Below, piece by piece: positions 1 through 64,000 of a DNA stretch of 64,000 bases. Below the pieces are notes generated by a model. It ran no database searches. It was given only the letters and a program-made list of their open reading frames with translations, and was not told the origin of the DNA. The first letter of the stretch is position 1; every line of letters begins with the position of its first letter. The position numbers and the translations under genes are program-made. Source of the stretch: Oscillatoriales cyanobacterium RM2_1_1 (GTDB lineage: Bacteria; Cyanobacteriota; Cyanobacteriia; Cyanobacteriales; Microcoleaceae); contig JAAURB010000002.1 of NCBI GenBank assembly GCA_012033335.1, forward strand, positions 1 to 64,000. The letters are read 5' to 3'.

Positions 1-95
1 CAAACAGAAGGGGGTCTGGGGCTTTGCCCCAGGAAGGAGGCACTGCCCCCTTCAACCCTCTACATGTATCTTCTAATTAATTGTGCCTAGCTACT
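1..95 (+). repeat. Dispersed repeat family A, copy 1 (cut by window edge)
   Basis: The stretch GGGGTCTGGGGCTTTGCCCC, then a GC-rich hairpin arm, ACTGCCCCCTTCA and ATCTTCTAATTAATTG recur almost unchanged near 10650-10755 and 16281-16386. The core GGGGC-TTTG-CCCC can fold as a hairpin. The left part is probably outside the window. All three copies are intergenic. Function unknown. Confidence 0.75.
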
Positions 96-183
96 TAGAA
101 TAGCTTGAGAATCCAGATTGTGTAAATTGGGGAAGGAGTGAGACCTAGAGGAGAACCCTTAATTTGCTTAACCGTCTACTTAG

Positions 184-560
184 CTGTTTTCTGCACAATT
201 TAAGGAATGGTCTCGGGTTGAATTCAAAATTGAGGTGGCTTATGATGCGGATATTGAACAGGCTTTAGCTGTCATTCAATCCGTGGGGTGAAGAGATGTG
301 TCAGGAACCCCAGTGGCAAAGCATGATGTTAGAACCGGCTGATGTGCTTGGGGTAGAGAACTTATCCCACACTGGGGTATTGATTCAGGTTTGGATCACC
401 ACCCAACCGATGCAGCAATGGGCAGTTGCGGGAGTTTCGACTGCGGATCAAACGAGCTTTTGATCGGGCTGGAATTACCGTTGGGGTTCCTCAGCAGGCA
501 TTCCAATACCAGAAAGTTGACTTGAATAATGGATCTGATCATCTTTCCGGGCAGTCTTGA
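184..560 (+). pseudogene. MscS-family mechanosensitive channel, C-terminal remnant with two frameshifts
   Basis: Three successive reading frames read as the cytoplasmic C-terminal domain of a small-conductance mechanosensitive channel (MscS). Frame one (about 184-291) gives KEWSRVEFKIEVAYDADIEQ, frame two (about 290-430) gives EPADVLGVENLSHTGVLIQV, and frame three (about 432-560) gives REFRLRIKRAFDRAGITVG followed by the usual short tail. The transmembrane and pore parts are missing: upstream lie a stop codon (181-183) and repeat A. Two frameshifts plus the loss of the N-terminus mean it is a decayed gene, not a functional channel. The family assignment rests on the characteristic 'W-S-R' and 'IKRAFD..GI' patterns and was not checked by a search. 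Confidence 0.72.
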
Positions 561-617
561 AGAAAGGGTTCAAGGGCTCAACCTTTCCCTCTTAGCTTCT
601 GCAAATTCTGCAAATAT

Positions 618-1649
618 CTACAGCTTTATTCCTGATAAATTTTGGCGAGGATCAAAGCTACGATTGGCTTTGAGCTTTTCATAACATTCCTGTTCAATCG
701 GAGTTAGATTTTTGGGGGGAACAACCATCAGTTTGACCAATTGATCCGTACGTCCGCCGCCCTTGGGCTGAGGCCAGCCTTTGCCTTTGAGTCGGAGGGA
801 TTGCCCTGAGCGAATCCCCGCTGGAATATTCATCGTTACCGGGCCATCGGGAGTGGGAACGGCGATTGACCCTCCCAATACCAATTCATCAGGTGTAATC
901 GGCACTTCACAGGTCAGGTTCTCCCCGTCAAACCGAAAAAAGCTATGGGGCTGAATTTCAATTTTGAGATAGAGGTCTCCCATCTGTTGGGTCATTGGGT
1001 CAGGTTGTCCCTGGCCCCGAATCCGAATTTTACTGCCCGACTTTACCCCCGCCGGAATTGACACCGCTCCACCCTTGAGCTGCCTTTTTGTACCGTGAAA
1101 CGCTTCGCTTAAGGTCAGGGTAATCGTGGCTTCCAAATCTCGGCCTGGATTTTGACTGCCAAATCCACCGGGAAAGTCTGAATATTGATCCCCTACCCTT
1201 GAAGATGTCCCCCAGGAACCGGTACGTCCGCGACTGGCGCGGTAGCCATAGCTCTGACCAGAGCCAGGATTGGCTGCTGCAGCTCGACCCAATAGGGTGC
1301 TGATAAATTCATCAAAACTGCTGAATTGGCTAAAGTCAAAGTCCAGTCCCCCCAGGTCTACCGGAGTTCCAGGGGTTCCAGCCGCACCCCCTGGCCACCC
1401 TGTTGGGCCACCAACCTGATTCCAGTATTGACCAAACTGATCGTATTTCTGGCGATTTTCTAGGTCAGACAGAACTTCATAGGCTTCATTGACTTCTTTG
1501 AAGCGAGCTTCAGCTTTTTGATCACCGGGATTCATGTCGGGGTGATACTTCCGAGCCAATCGACGATAAGCCTTTTTAATCTCATCGGCGCTCGCAGATT
1601 TAGTCAATCCTAAAATTTCATAATAATCTTTGTAACCTGTTGCAGCCAT
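618..1649 (-). CDS. dnaJ: DnaJ/CbpA-type co-chaperone (Hsp40)
   Basis: This is a J-domain co-chaperone that stimulates the DnaK ATPase and delivers unfolded clients. The 343-residue protein starts with a J domain (about residues 8-72) carrying the HPD motif at 36-38. A Gly/Ser/Pro-rich linker (about 75-165) follows, then the two beta-sandwich client-binding domains typical of the DnaJ C-terminus (about 170-330, with [16 protein letters not shown] and [16 protein letters not shown]). The four CxxCxGxG zinc repeats of type I DnaJ are absent, so this is a type II (CbpA-like) protein. It reads away from the MscS remnant and is followed upstream by the small kinase gene on the same strand. Cyanobacteria usually carry several DnaJ paralogues, so the symbol is generic. 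Confidence 0.93.
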
Positions 1650-1713
1650 TTGTTATCTAGATCTCTACTAACGAATAGGTATATGCTTTTTTCTTTAGCT
1701 TATCAGACCTTGA

Positions 1714-2247
1714 TCAGTGGCTTGAGTTCGGTTCTTGCTGAGGGATCATCGCAATGTCCGTACTGACCTGACGGGTGGGGCGATCGCCCCCAGAAATTAT
1801 TACTAAACTGTCAAAACCCTCTGATAAAGCAGGGGGTGCCCCCTGAAGCTGTCGAGCCATCCGTAGGATGATCTCCTCTGGAACCTGCCTGGAGCGCTGT
1901 TGATTGCGCTCCAGGCAGATTTGCAGGGACAGATTCACCCAAATTCCCATAATCCGTTGAAACCCGACTGTCCGGGCCAGATCAACCACTTCCCGCCGAT
2001 GCCGGCGTTGAGTATTGGTGGCATCATAGATCAGTCCTGGATAAAGCATCCCCTGATAGAATTGCTGCTCTACCTGTTGCCAGACCTGGAGCCAATGGCC
2101 CTGAATCGCTTCATCCCCGAATAGCCTTGCTCGAATTTGATCCGTTGAAGTCAAGCAATATTCAGGGTAATGATTTTGAATTAACTGCTGCGATAAAAAA
2201 GACTTCCCGCTACCAGGAAGTCCAATCATCAGAATTAAACAGGCCAT
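1714..2247 (-). CDS. P-loop kinase-like ATPase (AAA_33 / polynucleotide-kinase-like)
   Basis: A 177-residue protein with a clear Walker A motif GLPGSGKS at residues 9-16 right at the N-terminus, followed by YDATNTQRRHRREVV, which resembles the acceptor region of small P-loop kinases (zeta-toxin/PNK-like 'predicted kinase' families: a D-T-N-x-x-R pattern). The true substrate cannot be told; members include RNA/DNA 5'-kinases and small-molecule kinases. The gene lies between dnaJ and glgC on the same strand but with spacers of about 65 and 90 bp, so co-transcription is possible but not shown. No partner antitoxin gene is visible. Confidence 0.85.
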   Translation of the reverse strand: MACLILMIGLPGSGKSFLSQQLIQNHYPEYCLTSTDQIRARLFGDEAIQGHWLQVWQQVEQQFYQGMLYPGLIYDATNTQRRHRREVVDLARTVGFQRIMGIWVNLSLQICLERNQQRSRQVPEEIILRMARQLQGAPPALSEGFDSLVIISGGDRPTRQVSTDIAMIPQQEPNSSH

Positions 2248-2338
2248 TTCAAACAGATGGTTTCAAACAGATTTGAAGTAATTTAATGATCTCAGGGGGG
2301 AGGGTTCCAATTTCATTAATCGTTTCCGATTACTATCA

Positions 2339-3628
2339 CTAAATCACGGTGCCATCAGCAATTACAGCATTCTTAACGATAACCACAATGCCGCTGCGAA
2401 TATAGAATCCCAATTCATCCCGGTCAGCCTGTTCTACGTTTTCTTTATTCACAATTTTAACATTCTGACCAATTCGAGCATTCTTGTCTACAATCGCTCG
2501 CCGAACCATACTATTGGCTCCAATACCAATGGGTATCTTCTGACTTGCCAAGCCAGATTGACGCTCAGCATGGGGTTCATAATAGTCAGCCCCCATCAAC
2601 ATGCTATCTTCAATCACACAGCCTTCTTCTATCCGCGATCGCAACCCCAAAACGGAATGATCAATCCGACATTTCTTCAGGATTGATCCCTCGGCAATGA
2701 TTGACTCCGTGATGTGACAATCCAATAATTTTGAGGGCGGAAGATAGCGAGATCGAGTGTAAATCGGTGCCTTTTCGTCGTAGAAACTAAATGGGGGAGT
2801 GGGCTGTTTTGTTAAGGCTAAATTTGCATTGTAAAACGCTTCAATGGTTCCAATATCTTCCCAATAATCATTGAACAGATAAGCCTGAATATTGTAGTCC
2901 TTTGAAGCATGGGGAATAATTTCTTTGCCAAAATCAGTCTGACTTTCGTTATCAGTTAGGAGCTTGGTCAAAACTTCGCGCTTAAAGACATAGATACCCA
3001 TGGAAGCAATGTAGGGATTCTGTTGAGCCGTTTCAGCATCTAGTCCCAGGGTTGTGGTGTCCACCTGCATAATTTTCAGAGCATCGCCCTTCGGCTTTTC
3101 ACTGAAGTCAATAATTCGGCCCTGAGCATCAATTTTCATCAGACCAAAGTCAGAGGCTCGTTTCTCGTCAATTGGCAGGACGGATAGGGTAATGTCAGCC
3201 CCCGTATCAATATGGCGCTGAACAAACTCTCGATAATCCATGCGGTAGAGATGATCGCCGGACAGAATCAAATAATGATCTACGTCCCACTCATTAAATA
3301 GCCAGAGATTTTGCCGAACCGCATCAGCCGTTCCCTGAAACCAGTTGGGGTTGAGGGCAGTTTGCTGGGCCGCTAGAACCTCTGCAAACCCTTCAGTGAA
3401 GCCAGAGAAATTATAGGTGCGAGCAATATGACGGTTTAGAGAGGCGGAGTTGAATTGCGTCAGAACATAGATTTTCAGGAGTTCTGAGTTGATGCAATTA
3501 CTAATCGGGATATCTATCAAGCGATACTTACCTGCTAAAGGAACTGCAGGTTTTGCACGCATTTTTGTTAAAGGGTAGAGACGAGTTCCTGCACCGCCTC
3601 CCAAAATAATCGATAATACATTTTTCAC
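2339..3628 (-). CDS. glgC: Glucose-1-phosphate adenylyltransferase (ADP-glucose pyrophosphorylase)
   Basis: It makes ADP-glucose from ATP and glucose-1-phosphate, the committed step of glycogen synthesis, and in cyanobacteria is activated by 3-phosphoglycerate and inhibited by phosphate. The 429-residue length matches cyanobacterial GlgC. The N-terminal nucleotidyltransferase signature [18 protein letters not shown] (from residue 10) and [12 protein letters not shown] are intact, as are [11 protein letters not shown] and the glucose-1-P site segment [13 protein letters not shown]. The C-terminal half is a left-handed beta-helix that ends in the expected [20 protein letters not shown]. It is divergent from a GH13 amylase gene, which pairs glycogen synthesis with alpha-glucan breakdown across a shared 330-bp spacer. 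Confidence 0.98.
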
Positions 3629-3958
3629 AAGAATTACCTCTAACTGCCGTTACTCTCCCATCACCAGTGTCCGACTGTAGGGCACACTTGGCAAGGGGAA
3701 AATTATAAGATTGCATTAAACATAGGTTAAGGCCAGAGCAGCTTGACACGGCTAGAATAACTAGATGAAGTCACTACTACTACCTTTTCCATTCCTTTCC
3801 CTAACAAAGGTTTTACCATGTCTATAGCAGCTTGAGGATCTGCCAGGAGAAAGAAGACCTGACCAACCCACAGTCAACCTGAAGCAGACATCAGTCCTGG
3901 TTTTTCCCAGTATTATGGAGCTTGTGCGATTCTAAGGTGACCTTTATGGACGTTCGTA
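3629..3958. promoter_or_regulatory. Divergent promoter region between glgC and the GH13 amylase
   Basis: A 330-bp spacer between two divergently transcribed genes of alpha-glucan metabolism, so both promoters should lie here. Immediately upstream of glgC (minus strand) is a purine-rich ribosome site reading GAGGTAATTCTTGTGAAAAA just before the ATG. No operator could be identified by eye, and the short reading frame overlapping glgC on the minus strand is not convincing as a gene. Confidence 0.5.
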
Positions 3959-5452
3959 ATGATGGAAATTAATACTCCTGACTGGGTTAAACATGCGATC
4001 TTCTACCAGATCTTTCCTGATCGGTTTGCCCGCACCACAGTCCCTAAGGATGCCTTACTCCAAACTCTGCCCTGGGAACCCTGGGAAGCCGCTCCGACTC
4101 CCCAGGGCTATAAAGGGGGCAATCTTTGGGGAGTGATTGAACAGCTTGACTATCTCCAGGATTTGGGCATTAATGCAATCTACTTCACGCCAATCTTTCA
4201 GTCAGCCTGCAACCATCGTTACCACACCCATGATTACTATCAGGTTGATCCGCTCTTGGGGGGAAATCTAGCCCTGGAAGAATTGCTAGAAGCAGCCCAC
4301 CAGAGGAATATCAAGGTTGTTTTAGATGGGGTATTCAACCATGCCAGTCGGGGGTTTTACTATTTCAATGATATTCTCGAAAATGGCCCCCATTCTCCCT
4401 GGCTGAACTGGTTTAAGGTACTAGATTGGCCCCTGTCAGCCTATGATGGCAGCAAACCCGCCAACTACGTGGGTTGGGCCAACAACCGGGCTTTACCGGA
4501 ATTTAACCACGAGAACCCCGATGTCCGTGAATACATCATGCAAGTCGCCGAATATTGGATTCGGCTTGGAGTAGATGGCTGGCGATTGGATGTGCCGTTT
4601 GAGATTCGGGTTCCGGAGTTCTGGCAGGAGTTTCGGCAGCGAGTCAAGGCGATTAACCCCGAGGCTTATATTGTTGGGGAAGTCTGGACAGATTCGCGGC
4701 AATGGCTCGACGGCAACCAGTTTGACGGGGTGATGAACTACCTGTTCACCGCCCCAACGATTGCCTTTACCGGGGGCGATCGCGTCCGCATGGAGTTGGT
4801 CGAGGCTCCTTCCTATTTTCCCTATCCCGCCCTGTCTGCGGCTGAGTACGGTCAAAAAATTGAGGAATTGCTAAGTTTATATCCCTGGAAAATTCAGTTA
4901 ACTCAGTTAAATCTGTTGGATAGTCACGACACAGCCCGAATGCTTTCCATTGTGAATGGGGATCGAGCCAGTGTGGAATTGGCCACTTTACTACTGTTTA
5001 CGTTTCCTGGGGCTCCCAGCATTTACTACGGGGATGAAGTGGGATTGCCGGGAGCAATGGATCCCGATTGTCGTCGTAGTTTTCCTCCGGCTGAACAGTG
5101 GCATCAGCCAACGTTTGACTATCACCAAAAACTGATTGCCATTCGCCATCAATATCCCGCTCTACGCCTGGGTTCCTATCGGGTGCTACATCGGGAAGGA
5201 TTAGGGTATGGGTTTGCCCGGATCCTGGGTACTGAAGTGATTATAGTGGCAGTAAATAGCGCCATGGAGTCGGCCCAAATTGGGGTTCAGGTCGGGGATT
5301 TACCAGGGCAACCGGGTCAATCACTGAGTCAATCACTGGGCCAATTACCGGGCCAATTGATCTACGGAACTGGGGAACTGGACTGGAATTCAGACTTGAC
5401 TCAGCTTCAAATCCATCTCCCGCCTCGCCAGGGTTGTATGATCAGGTTGTAG
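3959..5452 (+). CDS. GH13 alpha-amylase family enzyme (neopullulanase/cyclomaltodextrinase-like)
   Basis: A cytoplasmic alpha-glucan hydrolase: 497 residues without a signal peptide. The four GH13 regions are present: region I DGVFNH, region II GWRLDVPF with the nucleophile D211, region III IVGEVW with the acid/base E241, and region IV LLDSHD with D324. The N-terminal DWVKHAIFYQIFPDRFAR and the ICYFTPIF-like segment are typical of the neopullulanase/cyclomaltodextrinase/maltogenic amylase subfamily, but the extra N-terminal domain of many of those is missing. The C-terminal beta domain contains a short Gln/Leu/Gly-rich repeat (5305-5360). The start is ATG 3959; a second ATG follows directly. 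It probably acts in glycogen or maltodextrin turnover, opposite to the divergent glgC. Confidence 0.93.
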   Translation: MMEINTPDWVKHAIFYQIFPDRFARTTVPKDALLQTLPWEPWEAAPTPQGYKGGNLWGVIEQLDYLQDLGINAIYFTPIFQSACNHRYHTHDYYQVDPLLGGNLALEELLEAAHQRNIKVVLDGVFNHASRGFYYFNDILENGPHSPWLNWFKVLDWPLSAYDGSKPANYVGWANNRALPEFNHENPDVREYIMQVAEYWIRLGVDGWRLDVPFEIRVPEFWQEFRQRVKAINPEAYIVGEVWTDSRQWLDGNQFDGVMNYLFTAPTIAFTGGDRVRMELVEAPSYFPYPALSAAEYGQKIEELLSLYPWKIQLTQLNLLDSHDTARMLSIVNGDRASVELATLLLFTFPGAPSIYYGDEVGLPGAMDPDCRRSFPPAEQWHQPTFDYHQKLIAIRHQYPALRLGSYRVLHREGLGYGFARILGTEVIIVAVNSAMESAQIGVQVGDLPGQPGQSLSQSLGQLPGQLIYGTGELDWNSDLTQLQIHLPPRQGCMIRL

Positions 5453-5480
5453 TAATAACTTGTGGTTTTGACGGACTGTC

Positions 5481-6965
5481 ATGAGCAAGGTGATGCCGCC
5501 AACCTGGCAAGTCGTTCGGGAAAAATTCCAGCAGATCTGGGGCTACGAGGACTTTCGTCCGCCCCAGGGAGAAATCGTCCAGAGTATTCTGATGGGAAAA
5601 GATGCCCTGATTGTGATGCCAACGGGAGGGGGCAAATCCATTTGCTTTCAACTTCCGGCCCTCCTGCAATCGGGCCTGACCTTGATCGTTTCTCCCCTGG
5701 TAGCCCTGATGGAAAATCAAGTCCAGGAACTACTCGAACGCAACCTGCCCGCCGCCTCTCTCCACAGCCAGCTGCCGCCGCAACAGCGCCAGAAAACCCT
5801 CCAGCTTCTGGCCCGCAATCAACTGCGACTGCTGTATCTCTCCCCTGAAACCCTGCTAAGTCAGCCGGTTTGGCAGATTATCACTCAGCCCCAGGTTGTA
5901 ATTAATGGATTGATTCTAGATGAGGCCCATTGTCTGGTGCAGTGGGGGGATACCTTTCGACCTGCCTATAGGCGCTTGGGGGCGGTGCGTCCGGCTTTAT
6001 TGCGGGCTAAGCCTGCTGGGAGTCAAATGGCGATCGCTGCTTTCACTGCAACCGCTGATCCCCTGGCTCAAAAGACCATTAAAACCGTTCTGCAACTCAA
6101 CCATCCCCAGGACTATTTGCTCAATCCCTATCGCCCAAACCTGACGCTAAAGGTTAAAACTATTTGGACACCGAGGAGCCGTCAACAACAACTGCTCAAG
6201 CTAATTCAGTCCCAAAAGCAGCAGAGTGGATTAGTGTACGTTCGGACTCGTAGAGACAGTGAGGAACTGGCTGAGAATTTACAGAATCAAGGCTATGAAA
6301 CCGCTCCTTACCACGCGGGTTTGAGCCCGACAGAACGTCGCCGGATTGAGCAGGATTGGCTGGGGGAAACCCTGAAATTTGTAGTCTGTACCAGTGCCTT
6401 TGGGATGGGAATTAATAAAAGTAATGTGCGCTGGGTGGCTCATTTTCAGGCTCCCTTTTTACTTTCAGAATATATTCAAGAGGTGGGGCGGGCGGGGCGA
6501 GACGGTAAGCCTGCTGTGGCCCTGACTTTAGTCAGTGAACCCACGGGATTCCTCTATCCAGAGGACAAACAAAGACAACAATTTTTGTTGGAAAACTTAC
6601 AAAAGCAGTATCAATCGGCTCATCAATTAGTCAAAAAATTACCCCAACAAGGAGATTTTGAAACGGTCACTCAACAGTTTAAAGATGGTGCAGTGGCCCT
6701 GTCTTTGCTCCACAGTCAAGGTCAATTGAAATGGCACGACCCGTTTCACTACGAAATCAACTTACAAAACAAAAAATCCGGGGGGAAATCAACTGACAAG
6801 CTAACCTCCCAACCCAATGCCACCGCAGTTCAGCAAATGTCTCAATATCTCAATACCCGTCAATGTCGCTGGAAATTTCTCTTAGATGCCTTTGGATTTG
6901 TCCAAGAGGGGAAATCAATGCGGTGTGGCCATTGTAATAACTGCTGCGATAACCGTCGGAGGTGA
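5481..6965 (+). CDS. recQ: RecQ-family ATP-dependent DNA helicase
   Basis: A 3'-5' superfamily 2 helicase used in recombination and replication-fork repair. Over 494 residues it shows the RecQ motif 0 (GYEDFRPPQGEIVQ), Walker A PTGGGKS (47-53), the DEAH box (147-150), the FTATAD motif and motif VI (QEVGRAGRDGKP). The C-terminus keeps a Cys-rich zinc-binding end (CRWKFLL...CGHCNNCC), but no HRDC domain follows, so this is the short cyanobacterial form. It starts 28 bp after the amylase gene on the same strand and may be co-transcribed with it. Confidence 0.95.
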   Translation: MSKVMPPTWQVVREKFQQIWGYEDFRPPQGEIVQSILMGKDALIVMPTGGGKSICFQLPALLQSGLTLIVSPLVALMENQVQELLERNLPAASLHSQLPPQQRQKTLQLLARNQLRLLYLSPETLLSQPVWQIITQPQVVINGLILDEAHCLVQWGDTFRPAYRRLGAVRPALLRAKPAGSQMAIAAFTATADPLAQKTIKTVLQLNHPQDYLLNPYRPNLTLKVKTIWTPRSRQQQLLKLIQSQKQQSGLVYVRTRRDSEELAENLQNQGYETAPYHAGLSPTERRRIEQDWLGETLKFVVCTSAFGMGINKSNVRWVAHFQAPFLLSEYIQEVGRAGRDGKPAVALTLVSEPTGFLYPEDKQRQQFLLENLQKQYQSAHQLVKKLPQQGDFETVTQQFKDGAVALSLLHSQGQLKWHDPFHYEINLQNKKSGGKSTDKLTSQPNATAVQQMSQYLNTRQCRWKFLLDAFGFVQEGKSMRCGHCNNCCDNRRR

Positions 6966-7083
6966 TCAGCAGGAGATGGAGCCAAAGATTCGGCAATTCG
7001 ATCGAATTGACCTGGATCCAGAGGATGTCAGAATCTAAAGCATGTAACCTGAAGCATACAGGGCTTGAATATAGGGCTAATTT

Positions 7084-8193
7084 ATGGATGTAAAAGCAGC
7101 GATCGCCTGGGAAGCAGGAAAACCTCTAGGAATTGAAACCGTTCAACTTGAAGGGCCAAAAACAGGAGAAGTTCTGGTCGAAATCAAAGCCACTGGGGTT
7201 TGCCATACGGACGCTTATACCCTGTCGGGGGCTGATCCTGAAGGTCTGTTCCCAGCCATTTTAGGCCATGAAGGGGCGGGAATTGTGGTTGAAATTGGCC
7301 CTGAGGTCAACAGCGTCAAACCGGGGGATCATGTGATTCCGCTTTACATTCCAGAATGTCGCCAATGTGAGTACTGTTTGAGCTTTAAAACGAACCTCTG
7401 TCAGGCTATTCGTCTGACCCAGGGACGGGGCATGATGCCGGATGGCAGCAGTCGCTTTTCAGCGCACAATCAGATGATTTATCATTATATGGGCACCTCC
7501 ACCTTTGCCAACTACACTGTCTTACCGGAAATTGCTGTGGCAAAAATCCGTGAGGATGCCCCATTTGAAAAGGTTTGTTATGTCGGTTGTGGCGTAACGA
7601 CGGGAATCGGGGCTGTGATTAACACCGCCAGGGTGGAACCGGGGGCCAATGTCGTGGTGTTTGGGTTGGGGGGTATTGGTCTGAATGTGATCCAGGGGGC
7701 GAGGTTGGTAGGGGCGAACCAGATCATTGGGGTTGATCTGAATCCTGACAAACGGGCGATCGCCGAAAAATTTGGCATGACTCACTTTGTTAATCCTCAG
7801 GAAATTGCAGGAGATCTGGTTCCCTATCTGGTGGATTTGACGAAAGGTGGAGCGGACTACAGCTTTGAATGTGTGGGCAATGTCAATCTGATGCGTCAAG
7901 CCCTGGAATGCTGCCACAAGGGTTGGGGAGTTAGCGTGATTATTGGTGTGGCTGCCGCTGGGGCAGAAATTAGTACCCGCCCCTTCCAACTCGTGACGGG
8001 TCGAACCTGGAAAGGAACAGCCTTTGGAGGGGCTAAGGGTCGAACCGATGTGCCCAGGATTGTGGACTGGTACATGGATGGGAAGATCAATATCGATGAT
8101 CTGATCACCCATGTCATGCCGATTGAGCAAATTAATCAAGCGTTTGACTTGATGCATAAGGGAAAATCCATTCGTACGGTTCTGACTTTTTGA
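7084..8193 (+). CDS. frmA: S-(hydroxymethyl)glutathione dehydrogenase / class III alcohol dehydrogenase
   Basis: It oxidises the glutathione adduct of formaldehyde (and reduces S-nitrosoglutathione) with NAD. The 369-residue length is normal for class III zinc alcohol dehydrogenases. Visible are the catalytic zinc site ([22 protein letters not shown]), the structural zinc loop with four cysteines ([18 protein letters not shown]), the Rossmann glycine motif [16 protein letters not shown], and the C-terminal [10 protein letters not shown]. No S-formylglutathione hydrolase gene lies next to it. Start ATG 7084; the spacer after recQ is 118 bp. Confidence 0.96.
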
Positions 8194-8201
8194 GGGTTTG
8201 G

Positions 8202-8260
8202 CTGACTGGGTTTAGGGTTTAGGGCTGGGTGACTGGGTTTAGGGCTGGGTGACCCAGCCC
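8202..8260 (+). repeat. Short tandem repeat ending in a perfect hairpin
   Basis: GGCTGACTGGGTTTAGGGTTTAGGGCTGGGTGACTGGGTTTAGGG shows a unit of about 22 bp (CTGGGTGACTGGGTTTAGGG) nearly twice. The end, GGGCTGGGT-G-ACCCAGCCC (8242-8260), is a perfect inverted repeat. It sits between the convergent frmA and methyltransferase genes and overlaps the latter's stop. It could serve as a weak bidirectional terminator, but no T-tract follows. Confidence 0.6.
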
Positions 8261-9019
8261 CTACTGGCGATGGGCGATGACTCCATAGAACGGATCAGCC
8301 CCTCTTATGCCTAACATCTGGAGAATGGCTGGGCTGGAGGAGTGGCGGACAATCACCTCAGGTACACTGAACCCGGGGAGGTTTCCCGAGTGAACCGAAT
8401 CGAAATAGCGCTGTACCAGTTGGACTCGACCAGATTCAGAGGCTTCTCGCCAGGCGGCGATCGCCTTTTGATAAAACATCCGGTTTGAAAAACTAATGAT
8501 CGCGATCCCCTTGGGCTTTAAGACTCGATGAATTTCATGGAAAATCGCTTCAGGATATTGCAAATACTGGACGGAAACGCAATTCAGAACTGCATCAAAG
8601 GCTTGATCCGGTAGGGGTAACTTGGGATTCTGGTTTAAATCCTGCACAAAGTAATGATCCAGGCGAGGATTTTTGGCCAGTTCCTCCGGGTTCATTCCAT
8701 GGCCCTCAACCTGGTCAAATTGTAGTTCTTCCGGTAAGTGGGATACCCAACTGCTCATCATGTCAAAAATTCGGGTATCAGGCTGTAGTCTTTCCCGGTA
8801 GAGGATTGTCAATTGGTCAATGAATCCTTCATCCACATGGGTCACGAAGCGCGGGGCAGCATAAAACAGAGAATCACTGGTATCGTCCAGTTTTTGTCGA
8901 TCTTGGGACTGTAACAACATAAAAAGAAATGTAACAAAAGATTTACATTCTTCTAGTTTAGCTAATATTGAATCCGGTTGATTTGTTCTATTTTGCTTTT
9001 TTTGCCAGTTCCGCAGCAT
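8261..9019 (-). CDS. SAM-dependent class I methyltransferase
   Basis: A 252-residue Rossmann-fold methyltransferase of the type-11 kind. The SAM-binding motif I is degenerate (RIFDMMSSWVSHLP), while FDAVLNCVSVQYLQYPEAIF (motif IV region) and EIHRVLKPKGIAIISFSNRM (motif V-VI) are clear. The start is uncertain: the first 33 residues (Lys/Asn-rich) look unlike the fold, and an internal ATG at 8920 would give a 219-residue protein that begins close to the conserved DPLFYAAPRFVTH-like stretch. The substrate is unknown; it stands alone between frmA and dinB. Confidence 0.82.
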   Translation of the reverse strand: MLRNWQKKQNRTNQPDSILAKLEECKSFVTFLFMLLQSQDRQKLDDTSDSLFYAAPRFVTHVDEGFIDQLTILYRERLQPDTRIFDMMSSWVSHLPEELQFDQVEGHGMNPEELAKNPRLDHYFVQDLNQNPKLPLPDQAFDAVLNCVSVQYLQYPEAIFHEIHRVLKPKGIAIISFSNRMFYQKAIAAWREASESGRVQLVQRYFDSVHSGNLPGFSVPEVIVRHSSSPAILQMLGIRGADPFYGVIAHRQ

Positions 9020-9128
9020 CAGGCTTGCAAAAAATCCGATCCGTTACATCCCGTTGCCTAATGGAGCTGATATTAGATTTAAAATCCCAGAGGGCGAAGT
9101 TCTGGGGATGCTTTCTGGCCGATTCAGT

Positions 9129-9644
9129 TTAGGATTGGGAACCGGGCCGCAAAATTTGGTGCATATCTAAACTTGGAGGTTTGATCCGAGTCTGAGATAA
9201 CATGTCGTGAACCTGACCGCGATGATGGGTTTGATGATTAAAAAAATGAGCCATTAAGAGGTTTAGGGGATCGGTATGAAGATGACCTGAACTGTTGCGA
9301 TATTGCAAGGTTTGAGAGATCCGTTCTTCAGGTAAAGCGCTAAAGAATTGCTCAATCTCAACATCAGCTTGAATCCTTTTAGCCCAGAGTTCAGCAAAGT
9401 TCTCGTACAAAACTGCATCCAGGGCAATCACAGGAGTGACCCCCTCTCGAAACCGGCTCATCCAGATGCGATCGCCCACCAAAATATGATTTAGAGTTGC
9501 GTGAATACTCTTAAAAAATGCCGGACGTAGTTGTTGGCGATCGGTCTCTGTTAATTGGGCACAGACCTGATAAAGACGCTGATTTGCCAGGGTATTATAA
9601 CAAGTGAGTTGCTGAAAATGAGCTATTAATGTCATGATTTTCAC
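9129..9644 (-). CDS. DinB-family protein (metal-binding four-helix bundle)
   Basis: A 171-residue DinB/YfiT-like protein. Its four-helix bundle brings together three histidines that bind a metal: one in SIHATLNHILVGDRIW and two in AHFFNHQTHHRGQVHDML. Members are often thiol-dependent transferases (mycothiol, bacillithiol or glutathione S-transfer) or stress-induced proteins; which one this is cannot be said. Start ATG 9644, or the second ATG three codons later. Not an error-prone polymerase, despite the name. Confidence 0.88.
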   Translation of the reverse strand: MKIMTLIAHFQQLTCYNTLANQRLYQVCAQLTETDRQQLRPAFFKSIHATLNHILVGDRIWMSRFREGVTPVIALDAVLYENFAELWAKRIQADVEIEQFFSALPEERISQTLQYRNSSGHLHTDPLNLLMAHFFNHQTHHRGQVHDMLSQTRIKPPSLDMHQILRPGSQS

Positions 9645-9739
9645 AATTCAATCCCCATTTCTAAAATTTACCATAAAATTGTTTTTGTATTTTTCACAAC
9701 TTTAAAAACGTCATTTCTTAAAGTAATTTAAAGCTAATT

Positions 9740-9835
9740 TATAGCGATTCCTAGTCGCGTGAGGTACAGATTTGAGAGGTGGCGGCGCGGTGCACCGAAA
9801 CCTCTCATACTTTGGCAGCATTGGGAACGCTGTAA
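9740..9835 (+). repeat. Dispersed repeat family B, copy 1
   Basis: Begins TATAGCGATTCCTAGTCG and ends GGGAACGCTGTA, with the central palindrome-like GAGAGGTGGCGGCGCGGTGC. It is about 80-90% alike by eye to 57859-57951 and related to copies at 10757, 21263, 46401, 52254 and 57768. Ends of the form TAYAGCG ... CGCTGTA make it MITE-like. Confidence 0.8.
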
Positions 9836-10046
9836 AAAATTCAAAGGCTTTAGAATTTCACCTCCTAAATCGCCTTAAAAAAGCAGTGGGATTACGGATG
9901 AGTTTCACAGGAGCTTCACATAAAATAAAGATAGTTAAAGGCTCCAGGTAAAACAGTATAACCTCACCCCATTAAACCAGGTTGAATTAATTAATCTAGA
10001 TTAAATATAAATAGATATAAATAAATAAATATAAAATTGATTAAAA

Positions 10047-10274
10047 ATGATGCAAGCTCCTGTAAACCTACTTCAATACGCCCTCAGTGAATTATTTGCA
10101 ACTGCGAATACAACCGGTTGCCTGACCCTCGCCGATCGCTATGGTCTGATGGCAGCTATGTTTGATGAGTCTCTTCCTGAGGATGAAAGACGCGCCATTG
10201 ATCGATTGCTGCGATCGGTATCTCGTGGACGGATTAAAGTCGTGAATGAATTGTCAATGCTTCAGTCTATCTAA
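10047..10274 (+). CDS. Small conserved cyanobacterial protein, function unknown
   Basis: A 75-residue acidic, helical protein with the segment LTLADRYGLMAAMFDESLPE and a basic RLLRSVSRGRIKVVNELS end. I recognise this pattern as a conserved small cyanobacterial protein but know of no function. The well-formed composition, the promoter-like AT-rich leader and the lack of any competing gene support it as real. No membrane segment and no cysteines. It is divergent from the repeat B copy and convergent with the ferredoxin-like gene. Confidence 0.75.
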   Translation: MMQAPVNLLQYALSELFATANTTGCLTLADRYGLMAAMFDESLPEDERRAIDRLLRSVSRGRIKVVNELSMLQSI

Positions 10275-10317
10275 CCACGGTTTCAATAGCAGTTAAATAG
10301 GAATCATAAGAAATGAA

Positions 10318-10587
10318 TTACAGCTTATTTTTGGCTAATAAAACCAACTGAATCAAGCTTGAAATATCTTCGGGTTGGACGCGATCGCAGCAAATTTCTT
10401 CGGGCAGAATTAGTATCATGGGCCCACTCCCACAATGACCCAGGCAACCCGTTCCGCGAATTGTCCAGTCTGAGATGGAGAGTGCTTTGAAGTTTGCTAA
10501 ACCGTTTGCTAAAACTTGCGCTGAACCCTGTTGGCGGCAGGTGCGATTTTGACAAATGAGAATTTGGTGTTCTGAATCACTCGTCAT
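10318..10587 (-). CDS. Thioredoxin-like [2Fe-2S] ferredoxin domain protein
   Basis: A small protein of the (2Fe-2S) ferredoxin / NuoE thioredoxin-like fold. The four likely cluster ligands lie in LICQNRTCRQQGS and GTGCLGHCGSGP, the typical C-x4-C ... C-x3-C spacing. In cyanobacteria such proteins occur alone or as domains linked to hydrogenase (HoxE-like) and other redox chains; no hydrogenase gene is near. The open frame can start at 10638, but the added 17 residues are a repetitive FNS-rich stretch, so ATG 10587 (89 residues) is preferred. No clear ribosome site decides between them. Confidence 0.85.
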   Translation of the reverse strand: MTSDSEHQILICQNRTCRQQGSAQVLANGLANFKALSISDWTIRGTGCLGHCGSGPMILILPEEICCDRVQPEDISSLIQLVLLAKNKL

Positions 10588-10649
10588 TAGCTTTATAAAC
10601 TTTGAATTGAATGTTGAATTAAACTTCGAATTAGACATCAGTTAGGTGA

Positions 10650-10755
10650 TTGTAATTTAATTAATTGTTTAATGGCAGGGGGTCTGGGGCTTCGGCCCCA
10701 GGAGGGGCACTGCCCCCTTCACTCCCCCACCAATCTTCTAATTCATTATGTCAAG
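10650..10755 (+). repeat. Dispersed repeat family A, copy 2
   Basis: TAATTAATTGTTTAATGGC leads into GGGGGTCTGGGGCTTCGGCC, then CACTGCCCCCTTCACTCCCC and AATCTTCTAATTCATTATGT. It matches 16281-16386 over its whole length and 1-95 over the right part. The core GGGGC-TTCG-GCCCC is a perfect tetraloop hairpin. Confidence 0.8.
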
Positions 10756-10756
10756 C

Positions 10757-10858
10757 TGCTGACAGCGTCGCTCACGCTGCTGGAGTACGGCAGGTGGTGG
10801 CGCACCATGCCACTGCCTGCCAAATCCTCATCTCGCAGAAATTGAAAATCGCCATATC
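10757..10858 (-). repeat. Dispersed repeat family B, copy in reverse orientation
   Basis: Read on the minus strand this is GATATGGCGATTTTCAATTT ... GGCATGGTGCGCC ... CTCCAGCAGCGTGAGCGACG, matching the copy at 46401-46493 closely. It lies directly next to repeat A copy 2 on one side and the IS630-type remnant on the other. Confidence 0.75.
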
Positions 10859-10872
10859 TGGCTACATTCAAC

Positions 10873-11043
10873 TTAACTAGCTGCCTGCTTGAGCAGGGAT
10901 TCCATCGCGTCCTGCAAACCGGGAAATCCGGATAATAGTTTGCGAATTCGACTTTTCAACCCAGGCCCAACACTTCTCAATTCGATTCGGGTTTGGGGGA
11001 TCAAGAGACAGATCAATTGCCGGGTATCCTGCTACGGTTCAAA
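10873..11043 (-). pseudogene. IS630-type transposase, C-terminal remnant
   Basis: On the minus strand one frame reads SLDPPNPNRIEKCWAWV, and after a one-base frameshift the next reads LKSRIRKLLSGFPGLQDAME and ends SLLKQAAS-stop at 10873. This matches the end of IS630-family DDE transposases, where the 'NPIEK.W..LK' stretch carries the last catalytic glutamate. The front of the gene is not recognisable, so it is a decayed fragment. The plus-strand open frame 10889-11161 over it has no protein-like features and is rejected as a gene. Confidence 0.68.
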
Positions 11044-11318
11044 GACACTGGGTACGCCTCGGTGGAGCGATAGCAGCTCTAAAGCAACCCTGGAAAAAAG
11101 TGAGATTTGGGAACGAAGTCCCCAAGACGCAGGGAGCATTGCTCCCTCAACCCCACCTTAACCCCATTTTACAAATGAGTTGTGATGGCTATATTCCTGA
11201 GTAGCGTGGAACAATTTAGAGATTTCTTCTTTCTAATACTCCAGTTCTGATAATCTAAGAAAGTTGCTAATCTAAGAAAGTTGCCATTCTCAGGTATAGA
11301 CCTTCCTCAGTCCAGGTT

Positions 11319-13319
11319 ATGAGTTTGTCTCATCAAAACCCTCAGCAGTGCTGCTCAGGTTTAAAATCTGCTTTAAAATCCTCACCCATTAGATTTGTGT
11401 TGTCTATTTTCAATTTCAAACCCGTGAAGGGGTTCCACCGGGTGATTATTTTGGTGTGTTGCTTGACCTTTGGCTTTGCGATCGCCCAGGTTCATGCCAC
11501 TTCGGGGTTGCCTGATCAGGCCCCAACGGAAGTGACTCCCGTTCTCAGCCCTCCCCCGGAAGTCTCCGAATCGGTTCAGGAATTCCTCAATCAAGCTGAG
11601 TTCAACCTGGACAAAGCGGCTCAGTTTGACACCAAAATTCAGAGCGAGAAAATTCTCAACCAGGTGCGGTTTGGTTTAGCTGACTTGGCTGAAGCTGCGA
11701 CGGAGAAAGAACCTCAGATCTTGGTTGACCAAGCCAAATCAACCCTGACAGAACGCAAATTGGTATTCCGGAAGCGGGTCGATTACTTAACGGATCGATT
11801 ACAGCAGATTCGCTATCAAGATGGTGGACTGGAGCAAAAGCTGCAGGCAGTCAGTCAGGTGATCCAATACCCTGAACCGCCAATCCAGAATCTACAACTG
11901 GATAATCTGTCCACCCTGGCCCAATCAACTGTTGCAGGGGCTGTTCCGATTACCCATCAGCGAGAATTTCGGGGGGTATGGGCAGCATCGGTGGTGAATA
12001 TTGACTGGCCTTCTAAGCCAGGTCTTCCGGCATTACAGCAGCAGTTTGAGTTACTGGCCCTGTTAAACCGAATGGTGGAACTCAACTTAAACGCCCTGAT
12101 ACTGCAAATTCGACCCAATGGGGATGCCCTCTACGCATCGTCCTTGGAGCCCTGGAGCAGTTGGCTGACGGGAGTTCAGGGAAAACCCCCCGAACCCTAT
12201 TATGATCCCCTCCAGTTTGCCGTTGAAGAATGTCACAAACGTAATATCGAACTCCATGCCTGGTTCAACCCTTATCGAGCCAAGCTAAAGCGTGAAACCT
12301 CTGGGTTTGCCCCCAACCACATGGCAGTTCAGTACCCCCAATATGCCTATCAATATGGGGATTTGATCTGGATGGATCCGGGAGCCCGGGAGATTCAGGA
12401 GCGAACTTATCAGGTGATTCTAGATGTGGTGCAGCGCTATGACATTGATGGGATTCATCTGGATGATTATTTTTACCCCTATCCGGTGGCTGGGGTGGCA
12501 TTTCCCGACTCCAAAACCTACGGGGCTTATCGAGCTGCCGGAGGCAATTTATCCCTGGCAGATTGGCGGCGACAGAACGTCAACTTTATGATTCAACAAA
12601 TTGGGGCGGGGATCAAAAGTATTAAACCCCATGTCAAGTTTGGGGTCAGCCCCTTTGGAATTTATCGTCCTGGTTTAGCGCCGGGGACTGAAGGGATGGA
12701 TCAATATGAGGCCCTGTATGCGGATGTCAAGCTCTGGATGGAACAGGGATGGGTTGACTATCTAGCCCCCCAATTGTATTGGAAGATTGATCCTCCGAAA
12801 CAAAGCTATCCGGTATTGCTGAACTGGTGGTTGGCCCACAATCCCCAGGGTAAACATATCTACACCGGGAATTTTCTGAGTAAGGTCGCTACTGAATGGC
12901 CAATTTCTGAGATCGAACGCCAGGTGGCGATTTCCCGGCAAGGAGCGGGTCAGCTTTCTTTGGGGAATATTTTCTTCAGCATGAAGATATTCCGGGACAA
13001 CACCAAGGGAATTAATGACGTGTTCAAGTCCTCTGTCTATCCCACGCCAGCCCTGGTTCCCCCCATGCCCTGGCTCGATAACACCCCTCCAGAACCCCCC
13101 ACCGGAGTTCAGGCTAGCGGGGGAGTTCTCACCTGGAATCCCGCCAATGACGAGATTCGCTCTTGGGCCCTCTATCAACTTCAGGGCAATAGCTGGCAAC
13201 TCCGACAATTACTCAACGCCGATACGACAGCGATCAGGGTCAATCCTGGCACCTATGGATTGCGGGCAGTGGATCGGATGGCCAACGAGAGTGCGGAACA
13301 GGTGATTGCTGTGCAGTAG
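11319..13319 (+). CDS. Glycoside-hydrolase-like family 10 (GHL10/YngK-type) secreted protein
   Basis: A 666-residue exported protein. A hydrophobic signal or anchor segment (about residues 40-60, VIILVCCLTFGFAIAQVHA) follows a basic N-terminus. Residues about 75-190 look helical, possibly coiled coil. The GHL10 TIM barrel spans about 215-560, opening with REFRGVWAASVVNIDWPSKP and containing LQIRPNGDALY, HAWFNPYRA, DGIHLDDYFYPYP and VDYLAPQLYW. The C-terminus (about 590-666) is a small beta domain. The family is linked to cell-wall or polysaccharide metabolism; the substrate is unproven. Transcription is independent of neighbours: the IS remnant lies upstream and 336 bp separate it from the histidine kinase. 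Confidence 0.9.
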   Translation: MSLSHQNPQQCCSGLKSALKSSPIRFVLSIFNFKPVKGFHRVIILVCCLTFGFAIAQVHATSGLPDQAPTEVTPVLSPPPEVSESVQEFLNQAEFNLDKAAQFDTKIQSEKILNQVRFGLADLAEAATEKEPQILVDQAKSTLTERKLVFRKRVDYLTDRLQQIRYQDGGLEQKLQAVSQVIQYPEPPIQNLQLDNLSTLAQSTVAGAVPITHQREFRGVWAASVVNIDWPSKPGLPALQQQFELLALLNRMVELNLNALILQIRPNGDALYASSLEPWSSWLTGVQGKPPEPYYDPLQFAVEECHKRNIELHAWFNPYRAKLKRETSGFAPNHMAVQYPQYAYQYGDLIWMDPGAREIQERTYQVILDVVQRYDIDGIHLDDYFYPYPVAGVAFPDSKTYGAYRAAGGNLSLADWRRQNVNFMIQQIGAGIKSIKPHVKFGVSPFGIYRPGLAPGTEGMDQYEALYADVKLWMEQGWVDYLAPQLYWKIDPPKQSYPVLLNWWLAHNPQGKHIYTGNFLSKVATEWPISEIERQVAISRQGAGQLSLGNIFFSMKIFRDNTKGINDVFKSSVYPTPALVPPMPWLDNTPPEPPTGVQASGGVLTWNPANDEIRSWALYQLQGNSWQLRQLLNADTTAIRVNPGTYGLRAVDRMANESAEQVIAVQ

Positions 13320-13557
13320 TTTCCAGACCTGAGAAGGCTATTGAGTCCACTGAATTTCACGTCCGAGAGACTTTAGGGTAATTTTGGGGAAACATGGCCC
13401 GTCGGCCTTATTTATCTATTGCCTATAATAATCGCCCATAATAGCGGACACTTTGGCATTGGAATTAACTGCTTAAAAGTCCTGAGTATGCTGTAAAAAA
13501 GCCTTGTTCTCAAAGCGCTTTTCTGTGTCTGCGACCCATGTGACCGGCAGCTTGCTT

Positions 13558-13606
13558 TGAGCTACAGTTTTAGGCTGTAGTTTTAGGCTGTAGTTTTTGG
13601 CTACAC
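13558..13606 (+). repeat. Short tandem repeat in the spacer before the histidine kinase
   Basis: Three imperfect 13-bp units of CTGTAGTTTTAGG (13562-13600) flanked by TGAGCTACAG and GGCTACACAACG. The rest of the 13320-13655 spacer shows nothing else recognisable apart from the kinase's ribosome site AGGAGG at 13645-13650. Confidence 0.65.
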
Positions 13607-13655
13607 AACGGGGAATCATAAACTGAAGAAACATTGGGGAACTCAGGAGGATTAT

Positions 13656-15515
13656 GTGATTCAGCAAAGATTAGGTCAATATCTATCTGGCCTTAAGGTT
13701 GGGCAGAAAATTGGGTTGGGCTACGCCCTAGCTTTAGGGATTGCGGTCTCGGGAACAGTCGCAGGTTTTGGAGTGAGGAACTACTATCACAATCGAGCTG
13801 AAGTGCAACAAAGGCGGGCCTACAGAGAAACTGAACTGCTGAGTCGTCTTCATTCTCGTATCCTTCAAACCCAAACCCACCAACAACGGCTTCCCCAGCT
13901 TCAGCAAAATCCAGCAGAATTTCAAGAAGAACATCGACATCTGTTGATGTATACAGCGGATATGCAGAGCACCTGGGCTGAGCTTGAAACATTTGCGGCC
14001 CAAGCTCCCCCCCGAACCCAGTCACTCCACCAGGAAGAACTTCTGGCTCTACTACAAACCTATCACCAATTGCCAGACCGCTATGCTAAGGACATCAAGC
14101 AGCATCTCAACCAAATTGATAATCTGAATCTCAGCTCCCCCGGGGAGGCTCAGCAAGCCCAACGGCTGTTGAGTGAGCTGACCCAAGGTGATACGGCGAT
14201 CGCCATTGATTCCCTCGCCGATGTTTTGGTAGATTTAATCAACGACGCTTATCTGGAACTTGATAAGGTAGACCGATCTCAGCAGCAAATGGAGCAGGTG
14301 GCTGAAAAAATTGTTTTTGTCAGTGTGGGGTTGTCCGTGCTCAGCGCCATTCTCCTGGCGAGTGTGATTAGTCAGGCGATCGCTAAGCCGATTGAAGCCC
14401 TGACCCGGGTTGCCCAGCAATCTACGGAAGAATCCAATTTTGACCTAAAAGCCACCATCGAGCAAAATGATGAAATTGGCCAGCTAGCCAGGGCGTTTAA
14501 TACCCTCACAGATTCAGTCCGGCAACTCCTTCAAAGTCAACAACTGGCTAACCAACAACTGGCAAGCTACAGCCAATCCCTGGAAACTGAAGTTGAGGAG
14601 AGAAACCAGCTTCTTCAGGAGTTGCGGCGGACGCAGTTCCAGATGGTACAGAGCGAAAAAATGTCTGCTTTAGGTCAGATGGTAGCGGGGGTTGCCCATG
14701 AAATCAATAATCCAGTTGGTTTTATCCATAGCAATCTGGTTCATGTTCAGGAATACATCGACAATCTGATCGAATTTCTCCAACTTTACCAAGACCACTA
14801 CCCCGATTCAAACTCTGAACTTCAGGCCCAGGCAGAGGAGCTTGATATTGAGTTTATTCAGGAGGATCTGCCTAAAATGCTGAGTTCCATGAAGATGGGG
14901 ACGGATCGGATTCGTCAAATTGTCCTGTCCCTCCGCAATTTTTCTCGCCTGGATGAAGCAGAAGTTAAGGCTGTGGATATTCATGAGGGGATCGACAGTA
15001 CATTATTAATTTTGCAGCACCGTTTGAAAGATACATCGGATCATCCAGCAATTCAGATTATTCGCGACTATGGCAATTTGCCCCGGGTGGAATGCTTTCC
15101 TGGGCAGCTCAATCAGGTGTTTATGAATGTTTTGGCGAATGGAATCGACGCCTTAGAAGAAGTCAATGCCAGACGGTCTTATGGCGAAATCCAGCAAAAC
15201 CCCAGTCAGATTACCATTCGGACTGCCACAACCGCTGTGGATTGGGTCAGAATTACAATTTCTGACAATGGAGTGGGGATGTCTGAATCAATACGTCAGC
15301 GGATTTTTGATCCCTTCTTTACCACAAAAGCAATTGGTAAGGGTACCGGTATGGGAATGCCGATTAGTTATCAGATTATCACTGAGAAACACGACGGCAA
15401 GTTGGACTGCTATTCTAAACCCGGTGAGGGCACGGAGTTTGTGATTCAGATTCCAATTCACCAGAAGGTTTCTGAGGGTTTAGGATTTCTAAATTCAGAG
15501 ATGGTTGTAAATTGA
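13656..15515 (+). CDS. Membrane sensor histidine kinase (HAMP, HisKA, HATPase)
   Basis: A 619-residue two-component sensor. A first membrane helix (about residues 20-38) is followed by a periplasmic, mostly helical sensor region (about 40-215), a second helix (about 216-240), HAMP (about 240-295), a coiled coil and a kinase core. The phosphoacceptor H348 sits in VAGVAHEINNPVGF; the ATPase N box is NQVFMNVLANGIDALEE, the G1 box DNGVGM, and the G2 box GKGTGMGMPIS. The start is GTG 13656, five bases after a perfect AGGAGG; no ATG is in frame nearby. No response regulator is adjacent, so it is an orphan kinase. The sensed signal is unknown. Confidence 0.93.
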   Translation: MIQQRLGQYLSGLKVGQKIGLGYALALGIAVSGTVAGFGVRNYYHNRAEVQQRRAYRETELLSRLHSRILQTQTHQQRLPQLQQNPAEFQEEHRHLLMYTADMQSTWAELETFAAQAPPRTQSLHQEELLALLQTYHQLPDRYAKDIKQHLNQIDNLNLSSPGEAQQAQRLLSELTQGDTAIAIDSLADVLVDLINDAYLELDKVDRSQQQMEQVAEKIVFVSVGLSVLSAILLASVISQAIAKPIEALTRVAQQSTEESNFDLKATIEQNDEIGQLARAFNTLTDSVRQLLQSQQLANQQLASYSQSLETEVEERNQLLQELRRTQFQMVQSEKMSALGQMVAGVAHEINNPVGFIHSNLVHVQEYIDNLIEFLQLYQDHYPDSNSELQAQAEELDIEFIQEDLPKMLSSMKMGTDRIRQIVLSLRNFSRLDEAEVKAVDIHEGIDSTLLILQHRLKDTSDHPAIQIIRDYGNLPRVECFPGQLNQVFMNVLANGIDALEEVNARRSYGEIQQNPSQITIRTATTAVDWVRITISDNGVGMSESIRQRIFDPFFTTKAIGKGTGMGMPISYQIITEKHDGKLDCYSKPGEGTEFVIQIPIHQKVSEGLGFLNSEMVVN

Positions 15516-15542
15516 CCCAATAGCCTCTCTAAACTGAGAATC

Positions 15543-16217
15543 CTAACTGAGTAATCCTGAAGTCCCTTTCCAGAGAAATAAGATTCCAAAGATGATGGAA
15601 ACCGCAAGGGTAATGATCCGGTTATATTTCTGCAACCAATCTGTAGCCGAGCCGAGAAGTTTGACAAATTGACTGGGCAGAACAAGATAAATCAATATGG
15701 GCAACAATACTAAGGATTGGGCTCCCAGCATATAGACTATAAAAGCAGTCCAGCTCTGGGATTCACTCAAGTTTGCATCCCGAATCACCCCAATCGCCGA
15801 AAGGGTAAACACCCAGAGTTTGGCCGCCACCAGAGTTACAACTCCCCCCAGGATAAATAACTTTGAGGGCGAGGCGGAGTCAACCAGAGTCATCCATTTA
15901 GGGGGAGGTGCATCAGGATCCTCTTCTTTTCGCAGGGTCTTGACCGCTGTAATCAGCAGCAGAATTCCAATCATCAGGAGTAGGGCTGAAACCACTGGGG
16001 AGGGGCCGCTACTTCCTCCAACATGGTCAGAGGATTTGAACAGATAACCAAAAATAAAACCCTGAAGCAGCCTGACAACACTGGCACCTGCGACAAATAA
16101 GATAGCCTTGACCAGCCCATGGGGGCTCCGTAGCATCAATAAAACCAGAATGATCCAGATGGGGGCGATCGCCGATCCAAGCATCATAGGAATCATGGCG
16201 AGAATTACATCAGTCAT
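15543..16217 (-). CDS. GAP-family (LysE-like) membrane protein
   Basis: A 224-residue integral membrane protein with about six hydrophobic segments, beginning with MTDVILAMIPMMLGSAIAPI. The loop between the third and fourth helices is charged (TLRKEEDPDAPPPKW). The pattern fits the GAP / Sap (sulfolipid-1-addressing-like) family, related to LysE transporters. The transported compound is unknown. It is convergent with the histidine kinase (27-bp gap) and downstream of the terD run on the same strand, but repeat A copy 3 lies between, so it is probably not in that operon. Confidence 0.82.
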   Translation of the reverse strand: MTDVILAMIPMMLGSAIAPIWIILVLLMLRSPHGLVKAILFVAGASVVRLLQGFIFGYLFKSSDHVGGSSGPSPVVSALLLMIGILLLITAVKTLRKEEDPDAPPPKWMTLVDSASPSKLFILGGVVTLVAAKLWVFTLSAIGVIRDANLSESQSWTAFIVYMLGAQSLVLLPILIYLVLPSQFVKLLGSATDWLQKYNRIITLAVSIIFGILFLWKGTSGLLS

Positions 16218-16280
16218 TGAGGCTCCTTGATCTTGGTGAAAGTGTAATTGCTAAAGTGTAATTGCTAAAGAAATGAGGGG

Positions 16281-16386
16281 GTTGTAATTAATTGTTAAAT
16301 GGCGAGGGGGTCTGGGGCTTCGAGGAAGGGGGAACTGCCCCCTTCACCCCCCATCAATCTTCTAGTTAATTGCGTCAAGCGACTAA
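16281..16386 (+). repeat. Dispersed repeat family A, copy 3
   Basis: TGTAATTAATTGTTAAATGG, then GGGGGTCTGGGGCTTCG, and after a short deletion of the hairpin arm AACTGCCCCCTTCACCCCCC and ATCAATCTTCTAGTTAATTG. Same order of blocks as 10650-10755. The hairpin core is partly lost here. Confidence 0.78.
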
Positions 16387-16455
16387 CGTAATGACTTAAA
16401 GTGTAAATCCGCTCAGTAATATTCCCAACCATTAACCCATCAATCCCAATTGATT

Positions 16456-17055
16456 CTACATCAAAGAACCCACCACTCGATTCATGTCAAATTCTGAGGG
16501 GGTTCCTAGGGCTTTAAACTTCCACTGGACATTTTCCTTATAGATTTCCCCCATCAACATGGAAATCTTTCCGGTATAGGATGTCTCACCCGATAAACTG
16601 TAACGAGCGATTTCTTTGCCACTGGCATCTACCGCTCGAACAAAGGCATTTTCTACCATGCCAAAATGTTGCTTACGAGGTTGGGCATCGTAAATACTCA
16701 CCCCTAAAAGGATTTGACTGTACCGGTCGGCGATGGCGTTGAGTTGAATGATGATTTGTTCATCATCGCCACTACCCTGCCCTGTCAGATTATCCCCCGA
16801 ATGGACGACAGTGCCATCCTGGGATTTTAGATGCCCATAGTAAATCACATCTTGTTTGTAGTCTTTTACTTTACCATTGGTATCGAGTAAAACCGCATAC
16901 CCATCCAGATCAAAATCCTTCGATCCCCCAAACAGTCCAGTAAAGCCACCTTTAGGTTTGGCAACGTCCCACCCCAAACCCATGGTCAATCGAGACAGAT
17001 CAAACTCGCTCTTATCTAAAACAATGCTTTGACCTTTTTGCAGGTTAATTGCCAT
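16456..17055 (-). CDS. TerD-family calcium-binding stress protein (third paralogue, longer)
   Basis: A 199-residue TerD-domain protein. The family binds Ca2+ and is tied to tellurite, phage and oxidative stress resistance; the biochemical action is unsettled. Visible are KGQSIVLDKSE at the start, GLGWDVAKPKG, the acidic DFDLDGYAVLLD and the second acidic site GSGDDEQI. A Gly/Phe-rich insert (GGFTGLFGGSKD) and the C-terminal end EFDMNRVVGSLM set it apart from the two 189-residue paralogues upstream. It is last in the run def-terD-terD-terD, after a 286-bp spacer that contains a repeat. Confidence 0.93.
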   Translation of the reverse strand: MAINLQKGQSIVLDKSEFDLSRLTMGLGWDVAKPKGGFTGLFGGSKDFDLDGYAVLLDTNGKVKDYKQDVIYYGHLKSQDGTVVHSGDNLTGQGSGDDEQIIIQLNAIADRYSQILLGVSIYDAQPRKQHFGMVENAFVRAVDASGKEIARYSLSGETSYTGKISMLMGEIYKENVQWKFKALGTPSEFDMNRVVGSLM

Positions 17056-17143
17056 ATTTATTCTCCTGTATTATCCAGTTTATGACTAAGTTATGACTAA
17101 GTTTGTGACCAATAAGTACTACTTAAGTACTGCTAAGGAGCAT

Positions 17144-17212
17144 GGAGTAAATGGAACAAAATAGCCGTTTTGGCTATTTCCCAGCAGGTAAAATACCTGT
17201 ACTCCAAAATTT
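17144..17212 (+). repeat. Repeat family C-like hairpins
   Basis: GGAACAAAATAGCCGTTTTGGCTATTT followed by CCCAGCAGGTAAAATACCTGTACTCC: two small inverted repeats (AATAGCC/GGCTATT and CAGGTA/TACCTG) in the same order as the C repeats near 41485 and 46588, but diverged. It lies between terD paralogues. Confidence 0.5.
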
Positions 17213-17341
17213 TCATGAGATCGAATTGGCACTCCCGAGTTGAGTTTAAGTTTACGTTTTAACTTGAGTTTAAGTTCATTCAAATCCAATTTGAATGTCT
17301 GCTGAAGCTGTAATCTAGCCCTCAAACCGACTCAATTACGC

Positions 17342-17911
17342 TCAAGCATATCGATCCACAAAACTCTGTAGCCCTGAATTGTAGCCCTGACCTACGGCCT
17401 GAAACCGCCACTCTCCAGTCTTTTTATACAACCGGCCAAACTCCACTGCCGCTTCCCGGGAAAAGTCTTCTTCTAGATCATATTTGATTACTTCAGTGCT
17501 GGTTACCGCATCATAAATTCGGATGAAAGAATTTCGCACCTGACCAAAGTTCTGGCGGCGCTGATCCGCATCATGAATAGTAACCACGAAGATCAATTCT
17601 TCAATGGTAGGATTAATTTTTGTCAGATCAATTTCAATAGTTTCATCATCGCCGCCGCCTTCCCCGGTTCGACTATCTCCCAGGTGATGAATAGCCTGAT
17701 CGGGGGAAATCAAATTGTTATAGAACACAAAGTATTCATCCTGAGGAATCTTGCCATCACTCCCCAACATGAATACCGAAGCATCCAGATCAAAGGGGGC
17801 CCCAGTATCCGTTGCATTCACATCCCATCCCAGACCTATACCCGCTTTGATCAACCCTGGGGCTTCCTTAGCCAGGTTAATTCGTTCCCCTTTACGAATA
17901 TTAATTGACAT
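17342..17911 (-). CDS. terD: TerD-family calcium-binding stress protein (second paralogue)
   Basis: A 189-residue TerD/TerE-type protein: GLGWDVNATDTGAPFDLDAS at residues about 27-46 supplies the first acidic metal site, GEGGGDDETIEIDL the second, and VTIHDADQRRQNFGQVRNSF and LYKKTGEWRFQAVGQGYNSG are family hallmarks. It is about 75% alike by eye to the 18087-18656 paralogue, so the two arose by duplication. The 175-bp spacer upstream is low-complexity with many AACTTAAG-like words. Confidence 0.95.
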   Translation of the reverse strand: MSINIRKGERINLAKEAPGLIKAGIGLGWDVNATDTGAPFDLDASVFMLGSDGKIPQDEYFVFYNNLISPDQAIHHLGDSRTGEGGGDDETIEIDLTKINPTIEELIFVVTIHDADQRRQNFGQVRNSFIRIYDAVTSTEVIKYDLEEDFSREAAVEFGRLYKKTGEWRFQAVGQGYNSGLQSFVDRYA

Positions 17912-17997
17912 TGTTTCGCTCTATAAACTATCGAACATGAACATGAAAAATTGACTTTTTAAACTAACCTGGTTTTATCAGGTTAATGATGAACTGA

Positions 17998-18090
17998 CTC
18001 AACCATTAAACCCCAAGCCATTAAACCTTAAACCTTAAGATTCAACCCTGGAATCAAACCTCAAGATTTAAACTTAAGACTCAAACTTAA
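17998..18090 (+). repeat. Low-complexity AT-rich repeat between terD paralogues
   Basis: Words such as AACCTTAAACCTTAAGATTC and AAGACTCAAACTTAAG repeat with small changes over about 90 bp. No hairpin of note and no reading frame. Confidence 0.5.
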
Positions 18091-18656
18091 GTATACTTCT
18101 CCACAAAGCTAGCCAAACCCGAATTATATCCCTGACCCACGGCTTGGAATCGCCATTCTCCATCTTTCATGTACAATCGACCAAATTCCACTGCGGTTTC
18201 CCGGGAGAAATCCTCATCAAGGTCGTAGAGTACCACTTCGCTTTGGGTCATGGCATCATCAATTCGGATATAGGCATTTCTGATTTGACCAAAGTTCTGT
18301 CGCCGGGTTTCAGCTTCGTGAATGGTGACAACAAATAGCATCTCCTGAATGGCGCTATTGACCTTGGGTAAATCAACCGTAATGGTTTCATCATCCCCAC
18401 TCCCCTCTCCCGTGCGACTGTCTCCCATGGACTGGACGGAACCATCAAGGGACTGCAAGTTGTTATAAAACACAAAATAGCGCTCATCCGGGATTTTGCC
18501 ATTGGCCCCTAGCATAAAAACAGACACATCTAAATCAAAGGCTGATCCGGTGTCCGTTGCGTTAACATCCCATCCCAAACCAACTTTGGCCTGGGTCAGG
18601 CCCGGTGCTTCCTTGGTCAGACTAATTCGATCGCCTTTTTTCAGGTTGATGGCCAT
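18087..18656 (-). CDS. terD: TerD-family calcium-binding stress protein (first paralogue)
   Basis: A 189-residue TerD-domain protein with both acidic Ca2+ sites (GSAFDLDVSVFMLG and GEGSGDDETITVDL) and the family segment HEAETRRQNFGQIRNAYIR. Its ATG lies inside the end of the peptide deformylase gene (16-bp overlap), so the two are translationally coupled. The GAGCTAGGAGTGTACT leader gives a good ribosome site. It heads three tandem TerD paralogues. Confidence 0.95.
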   Translation of the reverse strand: MAINLKKGDRISLTKEAPGLTQAKVGLGWDVNATDTGSAFDLDVSVFMLGANGKIPDERYFVFYNNLQSLDGSVQSMGDSRTGEGSGDDETITVDLPKVNSAIQEMLFVVTIHEAETRRQNFGQIRNAYIRIDDAMTQSEVVLYDLDEDFSRETAVEFGRLYMKDGEWRFQAVGQGYNSGLASFVEKYT

Positions 18657-19207
18657 AGTACACTCCTAGCTCCTTTAGCTCCTGGTAATGACTCGTTTTG
18701 ATATTCAGTCTCACTCATCAAGGCGTGAGAACATTCAACCCGATCTAAGAATACAATCCCATTGAGGTGATCGAGTTCATGTTGAAAAATTCGCGCCACA
18801 AAATCCGTCAACTTTTGTTGATGGCGCTGTCCCTGGCGATCGCAGTACTCTACCTCAACCCATTGATGGCGGAGCACTAGACCCCGGATTCCAGGCACAC
18901 TCAAGCAGCCCTCCCAATCCTGCACCAACGCTTCAGAAGCCCCCAGAATTTCAGGATTGATCATCGGGGTAGGGGCCATGGTTGGGGCTTGAGGATATCG
19001 CAAGGTGGGGCGGGAGGCTATGATAAACAAGCGATCGCCCCGACTCACCTGAGGGGCTGCGATCCCTACACCGTTCCCCAATGCTGCTGTGGCTATCAGA
19101 TCCTCAATCAAGGTCTGTAATCGGGGGCTTTGCAGATCTGTAACGGGCTGGGTTGGCGATCTCAAGATAGGATCCCCCAATTGAGCAATGTCTAAAGTTT
19201 TCGCCAT
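18641..19207 (-). CDS. def: Peptide deformylase
   Basis: It removes the formyl group from the initiator methionine of nascent proteins. All three active-site motifs are present: GVGIAAPQV (GxGxAAxQ), EGCLSVP (metal-ligand Cys) and QHELDHLNG (two His ligands and catalytic Glu). The frame is open to 19315, but the extra 36 residues are Ser/Cys/Lys-rich and unlike the family; ATG 19207 gives 188 residues, the normal size, beginning MAKTLDIAQLGDPILR. Its 3' end overlaps the first terD gene, a link worth noting because cyanobacteria often have more than one def. Confidence 0.95.
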   Translation of the reverse strand: MAKTLDIAQLGDPILRSPTQPVTDLQSPRLQTLIEDLIATAALGNGVGIAAPQVSRGDRLFIIASRPTLRYPQAPTMAPTPMINPEILGASEALVQDWEGCLSVPGIRGLVLRHQWVEVEYCDRQGQRHQQKLTDFVARIFQHELDHLNGIVFLDRVECSHALMSETEYQNESLPGAKGARSVLWPST

Positions 19208-19315
19208 TTTTTCGGTTTTTTCCAGGCAACTTGACTTTCTAAGGCATTTTTTCAAGCTTTTGCTAAAGCTCTGTTCATCACTATAACAAGAGCAGACTAA
19301 TCCTGAATCAACCAT

Positions 19316-19984
19316 TTTCTGAATCTAAATGTGTCTATATATGAAGAAGTGTTAAGTAGATTTTATTAAAAAATATTGCAATTACTTGCTTGACTTGTTA
19401 AAGTGTGGTTATTGGCTTTCCGTAATATCCATTTCTGTTGAGGAGATGTTTAACGGTTTTTGTCCTTTACCCATGCAAAAAGCGTTTTGTACTACTCCGC
19501 TTTCACTCTACTGATTTTCACTAGTTAATTCTCACTGACTAACTTTTCTGCTCTCAGGTTCAATGTAACGCTATTTTGGAGGAACTTTGCTCCATGTTAA
19601 TGTTCCAATTCAAGACAGTCATTCAGCTTCTATCTATCGCCTGCTTTTCTGCGGTCAATCGATAAATTCTCTCCAGATCATCTCTGGGGGTTGGACAATT
19701 CAGCCCTCACCAATTCTGGAAGCTCTTCAGCTTACTTTTATTAAACTCAATCCTGTCTACTAATCGCTTACCTCGCTGTAAGCCAGAATTTGTGTCCACA
19801 GGATTGAACACGCAACTGGATGCAGACCTAGCCTGAATGGATCAGGAAGAGATTATTTCCACAATCAATGTTCAATCACGGTTACGGTTCGATTGTATTG
19901 TCAGTCCAGTCGAATGGTAGACAGATCTCGGCCACAACTGCAATCGAACTCACTGTGATGCCTCAATCATGGAGAATTTTTCCA
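19316..19984. other. Long spacer (about 670 bp) without a recognised gene
   Basis: Nothing firm. A 23-codon frame starting ATG at 19594, after GGAGGAACTTTGCTCC, reads MLMFQFKTVIQLLSIACFSA and ends at a TAA; it is hydrophobic but too short to judge. The open frame of the next gene extends back to 19868, but those 39 residues look non-coding. The region should hold promoters for def (minus) and the dehydrogenase (plus). Confidence 0.4.
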
Positions 19985-20791
19985 ATGAAACTTCACGGAA
20001 TAACAGCATTAGTTACCGGGGCTTCCCGGGGTATCGGGCGGGCGATCGCCATTGAGCTAGCCCAGGCTGGGGTAGCCCGATTACTCCTAGTAGCTAGGGA
20101 TCGGCAACGACTAGCGGATCTGGCAGAGGAACTGACCGCCCTTGGAACTCAAGTGACTACCTTGGCAATTGATCTGACCCAACCAACTGGGATAAATATT
20201 GCGATTGCCCAGGCATGGCGAGCCTATGGGCCAATTGATCTTCTGGTCAATTGTGCCGGAGTCGCCCACCAAACCCCTTTTTTGCAGTCTAAATTGCCGA
20301 ATCTACAGGAAGAAGTTTCCCTGAATTTGATGGGACTCTATGGGATTACCCGTTCTGTAGCCCGGCGGATGGCAGCCCGGCAGCAGGGAACCATCGTCAA
20401 TGTTTCAAGCTTGATGGGGAAAATTGCCGCCCCCACCATGTCCACCTATTCTGCGACCAAGTTTGCCATTCTTGGATTTACCCAGGCTCTCCGGAGCGAA
20501 CTGGCAGAGCATAATATTCGAGTGATCGCCCTGATGCCTACCCTGACTGATACCGATATGTCCCGTAACACTCAGCTTTTCCGCTGGGTTATTCCCATGA
20601 CCCCGGAGCGAGTGGCTCAGGCTCTAGTCAAAGGGTTGCGGCGAGATGCCTCCGAAATTCTGGTGGGCTGGCAAAGTCATCTAGCCGTTGCCTGCAATCG
20701 GATCGCACCCTGGTTGATGAATAAAATGTTGATGCTGGCATCACCCCTGACACAAAAATCCCAGGATTGTCAATTGGAGTTCCGGCGATAA
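19985..20791 (+). CDS. Short-chain dehydrogenase/reductase
   Basis: A 268-residue classical SDR. The NAD(P)-binding TGASRGIG lies at residues about 11-18, NCAG at about 90, the catalytic serine in NVSSLMGK and the YxxxK pair in STYSATKFA. The arginine in the loop after the second strand (VARDRQRL) suggests NADP. Substrate unknown; related cyanobacterial proteins are annotated as general oxidoreductases. The frame is open from 19868, but the family start pattern (MKLHGITALVTGASRG) places the ATG at 19985. Confidence 0.92.
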   Translation: MKLHGITALVTGASRGIGRAIAIELAQAGVARLLLVARDRQRLADLAEELTALGTQVTTLAIDLTQPTGINIAIAQAWRAYGPIDLLVNCAGVAHQTPFLQSKLPNLQEEVSLNLMGLYGITRSVARRMAARQQGTIVNVSSLMGKIAAPTMSTYSATKFAILGFTQALRSELAEHNIRVIALMPTLTDTDMSRNTQLFRWVIPMTPERVAQALVKGLRRDASEILVGWQSHLAVACNRIAPWLMNKMLMLASPLTQKSQDCQLEFRR

Positions 20792-20881
20792 GGGGCTGGC
20801 TGATTTGAACACTTAGACACAAGGTGGGTGAACCAGAGCGTTACTTAAATTGCGGAGGTTAGTCGGGAGTTTAAAGTAGAT

Positions 20882-21226
20882 TCAGAAAACTCCCCTAATA
20901 GATTTCTCCGAAAATTTGCAATGCACAATGTAGTTTGAGCAACTTGGTGTTGTGGGATGAGATGCTTGCTCAAAGTCATGACATCCAATTGCATCCTCCG
21001 TCAGTGCCAGGGAGGGATGAACTGTACATTTGAGGCGATAGTCTCCAGTAAAATAGGCACAGCGGCTACAGGGCACCCGATGCAATCGCTTCAGATGAGT
21101 CCAACCTTCTCGAAAGGCTCGCCAGGTTAATCCCATTATTCCGATCACTAAGCTAGAGGCACAGACTGAATAAACAGGATGAGCTGTAGAATGAGTCACT
21201 TGCAGCAGAATTGTAGGGATGAGCAT
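20882..21226 (-). CDS. Small Cys-rich membrane-anchored cyanobacterial protein, function unknown
   Basis: 114 residues: an N-terminal hydrophobic segment (about 15-36, VYSVCASSLVIGIMGLTWRAF) followed by a soluble tail with the conserved block RVPCSRCAYFTGDYRLKCTV and HPSLALTEDAIGCHDFE. The four cysteines in C-x2-C ... C ... C order suggest a metal or Fe-S site. I recognise the block as recurring in cyanobacterial hypothetical proteins but know no role. It lies 70 bp downstream of the isiC-like gene on the same strand; a truncated repeat B copy sits between. Confidence 0.75.
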   Translation of the reverse strand: MLIPTILLQVTHSTAHPVYSVCASSLVIGIMGLTWRAFREGWTHLKRLHRVPCSRCAYFTGDYRLKCTVHPSLALTEDAIGCHDFEQASHPTTPSCSNYIVHCKFSEKSIRGVF

Positions 21227-21262
21227 AGGTTTAAACTGTAGAATCTACAGGGAGAAATTGGT

Positions 21263-21295
21263 TACAGCGATTTTCAATCTCGTGAGATATGGCAG
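21263..21295 (+). repeat. Dispersed repeat family B, truncated left end
   Basis: TACAGCGATTTTCAATCTCG followed by TGAGATATGGCAG matches only the first third of the family B copies (46401, 10757 reversed). It ends exactly at the 3' end of the isiC-like gene. Confidence 0.6.
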
Positions 21296-22045
21296 CTAGT
21301 TATAACAGTCAGCTTTTTCTTGTACTTGTTGTCCTGGGAGCTGATTGATCGCTGCCCAAAATTGCAAAATTTCTGCTTTGACTTTCTCAGGAAAAAAGTA
21401 ATGAAAAAAGTGACCGCCTTGAGGAAATTGACAAAGGCGATCGCCCTCTTTCAAAAAACTTTTCCACTTCTGTAGTTCCAAGGCCCCGATCACATCATCT
21501 GTCAAGCTACCACAAATCAGTAAAGGCACAGATACGCCTCCGGGTGGCACTTGAAACTGCTGAATGGGAGAATGCAGTGAGAAAGATTCCATTAAATCAA
21601 GCTCCAGCCATCCCACAGCTTTTCGCTCTAAAATTGGAGATCGAATCCCACAAGTCCTGACCATTTGCCGCAGGAGTTGCTGACGGGAACAGGGAAGCAA
21701 TTGCTGCTGGACATAGTAATGAGATTTCCAGTCAATGGCAGGATGGACTCCAACAGAAAGCAACGTCAAAGATTTGACTCGCTTAGGATACTGGCGGGCA
21801 TATAGTAATCCCAGCAATCCTCCTGTGCTGTGTCCAATCAAATGCACAGGACGGCTAAATGATTTCAGATAATCATGCACCAAAGTTAATCCCACACTCA
21901 GTAAACTGGGTTCATCTAAACTTTGTTGATATTCCCAGTAGGCTACTAGATTTGCTGAACTTACTTCAGCAATCAATTCCTGGTCAAAATGTTGCAGACT
22001 AGGACTTGTATTTAACCAAACCACATCAGGTAAACAAGGGTGCAT
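21296..22045 (-). CDS. isiC: Alpha/beta hydrolase, IsiC-like
   Basis: A 249-residue alpha/beta-hydrolase. The nucleophile serine is in the elbow LIGHSTGGLLG, the acid is probably in CGSLTDDVIG and the histidine in FPQGGHFFHYFFP. In other cyanobacteria an esterase-like gene called isiC follows isiA and isiB; the position here (95 bp after flavodoxin, same strand) supports the same assignment. Substrate unknown. The N-terminus is short for the fold: the usual first strand and oxyanion loop are weak, so a start further upstream in another codon cannot be excluded. Confidence 0.8.
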   Translation of the reverse strand: MHPCLPDVVWLNTSPSLQHFDQELIAEVSSANLVAYWEYQQSLDEPSLLSVGLTLVHDYLKSFSRPVHLIGHSTGGLLGLLYARQYPKRVKSLTLLSVGVHPAIDWKSHYYVQQQLLPCSRQQLLRQMVRTCGIRSPILERKAVGWLELDLMESFSLHSPIQQFQVPPGGVSVPLLICGSLTDDVIGALELQKWKSFLKEGDRLCQFPQGGHFFHYFFPEKVKAEILQFWAAINQLPGQQVQEKADCYN

Positions 22046-22139
22046 TTTGTGACATTCCTAACTGATTTTAGAAACTAATGTGGGCATTGTAATGATCAAC
22101 TGAGTGCCCACATCAGGACTTTAAAGTGATGACAAGTTA

Positions 22140-22652
22140 CTAAATTTCAAATTCAGTCTTAAGCTGAGTTACCCATTGTTGAATCCGCTTTTCAGTCAGT
22201 TCAGATTCATTATCTTCATCCAGGGCTAAACCCACGAATTTACCATTTTTAACGGCTTTTGACTCAGCGTGTTCATAGCCATCTGTTGGCCATTGTCCGA
22301 CAGTTTTACCCCCTAAGCTTGAAATTTTTTCCTCCAGTATTCCCATCGCATCCTGAAAGTTATCGGCATAGCCAATCTGATCACCTGTGCCAAAGTAAGC
22401 TACCTTTTTGCCACTGAAGTCAATATTATCTAATTCATCAAAGTATCCTTCCCAGTCACTTTGAAGCTCACCAATATTCCAGGTGGGACAACCCACGATA
22501 ATATTTTCATAGTTATTGAATTCTTCATCTTTGGTATTAGCAATATCATGTAATTCAATCACTGAATTGCCTCCAAAAGCTTCCTGAATTATCTCAGCAA
22601 CATTTTCGGTTTTACCTGTTGTTGTCCCAAAAAATAGACCAATTTTCGACAT
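22140..22652 (-). CDS. isiB: Flavodoxin (iron-stress induced)
   Basis: An FMN protein that replaces ferredoxin as electron carrier from photosystem I when iron is scarce. The 170 residues match long-chain flavodoxins. The phosphate loop is FFGTTTGKTENVAE near the N-terminus, the FMN-stacking regions are GCPTWNIGELQSDWEGYFDE and GTGDQIGYADNFQDAMG, and the long-chain insertion is present. The ribosome site GAGGAAGAAAA precedes the ATG. It follows the IsiA cluster but is separated by 546 bp holding a small zinc-ribbon gene, so it may have its own promoter. Confidence 0.97.
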   Translation of the reverse strand: MSKIGLFFGTTTGKTENVAEIIQEAFGGNSVIELHDIANTKDEEFNNYENIIVGCPTWNIGELQSDWEGYFDELDNIDFSGKKVAYFGTGDQIGYADNFQDAMGILEEKISSLGGKTVGQWPTDGYEHAESKAVKNGKFVGLALDEDNESELTEKRIQQWVTQLKTEFEI

Positions 22653-22709
22653 TTTTCTTCCTCAGAATACAAATATAGTTCATTGAAGTAATGATGAAAA
22701 ATTCACAAT

Positions 22710-22880
22710 TCATTCAATTGAGTTAGACAGAACGCAAGTTGACCTAAAGTCATTGGATGAATTAGTAGTGCTTGTATCCGTTGCAGGCATGGCTTGGCGA
22801 CAGCTAGGACAAAACCAATAACAACGATTTTTGCAGACATGACGAAGCAATGTCTCCTGACAACACAAACAAGTCTTCAT
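22710..22880 (-). CDS. Small zinc-ribbon-like protein between the antenna genes and isiB
   Basis: A 56-residue protein starting MKTCLCCQETLLRHVCKNRC and continuing YWFCPSCRQAMP. The two CxxC pairs suggest a zinc ribbon. The motif 'LLRH ... YWFC..CRQ.MP' is one I recognise from small cyanobacterial proteins of unknown function. The frame is open to 22931, but the added 17 residues have no family character, so ATG 22880 is preferred. It lies inside the isi cluster on the same strand; a role in the iron response is only inferred from position. Confidence 0.68.
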   Translation of the reverse strand: MKTCLCCQETLLRHVCKNRCYWFCPSCRQAMPATDTSTTNSSNDFRSTCVLSNSIE

Positions 22881-23198
22881 GCGGTTTACCTGAGAATTGA
22901 ATTTACATTTAAACCATGCTAATAATGCCATCCCAGAAAAATTGATAGACAGAATTTAGGGATAGAATCAGCAGATTTAACTAAAGACAGTGTTCTCCGC
23001 CATCCACTCTTTTTTGCAATTGTGAAATTTTGAATTGAGCAGTTTTTAAACTTCACTCAAGGGAGCTGTTTCAAGCTAATCTTCAAAATCAGCGCCAGAA
23101 CGTTTATCCCGATCCCATCATAACAAACCTTCTACTTATTAACAATCTTTCTCATTAAGAAAGTAAAAATTTTTGCAATCAGGGGATTGGTTTTCTCG

Positions 23199-24200
23199 CT
23201 AATGAGTCATTTGGGAACGGGCGCGAACAGCGTGCCAGAGATGACCCACTAGAGCCAGAACTCCTAGAAAGAACTGTATGTCAGCTAAACCCAGGCGACT
23301 GTTACCATAGAATTCCACCGGAAACACTGTGGTATTAAACCCAACAAACGCAGTTGAGACAAAAGCCATAAATGCCAGTGCGGCCAAACTGTAGCTGAGA
23401 ATAGCATCCGCTTGAATGGGGATTAATCGTTGAGCCCAGGGGAACGGTGTGCTGACGATATGCCAGGTGCCCCCTGCAATTAACAGGGTGCCAATCCAGA
23501 TATGACCCCCAATCACATCTTCCAGACGGCTCACACTCGCCATTCCCAGAAGTGTCCAGGTTCCATGGTTGAGGCCGAACAAATAGCCAAAAATTGTCAC
23601 AGGGTTCAAGGTTGGTTGGGTAATCAAGCGAACATTTCCCACCGCTACATCATAAATTCCGCCCCAGGTAGTGGCTTTCAGCACAAACAGCCACGCTCCA
23701 ATGCCCAGGAAAACTAGATGATTGCCCAGAATAAAGCTGAGTTTCTTCGGATCCGTCCATTCATAATGAAACTGAGTGACCCAACTGTCTCCATCCTCCA
23801 GACGAGCAGGGCCGCGAAAAATGTGGTAAAACCCCCCGGCAGCTAGTACAGCGGAGGCAATGAGATGCAGCATCCCAATCACAAAATAGGGATAGGTATC
23901 GACAATTGTGCCGTCTTGGCCTATCCCCCAGCCCAAGGTAGCAAGGTGAGGCAATAATCCCAAGTGCTGTTCGGCCAATGAATGACCAGGAAGATAGCGT
24001 CCCACTTCTGCAATGGTGACTGACCCTGCCCAGAACAAGATTAATCCGGCATGGGCCAGATGGGCTCCCAGAAGTTGACCCGATAAATTGGTCAGGCGAG
24101 CATTGCCCACTAACCAACTGAGTTTCGGATTTTCCGCCGCAATTGTTCCCTCAATGTGGGTCAAATCAATATCAGTTGGATTGGTGTAGGTTGAAACCAT
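23199..24200 (-). CDS. Divergent IsiA/Pcb-family chlorophyll-binding antenna protein
   Basis: A 333-residue six-helix CP43-like antenna protein. It keeps [70 protein letters not shown] and a last-helix GHLWHAVRARS, whose histidines ligate chlorophyll. It differs from IsiA by an extended N-terminus (about 28 residues before SWLVGNAR, where others have WWAGNAR), a longer loop with GLNHGTWTLLGMASVSRLED, and a much shorter lumenal loop before the sixth helix (NSRLGLADIQFF). It is last of the five antenna genes, 203 bp after isiA, with a strong hairpin between. Confidence 0.92.
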   Translation of the reverse strand: MVSTYTNPTDIDLTHIEGTIAAENPKLSWLVGNARLTNLSGQLLGAHLAHAGLILFWAGSVTIAEVGRYLPGHSLAEQHLGLLPHLATLGWGIGQDGTIVDTYPYFVIGMLHLIASAVLAAGGFYHIFRGPARLEDGDSWVTQFHYEWTDPKKLSFILGNHLVFLGIGAWLFVLKATTWGGIYDVAVGNVRLITQPTLNPVTIFGYLFGLNHGTWTLLGMASVSRLEDVIGGHIWIGTLLIAGGTWHIVSTPFPWAQRLIPIQADAILSYSLAALAFMAFVSTAFVGFNTTVFPVEFYGNSRLGLADIQFFLGVLALVGHLWHAVRARSQMTH

Positions 24201-24238
24201 TTTCGTAATTGATTATTAGTCATTGTTTATTGGATGTG

Positions 24239-24265
24239 GAGAGGGCGAGAAAACCTCGCCCTCTC
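24239..24265 (-). promoter_or_regulatory. Perfect 11-bp hairpin between isiA and the fifth antenna gene
   Basis: GAGAGGGCGAG, a five-base loop (24250-24254), then CTCGCCCTCTC: fully paired. There is no T-tract after it in the direction of transcription, so it is more likely a processing or 3'-stabilising structure (or a leaky terminator) than a classical intrinsic terminator. It would let isiA accumulate more mRNA than the downstream gene. Confidence 0.7.
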
Positions 24266-24403
24266 TCGATAGCAAAGATCCATCAGTTGAGTAGGGTGAA
24301 TTAGTGAGCGTAAACCACCCAATTGAACGACAGCAGTAGAACGGTACAGTCCATTTCATTAACACACCCCACCGAACTACCGAACTCCTGCGGTTGATCG
24401 CTC

Positions 24404-25492
24404 CTAAGCTTCAGTTGCAGCAGGTGCCTTCACCGGTTCTGGTACGCCCGTGAGGGTCATTGGAGCCTCTCCAGTTGAATTTAAAGCATCTCCAACTCGC
24501 TGGAAGTCAAATCCCAGCGATCGCAGAGCGTGCCAGAGATGACCTTGCAAAAAGAAGAACGCCAGGAAGAAGTGAGCATTGGCTAACCAACACCGGGCCG
24601 TATGAGCCCCATTCGCTAAGGTGACAGTATCAGCAAAGTAAGGCGTGATCCCTAACTTGACCTCTAGTACCGGGCCATAAAACTCAACCGGGTAAGCCAG
24701 GGTATTCACTGCACAGAAGTAGGCCGCAACAAACCCAGCCAGGGCAATTCCACCCAGAGAATAGGACAAAATTGCTTCGCCCGAAAAAATCAATACCCGC
24801 TTTGCCCAAGGCAACGGCTCCTTCACAATGTGCCAAACGCCACCTAGAATTAACAAAATTCCTACGTAGATATGGCCTCCAACCAGGTCTTCCAGATTAT
24901 TCACTGACGCAAAGTGAGTCTGGTAGCCATAAATAACGAGCGGGTCAAGGGTGGGAGCCGTAACAACTCGTACCGTTTGACTGGTAGCATCGTATAACCC
25001 ACCGAAATAGATTGCCTTTGCAGCCAGGGCTAATGCACCCGCCCCTAGGAACAACAGATGATGTCCCAGAATAATTCCGATCTGCTTGGGATCATCCCAA
25101 GAAAAGTGAAACCGCTTTGCTGGCCCTTGAGCATCCTTAAGATTTTCAGGACACTTGAAGGTGTGGAATAACGCACCCGCTCCGAGAACGGCGGAGGAAA
25201 TGAGATGAACCATACCAATGACGAAGTAGGGATAGGTATCGACGACAGCGCCCCCCTCGCCAATACCAAGACCCAACGTTGCCAGGTGAGGCAGCAAAAT
25301 CAATCCTTGTTCCCCCATGGGAATGTTGGGAGAATAATTGCCAATCTCAAACAAGGTAAAGGCTCCAGCCCAGAAGGTGATCAGAGCGGCTTGAGCGACG
25401 TGAGCGGCGATGAATAGGCCCGATAGATTAGCGAAGCGAGCATTTCCAGCCCACCAGTCATATCGAATCTTCGGTTTTCCGTAACTTTGCAT
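24404..25492 (-). CDS. isiA: Iron-stress-induced chlorophyll-binding protein IsiA (CP43')
   Basis: The canonical member of the cluster: [20 protein letters not shown] at the start, then [20 protein letters not shown] and [16 protein letters not shown] are the usual IsiA sequences. At 362 residues it is slightly longer than many IsiA proteins because of a C-terminal Pro/Thr-rich tail ([18 protein letters not shown]). Six membrane helices carry chlorophyll-ligating histidines; the large PsbC lumenal loop is absent, as in all IsiA/Pcb proteins. IsiA forms rings around photosystem I under iron limitation and dissipates energy. It follows the PsaL-fusion gene by 93 bp; AGGAG precedes the ATG. Confidence 0.95.
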
Positions 25493-25585
25493 GATGATTT
25501 AAAATCTCCTGAAGTGAGTTTTGCAAGTGTTGCCGGTTGGGTTTCGCTAGCAAAACTCAACTGACATTATTCTGGAATCAAAAAC

Positions 25586-27052
25586 TTACCCTGGAACTCC
25601 CTGAATCAATGCCTGGAACAGTTCAGTGTTTTGTAGCAGGAAGTAAACCAATAGTGCACCCCCTACACCTCCAACCAGGAATCCAGCTTGAAAAGAACTC
25701 CACTGTTCCAGATTTTTTAGCCAGTAGAATCGATTTGCAGAATCAACACCTTCTACCTGATACCTAGAGAGGACAATTCCAATCAAACCAATCAGTGTCA
25801 CCGTGAGTACCAATCCGGCTGAAATGGCTGATCTAGATGTATTCAACGGATTTAGTAGCATTAATGGCCCGGCCAGAAAGTAGCCGTGAGCCATACCAAT
25901 TTCCAGCCCTCGAAATAAAGGTGAAACCCCTCGACGATAAATGGGTAAATTTCGCAAAAACGTTACAGTGATGTCAGACGGCTTGACCTGTCCAACTGCC
26001 TGAAGCCATTCAACTTCCGCCGGTCGGGGAGTCGTCATTGTTCCAGACTGCATATCAAATCTCGCTGCCCGTGTCCGAACCCGAACTCCGTGCCACAGAT
26101 GACCAAACAAGAACAGGATCGCCAGCACAAAATGAGAGGTTGCCAGCCAGGTACGGGAGGTCACAACTCCGGCATCTGTCACTGATAATCCCACAGGCCC
26201 ATAGAAGATCTCCGGATAAACAGTGTCATTGACCATCACAAAATAGGCAGCCAGGAATCCCATGTAGGCCAGAGCTCCCAAACTGTAGGAGAGATAGGCT
26301 TCTCCTGACCACAGAAAGAGCGGCTGTACCCATTGACGAGGTTGAGTCACGATATGCCAAATTCCACCCCCGATCAGGATGAGACCGACATAAATGTGAC
26401 CCCCAACCACATCTTCCAAATTGTTAACCGCCACCATACCGCCATGCCCCTGAGCACCTACCAAATACCCGAAGATAACAGTAGGACTCAGGGTCGGCTG
26501 AGTAATTACTCGCACATCACTCACGGCAGGATCATACAAGCCGCCCACAACCATGGCTTTAATGACTAGCAGCAATGCCCCAAATCCCAGCAGTACCAGG
26601 TGAATACCGAGAATTGTGGTCATTTTGTTCTGGTCTCGCCAGTTGTATCCGAAGAAACCAGGGAAGGTTTGACCTTCAGGAAGAATTTCTGGCCCTAGCA
26701 ATGCGTGGTAGATTCCCCCCGCTCCCAGAACGGCGGAACTCACCAAGTGAACAACGCCAATGGCGAAGTAGGGGTAAAGATTAACCAATTGTCCCCCCTC
26801 CCCGACCCCAAAACCTAAACTTGCCAGGTGAGGGATCAAGATTAAGCCCTGGCCATAGATGGGTTCAGCTAGATTGTATCGGGACAGTTCAAACAAGGTG
26901 TAAGCCCCTGCCCAGAATACAATCAGCGCCGCTTGAGCGATATGAGCCCCCAGTAACTTCCCAGAAAGCTCTGTCAGTCGGGCATTGCCAGCCCACCAAC
27001 CGTACTTCTGAGCCGACTGAACTGAAGATGAAATCGATACTGTTGCAGTCAT
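25586..27052 (-). CDS. IsiA/Pcb-PsaL fusion antenna protein
   Basis: 488 residues in two parts. Residues about 1-330 are a six-helix CP43-like antenna ([70 protein letters not shown]). Residues about 340-488 are a PsaL domain: [37 protein letters not shown] and [20 protein letters not shown]. PsaL is the photosystem I subunit at the trimer interface, so the fusion could dock the antenna in place of PsaL. The frame is open to 27106, but ATG 27052 overlaps the upstream stop as ATGA, which fixes the start. IsiA-PsaL fusions are known in several cyanobacteria. Confidence 0.94.
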
Positions 27053-28065
27053 CGTCGGTAATCTACTCCTGTTGCAGCATAGGTTCGGACTCGAATCGCG
27101 TGCCAAATGTGACCGATCAGCAGCACACCTGACAGAACAAAATGGCTATTGGCCAACCAGGTACGAGCGCTAACCACATCCACCCCAGCTACACTAATTG
27201 GCCCATAGAATACTTCCGGGTAGGCCAGGGTATTGAAGGTGGCAAAATATCCACCGAGAAAGCCCATATAGGCCAGAGCCCCCAAGCTGTAGGAAAGATA
27301 GGCTTCCCCTGTCCAGTAGAGCGATCGCTGCGCCCAGGCAAAGGGTTTCGTCGCAATATGCCAGATCCCGCCTAGAATGCAAACGAATCCAATCCAAACA
27401 TGACCCCCCACTAAATCTTCCAGGTTATCAACGGCTGCCATGCCCTTTGCACCTTGCAGTCCGAATAGGTAGCTGAAGATTCGTCCTGGATTCAGAGTGG
27501 GGTCAGTCACAACTCGCACATTCTCAACAGTGGGGTCATACAACCCGCCCCAGAACAGGGCTTTTCCAACCAGAAACCAGGCTCCCAAGCCCAACAAGAT
27601 CAGATGAATCCCAATGATCGTGGTCATCTTGCCTTTGTCAGACCAGTCATAGCCAAAGAAACCAGAAAAGCTCTTCTCCTGAGGGAGAACATCGGGGCCA
27701 ATCAGGGAATGATATAACCCGCCCGCTCCCAAGACGGCTGAGCTAACCAGGTGGATCACGCCAATAGCGAAATAGGGATAAGTATTTACTACTGCTCCTC
27801 CGGCTCCCACACCAATTCCCAGGCTAGCCAGGTGAGGTAATAGAATCAAACCCTGCTCGTACATCGGCAGACTCGGATCAAATCTGGACAGTTCAAACAG
27901 TGTCATTGCTCCTGCCCAAAGCACAATCAGACCTGCATGGGCAATGTGTGCCCCCAACAACTTCCCAGACAGATGAGTGAATCGAGCATTTCCTGCTGAC
28001 CAAGTGTATTGCTTCGGGGTTTGAGAGGTTGTTTGAGGGATGGTTTGAGGGACAGCAACCGTCAT
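27049..28065 (-). CDS. IsiA/Pcb-family chlorophyll-binding antenna protein
   Basis: 338 residues, six helices, beginning after a Gln/Thr-rich lead with [20 protein letters not shown]. The chlorophyll-site histidine segments [44 protein letters not shown] and [15 protein letters not shown] are intact. It resembles the antenna half of the following PsaL fusion most (both have FFGYDW/FFGYNW and '[20 protein letters not shown]'-like loops), which suggests a local duplication. Start and stop overlap both neighbours by 4 nt (ATGA), so translation is coupled in a three-gene unit. Confidence 0.94.
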
Positions 28066-29129
28066 GCAGAAACCTCCTTCGGTGCGTTAGCATCCTGTAC
28101 CAAATCCTGAATCCGCTTACCCGAGCGGAAATCAAATCCCGCCGCTCGCAAGGCATGGAAAATATGACCCTGGAGGAAGAAAAAACCAAGCCAGAATTGA
28201 GCATTGGCTAACCAAACCCGAGAGGTTAATGCCCCCTCTGGATCGCGGAAATAGGGAAACTGTTCCAACCCTACCCTGAGAGGTGGCCCATAAAATTCAG
28301 GGGGATAGGCGATGGTATTCACCGAAACAAACAAGGCGGCAATGAACGACATCAACGCCACTGCCCCAACGCTGTAGGACAGATAGGCTTCCCCTGAAAA
28401 GATCAAGACACGCTTCACCCAACCAAACGGTTCGGTCAGAATATGCCAAACTCCACCCCCGATCAGAATCAAGCCAATAAAGATATGACCGCCAACTAGA
28501 TCGTCCAGGTTATCCACCGCAGCTAACCAGAAATAACCCTGGGTTCCAAATAAATACCCAAAGATTGTGGCTGGATTCAACGTTGGGTCAGTGACCACCC
28601 GAACATCATCAACGGAGGTATCGTACAAGCCACCAAAAAACATTGCCTTGGCCACCAACAGAAATGCACCACCGCCGAGCAATAGCAGGTGGATACCGAT
28701 GATGGTGGTCATTTTTTTACCATCTTCCCAGTTGTAGCCAAAGAAGGAAAACTGATTTTCCAAAATTGCTGGCCCCTTCAAGGCATGGAAAACACCACCG
28801 AATCCCAGAAAAGCCGAGCTGATCAGATGCAGTGCCCCCACAACAAAATAGGGATGGGTATCCACCACCGCACCACCAGCGCCAACACCCCAACCTTCAG
28901 CAGCCAGGTGAGGTAAGAGAATCAAGTTTTGTTCGTACATCGGTAAATCGGGATTCAACTGCCCCAGTTCAAACAGGGTGTAGATTCCTGCCCAAAATAC
29001 AATTAACCCTCCATGGGCAACGTGGGCACCGAGCAAGCGACCCGACAAGCTTGCTAATCGACCATTTCCAGCCCACCAGGGAAAAGATTGCCTCTCGGCT
29101 GGAAAGGTATCAGTCACTATACTGGTCAT
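28062..29129 (-). CDS. IsiA/Pcb-family chlorophyll-binding antenna protein, first gene of the cluster
   Basis: 355 residues, six helices. It has [20 protein letters not shown] at the start, [34 protein letters not shown], and the lumenal loop [20 protein letters not shown], which is the longer IsiA-type loop. The C-terminal [19 protein letters not shown] is like that of IsiA. The ATG follows a perfect AGGAGG by five bases. As the first gene it should lie nearest the cluster promoter. Its stop overlaps the next start by 4 nt. Confidence 0.94.
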
Positions 29130-29173
29130 TCTGACCTCCTCATCGTGACGACAAAGTAATAAGCAAGTTCAAC

Positions 29174-29196
29174 TTATTGAGATTAATATTCAATAA
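29174..29196 (-). promoter_or_regulatory. Inverted repeat upstream of the antenna cluster, possible Fur-type operator
   Basis: TTATTGA, nine bases, TCAATAA: a 7-9-7 AT-rich palindrome 45 bp upstream of the first antenna gene. Its place, size and composition resemble ferric-uptake-regulator sites, but the match to the Fur consensus is loose. Candidate only. Confidence 0.4.
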
Positions 29197-29396
29197 TAAC
29201 TTTGTCCATGTCAAGTTTATTGCGATTTTGTTACAGGTAGTGATCTAAGCGATCGCAGTACTTATAACCTGAGACACGGGAAATACCATAAGGTAAAGGG
29301 GTGGGTGGCGAAGTGAATCACTCCTGCGTTATTTGCAATACACTTAAAAAGTTTTTGCAATAATATCCTGGGCTTTCCAGGAGACTGTAAATTAAC

Positions 29397-29755
29397 AGGA
29401 CTTATGCATTGACAAAATACAGAGAATGTGGTGTTCAGAGATCGCCAAGCAAAAGAGGCTTCTGAAGACTAAATTGCCACTCAATCACGTGACGTACCGA
29501 TTCAAACAGGTCTTTGGGTTCGTAGCATTCTCTACAGAGAAATCGGTTCACACTGTCATGGGAAACCGTTTTGAGAATCGCCCCTAGGTGGCAGCATCCT
29601 GACCCTTGAGGTTAAGCTAGTAGATATCGGACGTAGCAATTAATGTCGCAGTTGGCCGTTGAGGGTTTACTGAGAGTTCGTAAACTTTCTTGGGAAAACG
29701 CAAGGACTTACACCTTCAACTCACACAATAGCCTTTCTGTCAATGCGTAAGTCCT
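29397..29755 (-). mobile_element. Insertion-sequence remnant (359 bp) with 18-bp terminal inverted repeats
   Basis: The ends AGGACTTATGCATTGACA (29397-29414) and the reverse complement of 29738-29755, AGGACTTACGCATTGACA, match at 17 of 18 bases. Inside, the minus strand (about 29587-29435) reads LKTVSHDSVNRFLCRECYEP and KDLFESVRHVIEWQF, which resembles the N-terminus of IS4/IS701-like transposases ('SHDSVNRFL'). Most of the transposase is gone. It lies between the antenna cluster and ktrA. Confidence 0.78.
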
Positions 29756-29833
29756 AAGGAATTCTTGAGCGGTACTGCCCTATCTATCAGGGACAGTAAC
29801 AAATCCAACTTTTTAAATCCCCGCTAAACCGAT

Positions 29834-30538
29834 CTAAATCTTCTCCAGAAGTCGATTGATATCCTGATTGGAACCGAGCACTACCATAACTGTACCTTTT
29901 CGCAGACGTTTGTTGGGCAGAGGATTGATTTCAGAGCGTTCATGATCGTCCCGAATAGCTAACAGAGTCAACCCATATTTGCCCCGTAACTCTAGCTCTA
30001 GAATCGTTTTCCCATCAAATTCAAAAGGCACTAACATTTCTACAATGCTATGTTGTGGATCTAGCTCAAACTCCTCTAACAAACGGGGTCGAGTCAGTCT
30101 CCGCGCCAATTCCATTCCCATTTCTCGCTCAGGAAACACCACCAGATCAGCCCCAACTTTTTCTAAAATTTTCTTATGGGTTTCTGATGATGCTTTAGCA
30201 ACGACATTGGCGACTCCCCCTTCTTTCAAATTCAAAGCTGTTGTAATGCTCTCCGCTAGATAATTGCCCACGGCTACAATGACCGTACTAAACTCATAGA
30301 TTCCTGCCTCTGATAGGGCTTGAGATTCTGTAGAATCAAGTTGCAGAGCATGGGCAGCCATTTGATTGCTCAAAACATGACTGACTTTCTTTTCGTCGCG
30401 ATCAATGGCTAAAACTTCATGACCTGATTGATGTAGGGTCGTACAAACAGCACGCCCAAATCGACCTAAGCCAATAACTGCAAACTGTTCTTTTTCAACT
30501 CGAAAATTCCGAAAGAAATTCAAATAGGAGAGATTCAT
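29834..30538 (-). CDS. ktrA: KtrA-type potassium uptake regulatory subunit (RCK domains)
   Basis: A 234-residue cytoplasmic ring protein that gates the KtrB channel-like transporter. The RCK-N Rossmann domain (about 17-140) has the nucleotide motif VIGLGRFGRAVCTTL and an acidic end of the second strand (VLAIDRDEKKV). An RCK-C/TrkA-C domain follows (about 150-234), ending VMVVLGSNQDINRLLEKI. It is second in a ktrB-ktrA pair, 90 bp after ktrB. Family function is K+ (Na+-dependent) uptake and osmotic adaptation. Confidence 0.94.
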   Translation of the reverse strand: MNLSYLNFFRNFRVEKEQFAVIGLGRFGRAVCTTLHQSGHEVLAIDRDEKKVSHVLSNQMAAHALQLDSTESQALSEAGIYEFSTVIVAVGNYLAESITTALNLKEGGVANVVAKASSETHKKILEKVGADLVVFPEREMGMELARRLTRPRLLEEFELDPQHSIVEMLVPFEFDGKTILELELRGKYGLTLLAIRDDHERSEINPLPNKRLRKGTVMVVLGSNQDINRLLEKI

Positions 30539-30628
30539 AAATGGATATGGTTAGGTAAAAAATGAAAGGGTTAAGCTGACTTTTGATTCTATGCTGAAAT
30601 AATTCTAAAAAAGCTTTAAAAAATATAC

Positions 30629-32020
30629 TTAACCAACCAGGAGATTTTCCTCTGGATAGTCAATTACACTAGGTTTGGGATCGCCAAAAAACGCCAACAT
30701 CAGTAACAGCACCCCAACTCGACCAATATACATTGTAACAATAATGACTAATCGTGAGAAAATAGTCAATTTTGCTGTAATTCCTGTAGATAAACCCACA
30801 GTTGCAAACGCTGACACTACTTCAAACAGGATTTCACCAAATTCGAGATTCTGCTGAGCAAAACTGACTAAAAAAGTGGCTGTGCAAACTACCACAGCTG
30901 AACCTAAAATCACCCCAACTGCCTTAAGGATTAGACTATCAGGAATTTTGCGCTGGTAGCACAAAACTTCATCACGTCCTTGAAGCGCTGACTTTGTACA
31001 ATTGATCAGCACCCGTAGGGTTGTTGTTTTGACCCCACCGCCTGTACTTCCTGGACTAGCGCCAATAAACATTAAAATTGCAGTCAGAAACAGGCCCGAT
31101 CGCGCCATATTTCCAATATCAATAGTATTGAAACCTGCCGTACGACTGGTGACGGATTGGAACCAAGCTGCAAGTAATTTATGAGAGAAATCTAGATTGT
31201 CTAAAGTGGCAGGATTATTAAATTCAGTAATTAAAAACATGAGCATTCCAAATAGCAACAGCATCCAGGTCATACTGGTGACAATCTTAAAGTGTAAGGA
31301 AAATTCTCTGTGACAAGCTGTTCCTGATAGCCGATGTCGGAGCCAGAGGTAAAGCTCAATAATCACCTGGTAGCCCAATCCTCCAAAAATAATCAATAGA
31401 GTCACTACACCATTCAACAAAGGAGACGCGACATAAGCTACCAAGCCAGTCGGAAAGAGGCTAAATCCCGCATTATCAAAGGCATTAACACTATGAAATG
31501 TTGCTAACCATAGACCTTGAGCGAGTCCGTAATCCGGAGTAAATACAGTCATTAACAGAATAATTCCGGTCAACTGAAACAGAACCGTAGTAGCGATAAT
31601 CGATCTAAGCAAGGGCATCACGCCCCCGAGATTGGCAATATCTAAGGTTTGTTGAAGGGCAACTCGACTCTTGAGCCCCATCCTTCGACCAATCAGGAGC
31701 AACAGAACCGTGTTGGCTGTCATGTACCCCAGGGCTCCCACTTGAATCAAGCTGAGCAGGATCAACTGACCCCAAAACGAGTAATAAGTCCCCACGTCAA
31801 CCACTGAAAGTCCCGTAACACAAACCCCAGAAGTCATCGTAAATAGGGCCGTAACCACTGCTATTCCAAACCCTTCTTCCGCCGCTACGTCAGTTCTAGA
31901 AAATGGCAGCAACAGTAGAACAGTTCCCACCAGAATCACCGCCAGAAAGCCCAGACAAATAGTTTGTGGAGCGGTCAATTGAGTTTTCTGGGATAAAGAT
32001 CGTTTCGGGGAAGGTTCCAC
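30629..32020 (-). CDS. ktrB: KtrB/TrkH-type potassium transporter subunit
   Basis: A 463-residue membrane protein with about eight to ten hydrophobic segments in four M1-P-M2 repeats. Pore-loop filter regions are visible, for example TMTSGVCVTGLSVVDV, HSVNAFDNAGFSLFPTG, VTSRTAGFNTIDIG and SAFATVGLSTGITA, each with the filter glycine. It is the K+-conducting part of the Ktr system and is followed by its regulatory subunit ktrA. It diverges from vte4 across a 108-bp spacer. Confidence 0.95.
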   Translation of the reverse strand: MEPSPKRSLSQKTQLTAPQTICLGFLAVILVGTVLLLLPFSRTDVAAEEGFGIAVVTALFTMTSGVCVTGLSVVDVGTYYSFWGQLILLSLIQVGALGYMTANTVLLLLIGRRMGLKSRVALQQTLDIANLGGVMPLLRSIIATTVLFQLTGIILLMTVFTPDYGLAQGLWLATFHSVNAFDNAGFSLFPTGLVAYVASPLLNGVVTLLIIFGGLGYQVIIELYLWLRHRLSGTACHREFSLHFKIVTSMTWMLLLFGMLMFLITEFNNPATLDNLDFSHKLLAAWFQSVTSRTAGFNTIDIGNMARSGLFLTAILMFIGASPGSTGGGVKTTTLRVLINCTKSALQGRDEVLCYQRKIPDSLILKAVGVILGSAVVVCTATFLVSFAQQNLEFGEILFEVVSAFATVGLSTGITAKLTIFSRLVIIVTMYIGRVGVLLLMLAFFGDPKPSVIDYPEENLLVG

Positions 32021-32128
32021 AGCGTTGCTCTCATGAAAGACTCTGCAATCATTTTAGAGGTTCAGTGGGCAAGAGATTCTGACAGTCTGTAAAATTTCGA
32101 AAGATGTTCCAGGTTCCAAACAATCACT

Positions 32129-33031
32129 ATGACCTCTGTTCTATATCAGCAAATTCAACAGCTCTACGATAAATCTTCCGGTCTTTGGGAACAGATCTGG
32201 GGAGAACACATGCACCATGGATACTATGGCCCAAATGGAACCCTGAAAAAGGAACGCCGACAGGCCCAAATTGATCTGATCGAAGAGTTTTTAAACTGGG
32301 GTCGGGCCAGCGTAAATCCAGAGTTAAATCCAGAGTTCAATTCAAAGTCTAATGGCTTCCCTCAGATTCTAGATGTGGGCTGTGGGATCGGGGGCAGCAC
32401 CCTATATCTGGCTGAGAAGTTCATGGCAGAAGCCACGGGCATTACCCTCAGCCCAGTCCAGGCAAACCGGGCTAGAGAACGGGCGATCGCCGCCGGTTTA
32501 CAACAACAGGTCAACTTCCAAGTTGCCGATGCTCTCCAGATGCCATTGGCGGATCATTCCTTTGACCTGGTTTGGTCGATGGAGAGCGGGGAACACATGC
32601 CCAACAAAATCCAGTTTCTTCAGGAGTGCTACCGGGTTCTCAAACCAGGGGGTTTGTTCCTGATGGCTACCTGGTGTCATCGCCCTGTGGGGGAAGCGGA
32701 AGGGCAGTTAACCGACGCAGAACGTCAACACCTAGCCGAAATCTATCGGGTCTATGCCTTGCCCTATGTGATTTCTCTGCCAGAGTATGACGCGATCGCC
32801 CGTAAAACTGGTTTCAAATTGATACAAACCGCTGACTGGTCAACTGCGGTGGCCCCGTTCTGGAATGTGGTGATTGACTCTACCTTTCAGTTGGAATCGC
32901 TTTTGGGGTTGTTACTTAGCGGCTGGACAACGGTAGAAGCAGCTTTGTCCCTGGGGCTGATGAGCCGGGGATATCAAGCGGGGTTGATTCGATTTGGCTT
33001 ATTGCGGGGCATCAAATCGGCTAGATTGTAG
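32129..33031 (+). CDS. vte4: Gamma-tocopherol methyltransferase
   Basis: It methylates gamma-tocopherol to alpha-tocopherol (vitamin E), using S-adenosylmethionine. The 300-residue protein has the distinctive start LYDKSSGLWEQIWGEHMHHG followed by YYGPNG, the SAM motif ILDVGCGIGGSTLYLAEKF, SMESGEHMPNKIQF, and FLMATWCHRPVGEAEG; these agree with what I remember of Synechocystis Slr0089. It lacks the N-terminal extension of that protein. A short Asn/Pro-Glu repeat (NPELNPEFNSKSN, about residues 65-77) precedes motif I. No other tocopherol gene is in the window. Confidence 0.9.
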   Translation: MTSVLYQQIQQLYDKSSGLWEQIWGEHMHHGYYGPNGTLKKERRQAQIDLIEEFLNWGRASVNPELNPEFNSKSNGFPQILDVGCGIGGSTLYLAEKFMAEATGITLSPVQANRARERAIAAGLQQQVNFQVADALQMPLADHSFDLVWSMESGEHMPNKIQFLQECYRVLKPGGLFLMATWCHRPVGEAEGQLTDAERQHLAEIYRVYALPYVISLPEYDAIARKTGFKLIQTADWSTAVAPFWNVVIDSTFQLESLLGLLLSGWTTVEAALSLGLMSRGYQAGLIRFGLLRGIKSARL

Positions 33032-33037
33032 TAGTAG

Positions 33038-33062
33038 TAGGGGCGGGGTCACCCCGCCCCTA
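33038..33062 (+). repeat. Perfect inverted repeat after vte4
   Basis: TAGGGGCGGGGT-C-ACCCCGCCCCTA, 12 bp each side with one centre base. The right half plus ACGGGTTGCATGAAAATT is repeated at about 33187-33222, so this is part of a dispersed repeat block (33038-33222). Confidence 0.75.
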
Positions 33063-33114
33063 CGGGTTGCATGAAAATTGTAGATCTAATCCCAAATCCA
33101 GATGAAAATCCTGG

Positions 33115-33222
33115 GGTGCAGGCACCTTGCCTGTTGGGTCTGCCGGGGGATATCAAGGGCTGGGTCTCCCAGCCCTTGCAAGTTACGTGACCCCGCCCCT
33201 ACGGGTTGCATAAAAATTATGG
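33115..33222 (+). repeat. Repeat block: C-type hairpin, GGGCTGGG palindrome and duplicated GC-rich end
   Basis: GTGCAGGCACCTTGCCTG (a C-family piece), then CAAGGGCTGGG-TCT-CCCAGCCCTTG (33154-33178, perfect 11-bp stem), then GACCCCGCCCCTACGGGTTG repeating 33048-33070. The remaining spacer to yggT (33223-33510) shows no gene. Confidence 0.7.
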
Positions 33223-33510
33223 ATCCAACCTAGACAAGGCTGTAAGCACCTAAAATTATCATTGATGCTTCCCCGAAATCAGACCTGTTTAGAAACCTGA
33301 ATTGTGATGTTCAGGAATCATCATCATAATCCTTGATTGGGGGGTGAGGGTGTCAATGAAAATTTTTCATTAAAAATTTTGTGAGCAGTCTTTGTGAAGA
33401 ATCTTCTAAACTTAAAAGAGTAGCCATGGAGTAACCAGGATTTCCTGTCACTTCATCCCGACTCATTTAATAGTTTTGATAATAGTTTTGAAGCGATTTT
33501 AGATGACGAT

Positions 33511-33795
33511 ATGACAACTTTAACCCTGGTAAATTGGATCTTGGGCATTACCCTGGGCCTGATGACCTTTTTATTTATTTTTCGGATTGTATTGACCTGG
33601 TATCCCCAAGCCGAGATGAGTCGGTTTCCCTTTAATCTAGTCGTCTGGCCAACTGAACCCTTTCTGGCGATCACCCGGAAACTGGTGCCTCCCCTGGGAG
33701 GTGTAGACATTACCCCAATCATCTGGGTGGGGATTTGCACCCTGCTGCGGGAAGTGCTGTTGAGTCAGCAGGGACTCCTGAGAATGCTCCACTGA
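33511..33795 (+). CDS. YggT-family membrane protein
   Basis: A 94-residue protein with two membrane helices (about 4-26, and 65-85). The family signature is FRIVLTWYPQAEMSRFPFN followed by PTEPFLAITRKLVPPLGGVD. YggT/Ycf19 proteins in plastids and cyanobacteria are linked to thylakoid or cell-division organisation; the exact role is open. Convergent with accC (14 bp between the stops). Confidence 0.92.
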   Translation: MTTLTLVNWILGITLGLMTFLFIFRIVLTWYPQAEMSRFPFNLVVWPTEPFLAITRKLVPPLGGVDITPIIWVGICTLLREVLLSQQGLLRMLH

Positions 33796-33809
33796 GGTTC
33801 AGACTCAGA

Positions 33810-35171
33810 TTAGAAGTCTTTAACCTGCTCTGCCATCATCTCTTCTACAAACTTAGTGTGAATCTCACCTTTAAGGAATTCTGGGGTTTCGATCAGCTTT
33901 TGATGGAAGTTAATCGTGGTCGGAATCCCGGTGATAGCAAACTCTCGTAACGCTCGTCTAGTACGGGCGATCGCGCTCTCCCGATTGGCTCCCCAGACAA
34001 TCAACTTGCCGATTAAGGAATCATAATAAGGCGGAATCTCATAGTCGGTGTAGACATGGGAATCCACCCGAACCCCTGGCCCTCCCGGGGGAAGATAGCC
34101 ACTAATCCGGCCCGGTTGGGGGCGAAAATTGCGATCCGCATCTTCGGCATTAATCCGACATTCAATCGCGTGACCCGTCAATTTCACTTGATCCTGAGTT
34201 AGGGATAAGGGTTCCCCTTGAGCGATGCGGATCTGCTCCGCGATCAAATCCAAACCTGTAACCGCCTCTGTCACCGGATGCTCCACCTGAATCCGGGTGT
34301 TCATCTCCATGAAGTAAAAGCTACCGGTGCGATCGAGTAAGAACTCTACAGTTCCAGCCCCGGTATAGTCAATGGACTGAGCCGCTCTAATAGCCGCCAA
34401 CCCCATTTTTTCTCGCAATTCTGGATTGAGGGCTGGACTGGGGGCTTCCTCCAGGAGCTTTTGATGTCGTCGCTGCACCGAGCAGTCCCGCTCCCCCAAA
34501 TGAATCACATTGCCATACTGATCCGCTAGAATCTGAAACTCAATGTGGCGAGGTTGTTCAATGAATTTCTCCAGATAGACTCCAGAATTACCAAAGGCCG
34601 CTTCAGCTTCGCCTTGGGCCGCTGCGAACAGCTTTGGCAATTCGGCCTGGGCTCTGACTAACCGCATTCCCCGCCCCCCACCTCCCGCTGTAGCTTTAAT
34701 GATCACTGGATAGCCAATCTGGGTGGCAATCTTGAGGGCTGACTGTTCATTCGTGAGTAATCCCTCACTGCCGGGAATGGTGGGCACTCCTACCCCCTGC
34801 ATAGTAGTCCGGGCCGTTGACTTGTCCCCCATGGCCTGAATGGCTGTCGGAGTTGGCCCAATAAAAGCAATATCATGGTCGGCGCAAATCGAGGCAAACC
34901 GGGCATTTTCAGATAGAAACCCGTAGCCGGGATGGATGGCGATCGCATTGCGGGTCAGGGCGGCAGAGATGATATTGGGAATATTTAGATAACTTTTGTT
35001 ACTGCTAGGTTCTCCAATACAAACTGCTTCATCCGCCAGTTGGACATGCAGGGCATGGCGATCAATGGTGGAGTGTACCGCAACTGTTGAAATCCCTAAT
35101 TCTTCGCAGGTACGGAGAATCCGAAGCGCAATTTCTCCTCGATTTGCAATCAGAATTTTTGAAAACCGCAT
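33810..35171 (-). CDS. accC: Biotin carboxylase subunit of acetyl-CoA carboxylase
   Basis: It carboxylates biotin on AccB with ATP and bicarbonate, the first step of fatty acid synthesis. The 453 residues include [20 protein letters not shown] at the start, the ATP-grasp glycine loop [34 protein letters not shown], and the active-site [17 protein letters not shown]. An earlier GTG start (35183) is possible, but ATG 35171 matches the family. accB is not adjacent, as is usual in cyanobacteria. Confidence 0.97.
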
Positions 35172-35368
35172 TCTTCCTGCCACTCAACCTTGATTCAGTA
35201 AGGATAAACCGTTTTGAGTCCTACGGAAAGGGGAAATGCTCAGAAAGTTGCAATAATTTGTGACGCTTGATAGATTTTGATGTTAGAGTAGTAATTTGAG
35301 AGTGAAGTCCTAAGAAAGTTAGAGAAAATTCTTTGACTTTTCTGAAGCTTCAGACTTTCATAACATAA

Positions 35369-35448
35369 GCGGATGTGGCGGAATGGTAGACGCGCACGCT
35401 TGAGGGGCGTGTGGCTTTGCTGTGCGAGTTCGAGTCTCGCCATCCGCA
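35369..35448 (+). tRNA. trnL-GAG: tRNA-Leu (anticodon GAG)
   Basis: The acceptor stem GCGGATG (35369-35375) pairs with CATCCGC (35441-35447), with discriminator A. The D-arm region is GCGGAATGGTAGACGCG. The anticodon stem CACGC/GCGTG encloses TTGAGGG with anticodon GAG at 35402-35404, decoding CUC/CUU leucine. A class II variable arm and the T arm GCGAG-TTCGAGT-CTCGC follow. CCA is not encoded. 80 nt is slightly short for a tRNA-Leu but complete. Confidence 0.95.
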
Positions 35449-35601
35449 TCGTATGGCTGCATCACAGCAGCTCAGTTGGGAATGGGGAATAAACGGATCA
35501 CCAATCCGAATCGTTCCCCAGGGTTTGGGGAATGAGCTTTTGACCGAACAAGATACCCTGAGAGAGATTACCAGGGTTTGGAGAAATTTTTAGGAGAAAT
35601 T

Positions 35602-36420
35602 CTAAGACGAATGCACCGACCCATCTGGCAAAACCGCCCCGGTGAGTACCGCTCCCGTGAGCTTAACCATGATGCGATCGCCCGTTCCTACCTTTGCCCC
35701 GGTTAGGTTGGCTCCCCGCAGGTCAGCCCCGCTCAGGTCAGCCCCAATCAGGTTGGCCTCCTGCAAATTGGCATAACTGAGATTGGCCTGGAGAAAGTTG
35801 GCCCGAAACAAATTGGCTTGGTATAGACAAGCCCCACTGAGATTGACCTTGTGCAAAAAAGCATCGCTGAGGTTGGCTTGACTCAAATCAGCCCCGCTCA
35901 GATTCCGACCCGAAAAATCTTTTTCCTGTAAGTCTGCTCCCCGTAAATCAGCCCCACTCATATCGGGTTGAGCAGAGGGGCGACGGGGATGAGTTGGGAT
36001 CGGCTTGGATGGGGTTTGAGTCACCGGATGGGACTGATAGGTCTGGGAGGATGGGGTAGCCTGACTTGATTGTGGCTGGGGATAGCTAGAAGATTGATTT
36101 GCGGAGGCCGGGTGACGGGTTGAGACGGGAGTCGTTGCCGTGTATCGAGGAGTTGCGGTTTTGGGTTGAGAGGAGGGGGTCTGTCGTACCGTTGAGGATG
36201 GGGGCGATCGATGCAACACCGAACGCAATTTTTCCCGGGCCTGATTGAGTTCTTTGAGCTTTTCTTCTGCGAGCTTTCGCAATCGCTGGTTGTCTGCAGG
36301 GATTCGATCAGGATGCCAGACAAAGGCTAAATCTCGGTAGGCTTGATCAACAACATCCAGAGAAGCACCAGGCTTTAACTCCAGCACACGATAGCAGTAG
36401 TATATTTCACTTGGTGTCAT
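35602..36420 (-). CDS. J-domain protein with pentapeptide repeats
   Basis: 272 residues. An N-terminal J domain (about 1-65) has the HPD motif in FVWHPDRIPADN, so it should work with a DnaK. A Ser/Pro/Thr/Gln-rich linker (about 70-155) is followed by about 20 pentapeptide repeats of the A(D/N)LxG(A) type (about 158-265: ADLRGADLQEKDFSGRNLSG and on), which form a right-handed beta-helix. Such DnaJ-pentapeptide fusions occur in cyanobacteria; the helix may serve as client-binding surface. Function unknown. Confidence 0.9.
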   Translation of the reverse strand: MTPSEIYYCYRVLELKPGASLDVVDQAYRDLAFVWHPDRIPADNQRLRKLAEEKLKELNQAREKLRSVLHRSPPSSTVRQTPSSQPKTATPRYTATTPVSTRHPASANQSSSYPQPQSSQATPSSQTYQSHPVTQTPSKPIPTHPRRPSAQPDMSGADLRGADLQEKDFSGRNLSGADLSQANLSDAFLHKVNLSGACLYQANLFRANFLQANLSYANLQEANLIGADLSGADLRGANLTGAKVGTGDRIMVKLTGAVLTGAVLPDGSVHSS

Positions 36421-36839
36421 GGTTGGGTTTGTAAGAATCTGGATTTGGCTGAAAACCTACAAAGTTTGACAATTTTTTCAGCAGAATGGGGGTTTGAAGC
36501 AACTAAGTGCTTATTCTAGCGTTTCCTCAAGGACGATGGTTACAGTAACAATTTATTACCCATAATGCGGCTGCACTCCCTCTCATAAATACTGTTCAAG
36601 TTTGCTCAAGTTGCTTCTGTGATGCCTTTGTAAAGAGTTGGTAAAGAGTTGGTAAATTCTGTTTGTAACCTCAAGTCATCGATAGTTTAAGTTTCATGAA
36701 GCAGTCACACTAGACTTAGCAAGTAACCCTTGGTTAGGTATGCCTCACCCCTATGGTGGGGTTTTTTGTTGAGGTTTGTTCTCGATCAAGCTATTGGCAT
36801 TGTCAATGCAGGTCAATCGCTTTATTCGCTAACCTGGGG
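36421..36839 (+). ncRNA. Candidate small RNA locus in a 419-bp spacer (low confidence)
   Basis: The spacer contains an orphan plus-strand terminator at its right part (36743-36767), a short direct repeat AAGAGTTGGTAAAGAGTTGG near 36634-36656, and no open frame of note. The transcript start and extent are unknown. It should also contain the promoter for the J-domain gene (minus) near 36421-36500. Confidence 0.35.
36743..36767 (+). terminator. Intrinsic terminator on the plus strand with no gene before it
   Basis: CCTCACC, loop CCTAT, GGTGGGG (7 bp with one G-T pair), then six T. The genes on both sides are on the minus strand, so this terminator serves no annotated gene; it may end a small RNA transcribed from the 36421-36742 spacer. 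Confidence 0.7.
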
Positions 36840-37613
36840 CTAATCTGCGGTGGAGTAGAGCGCTTCATAACAGGCATCACTCATCTCAAAGTTGGCCGTG
36901 ACGCTTTGGACATCATCTAGGTCATCGAGGGCATCCATCAACTTCATTAGCGATCGCCCCTGATCAAGATCCTCAACCGCAATGGTGTTGTTAGGAATCC
37001 AGCGAATTTCTGCTTGCACCAGATTAAATTCTTGCTGTTTCAGGAATTGGGCCAGGCGCTCCAAATCACCCATTTCAGTAAAAACCTCTGCCCCCTCGGT
37101 GTCATCAACCGGGGTCATTTCATAGAAGTCGGCTTCCCCTTCTACTAAAGCTTCCAGAAGTTTTTCCTCATTAATTGGCCCCGCCAAAGTCGCGACACCC
37201 TTTTGATCAAACATCCAGCTAACACAGCCCGTTTCCCCCAGATTTCCGCCATTTTTGCTAAAGGAAACCCGCAGATCTGCTGCTGTGCGATTGCGATTAT
37301 CCGTCAAGCCCTCAATCAAAATGGCGACTCCCCCTCGGCCATAACCCTCATAGCGAACCGCTTCTAGGTCATTGCCGGATTCGAGGGTGCCTGCCCCTTT
37401 GGCGATCGCCCGTTCGATATTTTCGTTGGGAATGCCGGCGGCCTTGGCCTTATCAACGGCGGTTCGCAGTTGAAAGTTGGCCTCGGGGTCGGCTACCCCT
37501 GTGCGGGCTGCCACGATAATTTCTCGAGCAATTTTTGTAAAAACCTTGCCTTTAACGGCATCAACCCGCGCTTTTTGACGTTTGATATTTGCCCACTTAC
37601 TATGTCCAGCCAT
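36840..37613 (-). CDS. yebC: YebC/PmpR-family protein
   Basis: 257 residues, the usual length. MAGHSKWANIKRQKARVDAV is the universal start of the family; KAAGIPNENIERAIAKGAG and YEGYGRGGVAILIE are also diagnostic. YebC-type proteins were first described as transcription regulators, and recent work links several of them to easing ribosome stalling at proline-rich stretches. Alone here. Confidence 0.97.
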   Translation of the reverse strand: MAGHSKWANIKRQKARVDAVKGKVFTKIAREIIVAARTGVADPEANFQLRTAVDKAKAAGIPNENIERAIAKGAGTLESGNDLEAVRYEGYGRGGVAILIEGLTDNRNRTAADLRVSFSKNGGNLGETGCVSWMFDQKGVATLAGPINEEKLLEALVEGEADFYEMTPVDDTEGAEVFTEMGDLERLAQFLKQQEFNLVQAEIRWIPNNTIAVEDLDQGRSLMKLMDALDDLDDVQSVTANFEMSDACYEALYSTAD

Positions 37614-37701
37614 AGACTCAAACTGTGATTTCCCAAAACTTTTTTAAACCATCAATCTCTTCAATTCTACTGATCAATTCTACTGAGTCCCTGATCGGGA
37701 C

Positions 37702-40700
37702 TCAATCTGATCCATGCAGTAACGGTTCAATTAGGTCACTGATCAGATCCAATCGGAGTTGTTCTATCAAGGCGCTCAACGCATCCACCAGGGCAGAATC
37801 AGCCTGGGGAACTTCCTGGATCAGTTCCCTCGCCCACACATCATCTCCACTCACCGTAGCTTGATGGAGTTGTTGCAGCCAGGATTCCGGCATGATTTTC
37901 AGATCCGCCGCTGTCAGGGCTTGAGGTTGAAGGGATGGGGCGGGGGCGGAGGCTGTGTAGAGATAGCTCACCCCTAGATGGGTCGCCATTTTGCTGAATA
38001 GCTCTTCTGCCTGGAAGGGTTTATAGATCACATCATCACAGCCAGCCATCAACATTTTTTGGGCCTCCTCTCGCAGGGCACTGGCGGTAAGGGCAATAAT
38101 AATGGGAGCGTTCTGAGTTTGATTTCGAGCTTGAGCTTTAATCTGGCGGGTTGCCTCATAGCCGTTCATTCGAGGCATCTGCAAGTCCATCAGAATCAGA
38201 TTGGGGGAGTGCGATCGCACTCCATCATAGCGGCCAAACCGTCCTCGGCTTCAAACACCTCAAACCCCAGGGGTTTTAGGAGCCGAACAATCAGCAACCG
38301 ATTTTCTGAAACTTCATCCACCACCAGGATTCGGTATTGGGGTTGATCCGGGGCCAAGGCAACAATCTGTTGCATGGGATCTGGATCGGCGATATCGGCC
38401 CGATTGGCTGTTTCTATCTGGATGCTGAATCTAAAGCAACTGCCCTCGCCAATTCGACTGGTGATGGTCAGATCCCCCCCCCATCATCTGGACAAATTGC
38501 CGACTGATGGTCAACCCTAGACCGGTTCCCTGACGAGCTTTACGTCCTGAGTCAGTTTGGACAAAGGCATCAAAAATAGTGGCGATTTCCTCCGGGGCAA
38601 TTCCTGGCCCCGTATCAGATACCTCAAAAATCAGAGTCGTCAGGTTGGATTTTGACATTTTTGGCATTGGGGATTGTCGATCAGAGGTCTGATATGCCCC
38701 CAGAGTAACCGCCAGCAATACCTGACCACTCTGGGTAAATTTGATTGCATTTCCCAGTAAATTAATTAGAACTTGTCGGAGTTTTTTTTCGTCGGTTGTG
38801 ATGTATTGGGGGACGTTTGGAGACCATTGAAATTTGAGCAGTAAATCCTTAGAAGCCGTCCGCAATCTCAACATGGCCTCCAGGGTATTGAGGAGAAGAT
38901 GGAGATCAAAAGTGACTTGATCCAGGACGATCTTGCCTGCTTCAATCTTAGAAAGATCCAGAATATCGTTAATCAAATCTAATAAATGAGCTCCACTACG
39001 ATTGATAATTTCCAAATCGTTTCGGGCGATCGCCGTTAAGCTGGGATCATTAACCAGGAGTTGACTGAACCCCAGAATTGCATTCAGAGGAGTTCGCAGT
39101 TCGTGACTCATATTAGCCAGAAAAATACTCTTGGCTTGATTAGCAACGTCAGCGGTTTTTCTGGCCTTATCTAATTCAATATTTTGCCTTCGCAAAGTCT
39201 CCTCAACCTGTTTTAAATGACTGATGTCAGTGGCGACAAACAGGCATTGTTGAATGGCCTCAACTTGAATAATTTCTGCTGAGAGCAAGACTGGAATAAC
39301 CTCCCCCGTTTTTTTTCGTAAACCAGTTTCTCGATTGCGGAATTGATTCCATTGGGAAGATCCAGAAGAGGTAGGGGTCAAATATTCTGAATCTATTAAA
39401 AGATCTAGTTCCAGGGCTGTATGCCCGACCACTTCTTCCTTTGAGTACCCTAAAATTTTCATCAAGCTATCATTAACTTCCAGAATGGCTCTATCTGTAA
39501 AACTGGCGATAATAATCATATCCGGGCTGGCTTTAAATGCCTGGGAAAACTTTGCTTCAGACACTCGCAAAGCAACTTCTGTTCGCTTTTTTTCAGTGAT
39601 ATCATTGCTACTCGACAACAGGCAAGGTTCCTGGTTAATTATAATTAAATCGGTAGAAACTAAAGCGGTTCTAATCTCCCCAGTCTTCGTCCGAAAGTTG
39701 ACTTCGTAATTGCGAATTTTTTGGTCTAAGTCTAGAGTTTGATAAAAGTCATCATAATCCTCGGGTGTTACCCAGAGGTTAAGTTCTAATGAACTCCGAT
39801 CAATCACTTCCTCCCGGGAGTAGCCTGTAATTCGGCAAAAGCTATCATTGACATCGATATATTTTCTATCTCGAATACGAGTAATAATAATCGGATGAGG
39901 TGTTCCCAAAAAAATAGTGGAAAACTTTGCTTCCGATTCCCTCAGAGCCTCTTCTGCTGCTTCCGCAATTTGAACTTTTTCAGCCAAAGCTTCAGTGCGA
40001 TTAATGACTTTTTGTTCAAGATTACGAGAATAATCTTCGAGTTGTTGATAAGATTGTTGTAGGCTCTGGCTCATCTGATTCAAGGTATTCGACAGAATAT
40101 TGAGTTCTTGAATTTGGCTGCCTCTAACAGCAGGATTTTCAGTTCCCAAAGACCAGGTTTTTACCGCTTGACTGAGTTGAATAATCGGTCGAGTCAGACG
40201 ACGACTGGTCAGAATACCCAGAATAACTGAAAGCCCTAATGCACCCAGGCACAACAGGATAGTCACGCGATTGTGTTGATTGATTTGTTGGGTAAAGTCA
40301 GCTTTAGGAACTACTGAAATAATCAACCAATCCAGACCATATTCATCCTGGAGTGGAGCCACCTGCAGAAAATTGTGTTGCCCATCAACTTCAAAGTCAA
40401 AGCGATTAAGCTGTTGAATTTTAGCTAAACTGCTAAACTTTTCTAGCAGCGTTTTTGTGGCGGATTGAATGAGTGAATTCTGGCTTTTAATGGCTTGAGT
40501 CCTGACCAATTGCCCATCAATAATCTCAAAAATTGACTCCGCCGTTGAAGATGCAACTAATTCACCTGACCGCTCAATAATGAACATTTTTCCATTTTGA
40601 CCCAGCCGTTGCCGCTCTAAGAATTGATCCAATTCTTCAAAGCTCAAATCTGCTCCCGTTACGCCAACAAACTCAGTCTGAGTTGAGGTTCCCTGCCTAA

Positions 40701-41319
40701 CCTGACTAAACAGAGGTCGGACAAAAGTCAGGCTCAAAACATCTTGCTCAACCCAGGCATAAATTTTGATCCATTGGGGTTTTTGGCTCGAAGCAACGGT
40801 TTGATACCAGGATCGGGTTCGCGGATCGTATTTTTCTGCTGTCAAACTTAATGGCTGATTCAGTTGACCAGTCTGTTGATCTAAGCCGTAGGTTTGAATT
40901 TTTCCCGCCGTTGTATTATCTTTGATAGCTGTAGCAAATGTATTTTCTGACCGCCGTTCAACGGCAACGAAGTTTCCTATTTCAGTGCCAAATTGTACCA
41001 GGCTAATCGTCGTAAAAGTAGAGATCTGTTGCCAACCGCGCTGCTGTAAAGCAGTGATATTTTTTAAGTCTAATTCCCCACTACTGACAGCTTTTTGATT
41101 GAGCTCAGTGATCAATTCAGGAGTGCTGAGGAATGAAGCGAGCTTTTGTTCAATGCGATCGCTGACTTCATCTTGAAGCTCAATCACCAGACTCCGAACT
41201 GCTTTCTGCCCATTTTGCCAGGAGAGATAACCAGTTAATCCGACAATCCCCACCATCTGTAAAATAAATGGGAGGGTGAGCAACGTTCGGATTGAAATGG
41301 GAGATTTCAAGGCTGACAA
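37702..41319 (-). pseudogene. Hybrid sensor histidine kinase, split by two frameshifts (possible sequencing errors)
   Basis: Two frames together give one hybrid kinase. The main part (41319-38431) has a membrane helix (about 14-32), a dCache-like extracellular sensor (to about 350), a second helix (about 352-372), HAMP, two PAS domains (about 465-585 and 590-710), HisKA with H739 in ANMSHELRTPLN and the HATPase ending near QMMGG. A run of nine C at 38475-38483 shifts the frame; one base fewer restores DLTITSRIGEGSCFRFSIQI and a receiver start YRILVVDEVSENRLLIVRLL. A second shift at GCGATCGC near 38212-38219 leads into SHSPNLILMDLQMPRMNGYE (phosphoacceptor D) to the end at 37702. Confidence 0.85.
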
Positions 41320-41484
41320 ACTCGCTGAAGAATTGTTGTGATTGTAATATATTGTTAATTTTAAAAGCTAACTTGAAAGTTGCTAGTTTGAAAACGACTT
41401 CATCAGGAAAACTTAATTAGAAAGACTTAATCAGAAAAGTCCATCGGGATGATCCTCAATAATTCATAAAAGTTTGTCAAGTTT

Positions 41485-41584
41485 ATGGTGCAGGCATCTT
41501 GCCTGCTGGAAAACAGCCGGGACGGCTCGTTCCACCTAACTGACTTTCCCTAACTGACGAAAACAGCCGGGATGGCTGTTCCAC
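41485..41584 (+). repeat. Dispersed repeat family C (two hairpin units)
   Basis: GTGCAGGCATCTTGCCTGC then GGAAAACAGCCGGGACGGCT, and a second AAACAGCCGGGATGGCTGTTC. CAGGCA/TGCCTG and ACAGCC/GGCTGT form small hairpins. The same blocks occur, in other order or orientation, at 46588-46642 and 58958-59036. It lies just upstream of coaX. Confidence 0.78.
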
Positions 41585-41638
41585 TTGATTGACGCTGTAA
41601 TCCTCATAAACTGCCCACCTGTTTCAATTTCAGGATTA

Positions 41639-42412
41639 ATGAACCATTCCCCGTTTAGCCCTGATCTGTGGTTCGGTCTGATGATCGGAAATTCTCGTCT
41701 GCATTGGGCAAGATTCTCGGGAAAAGACCTGTCGGCCATCTGGCACAGTGATTACTTGAGTCAGGATGATATTCAGAACTTATCCGCTCCCCTGCAAATG
41801 GCTCCCATTATCCTGGCTTCGGTAGTTGCCGAACAAACCCAACGCTGGCAGTACTATCCCCATCTTCAGATCATTACCCTCGACCAGATTCCTTTAAAAA
41901 ATCTCTATCCTACTCTGGGAATTGATCGAGCTTTGGCGGGACTAGGGGCAGGGGCAATCCTGGGTTGGCCTGTCCTAGTGATTGATGCTGGAACAGCTTT
42001 GACCTTCACGGGATTTAATGGCGATCGCACCCTGGCAGGAGGGGCCATTTTGCCAGGACTAAGCTTACAATTTTCGAGCTTGCATGACAATACGGGGGAT
42101 TTACCCGCCGTCACCCTGCCAGATCAACTGCCTTCCCGCTGGGCATTGACCACCTCTGCCGCCATTCAAAGTGGCATTCTTTATACTACTCTGGCTGGAA
42201 TTGGGGATTTTATTACCGTCTGGCTAGAACAATTTCCCGGGAGTCAAATTGCCCTAACCGGCGGCGATGCTCAGGCGCTATGCCGATACTTGAACAGTTA
42301 TTCCCCCCACCTGCTCCCCCAGATTCAAGAAACCCCCGCTGCCCTGTTTTGGGGAATGGCTGAAATCGTCTGGAATGCTGAGAGTTTTAGGATCAACTTC
42401 CGAAACCCTTAA
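41639..42412 (+). CDS. coaX: Type III pantothenate kinase
   Basis: It phosphorylates pantothenate in the first step of coenzyme A synthesis. The 257 residues have the ASKHA fold: LMIGNSRLHWARFSG (phosphate-1 loop, where many homologues have DxGN; here IGNS, as in other cyanobacteria), LVIDAGTALTFTGF, and GGAILPGLSLQFSSL. The frame extends back to 41585, but ATG 41639 (MNHSPFSPDLWFG) avoids the repeat. It is convergent with pntB with only 5 bp between. Confidence 0.9.
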   Translation: MNHSPFSPDLWFGLMIGNSRLHWARFSGKDLSAIWHSDYLSQDDIQNLSAPLQMAPIILASVVAEQTQRWQYYPHLQIITLDQIPLKNLYPTLGIDRALAGLGAGAILGWPVLVIDAGTALTFTGFNGDRTLAGGAILPGLSLQFSSLHDNTGDLPAVTLPDQLPSRWALTTSAAIQSGILYTTLAGIGDFITVWLEQFPGSQIALTGGDAQALCRYLNSYSPHLLPQIQETPAALFWGMAEIVWNAESFRINFRNP

Positions 42413-42417
42413 CAACC

Positions 42418-43821
42418 TTATAGTTGCTTCACTTCCGCCACCAGCTTTGATACCATGTCCTTGGCGCTGCCAAACATCATCATGGTTTTGTCTTTGTAGA
42501 AAAGATCATTATCTACTCCCGCAAAACCAGTGCTGAGACTGCGCTTGATCACAATGGTATTCTTGGCTCGATCCACTTCCAGGATGGGCATCCCGTAAAT
42601 TGGACTTTTTTTATCTTCTCGGGCTGCTGGGTTAACCACATCATTCGCACCAATCACCAGGGCCACATCAGTTTGCTCGAACTGAGGATTAATGTCGTCC
42701 ATGTCATACAGTTGCGGATAGGGTACGTTCGCCTCCGCCAGCAACACATTCATGTGTCCCGGCATCCGCCCTGCTACCGGGTGAATCGCATAGCGCACCT
42801 CGACTCCTTGATTTTCGAGCTGATCCACCAGTTCCTTAACGGAGTGTTGAGCCTGGGCCACGGCCATACCATAACCCGGGACAATCACCACAGAACGAGC
42901 ATAGCCCAACATCATTGCCCCCTCTTCTGGATCAATGCTACGAACGGTTCTGTCCCCCGTTCCTCCAGAACCACCAGCCACTGCACTACTACCAGTTCCA
43001 AATCCAGCAAACAGCACATTGGTCAGGGAACGGTTCATTGCTTTACACATGATGATGGTCAGGATGATACCGGACGCTCCCACCAAGGCCCCGGCAATAA
43101 TCAACAGATTGTTCATCACCACAAATCCTGCTGCGCTGGCCGCCAGCCCAGAGAAGGAGTTTAACAGGGAAATCACCACGGGCATATCGCCCCCCCCGAT
43201 GGGAATCACAAATAGTACCCCTAAAATCAGAGAAACGGCCACTAAAGCCAGAAACACCGATAAGTTGAAGGGATGCAAGCAGAGATAAATACTTCCCACC
43301 AAAAATCCCCCAAACAGCAGAGCATTCACCCACTGTTGCAAGGGAAACATAATCGGAGCACCACTCATCATCCCCTGCAACTTGGCAAAGGCGATCATGG
43401 AACCCATGAATGTAATCCCCCCAATCAAAACCCCTAGCACCGCTGTAATTGTTGTGGGTAAGGGTGGAGCCTCCGCCGTTGCCAGGAATCGCCAGAATTC
43501 CCCCACAGCAACCATGGCAGAGGCTGCACCTCCCAAGCCATTGAGCAAGCCCACCATTTGGGGCATGGCTGTCATCTCAACTTTGTAGGCCATGATCGCC
43601 CCAATAATCGAACCAATCACCAGGCCGACAAAAATCATCCCATAGCTGAGAACATGCTGATCCAGCAAGGTAGCAACAATCGCAATCAACATCCCCACCG
43701 CTGCCCAAATGTTTCCCCGGCGGGCCGTCGCTGGGGAACCCAGCTTCTTTAACCCAAAGAAAAATAGGGCCACGGCCACCAAATAGCTGAGTTGAATCCC
43801 GGTTGGTAGAAACTCGCTCAT
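42418..43821 (-). CDS. pntB: NAD(P) transhydrogenase beta subunit
   Basis: It carries the NADP(H)-binding domain III and most of the proton channel of the membrane transhydrogenase, which makes NADPH from NADH. 467 residues: about nine membrane helices (1-280) then domain III (about 290-467) with VVIVPGYGMAVAQAQH, HPVAGRMPGHMNVLLAEA and VIGANDVVNPAAREDKKSPI. Its ATG overlaps the pntA2 stop by 4 nt. Last of the pnt operon. Confidence 0.97.
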   Translation of the reverse strand: MSEFLPTGIQLSYLVAVALFFFGLKKLGSPATARRGNIWAAVGMLIAIVATLLDQHVLSYGMIFVGLVIGSIIGAIMAYKVEMTAMPQMVGLLNGLGGAASAMVAVGEFWRFLATAEAPPLPTTITAVLGVLIGGITFMGSMIAFAKLQGMMSGAPIMFPLQQWVNALLFGGFLVGSIYLCLHPFNLSVFLALVAVSLILGVLFVIPIGGGDMPVVISLLNSFSGLAASAAGFVVMNNLLIIAGALVGASGIILTIIMCKAMNRSLTNVLFAGFGTGSSAVAGGSGGTGDRTVRSIDPEEGAMMLGYARSVVIVPGYGMAVAQAQHSVKELVDQLENQGVEVRYAIHPVAGRMPGHMNVLLAEANVPYPQLYDMDDINPQFEQTDVALVIGANDVVNPAAREDKKSPIYGMPILEVDRAKNTIVIKRSLSTGFAGVDNDLFYKDKTMMMFGSAKDMVSKLVAEVKQL

Positions 43822-44114
43822 GCTTTCACCTCCTTCTTTTTAAACATTTGTAGCATCCGGTCGGTCACCAGAAACCCGCCGACCACGTTGATCATGGCGA
43901 GAATTACAGCCAGTACACCCAAGATCACCGTGACATTTCCACCTCGATTCCCCGCAATGAGAATCGCCCCCAGAACACTAATACCCGAAATTGCATTAGC
44001 CCCAGACATCAGGGGAGTATGCAACGTAGGGGGAACTTTCGTGATCACTTCAAATCCGGCAAAGGTTGCCAGCACAAACACAAACAAAGCAGAGATTAAA
44101 ACTTCTGTACTCAT
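43818..44114 (-). CDS. pntA2: NAD(P) transhydrogenase subunit alpha part 2 (membrane segment)
   Basis: 98 residues with three membrane helices, forming the alpha-subunit membrane domain: ALFVFVLATFAGFEVITKVP and HTPLMSGANAISGISVLGAI are diagnostic. In cyanobacteria the alpha subunit is commonly split in two genes, as here. It overlaps pntB by 4 nt and follows pntA by about 190 bp. Confidence 0.95.
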   Translation of the reverse strand: MSTEVLISALFVFVLATFAGFEVITKVPPTLHTPLMSGANAISGISVLGAILIAGNRGGNVTVILGVLAVILAMINVVGGFLVTDRMLQMFKKKEVKA

Positions 44115-44306
44115 GGCAATGGATTATTAGTCATTAGTGACGGTGAATGAATTGACTAGTGGAATCAGGTATGGATGAATCAAGCAGGATGCTTAATAGG
44201 AATAGTTACCTGTAAGGTAGTGAAATCAGGAAAGTGTTCAGAATACAGGTTTCATCCGCTCAATCTCTGACTGCAGATTCCCCGGTCAAGCTGCCAACTT
44301 CCAGAT

Positions 44307-45462
44307 TCAACTGTTTGCAATAGAAGCCTCATAGCTCGCTAAAGCGTCCTTTACCCGTTGAGAGCGGATTTCCCCTTGATGGGTCACACAGGCTCCGCTG
44401 ATCACCTCATCCTCGAAATCCAGGTTGAGTTCTCCATCCTGGGTGATCATTAGCTTCAGCAAGGCCAGCACATTCTTGGAATAAACTTCGCTGGCATGGA
44501 CGGGCATGGAAGAGGGCAAGTTAATCGGCCCAACAATGGTAACACCGTGCTTTTGAACGTCTTTCCCCGCCTCTGTGACTTCACAATTCCCCCCCTGGGA
44601 CGCTGCCAGATCAACAATTACCGATCCGGGTTTCATGGCCTTGACCATAGCCTCCGTCATTAGCAAAGGCGCTTTACGACCCGGCACCTGGGCTGTCGTA
44701 ATCACAATATCAGAGGCGGCAACATGCTCGGTGAGAATCCGGCGGGCATGTTCCTGGGCTGTTTCAGAGATTTCTTTAGCGTAGCCCCCCTCCGCCACCG
44801 TATCTTCCTCCAGGGTGACATCTAAGAACTTGGCCCCGAGGCTCTGCACCTGCTCTCGGACTTCCGGGCGGATATCGTAACCTTCGACGACTGCCCCAAC
44901 CGTCTGGCGGTGCGATCGCCTGTAATCCAGCAACTCCTGCCCCCATCACTAGAACCTTGGCTGGACGAATCGTGCCAGCGGCAGTGGTTAACATAGGGAA
45001 ATATTTGGGTAGGGTAGCCGCCGCAATCAGTACGGATTTGTACCCAGCAATATTCGCCTGAGAAGACAGGGCATCCATACTCTGGGCCCGACTAATCCGA
45101 GGGATCATTTCCATGCTCAGGGCTGTCACTTTGCGATCCGCTAGCTTCTGGATCAGCTCTGGATTCCCCAGGGGGTCAAGAAACCCAATCACAACACTGC
45201 CTTCGTGCAGTTGATCGACTTCAAAGTCCTGGAGAACCCCGACTTTCACAACGATGTCAGCTTCTCGCCAGAGTGAATGCAAATCCCCAATCACCTGGGC
45301 TCCAATCGCTTCGTAGGTCGAATCTGAGAAAAAACTACGTTCCCCTGCTCCGGCCTCAACCCAAATTTCTGCACCCTGTTGTTGCAATCGAGCAGCCACC
45401 TCTGGAATCAGAGCAACGCGCCGTTCATCAACTTGAGTTTCCTTCGCGATCGCGATTTTCAT
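44307..45462 (-). pseudogene. pntA: NAD(P) transhydrogenase subunit alpha part 1, frameshifted (possible sequencing error)
   Basis: NAD(H)-binding domain I of the transhydrogenase. Frame one (from ATG 45462, MKIAIAKETQVDERRVALIP) runs through KVLVMGAGVAGLQAIA; frame two resumes with VGAVVEGYDIRPEVREQVQS and continues to EVTEAGKDVQKHGVTIVGPI and the end at 44307. The expected text between is 'ATARRLGAVVEG'; here CACCGCCAGACGGTTGGGGC next to a GCGATCGC lacks two bases (or has one extra). The partners pntA2 and pntB are intact, so a sequencing or assembly error is plausible. An upstream start at 45516 is not needed. Confidence 0.88.
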
Positions 45463-45857
45463 GTATTCAGTTCTCCTTATAACTGAGGGCAGAAGTTCGG
45501 TGGGATGAGGAGGCACAGTCGCTGGAACTCCTGCCAGAATCTAACGTCTGAACCCTAAAAGATGCTCTGACTGAACTAGTCAAAATCTTTTACCAAGCCC
45601 TGAAAGGCTGATTGGCGCTACCCTCCCTGACCAACTTTCCTGACCAACTTCCCGGACTAAATTGTGACAACCCGGAAATCCTGTCCCATGACCACCAATG
45701 TGGGCTCGACAGCTTTCCTCTAGTTGTGGCACAATACGATCTAATCTGCATCCTAATCTGGATTATCTAAAGCCTCAGGTATCTTTAGTTTGTCTTTATC
45801 TAGTTCGGCGTTTCTTCATAGGATTTCAATTCACTACAGGTTATTACAGGAGTGTTT

Positions 45858-46367
45858 ATGCGACGTTTAGCAGTAAGTTTGGCTTTGATCAGTTGTACCC
45901 TGACGAGTTTGCCCCTTGTCGTATTTGCCCAGGGAACACCCGGGGTTACCCTCTTCGGGGGGCCAGATAAGTCCAGGTTGCTGAATTTTTATCTGCAAAG
46001 TGGCCGAGCTGGAGACAAAGACCGCTACAAATTGAGAATTCCGGCAGACAAGTTAAACCTGGCCGTAGAGCTAATCTCAATTTCCTATCCTGATTATTAC
46101 AAGGGCAAGTTCAATCCCGAAAAAATTGAGGTGCGGATCAAGGATGAACCGATCGCTCTAGAAGAAGTTATTTGGGATCCTGAGAATCATTTTATTGAAA
46201 TCTACCCAGCCGAGCCCATTCCCGCAGGAACCAAAATTGAGATTGTCATGTCGGATGTCAAGAATCCAACCTTTGGGGGAATGTATCAATTTAATGCCAA
46301 TATTCGTACCCCTGGAGATGTGCCCATTACTCGCTATGTGGGTACCTGGGTCTTGAATATTAACTAG
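45858..46367 (+). CDS. DUF2808-family exported protein
   Basis: 169 residues from ATG 45858 (a GTG at 45852 is the alternative; ACAGGAG at 45846-45852 fits ATG better). A signal peptide (about 1-24, ending LPLVVFAQG) precedes a domain of the cyanobacterial DUF2808 family: YKLRIPADKLNLAVELISIS, YYKGKFNPEKIEVRIK and FNANIRTPGDVPITRYVGTW. Function unknown; the family is exported and abundant in cyanobacteria. Confidence 0.9.
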   Translation: MRRLAVSLALISCTLTSLPLVVFAQGTPGVTLFGGPDKSRLLNFYLQSGRAGDKDRYKLRIPADKLNLAVELISISYPDYYKGKFNPEKIEVRIKDEPIALEEVIWDPENHFIEIYPAEPIPAGTKIEIVMSDVKNPTFGGMYQFNANIRTPGDVPITRYVGTWVLNIN

Positions 46368-46400
46368 TCAGGTATCAACAAGTCACGAATTGTCACTATT

Positions 46401-46493
46401 ATGGCGATTTTCAATCCCGTGAGATATGAAGTTGGCAGGTGATGGTATGGTGCGCCATCACCTCTCGTATTCCAGCAGTGTGAGAACGCTGTA
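46401..46493 (+). repeat. Dispersed repeat family B, full copy
   Basis: ATGGCGATTTTCAATCCCGT, central GGTGATGGTATGGTGCGCCA-TCACC (imperfect palindrome), and end CAGCAGTGTGAGAACGCTGT. Located between the DUF2808 gene and repeat C copy. Confidence 0.8.
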
Positions 46494-46587
46494 GATAACG
46501 TTCATAGGTGAGTTAACGACAGGAAACCCAACCTGTGAACCTTTTGGATTATTTATAAACCTTTTGGATTATGAAGGTTAAGTTGAA

Positions 46588-46642
46588 CAGGATGGGATAG
46601 CCATCTCGCTGTTTCTCAGCAGGCAAGATGCCTGCACCACAA
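46588..46642 (+). repeat. Dispersed repeat family C, reverse order copy
   Basis: GGATAGCCATCTCGCTGTTTC then AGCAGGCAAGATGCCTGCAC; the reverse complement of the right part is the GTGCAGGCATCTTGCCTGC seen at 41485. Confidence 0.72.
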
Positions 46643-46696
46643 GGATTTGTATCTGACCTGCAATAATTATGATTTGATCCAGATTCCTAACGCCCA

Positions 46697-46722
46697 ATAA
46701 AAAGCCCCCTGTCAGGGGCTTA
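46697..46722 (-). terminator. Intrinsic terminator of the peptidoglycan-binding gene
   Basis: On the minus strand: AAGCCCCTGACAGGGGGCTT followed by TTTATTG; a 7-8 bp GC-rich stem with a 4-5 base loop and a T-tract, about 50 bp after the stop codon at 46771. Confidence 0.85.
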
Positions 46723-46770
46723 AATGCGATGAAAGTTAGACAATCTCTAGATGATCCAGAGTGAACCAGA

Positions 46771-47427
46771 CTATAGACCCATGGCCCGGAGGGTGCTAGG
46801 GCCAGCAATTCCATCCACAGACAGACCATAGTCATCCTGGAAATTCTTGACTGCATTCTTCGTGATGCTGCCGTAGTAGCCCGTGCTATTGGCATAGAAA
46901 TAACCATAGTCTGCCAGACGATTCTGGAGCTTTGCCACTGAATAGCCGCGATCGCCCTTAGAGAGATAGCTACCGCCACAGTGACACTTGCTATGGCTGG
47001 CCTTTTTGTAACTATAGTGAGGCTTGTGATGGGAAACGGGTTTGTAGTAGCTCAATCCCATCGCTGCGGCGGTTCTAGGGCCAACAATACCATCTGCATG
47101 GAGACCATAGTCATGCTGGAATGCTTTAACGGCGTGGGTTGTGATTTTGCCGTAGTAGCCTGTTGCTCTAGCATGGAAATAACCATAATAGGCAAGCTTG
47201 TGCTGAACTGCCTTAACGTCAGCACCAGAATCACCATGGGACAATGCAGCTTGAGCATTACCACCACTCAATACCGCAGCACCAACAGCAATGGACAGAA
47301 TAGGTAACCAGCTCTTGCTGGCCAGGGCGCTCCAATTGAGTCCCCGCAACAACACAAGACTACCATCATGGGGCTTCTCAGATGCTTCGTAGGCCGAGAC
47401 TAGATGAGTATAAGCTAGTGTATCCAT
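46771..47427 (-). CDS. Peptidoglycan-binding protein with two PG_binding_1 domains
   Basis: 218 residues: a hydrophobic segment (about 38-60, WLPILSIAVGAAVLSGGNAQA) acting as signal or anchor, then two PG_binding_1 modules (about 65-120: LSHGDSGADVKAVQHKLAYY; and 155-215: LSKGDRGYSVAKLQNRLADY), each followed by the Y-(F/Y)-x-A-TGYYG segment. A His/Lys/Tyr/Cys-rich linker (HKPHYSYKKASHSKCHCGG) separates them. Likely cell-wall associated with no catalytic domain. The two modules are near duplicates at the DNA level. Confidence 0.9.
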   Translation of the reverse strand: MDTLAYTHLVSAYEASEKPHDGSLVLLRGLNWSALASKSWLPILSIAVGAAVLSGGNAQAALSHGDSGADVKAVQHKLAYYGYFHARATGYYGKITTHAVKAFQHDYGLHADGIVGPRTAAAMGLSYYKPVSHHKPHYSYKKASHSKCHCGGSYLSKGDRGYSVAKLQNRLADYGYFYANSTGYYGSITKNAVKNFQDDYGLSVDGIAGPSTLRAMGL

Positions 47428-48233
47428 GAAAATCCTCTGTAAAGTCTGTGAAATATAGTTTCAGCGTTTTTCAACGTTTTTCGGCGGCTTTTGGTGTTTA
47501 ATCCGCCTGAATTCCGCCTTTATCTCCTCATTTATAGCGGTCGAATGGGTCAAAAGTCCAGAGATGCCAAAAAAACTTCTGGTTTTTTCTCAAAACTTAA
47601 CGAAAAGCCTCTAACAATATCCTTAAAAATCCCCTAGAAGCCATGACAAATGACCTTAAGGATAATGGCTAAGACTATCAAACACAGGATCTAGCCGCAA
47701 TCTCCGTCAGACACTCCTGCTTCCCCATTCGTTGAGGAACGGCTATCTAATCAAAACCCTATAGCACAGGCTTTTTGCCCGCCAGGAACGAGATGGCTTT
47801 TTTTCTATTAACCCCGTAAACCCGTATCCTTAAAAATTTATATCCAAAAAAAAACATCCTGGAGAAACCCATCCTGGAGAAATTACTTTTGATACAAACC
47901 GTCACAACAAACCGTAACAATAGGGTTCTGGAGTCAAACGGTCTAGTTTTTATCTTGCTTTGCAGGTCTAGGATCCACTATTATTTTTGATGGAAGACTT
48001 TTATGAATCGGTGAGTAGGACTTTGATGAATCCCTTCGGTAATTTGTGTGACATCTATTTTTTGAGATCCATTGAACTCTTTGAACAAAAAAATCTCTGA
48101 ACTGTTCATGGGATCAACTTCTCAATTGATCTGTTGATCTGTTTTTGATGTGTTAAAGCAACTATTATTGCCTGGAATAATTTGTTTTTCGCAAAGAATA
48201 CTTTAATCAAACCTTACTCCATTAAGAAATCCT
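47428..48233. other. Long spacer (about 800 bp) upstream of the Mrp operon
   Basis: AT-rich; holds divergent promoters for the PG-binding gene (minus) and the Mrp operon (plus). A C-like fragment (TAGCACAGGCTTTTTGCCCG) is at about 47762. A 36-codon frame from ATG 47989 has no recognisable features and is not called. Nothing else is seen. Confidence 0.45.
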
Positions 48234-48581
48234 GTGTTAGAAGCTTGTGTGTTCGCAACAGTATTGTGCGGATTTTTTGGCATCATTTTTAAGAAGAATT
48301 TGGTGATGAAAATTGTCTCCATGGATGTGATGAGTACGGGGGTGATCGCCTACTATATACTGATTGCTTCAAGAGCAGGTTTAGTTACCCCTATCGTTTC
48401 CCAAACCAGTCAGACTATTCCGAACGGCACCTATGCAGATCCCGTTCCTCAAGCCGTCATTTTGACTGCCATTGTGATTGGGTTTTCGATTCAGGCTCTC
48501 ATGCTGGTTGGAGTAATGAAGTTGGCTCGAGATAATCCGACCTTAGAAAGTACCGAGATCGAGAAAAATAATACCCTATGA
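48234..48581 (+). CDS. mrpC: Mrp-type antiporter subunit C (NuoK/MnhC-like)
   Basis: 115 residues with three membrane helices, as in NuoK/MrpC. SMDVMSTGVIAYYILIASRA and AVILTAIVIGFSIQALMLVG fit the family. Start GTG 48234; no ATG is in frame near. It is the first gene of a seven-gene run with overlapping ends. Part of a Na+/H+ (or related cation/proton) antiporter complex. Confidence 0.85.
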   Translation: MLEACVFATVLCGFFGIIFKKNLVMKIVSMDVMSTGVIAYYILIASRAGLVTPIVSQTSQTIPNGTYADPVPQAVILTAIVIGFSIQALMLVGVMKLARDNPTLESTEIEKNNTL

Positions 48582-50032
48582 GCACTTTGACAATTGCCTG
48601 GCTTACCCTGACCTTTGTTGTCGGGTTCATGATTTATCTGATCCCCAAGCTTGATCGATATCTGGCTCTATTGGTAGTGATTATTTCTGCCGGGTATAGC
48701 CTGCAAATCCTGACGGATCAAACTTCCCTTACCCTGAACCTATTAGATAATTTTGGGGTGACCTTAGTGATTGATTCATTAAGTGGTTACTTCATTCTGA
48801 CGAATGCCCTGGTTACGGCAGCTGTGATTCTTTACTGTTGGCAGAGCCATAAAACAGCCTTTTTTTATTTTCAGGTTGTGATTGCCCATGGCAGTTTGAA
48901 TGCCGCATTTATCTGTGCTGACTTTATCAGTTTATATGTGGCCTTAGAAGTGAGCGGAATCGCTGGCTTTTTATTAATGGCCTATCCCCGAACCGATCGA
49001 TCAATCTGGGTGGCTTTGCGCTATTTGTTTATCAGCAATATTGCCATGCTGTTCTATCTGGTGGGGGCGGTGTTGGTTTATCAGGCCAGTCACTCCTTCA
49101 GTTTTGCGGGGTTAGATGAAGCACCTCCGGAGGCGATCGCCCTGGTTTTTCTGGGGCTTTTGGTCAAGGGAGGGGTGTTTGTCTCAGGGTTGTGGTTGCC
49201 GTTGACCCATGCGGAATCCGAAACCCCCGTCTCTGCTTTTTTGTCTGGAGCCATGGTCAAGGCCGGGATCTATCCCCTGGTTCGATGTGCCCTAATGGTG
49301 GAACAGGTTGATCCGATTGTCCGGGGGTTTGGGGTAGGGGCAGCGCTCTTGGGGGTAGTTTGGGCCCTGTTTGAACAGGATACCAAGCGAATCTTGGCCT
49401 GGAGCACCATTTCTCAGTTGGGTTGGATTCTTGCGGCCCCTGCCGTTGGTGGGGTTTATGCCCTGGCCCATGGAGTGGCAAAAGCTGCTCTATTTCTGAC
49501 TGCTGGAGCCTTACCCAGTCGCAGCTTGAGTCAGCTCAAACTACAACCGATGAAGACCCCAATCTGGATCGCCCTAGCAATCGGGAGCCTCTCGATTTCA
49601 GGTTTTCCCCTATTGATCGGTTTTGGGGCAAAAGTATTGACTTTAAAAAGCCTATTACCCTGGCAAGTGATTGTGATGAATATCGCCGCAGTCGGAACTG
49701 CAATGGTATACGCCAAATTCATATTCTTGCCCCATAGTCAGTCAGGAGAGGGAAAACCGATTAACGGATTAGCTGTGATCCTTTTGCTGACTGCGATCCT
49801 GGCGGCAAGTGGCTTGTATTACCATGCGGATTTATATGACAAGGTATTCACTATTGAGAACGTGATCAAAGCCCTCGTTATAATCGGGATGGGCTGGCTA
49901 GCTCAGATGATTTTCTCCAGGACGGTTCAACCGTCAGAGCTCCAGCTCCCCCGGATATTTGAGAAATTTGAACACCTAGTCGGAGTCATGAGCTTGATTT
50001 TAATTCTCCTATTCTGGATTGTGGAAATATGA
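48578..50032 (+). CDS. mrpD: Mrp-type antiporter subunit D (NuoN/NdhD-like, proton-translocating)
   Basis: 484 residues with about 14 membrane helices of the proton-pumping-antiporter family. The glutamate/lysine pattern of the half channels is present: SLYVALEVSGIAGFLLMAYP, FLGLLVKGGVFVSGLWLPLT, HAESETPVSAFLSGAMVKAG and DTKRILAWSTISQLGWILA. It overlaps mrpC by 4 nt and mrpE by 4 nt. It is the only large antiporter-like subunit in the cluster. Confidence 0.93.
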   Translation: MSTLTIAWLTLTFVVGFMIYLIPKLDRYLALLVVIISAGYSLQILTDQTSLTLNLLDNFGVTLVIDSLSGYFILTNALVTAAVILYCWQSHKTAFFYFQVVIAHGSLNAAFICADFISLYVALEVSGIAGFLLMAYPRTDRSIWVALRYLFISNIAMLFYLVGAVLVYQASHSFSFAGLDEAPPEAIALVFLGLLVKGGVFVSGLWLPLTHAESETPVSAFLSGAMVKAGIYPLVRCALMVEQVDPIVRGFGVGAALLGVVWALFEQDTKRILAWSTISQLGWILAAPAVGGVYALAHGVAKAALFLTAGALPSRSLSQLKLQPMKTPIWIALAIGSLSISGFPLLIGFGAKVLTLKSLLPWQVIVMNIAAVGTAMVYAKFIFLPHSQSGEGKPINGLAVILLLTAILAASGLYYHADLYDKVFTIENVIKALVIIGMGWLAQMIFSRTVQPSELQLPRIFEKFEHLVGVMSLILILLFWIVEI

Positions 50033-50418
50033 TTGGTTTCCTTGAGGTGATCCTGCGGTTAGTGATCTGGCTTCTGCTCACCGCTAATCTGAGTCCGATT
50101 AATATTGCGATTGGGACGGGGATTGCGTTCCTACTGCCCCATCGCCGGATAGCTCCTGGGTCAATCAGTGATTGGTGCCGGGTTTTAGGGGAGATTTTGG
50201 TGGCGATTCCCCAGGCTTACAAGGAAGCTTTTGAGATGATTCTGCGGCCCCACAATTATGAAGATATTGTTTTAGAACGGGTCAAGCCCCAGCGCACCCC
50301 GGGGCTGATCTTTCTAGATGTATTCTTGATTACTTTTACTCCTAAGTCAATTGTTGTGAAATATACCCAGGATGGTTGGTATCAAGTCCATTGGGTACGC
50401 CGGAGGAATCGACGATGA
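50029..50418 (+). CDS. mrpE: Mrp-type antiporter subunit E
   Basis: 129 residues: two N-terminal membrane helices, then the MrpE/MnhE soluble domain (EILVAIPQAYKEAFEMILRP, LIFLDVFLITFTPKSIVVKY). 4-nt overlaps on both sides. Confidence 0.9.
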   Translation: MIGFLEVILRLVIWLLLTANLSPINIAIGTGIAFLLPHRRIAPGSISDWCRVLGEILVAIPQAYKEAFEMILRPHNYEDIVLERVKPQRTPGLIFLDVFLITFTPKSIVVKYTQDGWYQVHWVRRRNRR

Positions 50419-50669
50419 CTATAATTTTGATTGTCATGATTCTGGCCTTGTTGATCCCTTTGTACGAAGCCTGGCAAGATGAGGACATCTGGCAAACAAT
50501 GCTGGCCTTTTCTAGTGTTGCTACTAAGGCGGCGATCATGATTTTGTTTATCTCAGTGTTGCGGGATGATCAGATGATTGGCGTGGTCGGGGTGATTATT
50601 TTAAGTGTGGGAAATGCCGGGTTGATGTTACTGGCTCACATCATCAAGCGACTAAATGATGCCCTATGA
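50415..50669 (+). CDS. mrpF: Mrp-type antiporter subunit F
   Basis: 84 residues with three membrane helices in the MrpF/MnhF pattern (LALLIPLYEAWQDEDIWQTM, VVGVIILSVGNAGLMLLAHI). The frame is open from 50376, but ATG 50415 overlaps the mrpE stop as ATGA and gives the normal length. Confidence 0.87.
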   Translation: MTIILIVMILALLIPLYEAWQDEDIWQTMLAFSSVATKAAIMILFISVLRDDQMIGVVGVIILSVGNAGLMLLAHIIKRLNDAL

Positions 50670-50956
50670 TCGAAATCTTGAGTTATCTCTGTATTAGTAT
50701 TGGTCTGATGTTCTGGTTTTGGGGAACCTCTCACTTGGTAGGTCAGCGCTCGGTCTTATTCAAACTTCATAGCCTATCCATTTCAGATACCCTGGGGTCG
50801 ATTGCAATTATTGTAGGACTGCTGCTGAAAATTCCCAGTGAATGGCCCTTATTGATCCTGGCTATTCTCTCCTTAGCCATCTGGAACACGATGCTGGGGT
50901 ATGTATTGGCCTATTGTTCTAGTAGCCGGGAGACGAGGAATGAACCTGCCGAATGA
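50666..50956 (+). CDS. mrpG: Mrp-type antiporter subunit G
   Basis: 96 residues with three hydrophobic segments in the MrpG/MnhG pattern (LMFWFWGTSHLVGQRSVLFK, LHSLSISDTLGSIAIIVGLL). It overlaps mrpF by 4 nt and the next gene by 17 nt. Confidence 0.87.
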   Translation: MIEILSYLCISIGLMFWFWGTSHLVGQRSVLFKLHSLSISDTLGSIAIIVGLLLKIPSEWPLLILAILSLAIWNTMLGYVLAYCSSSRETRNEPAE

Positions 50957-51584
50957 TGTCTATATCTATGTAATTGTGGTGCTGCTGCCATTGGTGGCGG
51001 GCATGGTGGTTTTTCAAACCAATCCCTATCATGCTCTGGTGATTCGGGGAATTCTGGGGGCGATCGCCGCCATGGTTTACTCGGTTTTAGGGGCGGCAGA
51101 TGTGGCCTTGACGGAGGCGTTGGTCGGGACAATGCTGGCGATTACGCTCTATGCGATCGCCGTCCGTTCCTCAATGGTGATGCGCCTGGGGATGCTTCAG
51201 CTTCAAGCCAAGGATGGAGCAGAACCCCCAGAAAATGGGGATCTGGACTTTATTTCCTTAATGAAGGAACTGCGAACAATTTTTAACAAGCGCCACATGC
51301 AGCTAGAACTAGTGATCTATACAAACCCTCAAGCTCTCCACCGAGCGTTGATGGAGAAAGAAGTGCACACGACTTGTACCCGGTTGGAGACCCCAAACCA
51401 TCTCAACTCAACCCCAGATAGCGAGGCTTCATTCCCGGTATATCAACTTTTGACCCGGATTCAGCGGCTCTATGAGATCCTCCAGACAGAGCTATCAGCC
51501 TCAGGGGCCACTCTAGCCTATGTCAAGGCTCCCGACATCGATCCCGTTGATCTTCCCCTTGCCAATTTGGAGGAGGAACTCTAA
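50940..51584 (+). CDS. Mrp-type antiporter, MrpA C-terminal-like (DUF4040) subunit with soluble tail
   Basis: 214 residues. The N-terminal half is membrane-embedded and matches the DUF4040/MrpA C-terminal segment (NPYHALVIRGILGAIAAMVY, GAADVALTEALVGTMLAITL). From about residue 95 a soluble, charged tail follows (ELRTIFNKRHMQLELVIYTN and on). In other Mrp systems this segment is fused to the C-terminus of MrpA; here it stands alone. Start ATG 50940 lies inside mrpG; an open frame from 50901 exists but is less likely. Confidence 0.82.
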   Translation: MNLPNDVYIYVIVVLLPLVAGMVVFQTNPYHALVIRGILGAIAAMVYSVLGAADVALTEALVGTMLAITLYAIAVRSSMVMRLGMLQLQAKDGAEPPENGDLDFISLMKELRTIFNKRHMQLELVIYTNPQALHRALMEKEVHTTCTRLETPNHLNSTPDSEASFPVYQLLTRIQRLYEILQTELSASGATLAYVKAPDIDPVDLPLANLEEEL

Positions 51585-52246
51585 TGAGATGGATTTATGT
51601 CTTGGCCGGGATTGCCCTATTTATCAAAATGTTGATTGTACCCAACCCCAGTCTAGAGTCATTACAGACCTCGATTACCGCCCTAGTGGTTCAGGACAGT
51701 GGGGTGGCTAATGCGGTGTCCGGGATTATTTTCAGGAATCGGCTCTACGACACGATTTTTGAAGTGGTGGTGTTCACCATTGCCATTTTAGGGGTCTATT
51801 TTTTGCTGGCCGATGAAAAACCCTCCTGTGCCATTTATCAATTTACCGATCAGCCCTCCATCGTACTAGCTCGTTTGGGGGCTACAATTGCGGCGTTAGT
51901 TGGGATTGAACTGGCGATTCGAGGGCACCTCAGTCCGGGAGGTGGGTTTGCGGCGGGGGTAGCGGGGGGGACAGCTATTGGTCTGATTGCGATTACTTCC
52001 TCCCCAGAATGGATGCAGTCAATTTACAAGCGCTGGCACGCTGCGACCTGGGAAAAGGTTTCAGTTCTGGTGTTTATTGTCCTCTCAGCAATTACTCTGG
52101 TTGGGATTGAGCTGCCCTATGGGGAATTGGGAGCCCTATTCAGTGGTGGCATCGTTCCAATCTTAAATATTTTGGTGGCGGTTAAAGTGACGCTGGGATC
52201 CTGGGCGGTGATTCTAGTGTTTGTTCACTATCGGGGATTGTTGTAA
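51584..52246 (+). CDS. mrpB: Mrp-type antiporter subunit B (MnhB domain)
   Basis: 220 residues. After an N-terminal helix and a lumenal stretch, VVFTIAILGVYFLLADEKPS precedes an MnhB core with GHLSPGGGFAAGVAGGTAIG and ELGALFSGGIVPILNILVAV. Its ATG overlaps the preceding TAA by one base. Last gene of the operon; repeat B follows. Confidence 0.9.
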   Translation: MRWIYVLAGIALFIKMLIVPNPSLESLQTSITALVVQDSGVANAVSGIIFRNRLYDTIFEVVVFTIAILGVYFLLADEKPSCAIYQFTDQPSIVLARLGATIAALVGIELAIRGHLSPGGGFAAGVAGGTAIGLIAITSSPEWMQSIYKRWHAATWEKVSVLVFIVLSAITLVGIELPYGELGALFSGGIVPILNILVAVKVTLGSWAVILVFVHYRGLL

Positions 52247-52253
52247 GAGATTG

Positions 52254-52322
52254 TTACAGTATTTTCAATCCCGTGGGGTATGGTTTTGAGTTCATACCCC
52301 AGCAGCCTGGGAAAAGCTGTAT
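52254..52322 (+). repeat. Dispersed repeat family B, short copy with altered centre
   Basis: TACAGTATTTTCAATCCCGT then GGGGTATGGTTTTGAG-TTCATACCCC (palindromic centre, different sequence but same design) and CAGCAGCCTGGGAAAAGCTG-TATA. The changed but still self-complementary centre is notable. Confidence 0.7.
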
Positions 52323-52369
52323 AGGGAATGATTGCGAGGAATTATGATAGGAATTTATCAGCCATACCC

Positions 52370-53682
52370 ATGAATTTATATCTGGGGATTGATTTTGGCA
52401 CATCTGGGGCTCGGGCCATTGTCCTGGATCAAGCCCAGCAAGTCCAGGCAGAAATTCAAAAATCCTTGACTTCGCCCTCAGTAGCCGAGCCTAGCCAATG
52501 GAAAACAGTTTTATTGGAGTTGCTGGCTGAGATCCCTTTGGGGTTAAGACAGCAACTTCGCGCGATCGCCCTGAATGGCACTTCCGGTACTGTTTTACTC
52601 TGCAACTCCCAGGGAGAGCCCCTGGGAGCTTCCCTACTTTACAACGATGCCAGAGGGGCAGCGGTTCTAGGTCAGATTCAAGCCATGGCTCCAGCAAATC
52701 ATCCCGTTCTGAGTGCCATGTCTAGTCTGGCAAAGCTATTGTGGTGGCAGGGGCAGGGGGCTGTAGAAGTATCGCTTTCCTCTATGGAGTTACTCACCTC
52801 AGCTGGGCTCCCTCCGGTTTATTTTTTACATCAGGCCGATTGGCTGGGGTTTTTATGCCATGGTCAACTGGGAATCAGTGACTATCATAATGCTCTAAAA
52901 CTGGGCTATGACGTGGAGAATTTATTCTATCCCCCTTGGCTGACCCAAGGGATTGCCAATACGGCTCAGACTTTTATCCCCCGGCTGCCTCGCGTGTTGG
53001 CCCCTGGAACGGCGATTGGCTCAGTCACCCCAGCCATGGCTCAACGCTTTCAGTTCCCCCCGGATTGTCAGGTTTGTGCCGGAACCACTGATAGCATCGC
53101 GGCGTTTCTGGCCAGCGGAGCCCGAGAACCGGGGGCAGCAGTCACCTCCCTGGGTTCGACCCTGGTGATTAAATTGCTCAGTCAGCAGCGGGTGGAAAGC
53201 GCTCCCCATGGCATCTATAGTCACCGCCTGGGGAATCTGTGGCTGGCTGGAGGCGCATCAAATACAGGGGGGGCGGTACTGCGACAGTTCTTTACCGATG
53301 GGGAGTTGAAAACCCTCAGTGCCCAAATTGATCCGAACCAGCCCAGCCCGCTTGACTACTATCCCTGGTGAAGCCGGGCGATCGCTTTCCCATTAATGAT
53401 CCAGATTTAAGGCCCCGAATGGAGCCGCGACCCGAGGATGCTGTAGCTTTTCTCCAGGGCTTGCTTGAGGGCATTGCCCGGATTGAAGCCCGAGGGTATC
53501 AACTTTTACAGGCATTGGGGGCCAGTCCTTTAACCCAAATTTATACTGCCGGGGGTGGAGCTCAAAACCTAACCTGGAGCGCTATTCGCTCCCGTTATCT
53601 GCCCGTACCCTTGATCAATCCACACCATACTGAGGCTGCCTATGGAACAGCGTTGCTGGCGATGGGAACCATGGGGCTGTAA
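52370..53682 (+). pseudogene. FGGY-family sugar kinase (ribulose/xylulose kinase-like), frameshifted (possible sequencing error)
   Basis: Frame one starts at ATG 52370 (MNLYLGIDFGTSGARAIVLD) and runs to CAGTTDSIAAFLASGAREPG, VTSLGSTLVIKLL and PSPLDYYP; frame two continues KPGDRFPINDPDLRPRMEPR and FLQGLLEGIARIEARGYQLL to YTAGGGAQNLTW and the end. At 53363-53372 TATCCCTGGTGAAG needs one more C to read DYYPLVKPGDRF, so a single-base loss in a C run explains the split. The protein is like the cyanobacterial/plant XK-1-type sugar kinase group, which is described as D-ribulose-active. Confidence 0.85.
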
Positions 53683-53858
53683 CAAAAAGTCATGTTCAAA
53701 TTGATTTTGGCTGAAATTTATGTCGAATCTTTGCAAAAGATTCCCATAGAAATTAAAGTTGCCGAAAATTGAATCGGGTCAGGGCGAATAGAACCTACCT
53801 TTGAAACCATTAGGAGTCAAGACTGTATCCAATTAATTCAAATTAATACAGTAACGAT

Positions 53859-54941
53859 ATGGGAGCACATAAGCGAGTTGGGATTTTAACCAGTGGTGGG
53901 GATTGTGCCGGATTGAATGCTGTAATTCGAGCTGCGGTCTATCGAGCAGTGGGAACCTACGGTTGGGAAATTTTAGGAATTCGGCAGGCGACGGTTGGAC
54001 TGATGCAGCGTCCCCCAGAGGCGATCAATCTCACCATTGATCAGGTCAGCTCTATTCTGACCACAGGGGGCACGATTCTGGGAACAACCAATAAAGGTGA
54101 TCCCTTTGCTTTCCCGATGACCAACGGAGAAACCCGCGATCGCTCGGAGGAAATTATCGAAGGGTATCATCTTCTAGGACTCGATGCCCTGATCGGGATT
54201 GGTGGGGATGGCAGTCTGGGAATTCTGCGAAAGCTAGCTCAGCAGGGGAAGCTCAATCTGGTAGGAATTCCTAAAACCATTGACAATGATGTGGGCAGTA
54301 CGGAGCTTTCAATCGGGTTTCATACAGCGGCGACCATTGCCACAGAAGCCATTGATCGCTTGCATTTTACGGCGGCGAGTCATAGCCGGGTGATGATTGT
54401 TGAAGTTATGGGTCGAGATGCAGGACATATTGCGCTGCGGGCTGGAATTGCGGGGGGAGCCGACGTGATTTTAATTCCAGAGATTCCCTACAGTTTGACC
54501 AAGATCTGCCATCACCTGGTCGAACGCCAGAAACAGGGTAAAAACTATGCAATTGTCGTCGTTGCTGAGGCAGTCAAGAGCGAAACGGGGGAATCCGTTA
54601 GCAGTACAAATACCCTAGGTCAGACTCGGTTAGGAGGAGTGGGCCATTATCTGGCAGAGCGGATCTCTGCCTGTAGTAGGGCAGAAACCCGGGTGACCGT
54701 GTTGGGTCATGTCCAGCGGGGCGGCATACCAACGGTAACGGATCGGGTGATTGGCTCTGCGTTCGGGGTGGCTGCGATTGATCTGATTGCTGAGGAAAAC
54801 TACGATCAGATGGTGGTCTGGCGGAATCGAGAGATTGGCAGTGTACCGATTGCTGAGGCGATCGCCCATTATCAGGCGGTTGATCCGAATGAGATTCTAG
54901 TTAAGACAGCCCATAGTTTAGGCATCTGCCTGGGCAATTGA
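53859..54941 (+). CDS. pfkA: ATP-dependent 6-phosphofructokinase
   Basis: It phosphorylates fructose-6-phosphate in glycolysis. 360 residues. GILTSGGDCAGLNAVIRAAV is the nucleotide glycine loop, IGGDGSLGI and GIPKTIDNDVGSTELSIGF (with the catalytic D-x-D) lie at about residues 105-155, and EVMGRDAGHIALRAGIAGGA is the sugar site. GGDGS (instead of GGNGS or GGDDT) fits ATP rather than PPi use only partly, so cofactor choice is inferred from family. Independent gene after the sugar kinase. Confidence 0.95.
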   Translation: MGAHKRVGILTSGGDCAGLNAVIRAAVYRAVGTYGWEILGIRQATVGLMQRPPEAINLTIDQVSSILTTGGTILGTTNKGDPFAFPMTNGETRDRSEEIIEGYHLLGLDALIGIGGDGSLGILRKLAQQGKLNLVGIPKTIDNDVGSTELSIGFHTAATIATEAIDRLHFTAASHSRVMIVEVMGRDAGHIALRAGIAGGADVILIPEIPYSLTKICHHLVERQKQGKNYAIVVVAEAVKSETGESVSSTNTLGQTRLGGVGHYLAERISACSRAETRVTVLGHVQRGGIPTVTDRVIGSAFGVAAIDLIAEENYDQMVVWRNREIGSVPIAEAIAHYQAVDPNEILVKTAHSLGICLGN

Positions 54942-54977
54942 GTCCCTGGGCTGATTGAGTAAAATCTGGATTTGATT

Positions 54978-56366
54978 TTAGTCCTGGGGCTTTTTAGAAA
55001 AAGAATAGCGCTGGTCAGCAACTTCCTCCAGTTTTTGACGCACCTGAGGATAGTTATTGAGTACTTGGAGAAAATCTCGTTTTTCTAGAACGAAGAGTTC
55101 ACAGTAGGTTAAGGTTTTCACAGATGCCGTACGGCGCATCGAACAAAGCAGGGCAATCTCACCAAAAAATGACCCGGCAGACATGGTTCTGTAGATTGTT
55201 TTTTTGTCATTCTCTTCAGAAAAAGCCTCAAGTGCGCCATGGTTAATAAAATACATCTCATGGCCGATTTGTCCCTCTCGAATCACATATTCCCCTGGGG
55301 GCAAAATAATCGGCTCCAGCTTCATCACTAATTCCTCAATAAAGCCAGATTTGACTTCTTGAAAGAGGGGGACTTGTTGCAAGAGATCTTGATAGAGGTA
55401 GAGATAGACCTTGGCCTTTAAGGAGTTGGGAAGTTCATCCAAAAATTCTATCCCTAATGAAGTATCTCGACTATATTCCCACATATATTGATAATATCTT
55501 CGGACTTGCTTTTGCAGCGGATGGGGAATTTTGCGCTCGCCCATATAAGACTGAATCTGGGTAAGTTTTTCACGAAAACGAGACTTAGTTGCATTCAAAT
55601 TGGCAATCAAAGCGGCTACATTACCAATGATAAAAGCGTACATTGAAACCCCTAAAAACATCACCATCAATGTAAAAATAATCTCAATATCATTCTTAGG
55701 GGTAATGTCTCCATAGCCAACGGTGGTTAAGGTGGTAATCGACCAGTACAAAGAACGCAAATATTTGGTACGGGGAGGATATTGACCCAGGTCAGCAGTG
55801 GTTAACCAAGACTCACTAAACCCAGAGGTAATGCTACCAATCAGAAACCATAAACAAGCCACCCAGTGATCAATCAAAGCAATGATAATGACAAACTCAA
55901 ACATTTGAATAGCTACGGGATTAATGTCAACTTTGTTCTCCCATTTTCGAAAAATTTTAATGCAATAAATTCCTCGCAATAATCGAGGAATTCTCAATAA
56001 TCCCAGAAGTGAAATCGATGCGGTAGGAAATAGTAGCCTGGCCATCAAATCAAGGGGTAGACTCGATAATAGATTGAGCTTAAAATCTCTATAAAAATAA
56101 TACTGTCGGATTTTTTGTGGATCAGTAATTAGCTCTCCATGATCCGTATATCCAATGTAGAATCGCAGAAAAATATCACTAATCAAAAGCAAATCAGTTA
56201 AACAATCCAATATGATCCAGATCTGACCTGATGCACCCTGAAACGCAGCTCGAAAGGGAATGATCAGGAAGTTGTAGAGGGTCACCAGAACAATTAAAGC
56301 TTCCCAAAAGATTACGGGTTTAGTGTTGGGATGGAGGGTTGGCATATCTCGGTTTCCAGGCAACAA
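54978..56366 (-). CDS. Voltage-gated/cyclic-nucleotide-type K+ channel (6TM plus CNB domain)
   Basis: 462 residues. Six membrane segments (about 15-265), with a pore loop and K+ selectivity filter in TLTTVGYGDITPKNDIEIIF. A C-linker (about 265-340) leads to a cyclic nucleotide-binding domain (about 345-450), with GEYVIREGQIGHEMYFINHG and the phosphate cassette GSFFGEIALLCSMRRTASV. The fourth segment (ISLLGLLRIPRLLRGIYCIK) has arginines as in voltage sensors. Convergent with pfkA. Similar to EAG/CNG-like channels of cyanobacteria; ligand and gating unproven. Confidence 0.93.
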   Translation of the reverse strand: MLPGNRDMPTLHPNTKPVIFWEALIVLVTLYNFLIIPFRAAFQGASGQIWIILDCLTDLLLISDIFLRFYIGYTDHGELITDPQKIRQYYFYRDFKLNLLSSLPLDLMARLLFPTASISLLGLLRIPRLLRGIYCIKIFRKWENKVDINPVAIQMFEFVIIIALIDHWVACLWFLIGSITSGFSESWLTTADLGQYPPRTKYLRSLYWSITTLTTVGYGDITPKNDIEIIFTLMVMFLGVSMYAFIIGNVAALIANLNATKSRFREKLTQIQSYMGERKIPHPLQKQVRRYYQYMWEYSRDTSLGIEFLDELPNSLKAKVYLYLYQDLLQQVPLFQEVKSGFIEELVMKLEPIILPPGEYVIREGQIGHEMYFINHGALEAFSEENDKKTIYRTMSAGSFFGEIALLCSMRRTASVKTLTYCELFVLEKRDFLQVLNNYPQVRQKLEEVADQRYSFSKKPQD

Positions 56367-56707
56367 ATGGTTCAGGCTTGAGGGAATATAATGGTAGGGC
56401 CTGACCCATTCTAACGGTCAGAAATCCTGAAAAGCGATTAGAATCTCAGGTTTGATAGATTTCTGGGAGGATTCTCAGGATATTAACCGGGTTCCCTTCA
56501 CCCCATCTCACAAATTATTTGTGATTACCAGATCAAATGGGTTCTGTTGGATATGTCCTACTCCAGACAAGAACCCGATTCTGATGTAGATTCCATAGAC
56601 ATTAGGATGACTTCAGCTTGCTCTCAGCCTAGATTCAGTTGATTTTAGTTTAATAGACATCAGCCTGATCAAAATCCGATATCTTCTCTGTTTTAGGAAA
56701 CTAGACT
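56367..56707. promoter_or_regulatory. Divergent spacer between the K+ channel gene and arsS
   Basis: 341 bp between divergent genes; both promoters should be here. No operator or ArsR-like site was recognised by eye. Confidence 0.4.
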
Positions 56708-57694
56708 ATGGTTCAGACCGCAACTACCCCATTTCAACAACAGCTAGGTTCATCCCTATCCAAGTCTTCCATTCAAGTCTTGCAAATCAACCTGGGAAAA
56801 CGCTGCAATTTAGCCTGCACCCACTGCCATGTAGAGGCGGGGCCAAAACGGACTGAGGAATTGTCGGCTGAAATTTGTCAGCAACTGATTACTCTAATTC
56901 AAAAATTTCCCCAAATTCAAACGGTAGACCTGACAGGGGGCGCACCGGAGATGAACTATGGATTTAGACCTCTAGTCGAAGCCGCCCGTTCTGCTGGCAA
57001 GGCAGTAATTGTGCGGTCAAATCTAACTATTTATTTCGTAGATGGGTTCCAGGATTTACCGGAATATTGCGCTCAGAATCAACTGCGAATTGTTGCTTCT
57101 CTGCCCTGTTATCTGGAAGACAATGTCGATAAAATGCGGGGTTTTGGAGTGTATCAAGAATCTGTGCAAGCGATCAAGCTTCTGAATCAATTGGGCTATG
57201 GTCGAGTGCCTGAATTGGCTCTAGATCTGGTTTATAATCCCCCTGTTCCTGTAGATCAGAACTTTTCTCTGCCCCCAGCCCAGCAGCAGTTAGAACAAGC
57301 TTATAAAGCCTATCTCAGACAGCAGTTTGACATTGAATTTAATCAGCTATTGACCATTACAAACCTGCCCATTGGTCGCACCGGATTTCAGCTAGAACGG
57401 TTAAAGCTCTACGATACTTATATCAAGTTCTTAGAAAACAGTTATAACCCTGAAACTGTAGAGTACTTAATGTGTCGAAATGAGCTTTCAATTGATTATC
57501 TGGGAAATGTCTATGACTGTGACTTCAACCAGATGGAAAACTTACCTGCCAGAACTACAACAGGAGAAAATTTAACCGTTCAAAGATTGCTAGAACTGAA
57601 TACCTTAGATGTAATTCGAGATGTTCAAACTGCCAATTATTGCTATGGCTGTACAGCAGGTTCAGGATCGAGTTGTGGGGGATCTTTGCTGTAG
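56708..57694 (+). CDS. arsS: ArsS-like radical SAM protein (arsenosugar biosynthesis type)
   Basis: 328 residues. The radical-SAM cluster motif is KRCNLACTHCHVEAGPKR (CxxxCxxC). TVDLTGGAPEMNYGFRPLV is the SAM-site strand, LPCYLEDNVDKMRGFGVYQE is family-specific, and the C-terminal DUF3641-type end has more cysteines (MCRNELSIDYLGNVYDCDFN, CYGCTAGSGSSCGGSLL), likely a second Fe-S cluster. ArsS transfers a 5'-deoxyadenosyl group to dimethylarsenic in arsenosugar formation in Synechocystis. Here the methyltransferase arsM is not adjacent, so the arsenic role is inferred. Confidence 0.87.
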   Translation: MVQTATTPFQQQLGSSLSKSSIQVLQINLGKRCNLACTHCHVEAGPKRTEELSAEICQQLITLIQKFPQIQTVDLTGGAPEMNYGFRPLVEAARSAGKAVIVRSNLTIYFVDGFQDLPEYCAQNQLRIVASLPCYLEDNVDKMRGFGVYQESVQAIKLLNQLGYGRVPELALDLVYNPPVPVDQNFSLPPAQQQLEQAYKAYLRQQFDIEFNQLLTITNLPIGRTGFQLERLKLYDTYIKFLENSYNPETVEYLMCRNELSIDYLGNVYDCDFNQMENLPARTTTGENLTVQRLLELNTLDVIRDVQTANYCYGCTAGSGSSCGGSLL

Positions 57695-57767
57695 TATTTA
57701 GCCCAAGTATTTAGCCCAACTATCACTTGAGTATTTCTTCAAATATTCCCTCGAATCTCCACTCAAA

Positions 57768-57828
57768 TACAGCGTTGCTTGCGCTACTGGAGCATGGAAG
57801 ATGGGGGCGCACCGTCTTTCCAAATCCA
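57768..57828 (-). repeat. Dispersed repeat family B, partial reversed copy
   Basis: TACAGCGTTGCTTGCGCTAC then TGGAGCATGGAAGATGGGGG and CGCACCGTCTTTCCAAATCC: the right end and centre of family B on the opposite strand. The full copy follows 30 bp later. Confidence 0.6.
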
Positions 57829-57858
57829 TTGAACAATTGAACAATCACCTACTTAATA

Positions 57859-57951
57859 TAGCGATTTCTAATCATGTGAGGTACAGATTTGAGAGGTGGC
57901 GGCGCGGTGCGCCGTCACCTCTCGTACTCCAGCAGCGTTGGAAACGCTGTA
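57859..57951 (+). repeat. Dispersed repeat family B, full copy
   Basis: TATAGCGATTTCTAATCATG, TGAGGTACAGATTTGAGAGG, the palindromic GGTGGCGGCGCGGTGCGCC-GTCACC and ending CAGCAGCGTTGGAAACGCTG-TA. Very close to 9740-9835. Confidence 0.82.
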
Positions 57952-58001
57952 TCAAACTAAAGACTAATTCATTAACTCCAATATCACCTTGAGGTAAACC
58001 C

Positions 58002-58772
58002 ATGAACGATCAAGATCAAGAATATCAAGATCAAGAATACAGTCCGGCCAAATCCCCCGTTCAATCCCGATCTACGGCTAAGTTTCTAAAACTGCTAGCA
58101 TTGGGTGTTGGAGCGGTTGGATTAATTGTTGGAGGCAAATTGCTCGGAGTACAAGAATTGATTACAAATGCCTTGGATTGGATAGCCAACCTAGGGCCAT
58201 GGGGGCCAGTGACCTTTATTTTAATTTATATCCTGGCTACGATCCTGTTCCTGCCAGGGTCACTGTTAACTCTGGGAGCGGGGGCTATATTTGGGGTGGC
58301 TTTTGGGTCGATTTATGTTTCGATTGGTTCGGTTATTGGAGCGGTCTGTGCTTTTTTGATCGGGCGTTATCTGGCCCGGGGTTGGGTGTCCCAGCAAATT
58401 TCAAGCAATGAAAAATTTCAGGCTATTGATCAAGCGGTGGGTCGGGAAGGCTGGAAAATTGTGGGTTTGACCCGACTGTCCCCCATTTTCCCCTTCAACC
58501 TACTCAACTATTCCTTTGGGGTGACCAATGTCTCCCTGCGGGACTACTTTTTTGCCTCCTGGATTGGCATGATGCCAGGAACCGTAATGTATGTTTACCT
58601 GGGATCCCTGGCTGGAGAACTGGCAACGTTAGGGGCAACAGGACGAAGCAGAACAACGGCGGAATGGATTCTCTATGGGGTTGGTTTATTAGCAACAGTA
58701 ATCGTCACAGTTTACGTTACAAAAATCGCTAAACAAGCCTTAAATCAGAAGATTACCAAAGACCAAGTTTAG
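58002..58772 (+). CDS. TVP38/TMEM64-family membrane protein (first)
   Basis: 256 residues. A polar, Gln/Asp-rich N-terminus (with a QEYQDQEYS repeat) precedes five to six hydrophobic segments. The VTT/SNARE-associated core includes FLPGSLLTLGAGAIFGVAFG, GAVCAFLIGRYLARGW, and LTRLSPIFPFNLLNYSFGVT. Members are linked to lipid scrambling or membrane homeostasis. Its position after arsS suggests joint use, but repeat B copies lie between. A GAGGT ribosome site precedes the ATG. Confidence 0.9.
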   Translation: MNDQDQEYQDQEYSPAKSPVQSRSTAKFLKLLALGVGAVGLIVGGKLLGVQELITNALDWIANLGPWGPVTFILIYILATILFLPGSLLTLGAGAIFGVAFGSIYVSIGSVIGAVCAFLIGRYLARGWVSQQISSNEKFQAIDQAVGREGWKIVGLTRLSPIFPFNLLNYSFGVTNVSLRDYFFASWIGMMPGTVMYVYLGSLAGELATLGATGRSRTTAEWILYGVGLLATVIVTVYVTKIAKQALNQKITKDQV

Positions 58773-58957
58773 CGGGTTATCCCTTAGTTTAATTGCCCAA
58801 TTTTTGAGAGGCTCAGTTTTCCTGGGGGTTCAGAAGCTAGTTCAGGAAATCTCTGACTCCTTGAAGTACTTTACCCCGGCAATCCCCTGCAGGCAATCCC
58901 CTTCAGGCAAACCACAAGAAGTCGCTATATGTCAGATCAGAATCGCAGGGTAAATAG

Positions 58958-59036
58958 AGTGGAACAGCCATCTCGGCTGTTCCGAGCAGGCATTGACAGA
59001 CATTTCTCAGGTTTCTAGCAGGCAAGATGGCTACAT
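58958..59036 (+). repeat. Dispersed repeat family C copy
   Basis: GTGGAACAGCCATCTCGGCTGTTCC hairpin (GGAACAGCC/GGCTGTTCC), then AGCAGGCATTGACAG, and GCAGGCAAGATGGCTACAT. In the 352-bp spacer (58773-59124) nothing else is recognisable. Confidence 0.72.
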
Positions 59037-59124
59037 CAAAGGATTTTCATCTGAGCTGATCAATATTTCCCCAAGGGAGCTTAGGGAAAGTTACTACTCA
59101 AATTAGTGATTAAGACTCAATAGT

Positions 59125-59793
59125 ATGTTTCGCTTCAGGGATCATCGGACTGGTTTAATTCGATTAGGATTAGGCATCGCCTTTCTGAGCTGTGGGGGGC
59201 TCATTTATCATAGTCCCTGGCGAGATCAACTGAATCCTCAAAACCTAGGGGCATCTCTCCAGGTCTGGGGAGCTTGGACGATTGCTGGATTTATCATTAT
59301 CTACAGTTTACTCACCCTGGTGGGCATTCCAGCAACTCCTTTAACCATTGCCGGGGGCCTAGTTTTTGGCTGGGTCTGGGGCACAGTCTGGACTGTGGTT
59401 GGTGCAACCTTGGGGGCGATCGCCGCTTTTTATCTGGCTCGTTACCTGTTGAGGGACTGGTTTGAAAAGCGGTTTGGCCAGCACCGCGCCCTACTCCGGC
59501 TCCAACGGATTACCACGAAACGGCCCCTCAAGTGTGTGTTGCTGATTCGTCTGGCTCCCATTTGTCCATTTAACCTGGCCAATTTTCTGTTTGGCCTGAC
59601 ATCAATTGATGGCAAATCCTATGCCCTGGGTACTTTTATTGGGATTATTCCCGGCTCCCTGGCTTACATCTGGTTGGGAATTGCCGGAGAACAGGCGATT
59701 CAACAGGGCGATCGCCTTGCTTTCGGATTGGGTCTAGGATTTTTTCTCCTGCTTTGTATTCTGCCGATGGCCCTCTGGAAAAATCGTCCTTAG
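59125..59793 (+). CDS. TVP38/TMEM64-family membrane protein (second)
   Basis: 222 residues with about five hydrophobic segments. The same core as the previous gene: LVGIPATPLTIAGGLVFGWV, GAIAAFYLARYLLRDWF and LIRLAPICPFNLANFLFGLT. N-terminal soluble part is shorter. It probably arose as a paralogue rather than a local duplication, since the sequences differ strongly apart from the motifs. Convergent with the polysaccharide cluster. Confidence 0.9.
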   Translation: MFRFRDHRTGLIRLGLGIAFLSCGGLIYHSPWRDQLNPQNLGASLQVWGAWTIAGFIIIYSLLTLVGIPATPLTIAGGLVFGWVWGTVWTVVGATLGAIAAFYLARYLLRDWFEKRFGQHRALLRLQRITTKRPLKCVLLIRLAPICPFNLANFLFGLTSIDGKSYALGTFIGIIPGSLAYIWLGIAGEQAIQQGDRLAFGLGLGFFLLLCILPMALWKNRP

Positions 59794-59835
59794 GGTGCTG
59801 GCTGATCACCTCACTTTGTATATCAGTCTGTAATA

Positions 59836-61010
59836 TTAGTCTGTAACATCAGGTTGGAATAATTGCTCAATGTAACCGATCGTTGTTGCCGCCCGAGCCT
59901 TGTAGCAAATTATATTGCGCTTGAGGGACTGTTGAATCAGATCACGTTGTGGCCAGAGACAATTGACTTTCTGACTCAGCAACGCCGCAGAAAATGTCTC
60001 TAGATCTACATTCCATTCAGCTTGATCAATAGTTTCTAGAAAATAGGTGATTTTCTCCGCATAGCTAATCCCGATTACAGGTACATAGGCAGAAGCAGCA
60101 AAAATTAATGCGTGTAATCTCATGGCCATCACCAGATCGAGTTGTGCCAGAATTCCTTTAAGTTCAGAGGGATTGTAATCTCCTCTAATTATTTTTGCCG
60201 ATTCAGAGTTTTGCATTTCTCTGATGATCCGGTTTGCACTCGAATAATCATCGTGAAAACCGCTGTTTTGCATAGGAACAAATAGAATACTGACATGAAG
60301 CTGATTGATCAGATTATCAGCCAACTTTGCAAACTCAGACTCAAGGGCTTGAACGGATTGATTAGAGGTACAAGTGTTGGCCTTGGGGCAAATTCCAATG
60401 ATCGGTTTACTCAAAAATTGCTCAACGGCTTCAGGGGGTAAATTCTGATCGAGTGCTGAATTTAAATTGACGGGGGTGCTTTGGAGGTTGATTCCTGGAT
60501 CTCCAGTCACAATCATTTTAGGATGACCAATAGAGTGACCCACTCCAACCTCAATTAACGATCTCCGGGAGAATTCTTCTCGCAGGGTAATCAAACTAGC
60601 CTGATTGACGAAGAATCGGGTCATCCATCGAGCTATAGGATTGGCTAGCCTTTCAACACCCTGGGCATACAACAAAAATCGGGTACGGCAGATGATCGCA
60701 ATCCCCATACAAAACCAGATCGGCAACATCGACACTGGATCATTTTTGGTTAAAGTGCCCCCGCCAATGATTAATAAGTCCGATTTTCGAATAGTTTGCA
60801 GAATTGAAAATAAATTCTTGGTTAGTTTTTTTGAGTCGAAGAAACTCCATAGGTTTCTGCTGTCTTTTCTGGATTAGCCGAGAAAACAGAACACTTTATT
60901 CCAGGAATACTTCTACTCAAATCAGCAAGCAGTACGGTGAGGATGGCCTCATCACCAGCATTCTCATTGCCATACCATCCTAAAATTGAGACATGTGGCA
61001 GCCTTGACAT
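59836..61010 (-). pseudogene. csaB: Polysaccharide pyruvyl transferase family protein (CsaB-like), frameshifted at A7
   Basis: Frame one from ATG 61010 reads MSRLPHVSILGWYGNENAGD, EAILTVLLADLSRSIPG and KTAETYGVSS; the minus-strand run of seven A (60826-60832) then shifts the frame to SKKLTKNLFSILQTIRKSDL and LIIGGGTLTKNDPVSMLPIW. Later parts (SLITLREEFSRRSLIEVG, IGICPKANTCTS, LVMAMRLHALIFAASAYVPV, GISYAEKI) are typical of CsaB-like pyruvyl transferases that decorate cell-wall glycans. A sequencing error or phase variation in the A7 run, or true decay, are all possible. The frame extends upstream to a TTG at 61049. Confidence 0.83.
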
Positions 61011-61124
61011 CAGATTATTTCTTGTCAAGCGGCTGTTTTTGAGATGCAATTTGAAATGTAAAAGGAGTAGTCTTCATGCCCTAAATCCCTCTGCGATGCA
61101 GTTCCCTGCCTGGATTTCTCCACG

Positions 61125-62147
61125 CTAGCACATTGGACGGATCAATCGCCAGTAGAGATTGAGCAAACTGTTTCCCAGATATTGTAGAGGACTGGGTATG
61201 GACTTAAGATTGATCACACTGGCCGGAATATATAAATTCCCGGCCCCTAGCCAGTCACGGTCAGATTTTAGCTTCAAAGCCTTAAACTGCCGTCTTTTTT
61301 GGAGAATTCTAGGAAGTTGCTCGATGACTGCTCGATTGGCTTTCCAATAGTCCTGCCAATTGCCTTTTACCAACAAAAGTAGGGCTTGGGCAATTTCGAA
61401 TACCAGTAAAGCTGGCAATGACAGGATTAACGTTTTCCAGGCATAAAACTTCAGCAGAAAATACCAGCGGTTACGCACCATATAGAACGCCTTTGAAGTG
61501 CCTCGGGCCTTGCCCAGATGATGCGCAATGGCTTGAGGAACGTTGACACACAGATAGCCTGCTAACGTCAACCGAATCACAAAATCACCATCTTCCCAGT
61601 TGAAAAAGTAATCTTCATCAAAGCCCCCAATCTCCAGGGCTATGGTGCGATTAACCAACATTGCGGCCCCAGAAACAACGTCAAAAACCTCATAGGGGGG
61701 TCGCTCTCCCAAGTCATTATTCCTAGAAATGTAAGCCCCTAAGTAATGAATCCAGCCGCCGTTATAGTGATAGACAGCGGGATCATTGGGGTCACAAATT
61801 TCAGGATGGCAAACGGCAACATCAGGCACGGTTTGTATGATGTGCATCAATCGGGTAACGGTATCAGGCTCCAGGGTAATATCATTATCCAGAAACAGAA
61901 TATAGTTGGATAAGGCAGCCCGCAGAATAGCATTACGTCCTCCTGCTGGGCCACGATTAGCGTTTAAGCAGAGACATTGGACTTCAGGATAATTCTCCTG
62001 TACCCATTCTCGGCTGCCATCCATAGACAAATTGTCAGCAACAATCACCTCAACATGAGAATAATTGAGCTTTTGAATAGATTCTAAGGTTTTCGGTAGA
62101 ACGGCTCTACCGTTATAATTAATAATCCCAATCGTAACCTTTTCCAT
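61125..62147 (-). CDS. Glycosyltransferase family 2
   Basis: 340 residues. A GT-A fold glycosyltransferase: VTIGIINYNGRAVLPKTLES at the start, VIVADNLSMDGSREWV, the metal-binding acidic motif in ILFLDNDITLEPD, and the acceptor-side FNWEDGDFVIRLTLAGY (ED motif). The C-terminus (about 225-290) has hydrophobic patches that may attach to the membrane. Rhamnosyltransferase-like GT2 proteins fit. Start ATG 62147; a GTG at 62165 is possible. Follows the deacetylase in a cell-surface glycan cluster. Confidence 0.9.
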   Translation of the reverse strand: MEKVTIGIINYNGRAVLPKTLESIQKLNYSHVEVIVADNLSMDGSREWVQENYPEVQCLCLNANRGPAGGRNAILRAALSNYILFLDNDITLEPDTVTRLMHIIQTVPDVAVCHPEICDPNDPAVYHYNGGWIHYLGAYISRNNDLGERPPYEVFDVVSGAAMLVNRTIALEIGGFDEDYFFNWEDGDFVIRLTLAGYLCVNVPQAIAHHLGKARGTSKAFYMVRNRWYFLLKFYAWKTLILSLPALLVFEIAQALLLLVKGNWQDYWKANRAVIEQLPRILQKRRQFKALKLKSDRDWLGAGNLYIPASVINLKSIPSPLQYLGNSLLNLYWRLIRPMC

Positions 62148-62760
62148 AATTGTTATCTGAAGCACAAATTTGTTTAATCAAAATCTGTATGCTAAAATTA
62201 AAAGTTGATGCTAGAATTAATCTATATATAGGCGAAACTTGTCTACAATGTTTCCCGATAAAGTCTCAGCGTACTATTTCCCTGATGATTTCTTGAAAAA
62301 GTCTTAAAGGATTTACCCAAATAGTCTAAGCCCCTATAAAGAGAAGCCCCAAGCATTTGAGCCATGTATTAACTAGATCTAAAAGTTTAGATTAAATAGA
62401 TCATAGATCAAAACTTTCTTATGTCAGTCCCAAGCGTTATTGTTCTATCGGAATCTGACTGAAATCATTAATGAAGCAGGCAATATGACACGACAAGGTA
62501 TAATCCCCAATTTGATATCCAATTACAATCAGAACTTTAGGTTTCAAAAAAGTAATGGCATCAATTGCGATATAAAACGATTGAAGGTTTATGTCAGATT
62601 GACCCGGATGCTATTATTCACTCTTAATTAAGGTTCTATATCTTTAAGATCCGTCTTTGAACTTAGTTAATAAAATCTTTACGTTGTCAGGTTTAAACCT
62701 GGAGAAAACAAGGATTTGAATATCAAGCTACGGATCAATAGGTTTCCTCAATCAATCCCT
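62148..62760. other. Spacer of about 610 bp in the glycan cluster
   Basis: AT-rich. The plus-strand frame 62440-62631 has no recognisable features and is not called. Probably holds a promoter for the glycosyltransferase. Nothing else recognised. Confidence 0.4.
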
Positions 62761-63894
62761 TTAGTAAATTTCTACAGTCGTCGCTCGGCGGCGTAGCTTA
62801 GCCTGGAAAATACTGAACAGCGACTTTCGCCCCTCTCCCGGGAGTCGCAGCAAATAGTCATCCTTTAAGCGGGGAATGTAAAAAGGAGAATCCCCTACCC
62901 GGTTAGTATTGCGATCGCCCAGACTCACCCAGAAGTTACTTTGATAGCCCACTTGCTGGCTCAGATCAATTGCCTCCAGACTACCAGCCCCCCAGGGATA
63001 GCAGAGATGCTCAATGGACTTTCCTAAACGATGGGATAACACTTCTTTGGATTGGGCCAGATCCTCTAGCATCTGTTGTTGTCTTTCTTGCTCGGTTTCA
63101 TACTGAGCTTGGGTCAGTGGCAGGGTTTGATGATATTGGGTCAATTCCCGCCGCCAGGTGCTCTTTTCAAAAAAGCTAACCCCTCCCTGGGCTTGAACCC
63201 AATCGGTGCAGGCGGCTTGAACCTCAGCATCGGCCAGATATCTCAAGTGACCCTCTAGCCGAGGCCCATACTGATAGATCGGTGTTCCCCATGGCAATTG
63301 GTTAGTGTAGGAACCGTTACTGCCGATCCAGGGGACATCCAACCCCAGAGTATCAGGCAGTTGAGGATTGAAGAAGTCCACCAGTTTGGCCGCCGTAAAA
63401 ATCCGCGCGTGGTATTGACTGTGGGACTCAATCTCAATCACGCCGCTGTGATCTAGCTCGATCAATTCTGGCCAGGACAGCCAACCCTTACTGGCGGTAG
63501 CGGTAGTTGGCTGCTCCTGAATATAATGGGGCACGACAAAGCCCACGGCATGAAGTCCGTACTGTTTTAGCAGGGGATAGGCAATGTCATACCAGCTCTT
63601 GTCCCCATCATCAAAGGTGAGCAGCACTGAAGGAGCCTCCAGGGACTTCTCTCCCCGGAGAAAAGCCATAAATGTAGCCAGATCCAGGGTGCGATAGCCG
63701 TTCCGCTTTAAGAACTCCAGTTGACTTTGAAAGGTCGAACGGTTAATCGTGTGAAACATGAACACAGGCACTTCCGCTTCCAGGGTGTCAAACCCTCCCC
63801 CGGTAACAAATCGAGGATACTGATGTTGAACAAACCGCTGCAACTCAATCGGAACTTCCTGGACTGCCTTAACCAGCTTTTGGATGATAGCCAT
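62761..63894 (-). CDS. Polysaccharide deacetylase family protein
   Basis: 377 residues of the NodB/CE4 fold. The catalytic base and metal motif is [19 protein letters not shown] (TFDDG), and the second metal motif is [10 protein letters not shown] (HxxxH). A later [12 protein letters not shown] corresponds to the usual R/W-x-P-x-G motif. ATG 63894 is preferred over the open frame start 63957, because the upstream acetyltransferase ends at 63869, giving a 26-bp overlap. No signal peptide, so it may act on lipid-linked intermediates. Part of the surface glycan cluster. Confidence 0.9.
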
Positions 63895-64000
63895 GAGAAG
63901 TTTCTTGAGTATTAGATTGGCGCGATCGCAGGATTTTTGCTGGAACCCCGACTGCAATACTATATTCTGGTAAGTCCCGGGTTACCACTGCTCCAGCCCC
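63869..64000 (-). CDS. Hexapeptide-repeat acetyltransferase, C-terminal end (cut by window edge)
   Basis: 43 residues before the stop at 63869. The frame reads [20 protein letters not shown] followed by AKILRSR, the typical end of left-handed beta-helix acyltransferases of the serine/maltose O-acetyltransferase type. The 5' part lies beyond the window. It overlaps the deacetylase start by 26 bp, so the two are probably co-transcribed in a polysaccharide-modification cluster. Confidence 0.8.

Follow-up and report, generated by a model that had tools for sequence, protein, structure and literature searches.

The isi cluster of Oscillatoriales cyanobacterium RM2_1_1

The window, a stretch of 64,000 nucleotides (positions 1 to 64,000 of contig JAAURB010000002.1) from Oscillatoriales cyanobacterium RM2_1_1, contains a cluster of antenna genes of the isiA family. 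In the direction of transcription, the locus consists of the following features:

29185..29214, reverse strand: possible sigma-70 type promoter, TTGACA-18-AATATT, upstream of the cluster (consensus match only)
28062..29129, reverse strand: gene A, unfused antenna of the IsiA family, 355 aa, corresponding to Anabaena chain 9zjt_2 (506 bits)
27049..28065, reverse strand: gene B, unfused IsiA-family antenna, 338 aa, with ATGA overlaps at both ends
25586..27052, reverse strand: gene C, isiA-psaL fusion (IsiA2/IsiA4 type, CBPV), 488 aa, recognized from the open reading frame, Pfam and database matches
24404..25492, reverse strand: gene D, canonical isiA (IsiA1), 362 aa (614 bits to Anabaena IsiA1)
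23199..24200, reverse strand: gene E, short antenna of the IsiA family, 333 aa, corresponding to Anabaena chain 9zjt_3 (433 bits)
22140..22652, reverse strand: isiB, long-chain flavodoxin (profile matches)
21296..22045, reverse strand: alpha/beta hydrolase of the kind that adjoins isiB in relatives (PMC3610870)

With five isiA-family genes, isiB and the alpha/beta hydrolase, this is a complete, ordinary iron-stress cluster. The first-pass annotation, made from the DNA letters alone, had associated the fusion with two unfused antenna genes. Two such genes are indeed located upstream and coupled to it, but their actual total is four, as two more follow downstream; the first of these, gene D, begins 93 nt behind the fusion with a start of its own.

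Sites matching the sigma-70 consensus are no more numerous upstream of the cluster than in shuffled sequences, and a search for a Fur box, covering the region upstream of the cluster and the gaps within it, returned nothing above shuffled sequence. Just upstream of the cluster, a 359-bp stretch (29397-29755) is bounded by 21-nt inverted repeats, AGGACTTATGCATTGACAAAA and TTCTGTCAATGCGTAAGTCCT, that are 90% identical, and contains only short broken frames. It looks like a remnant of an insertion sequence.

The fusion protein is a PsaL-tailed member of the IsiA family

Gene C starts with ATG at 27052, ends with TAA and forms one uninterrupted frame. A longer version of 506 aa, beginning with TTG, is open as well; comparison with relatives supports the ATG as the probable start. 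The antenna domain, comprising approximately residues 1-335, is followed by a linker and a PsaL-like domain (residues 356-477). Pfam recognizes PSII (CP43 type) at residues 17-288 (E 2e-72) and PsaL (PF02605) at residues 356-477 (E 7e-37, 126.9 bits against a cut-off of 25). Both domains are read in one frame, which confirms the 488-residue antenna-PsaL fusion of the first-pass annotation, and the two motifs quoted there from the PsaL half are both present in the translation.

Among proteins of solved structure, the best match is Anabaena IsiA2 (PDB 7Y3F, chain 7y3f_1; also 9ZJT), to which residues 12-479 of the fusion align with 607 bits (E 1.8e-181). Identity as CP43 (PsbC) of photosystem II was considered and rejected: the score against TIGR01153 is 403 bits, below the cut-off of 603, and the large lumenal loop is missing. 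CP43 chains align to the fusion in two pieces, query residues 10-298 and 285-334 corresponding to chain residues 14-304 and 396-445, and it is this split that reveals the lack of the loop.

The protein thus combines a CP43-type antenna without the large lumenal loop and an in-frame C-terminal PsaL. Its gene is clustered with other isiA genes and with the flavodoxin gene isiB, and it groups with other fused proteins in the trees of both halves. By sequence it can be assigned as a further member of the PsaL-fused IsiA proteins, already named IsiA2, IsiA4, CBPV or "PsbC-PsaL hybrid" and described in Leptolyngbya JSC-1, Nodularia, Anabaena, Trichodesmium and others (PMC3610870, PMC12090762, PMC9938196).

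Distribution and origin of the fusion

Among 386 genomes drawn evenly from the phylum, in which the neighbourhoods of fused loci were read, a PsaL-tailed antenna gene was found at 35 loci, the window included. Many cyanobacterial families contain the fusion. The antenna halves of all fusions fall within one clade of 41 rows (100/98), and the fused tails would fit a single origin, requiring one change, with modest support (78/55). The same clade encloses unfused genes, namely gene B and genes in five other genomes (L065-L069), so loss of the tail, or the making of a tailless copy, seems to have happened on more than one occasion.

Two of these genomes (L065 and L068) share the order unfused gene, A-type gene, fusion, similar to the isiA2-isiA3-isiA4 set of Trichodesmium, and in both it is the first, unfused gene that groups with the fusion clade. 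An antenna gene of Nostoc sp. B(2019) (L076:5995-7038) resembles the A type in its N-terminal part and the fusion type in its C-terminal part and ends early; directly downstream, GGAFFAFLLLSNSSLFF, which is where a PsaL tail ends, is encoded in another frame. This is a decayed, partly recombined fusion gene with a truncated tail out of frame, and a direct case of tail loss.

Gene overlaps and proposed translational coupling

The gene upstream of the fusion (28065-27049) ends ...CGATGACTG..., and its TGA overlaps the ATG of the fusion by 4 nt (ATGA), as the first-pass annotation had stated. A second ATGA overlap is located one junction upstream, between genes A and B (28065/28062). Across the fused loci, the distance from the upstream stop to the fusion start is -4 nt in the window and in L058, L060, L061 and L071, +2 nt in L039-L046, L068 and L070, 12-22 nt in five loci, and 41 to 276 nt in the other loci where the upstream gene is of the A type. 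L062 and L064, two genomes belonging to another family, have isiB between the A-type gene and the fusion. A start at most 22 nt from the upstream stop is found in 18 of the 35 fused loci. Tight spacing to the upstream gene is therefore frequent but not required, as the gaps span -4 to +276 nt or isiB intervenes. Shine-Dalgarno spacing was discarded as evidence of coupling: the fusion has GGAG 13 nt before its ATG, but the canonical isiA shows equal spacing.

According to a proposal in the first-pass annotation, A, B and the fusion are translationally coupled through the ATGA overlaps, and the fixed ratio of the docking subunit to its partners sets the size of the antenna ring. This model draws on the overlaps at two consecutive junctions and on the short distances in the 18 loci. 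Mild support comes from PDB 9ZJT, where, by chain counts, the fusion, the A-type and the E-type subunit are each listed once and IsiA1 four times; one fusion and one A-type chain permit a possible 1:1 ratio of these two. Overlaps of the ATGA type are, however, common in bacterial operons, and here neither the overlap nor the tight spacing is conserved, few relatives having ATGA, many having the longer gaps and two having isiB in between. Moreover IsiA1, the most numerous subunit of the ring, is encoded outside the coupled trio A, B and fusion, and its gene is not overlapped. In Anabaena, mRNA of the fusion is induced less than the mRNAs of the neighbouring isiA genes (PMC9938196). We consider control of ring stoichiometry by coupling improbable, and the proposal is left unsupported.

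The PsaL tail compared with the separate PsaL

A separate, normal psaL is present in the same genome (contig C20, 166 aa), and its product is closest to trimer-forming types such as that of Thermosynechococcus. In comparison with it, the tail of the fusion scores low against Pfam PsaL (about 127 bits vs 224), and its end branch in the tree of tails reaches 1.19. The tail is thus unusually divergent, and its binding to photosystem I (PSI) could be altered in this organism.

A check on the PsaL contact residues, suggested by the first-pass annotation, was carried out in part. The core RGLE...AHGY is kept, as it is in all 35 aligned fused tails, but where the separate PsaL has the loop GPLRDSD, the fusion has NPLNTSR. 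In trimers, the Ca2+ site of the interface lies in this loop. Its change would fit docking on PSI without trimer formation, a reading that is only suggestive because some other fusions keep the D. For the same reason, loss of the acidic residue was rejected as a general mark of fused tails, several of which retain it. Residues considered characteristic of the Anabaena tail, N451 and W454 among them, are missing from the fusion. Structure prediction of the whole protein, using a five-sequence alignment, gave a mean pLDDT of 52.6, too low to be informative.

That the tail is merely a decaying remnant without PSI docking, and the protein one more IsiA antenna, is very improbable, for despite the long branch, the low PsaL score, the unfused members of the clade and the truncated, frameshifted tail of Nostoc sp. 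B(2019), the frame here runs intact to the normal PsaL C-terminus with core motifs kept, and in relatives from the same family the tail is likewise divergent yet intact.

Proposed role of the fusion

We instead favour an active docking role. In the cryo-EM structure of the Anabaena complex, the tail of IsiA2 occupies the position of PsaL, which is absent, and PSI is a monomer whose PsaA side carries six IsiAs; IsiA2 is assumed to compete with PsaL (PMC9938196). According to the published mechanism, the PsaL-like tail, seated on PSI in place of PsaL, prevents oligomerisation and serves to anchor IsiAs to a PSI monomer. Iron strongly regulates the isiA2-isiA3-isiA4(PsaL) cluster of Trichodesmium and Leptolyngbya JSC-1 (PMC12090762). 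The first-pass annotation was right in seeing a PSI-docking antenna with a PsaL half, a role already established for the Anabaena relative (PMC9938196).

The fusion described here is very probably an IsiA-family chlorophyll antenna whose C-terminal PsaL-like tail replaces PsaL on PSI under iron limitation. By analogy with Anabaena, iron induction, replacement of PsaL and a complex of monomeric PSI with IsiA would be expected in this organism. When iron is limiting, the tail would take the place of PsaL on the PSI core, which would both keep the core monomeric and covalently fix the first antenna subunit on it. The other IsiA proteins of the cluster would then line up beside the anchored subunit and transfer excitation energy to PSI. 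Ordinary PSI oligomers would remain available through the separate psaL. As the fusion and a normal psaL are present in one genome, competition of their products for PSI cores, as in Anabaena, is the most likely reading.

Gene B may add one feature to this scheme. Its closest relative is the antenna half of the fusion (65% identity), its best solved match is the antenna half of IsiA2 (514 bits), and none of the solved Anabaena chains is a separate counterpart of it. B may be the sister either of C or of fusions from related genomes, with AU p of about 0.4 for the alternatives tested. Tentatively, and we think it rather unlikely, B could stem from a fusion that lost its PsaL tail or from a tandem duplication, be translated together with the fusion and take up a dedicated second position beside the anchored subunit; the crescent on the PSI monomer would then have one specialised position more than in Anabaena.

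The locus presents a new clear example of a known strategy, an antenna carrying its own PSI-docking domain, and raises no new question of mechanism.

Comparison with known systems

The closest parallel is Anabaena sp. PCC 7120 IsiA2 (7Y3F, 9ZJT; PMC9938196). The two-domain layout is shared over the full length, and the fusion is flanked by counterparts of the other Anabaena IsiAs (A, D and E, compared with 9ZJT). In contrast to Anabaena, the tail lacks the Anabaena-specific W/F/N/W residues, and an additional unfused relative, B, adjoins the fusion upstream with the ATGA overlap. Anabaena also forms PSI tetramers, whereas the separate PsaL found here is nearest to the trimer-forming types (Thermosynechococcus).

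Leptolyngbya sp. JSC-1 (isiA2-isiA3-isiA4-cpcG2-isiA5) and Trichodesmium (Tery_2483-2485) likewise have a PsaL-fused isiA4 that comes after two isiA genes without a tail, and JSC-1 also has five genes of the isiA family (PMC12090762). Unlike in these two, all five genes and isiB lie here in one cluster, and B groups with the fusion-type antennae; the cpcG2 that JSC-1 has between the fusion and the later antenna gene is absent.

Nodularia spumigena CCY9414 encodes, as Nsp37500, a CP43-like protein with a PsaL tail, the "PsbC-PsaL hybrid" (CBPV), again clustered with isiA, flavodoxin and an alpha/beta hydrolase, and possibly transcribed as one long operon (PMC3610870). That cluster differs in having four antenna genes instead of five and, at its presumed locus in our draw (L044), a fusion that starts 2 nt after the upstream stop.
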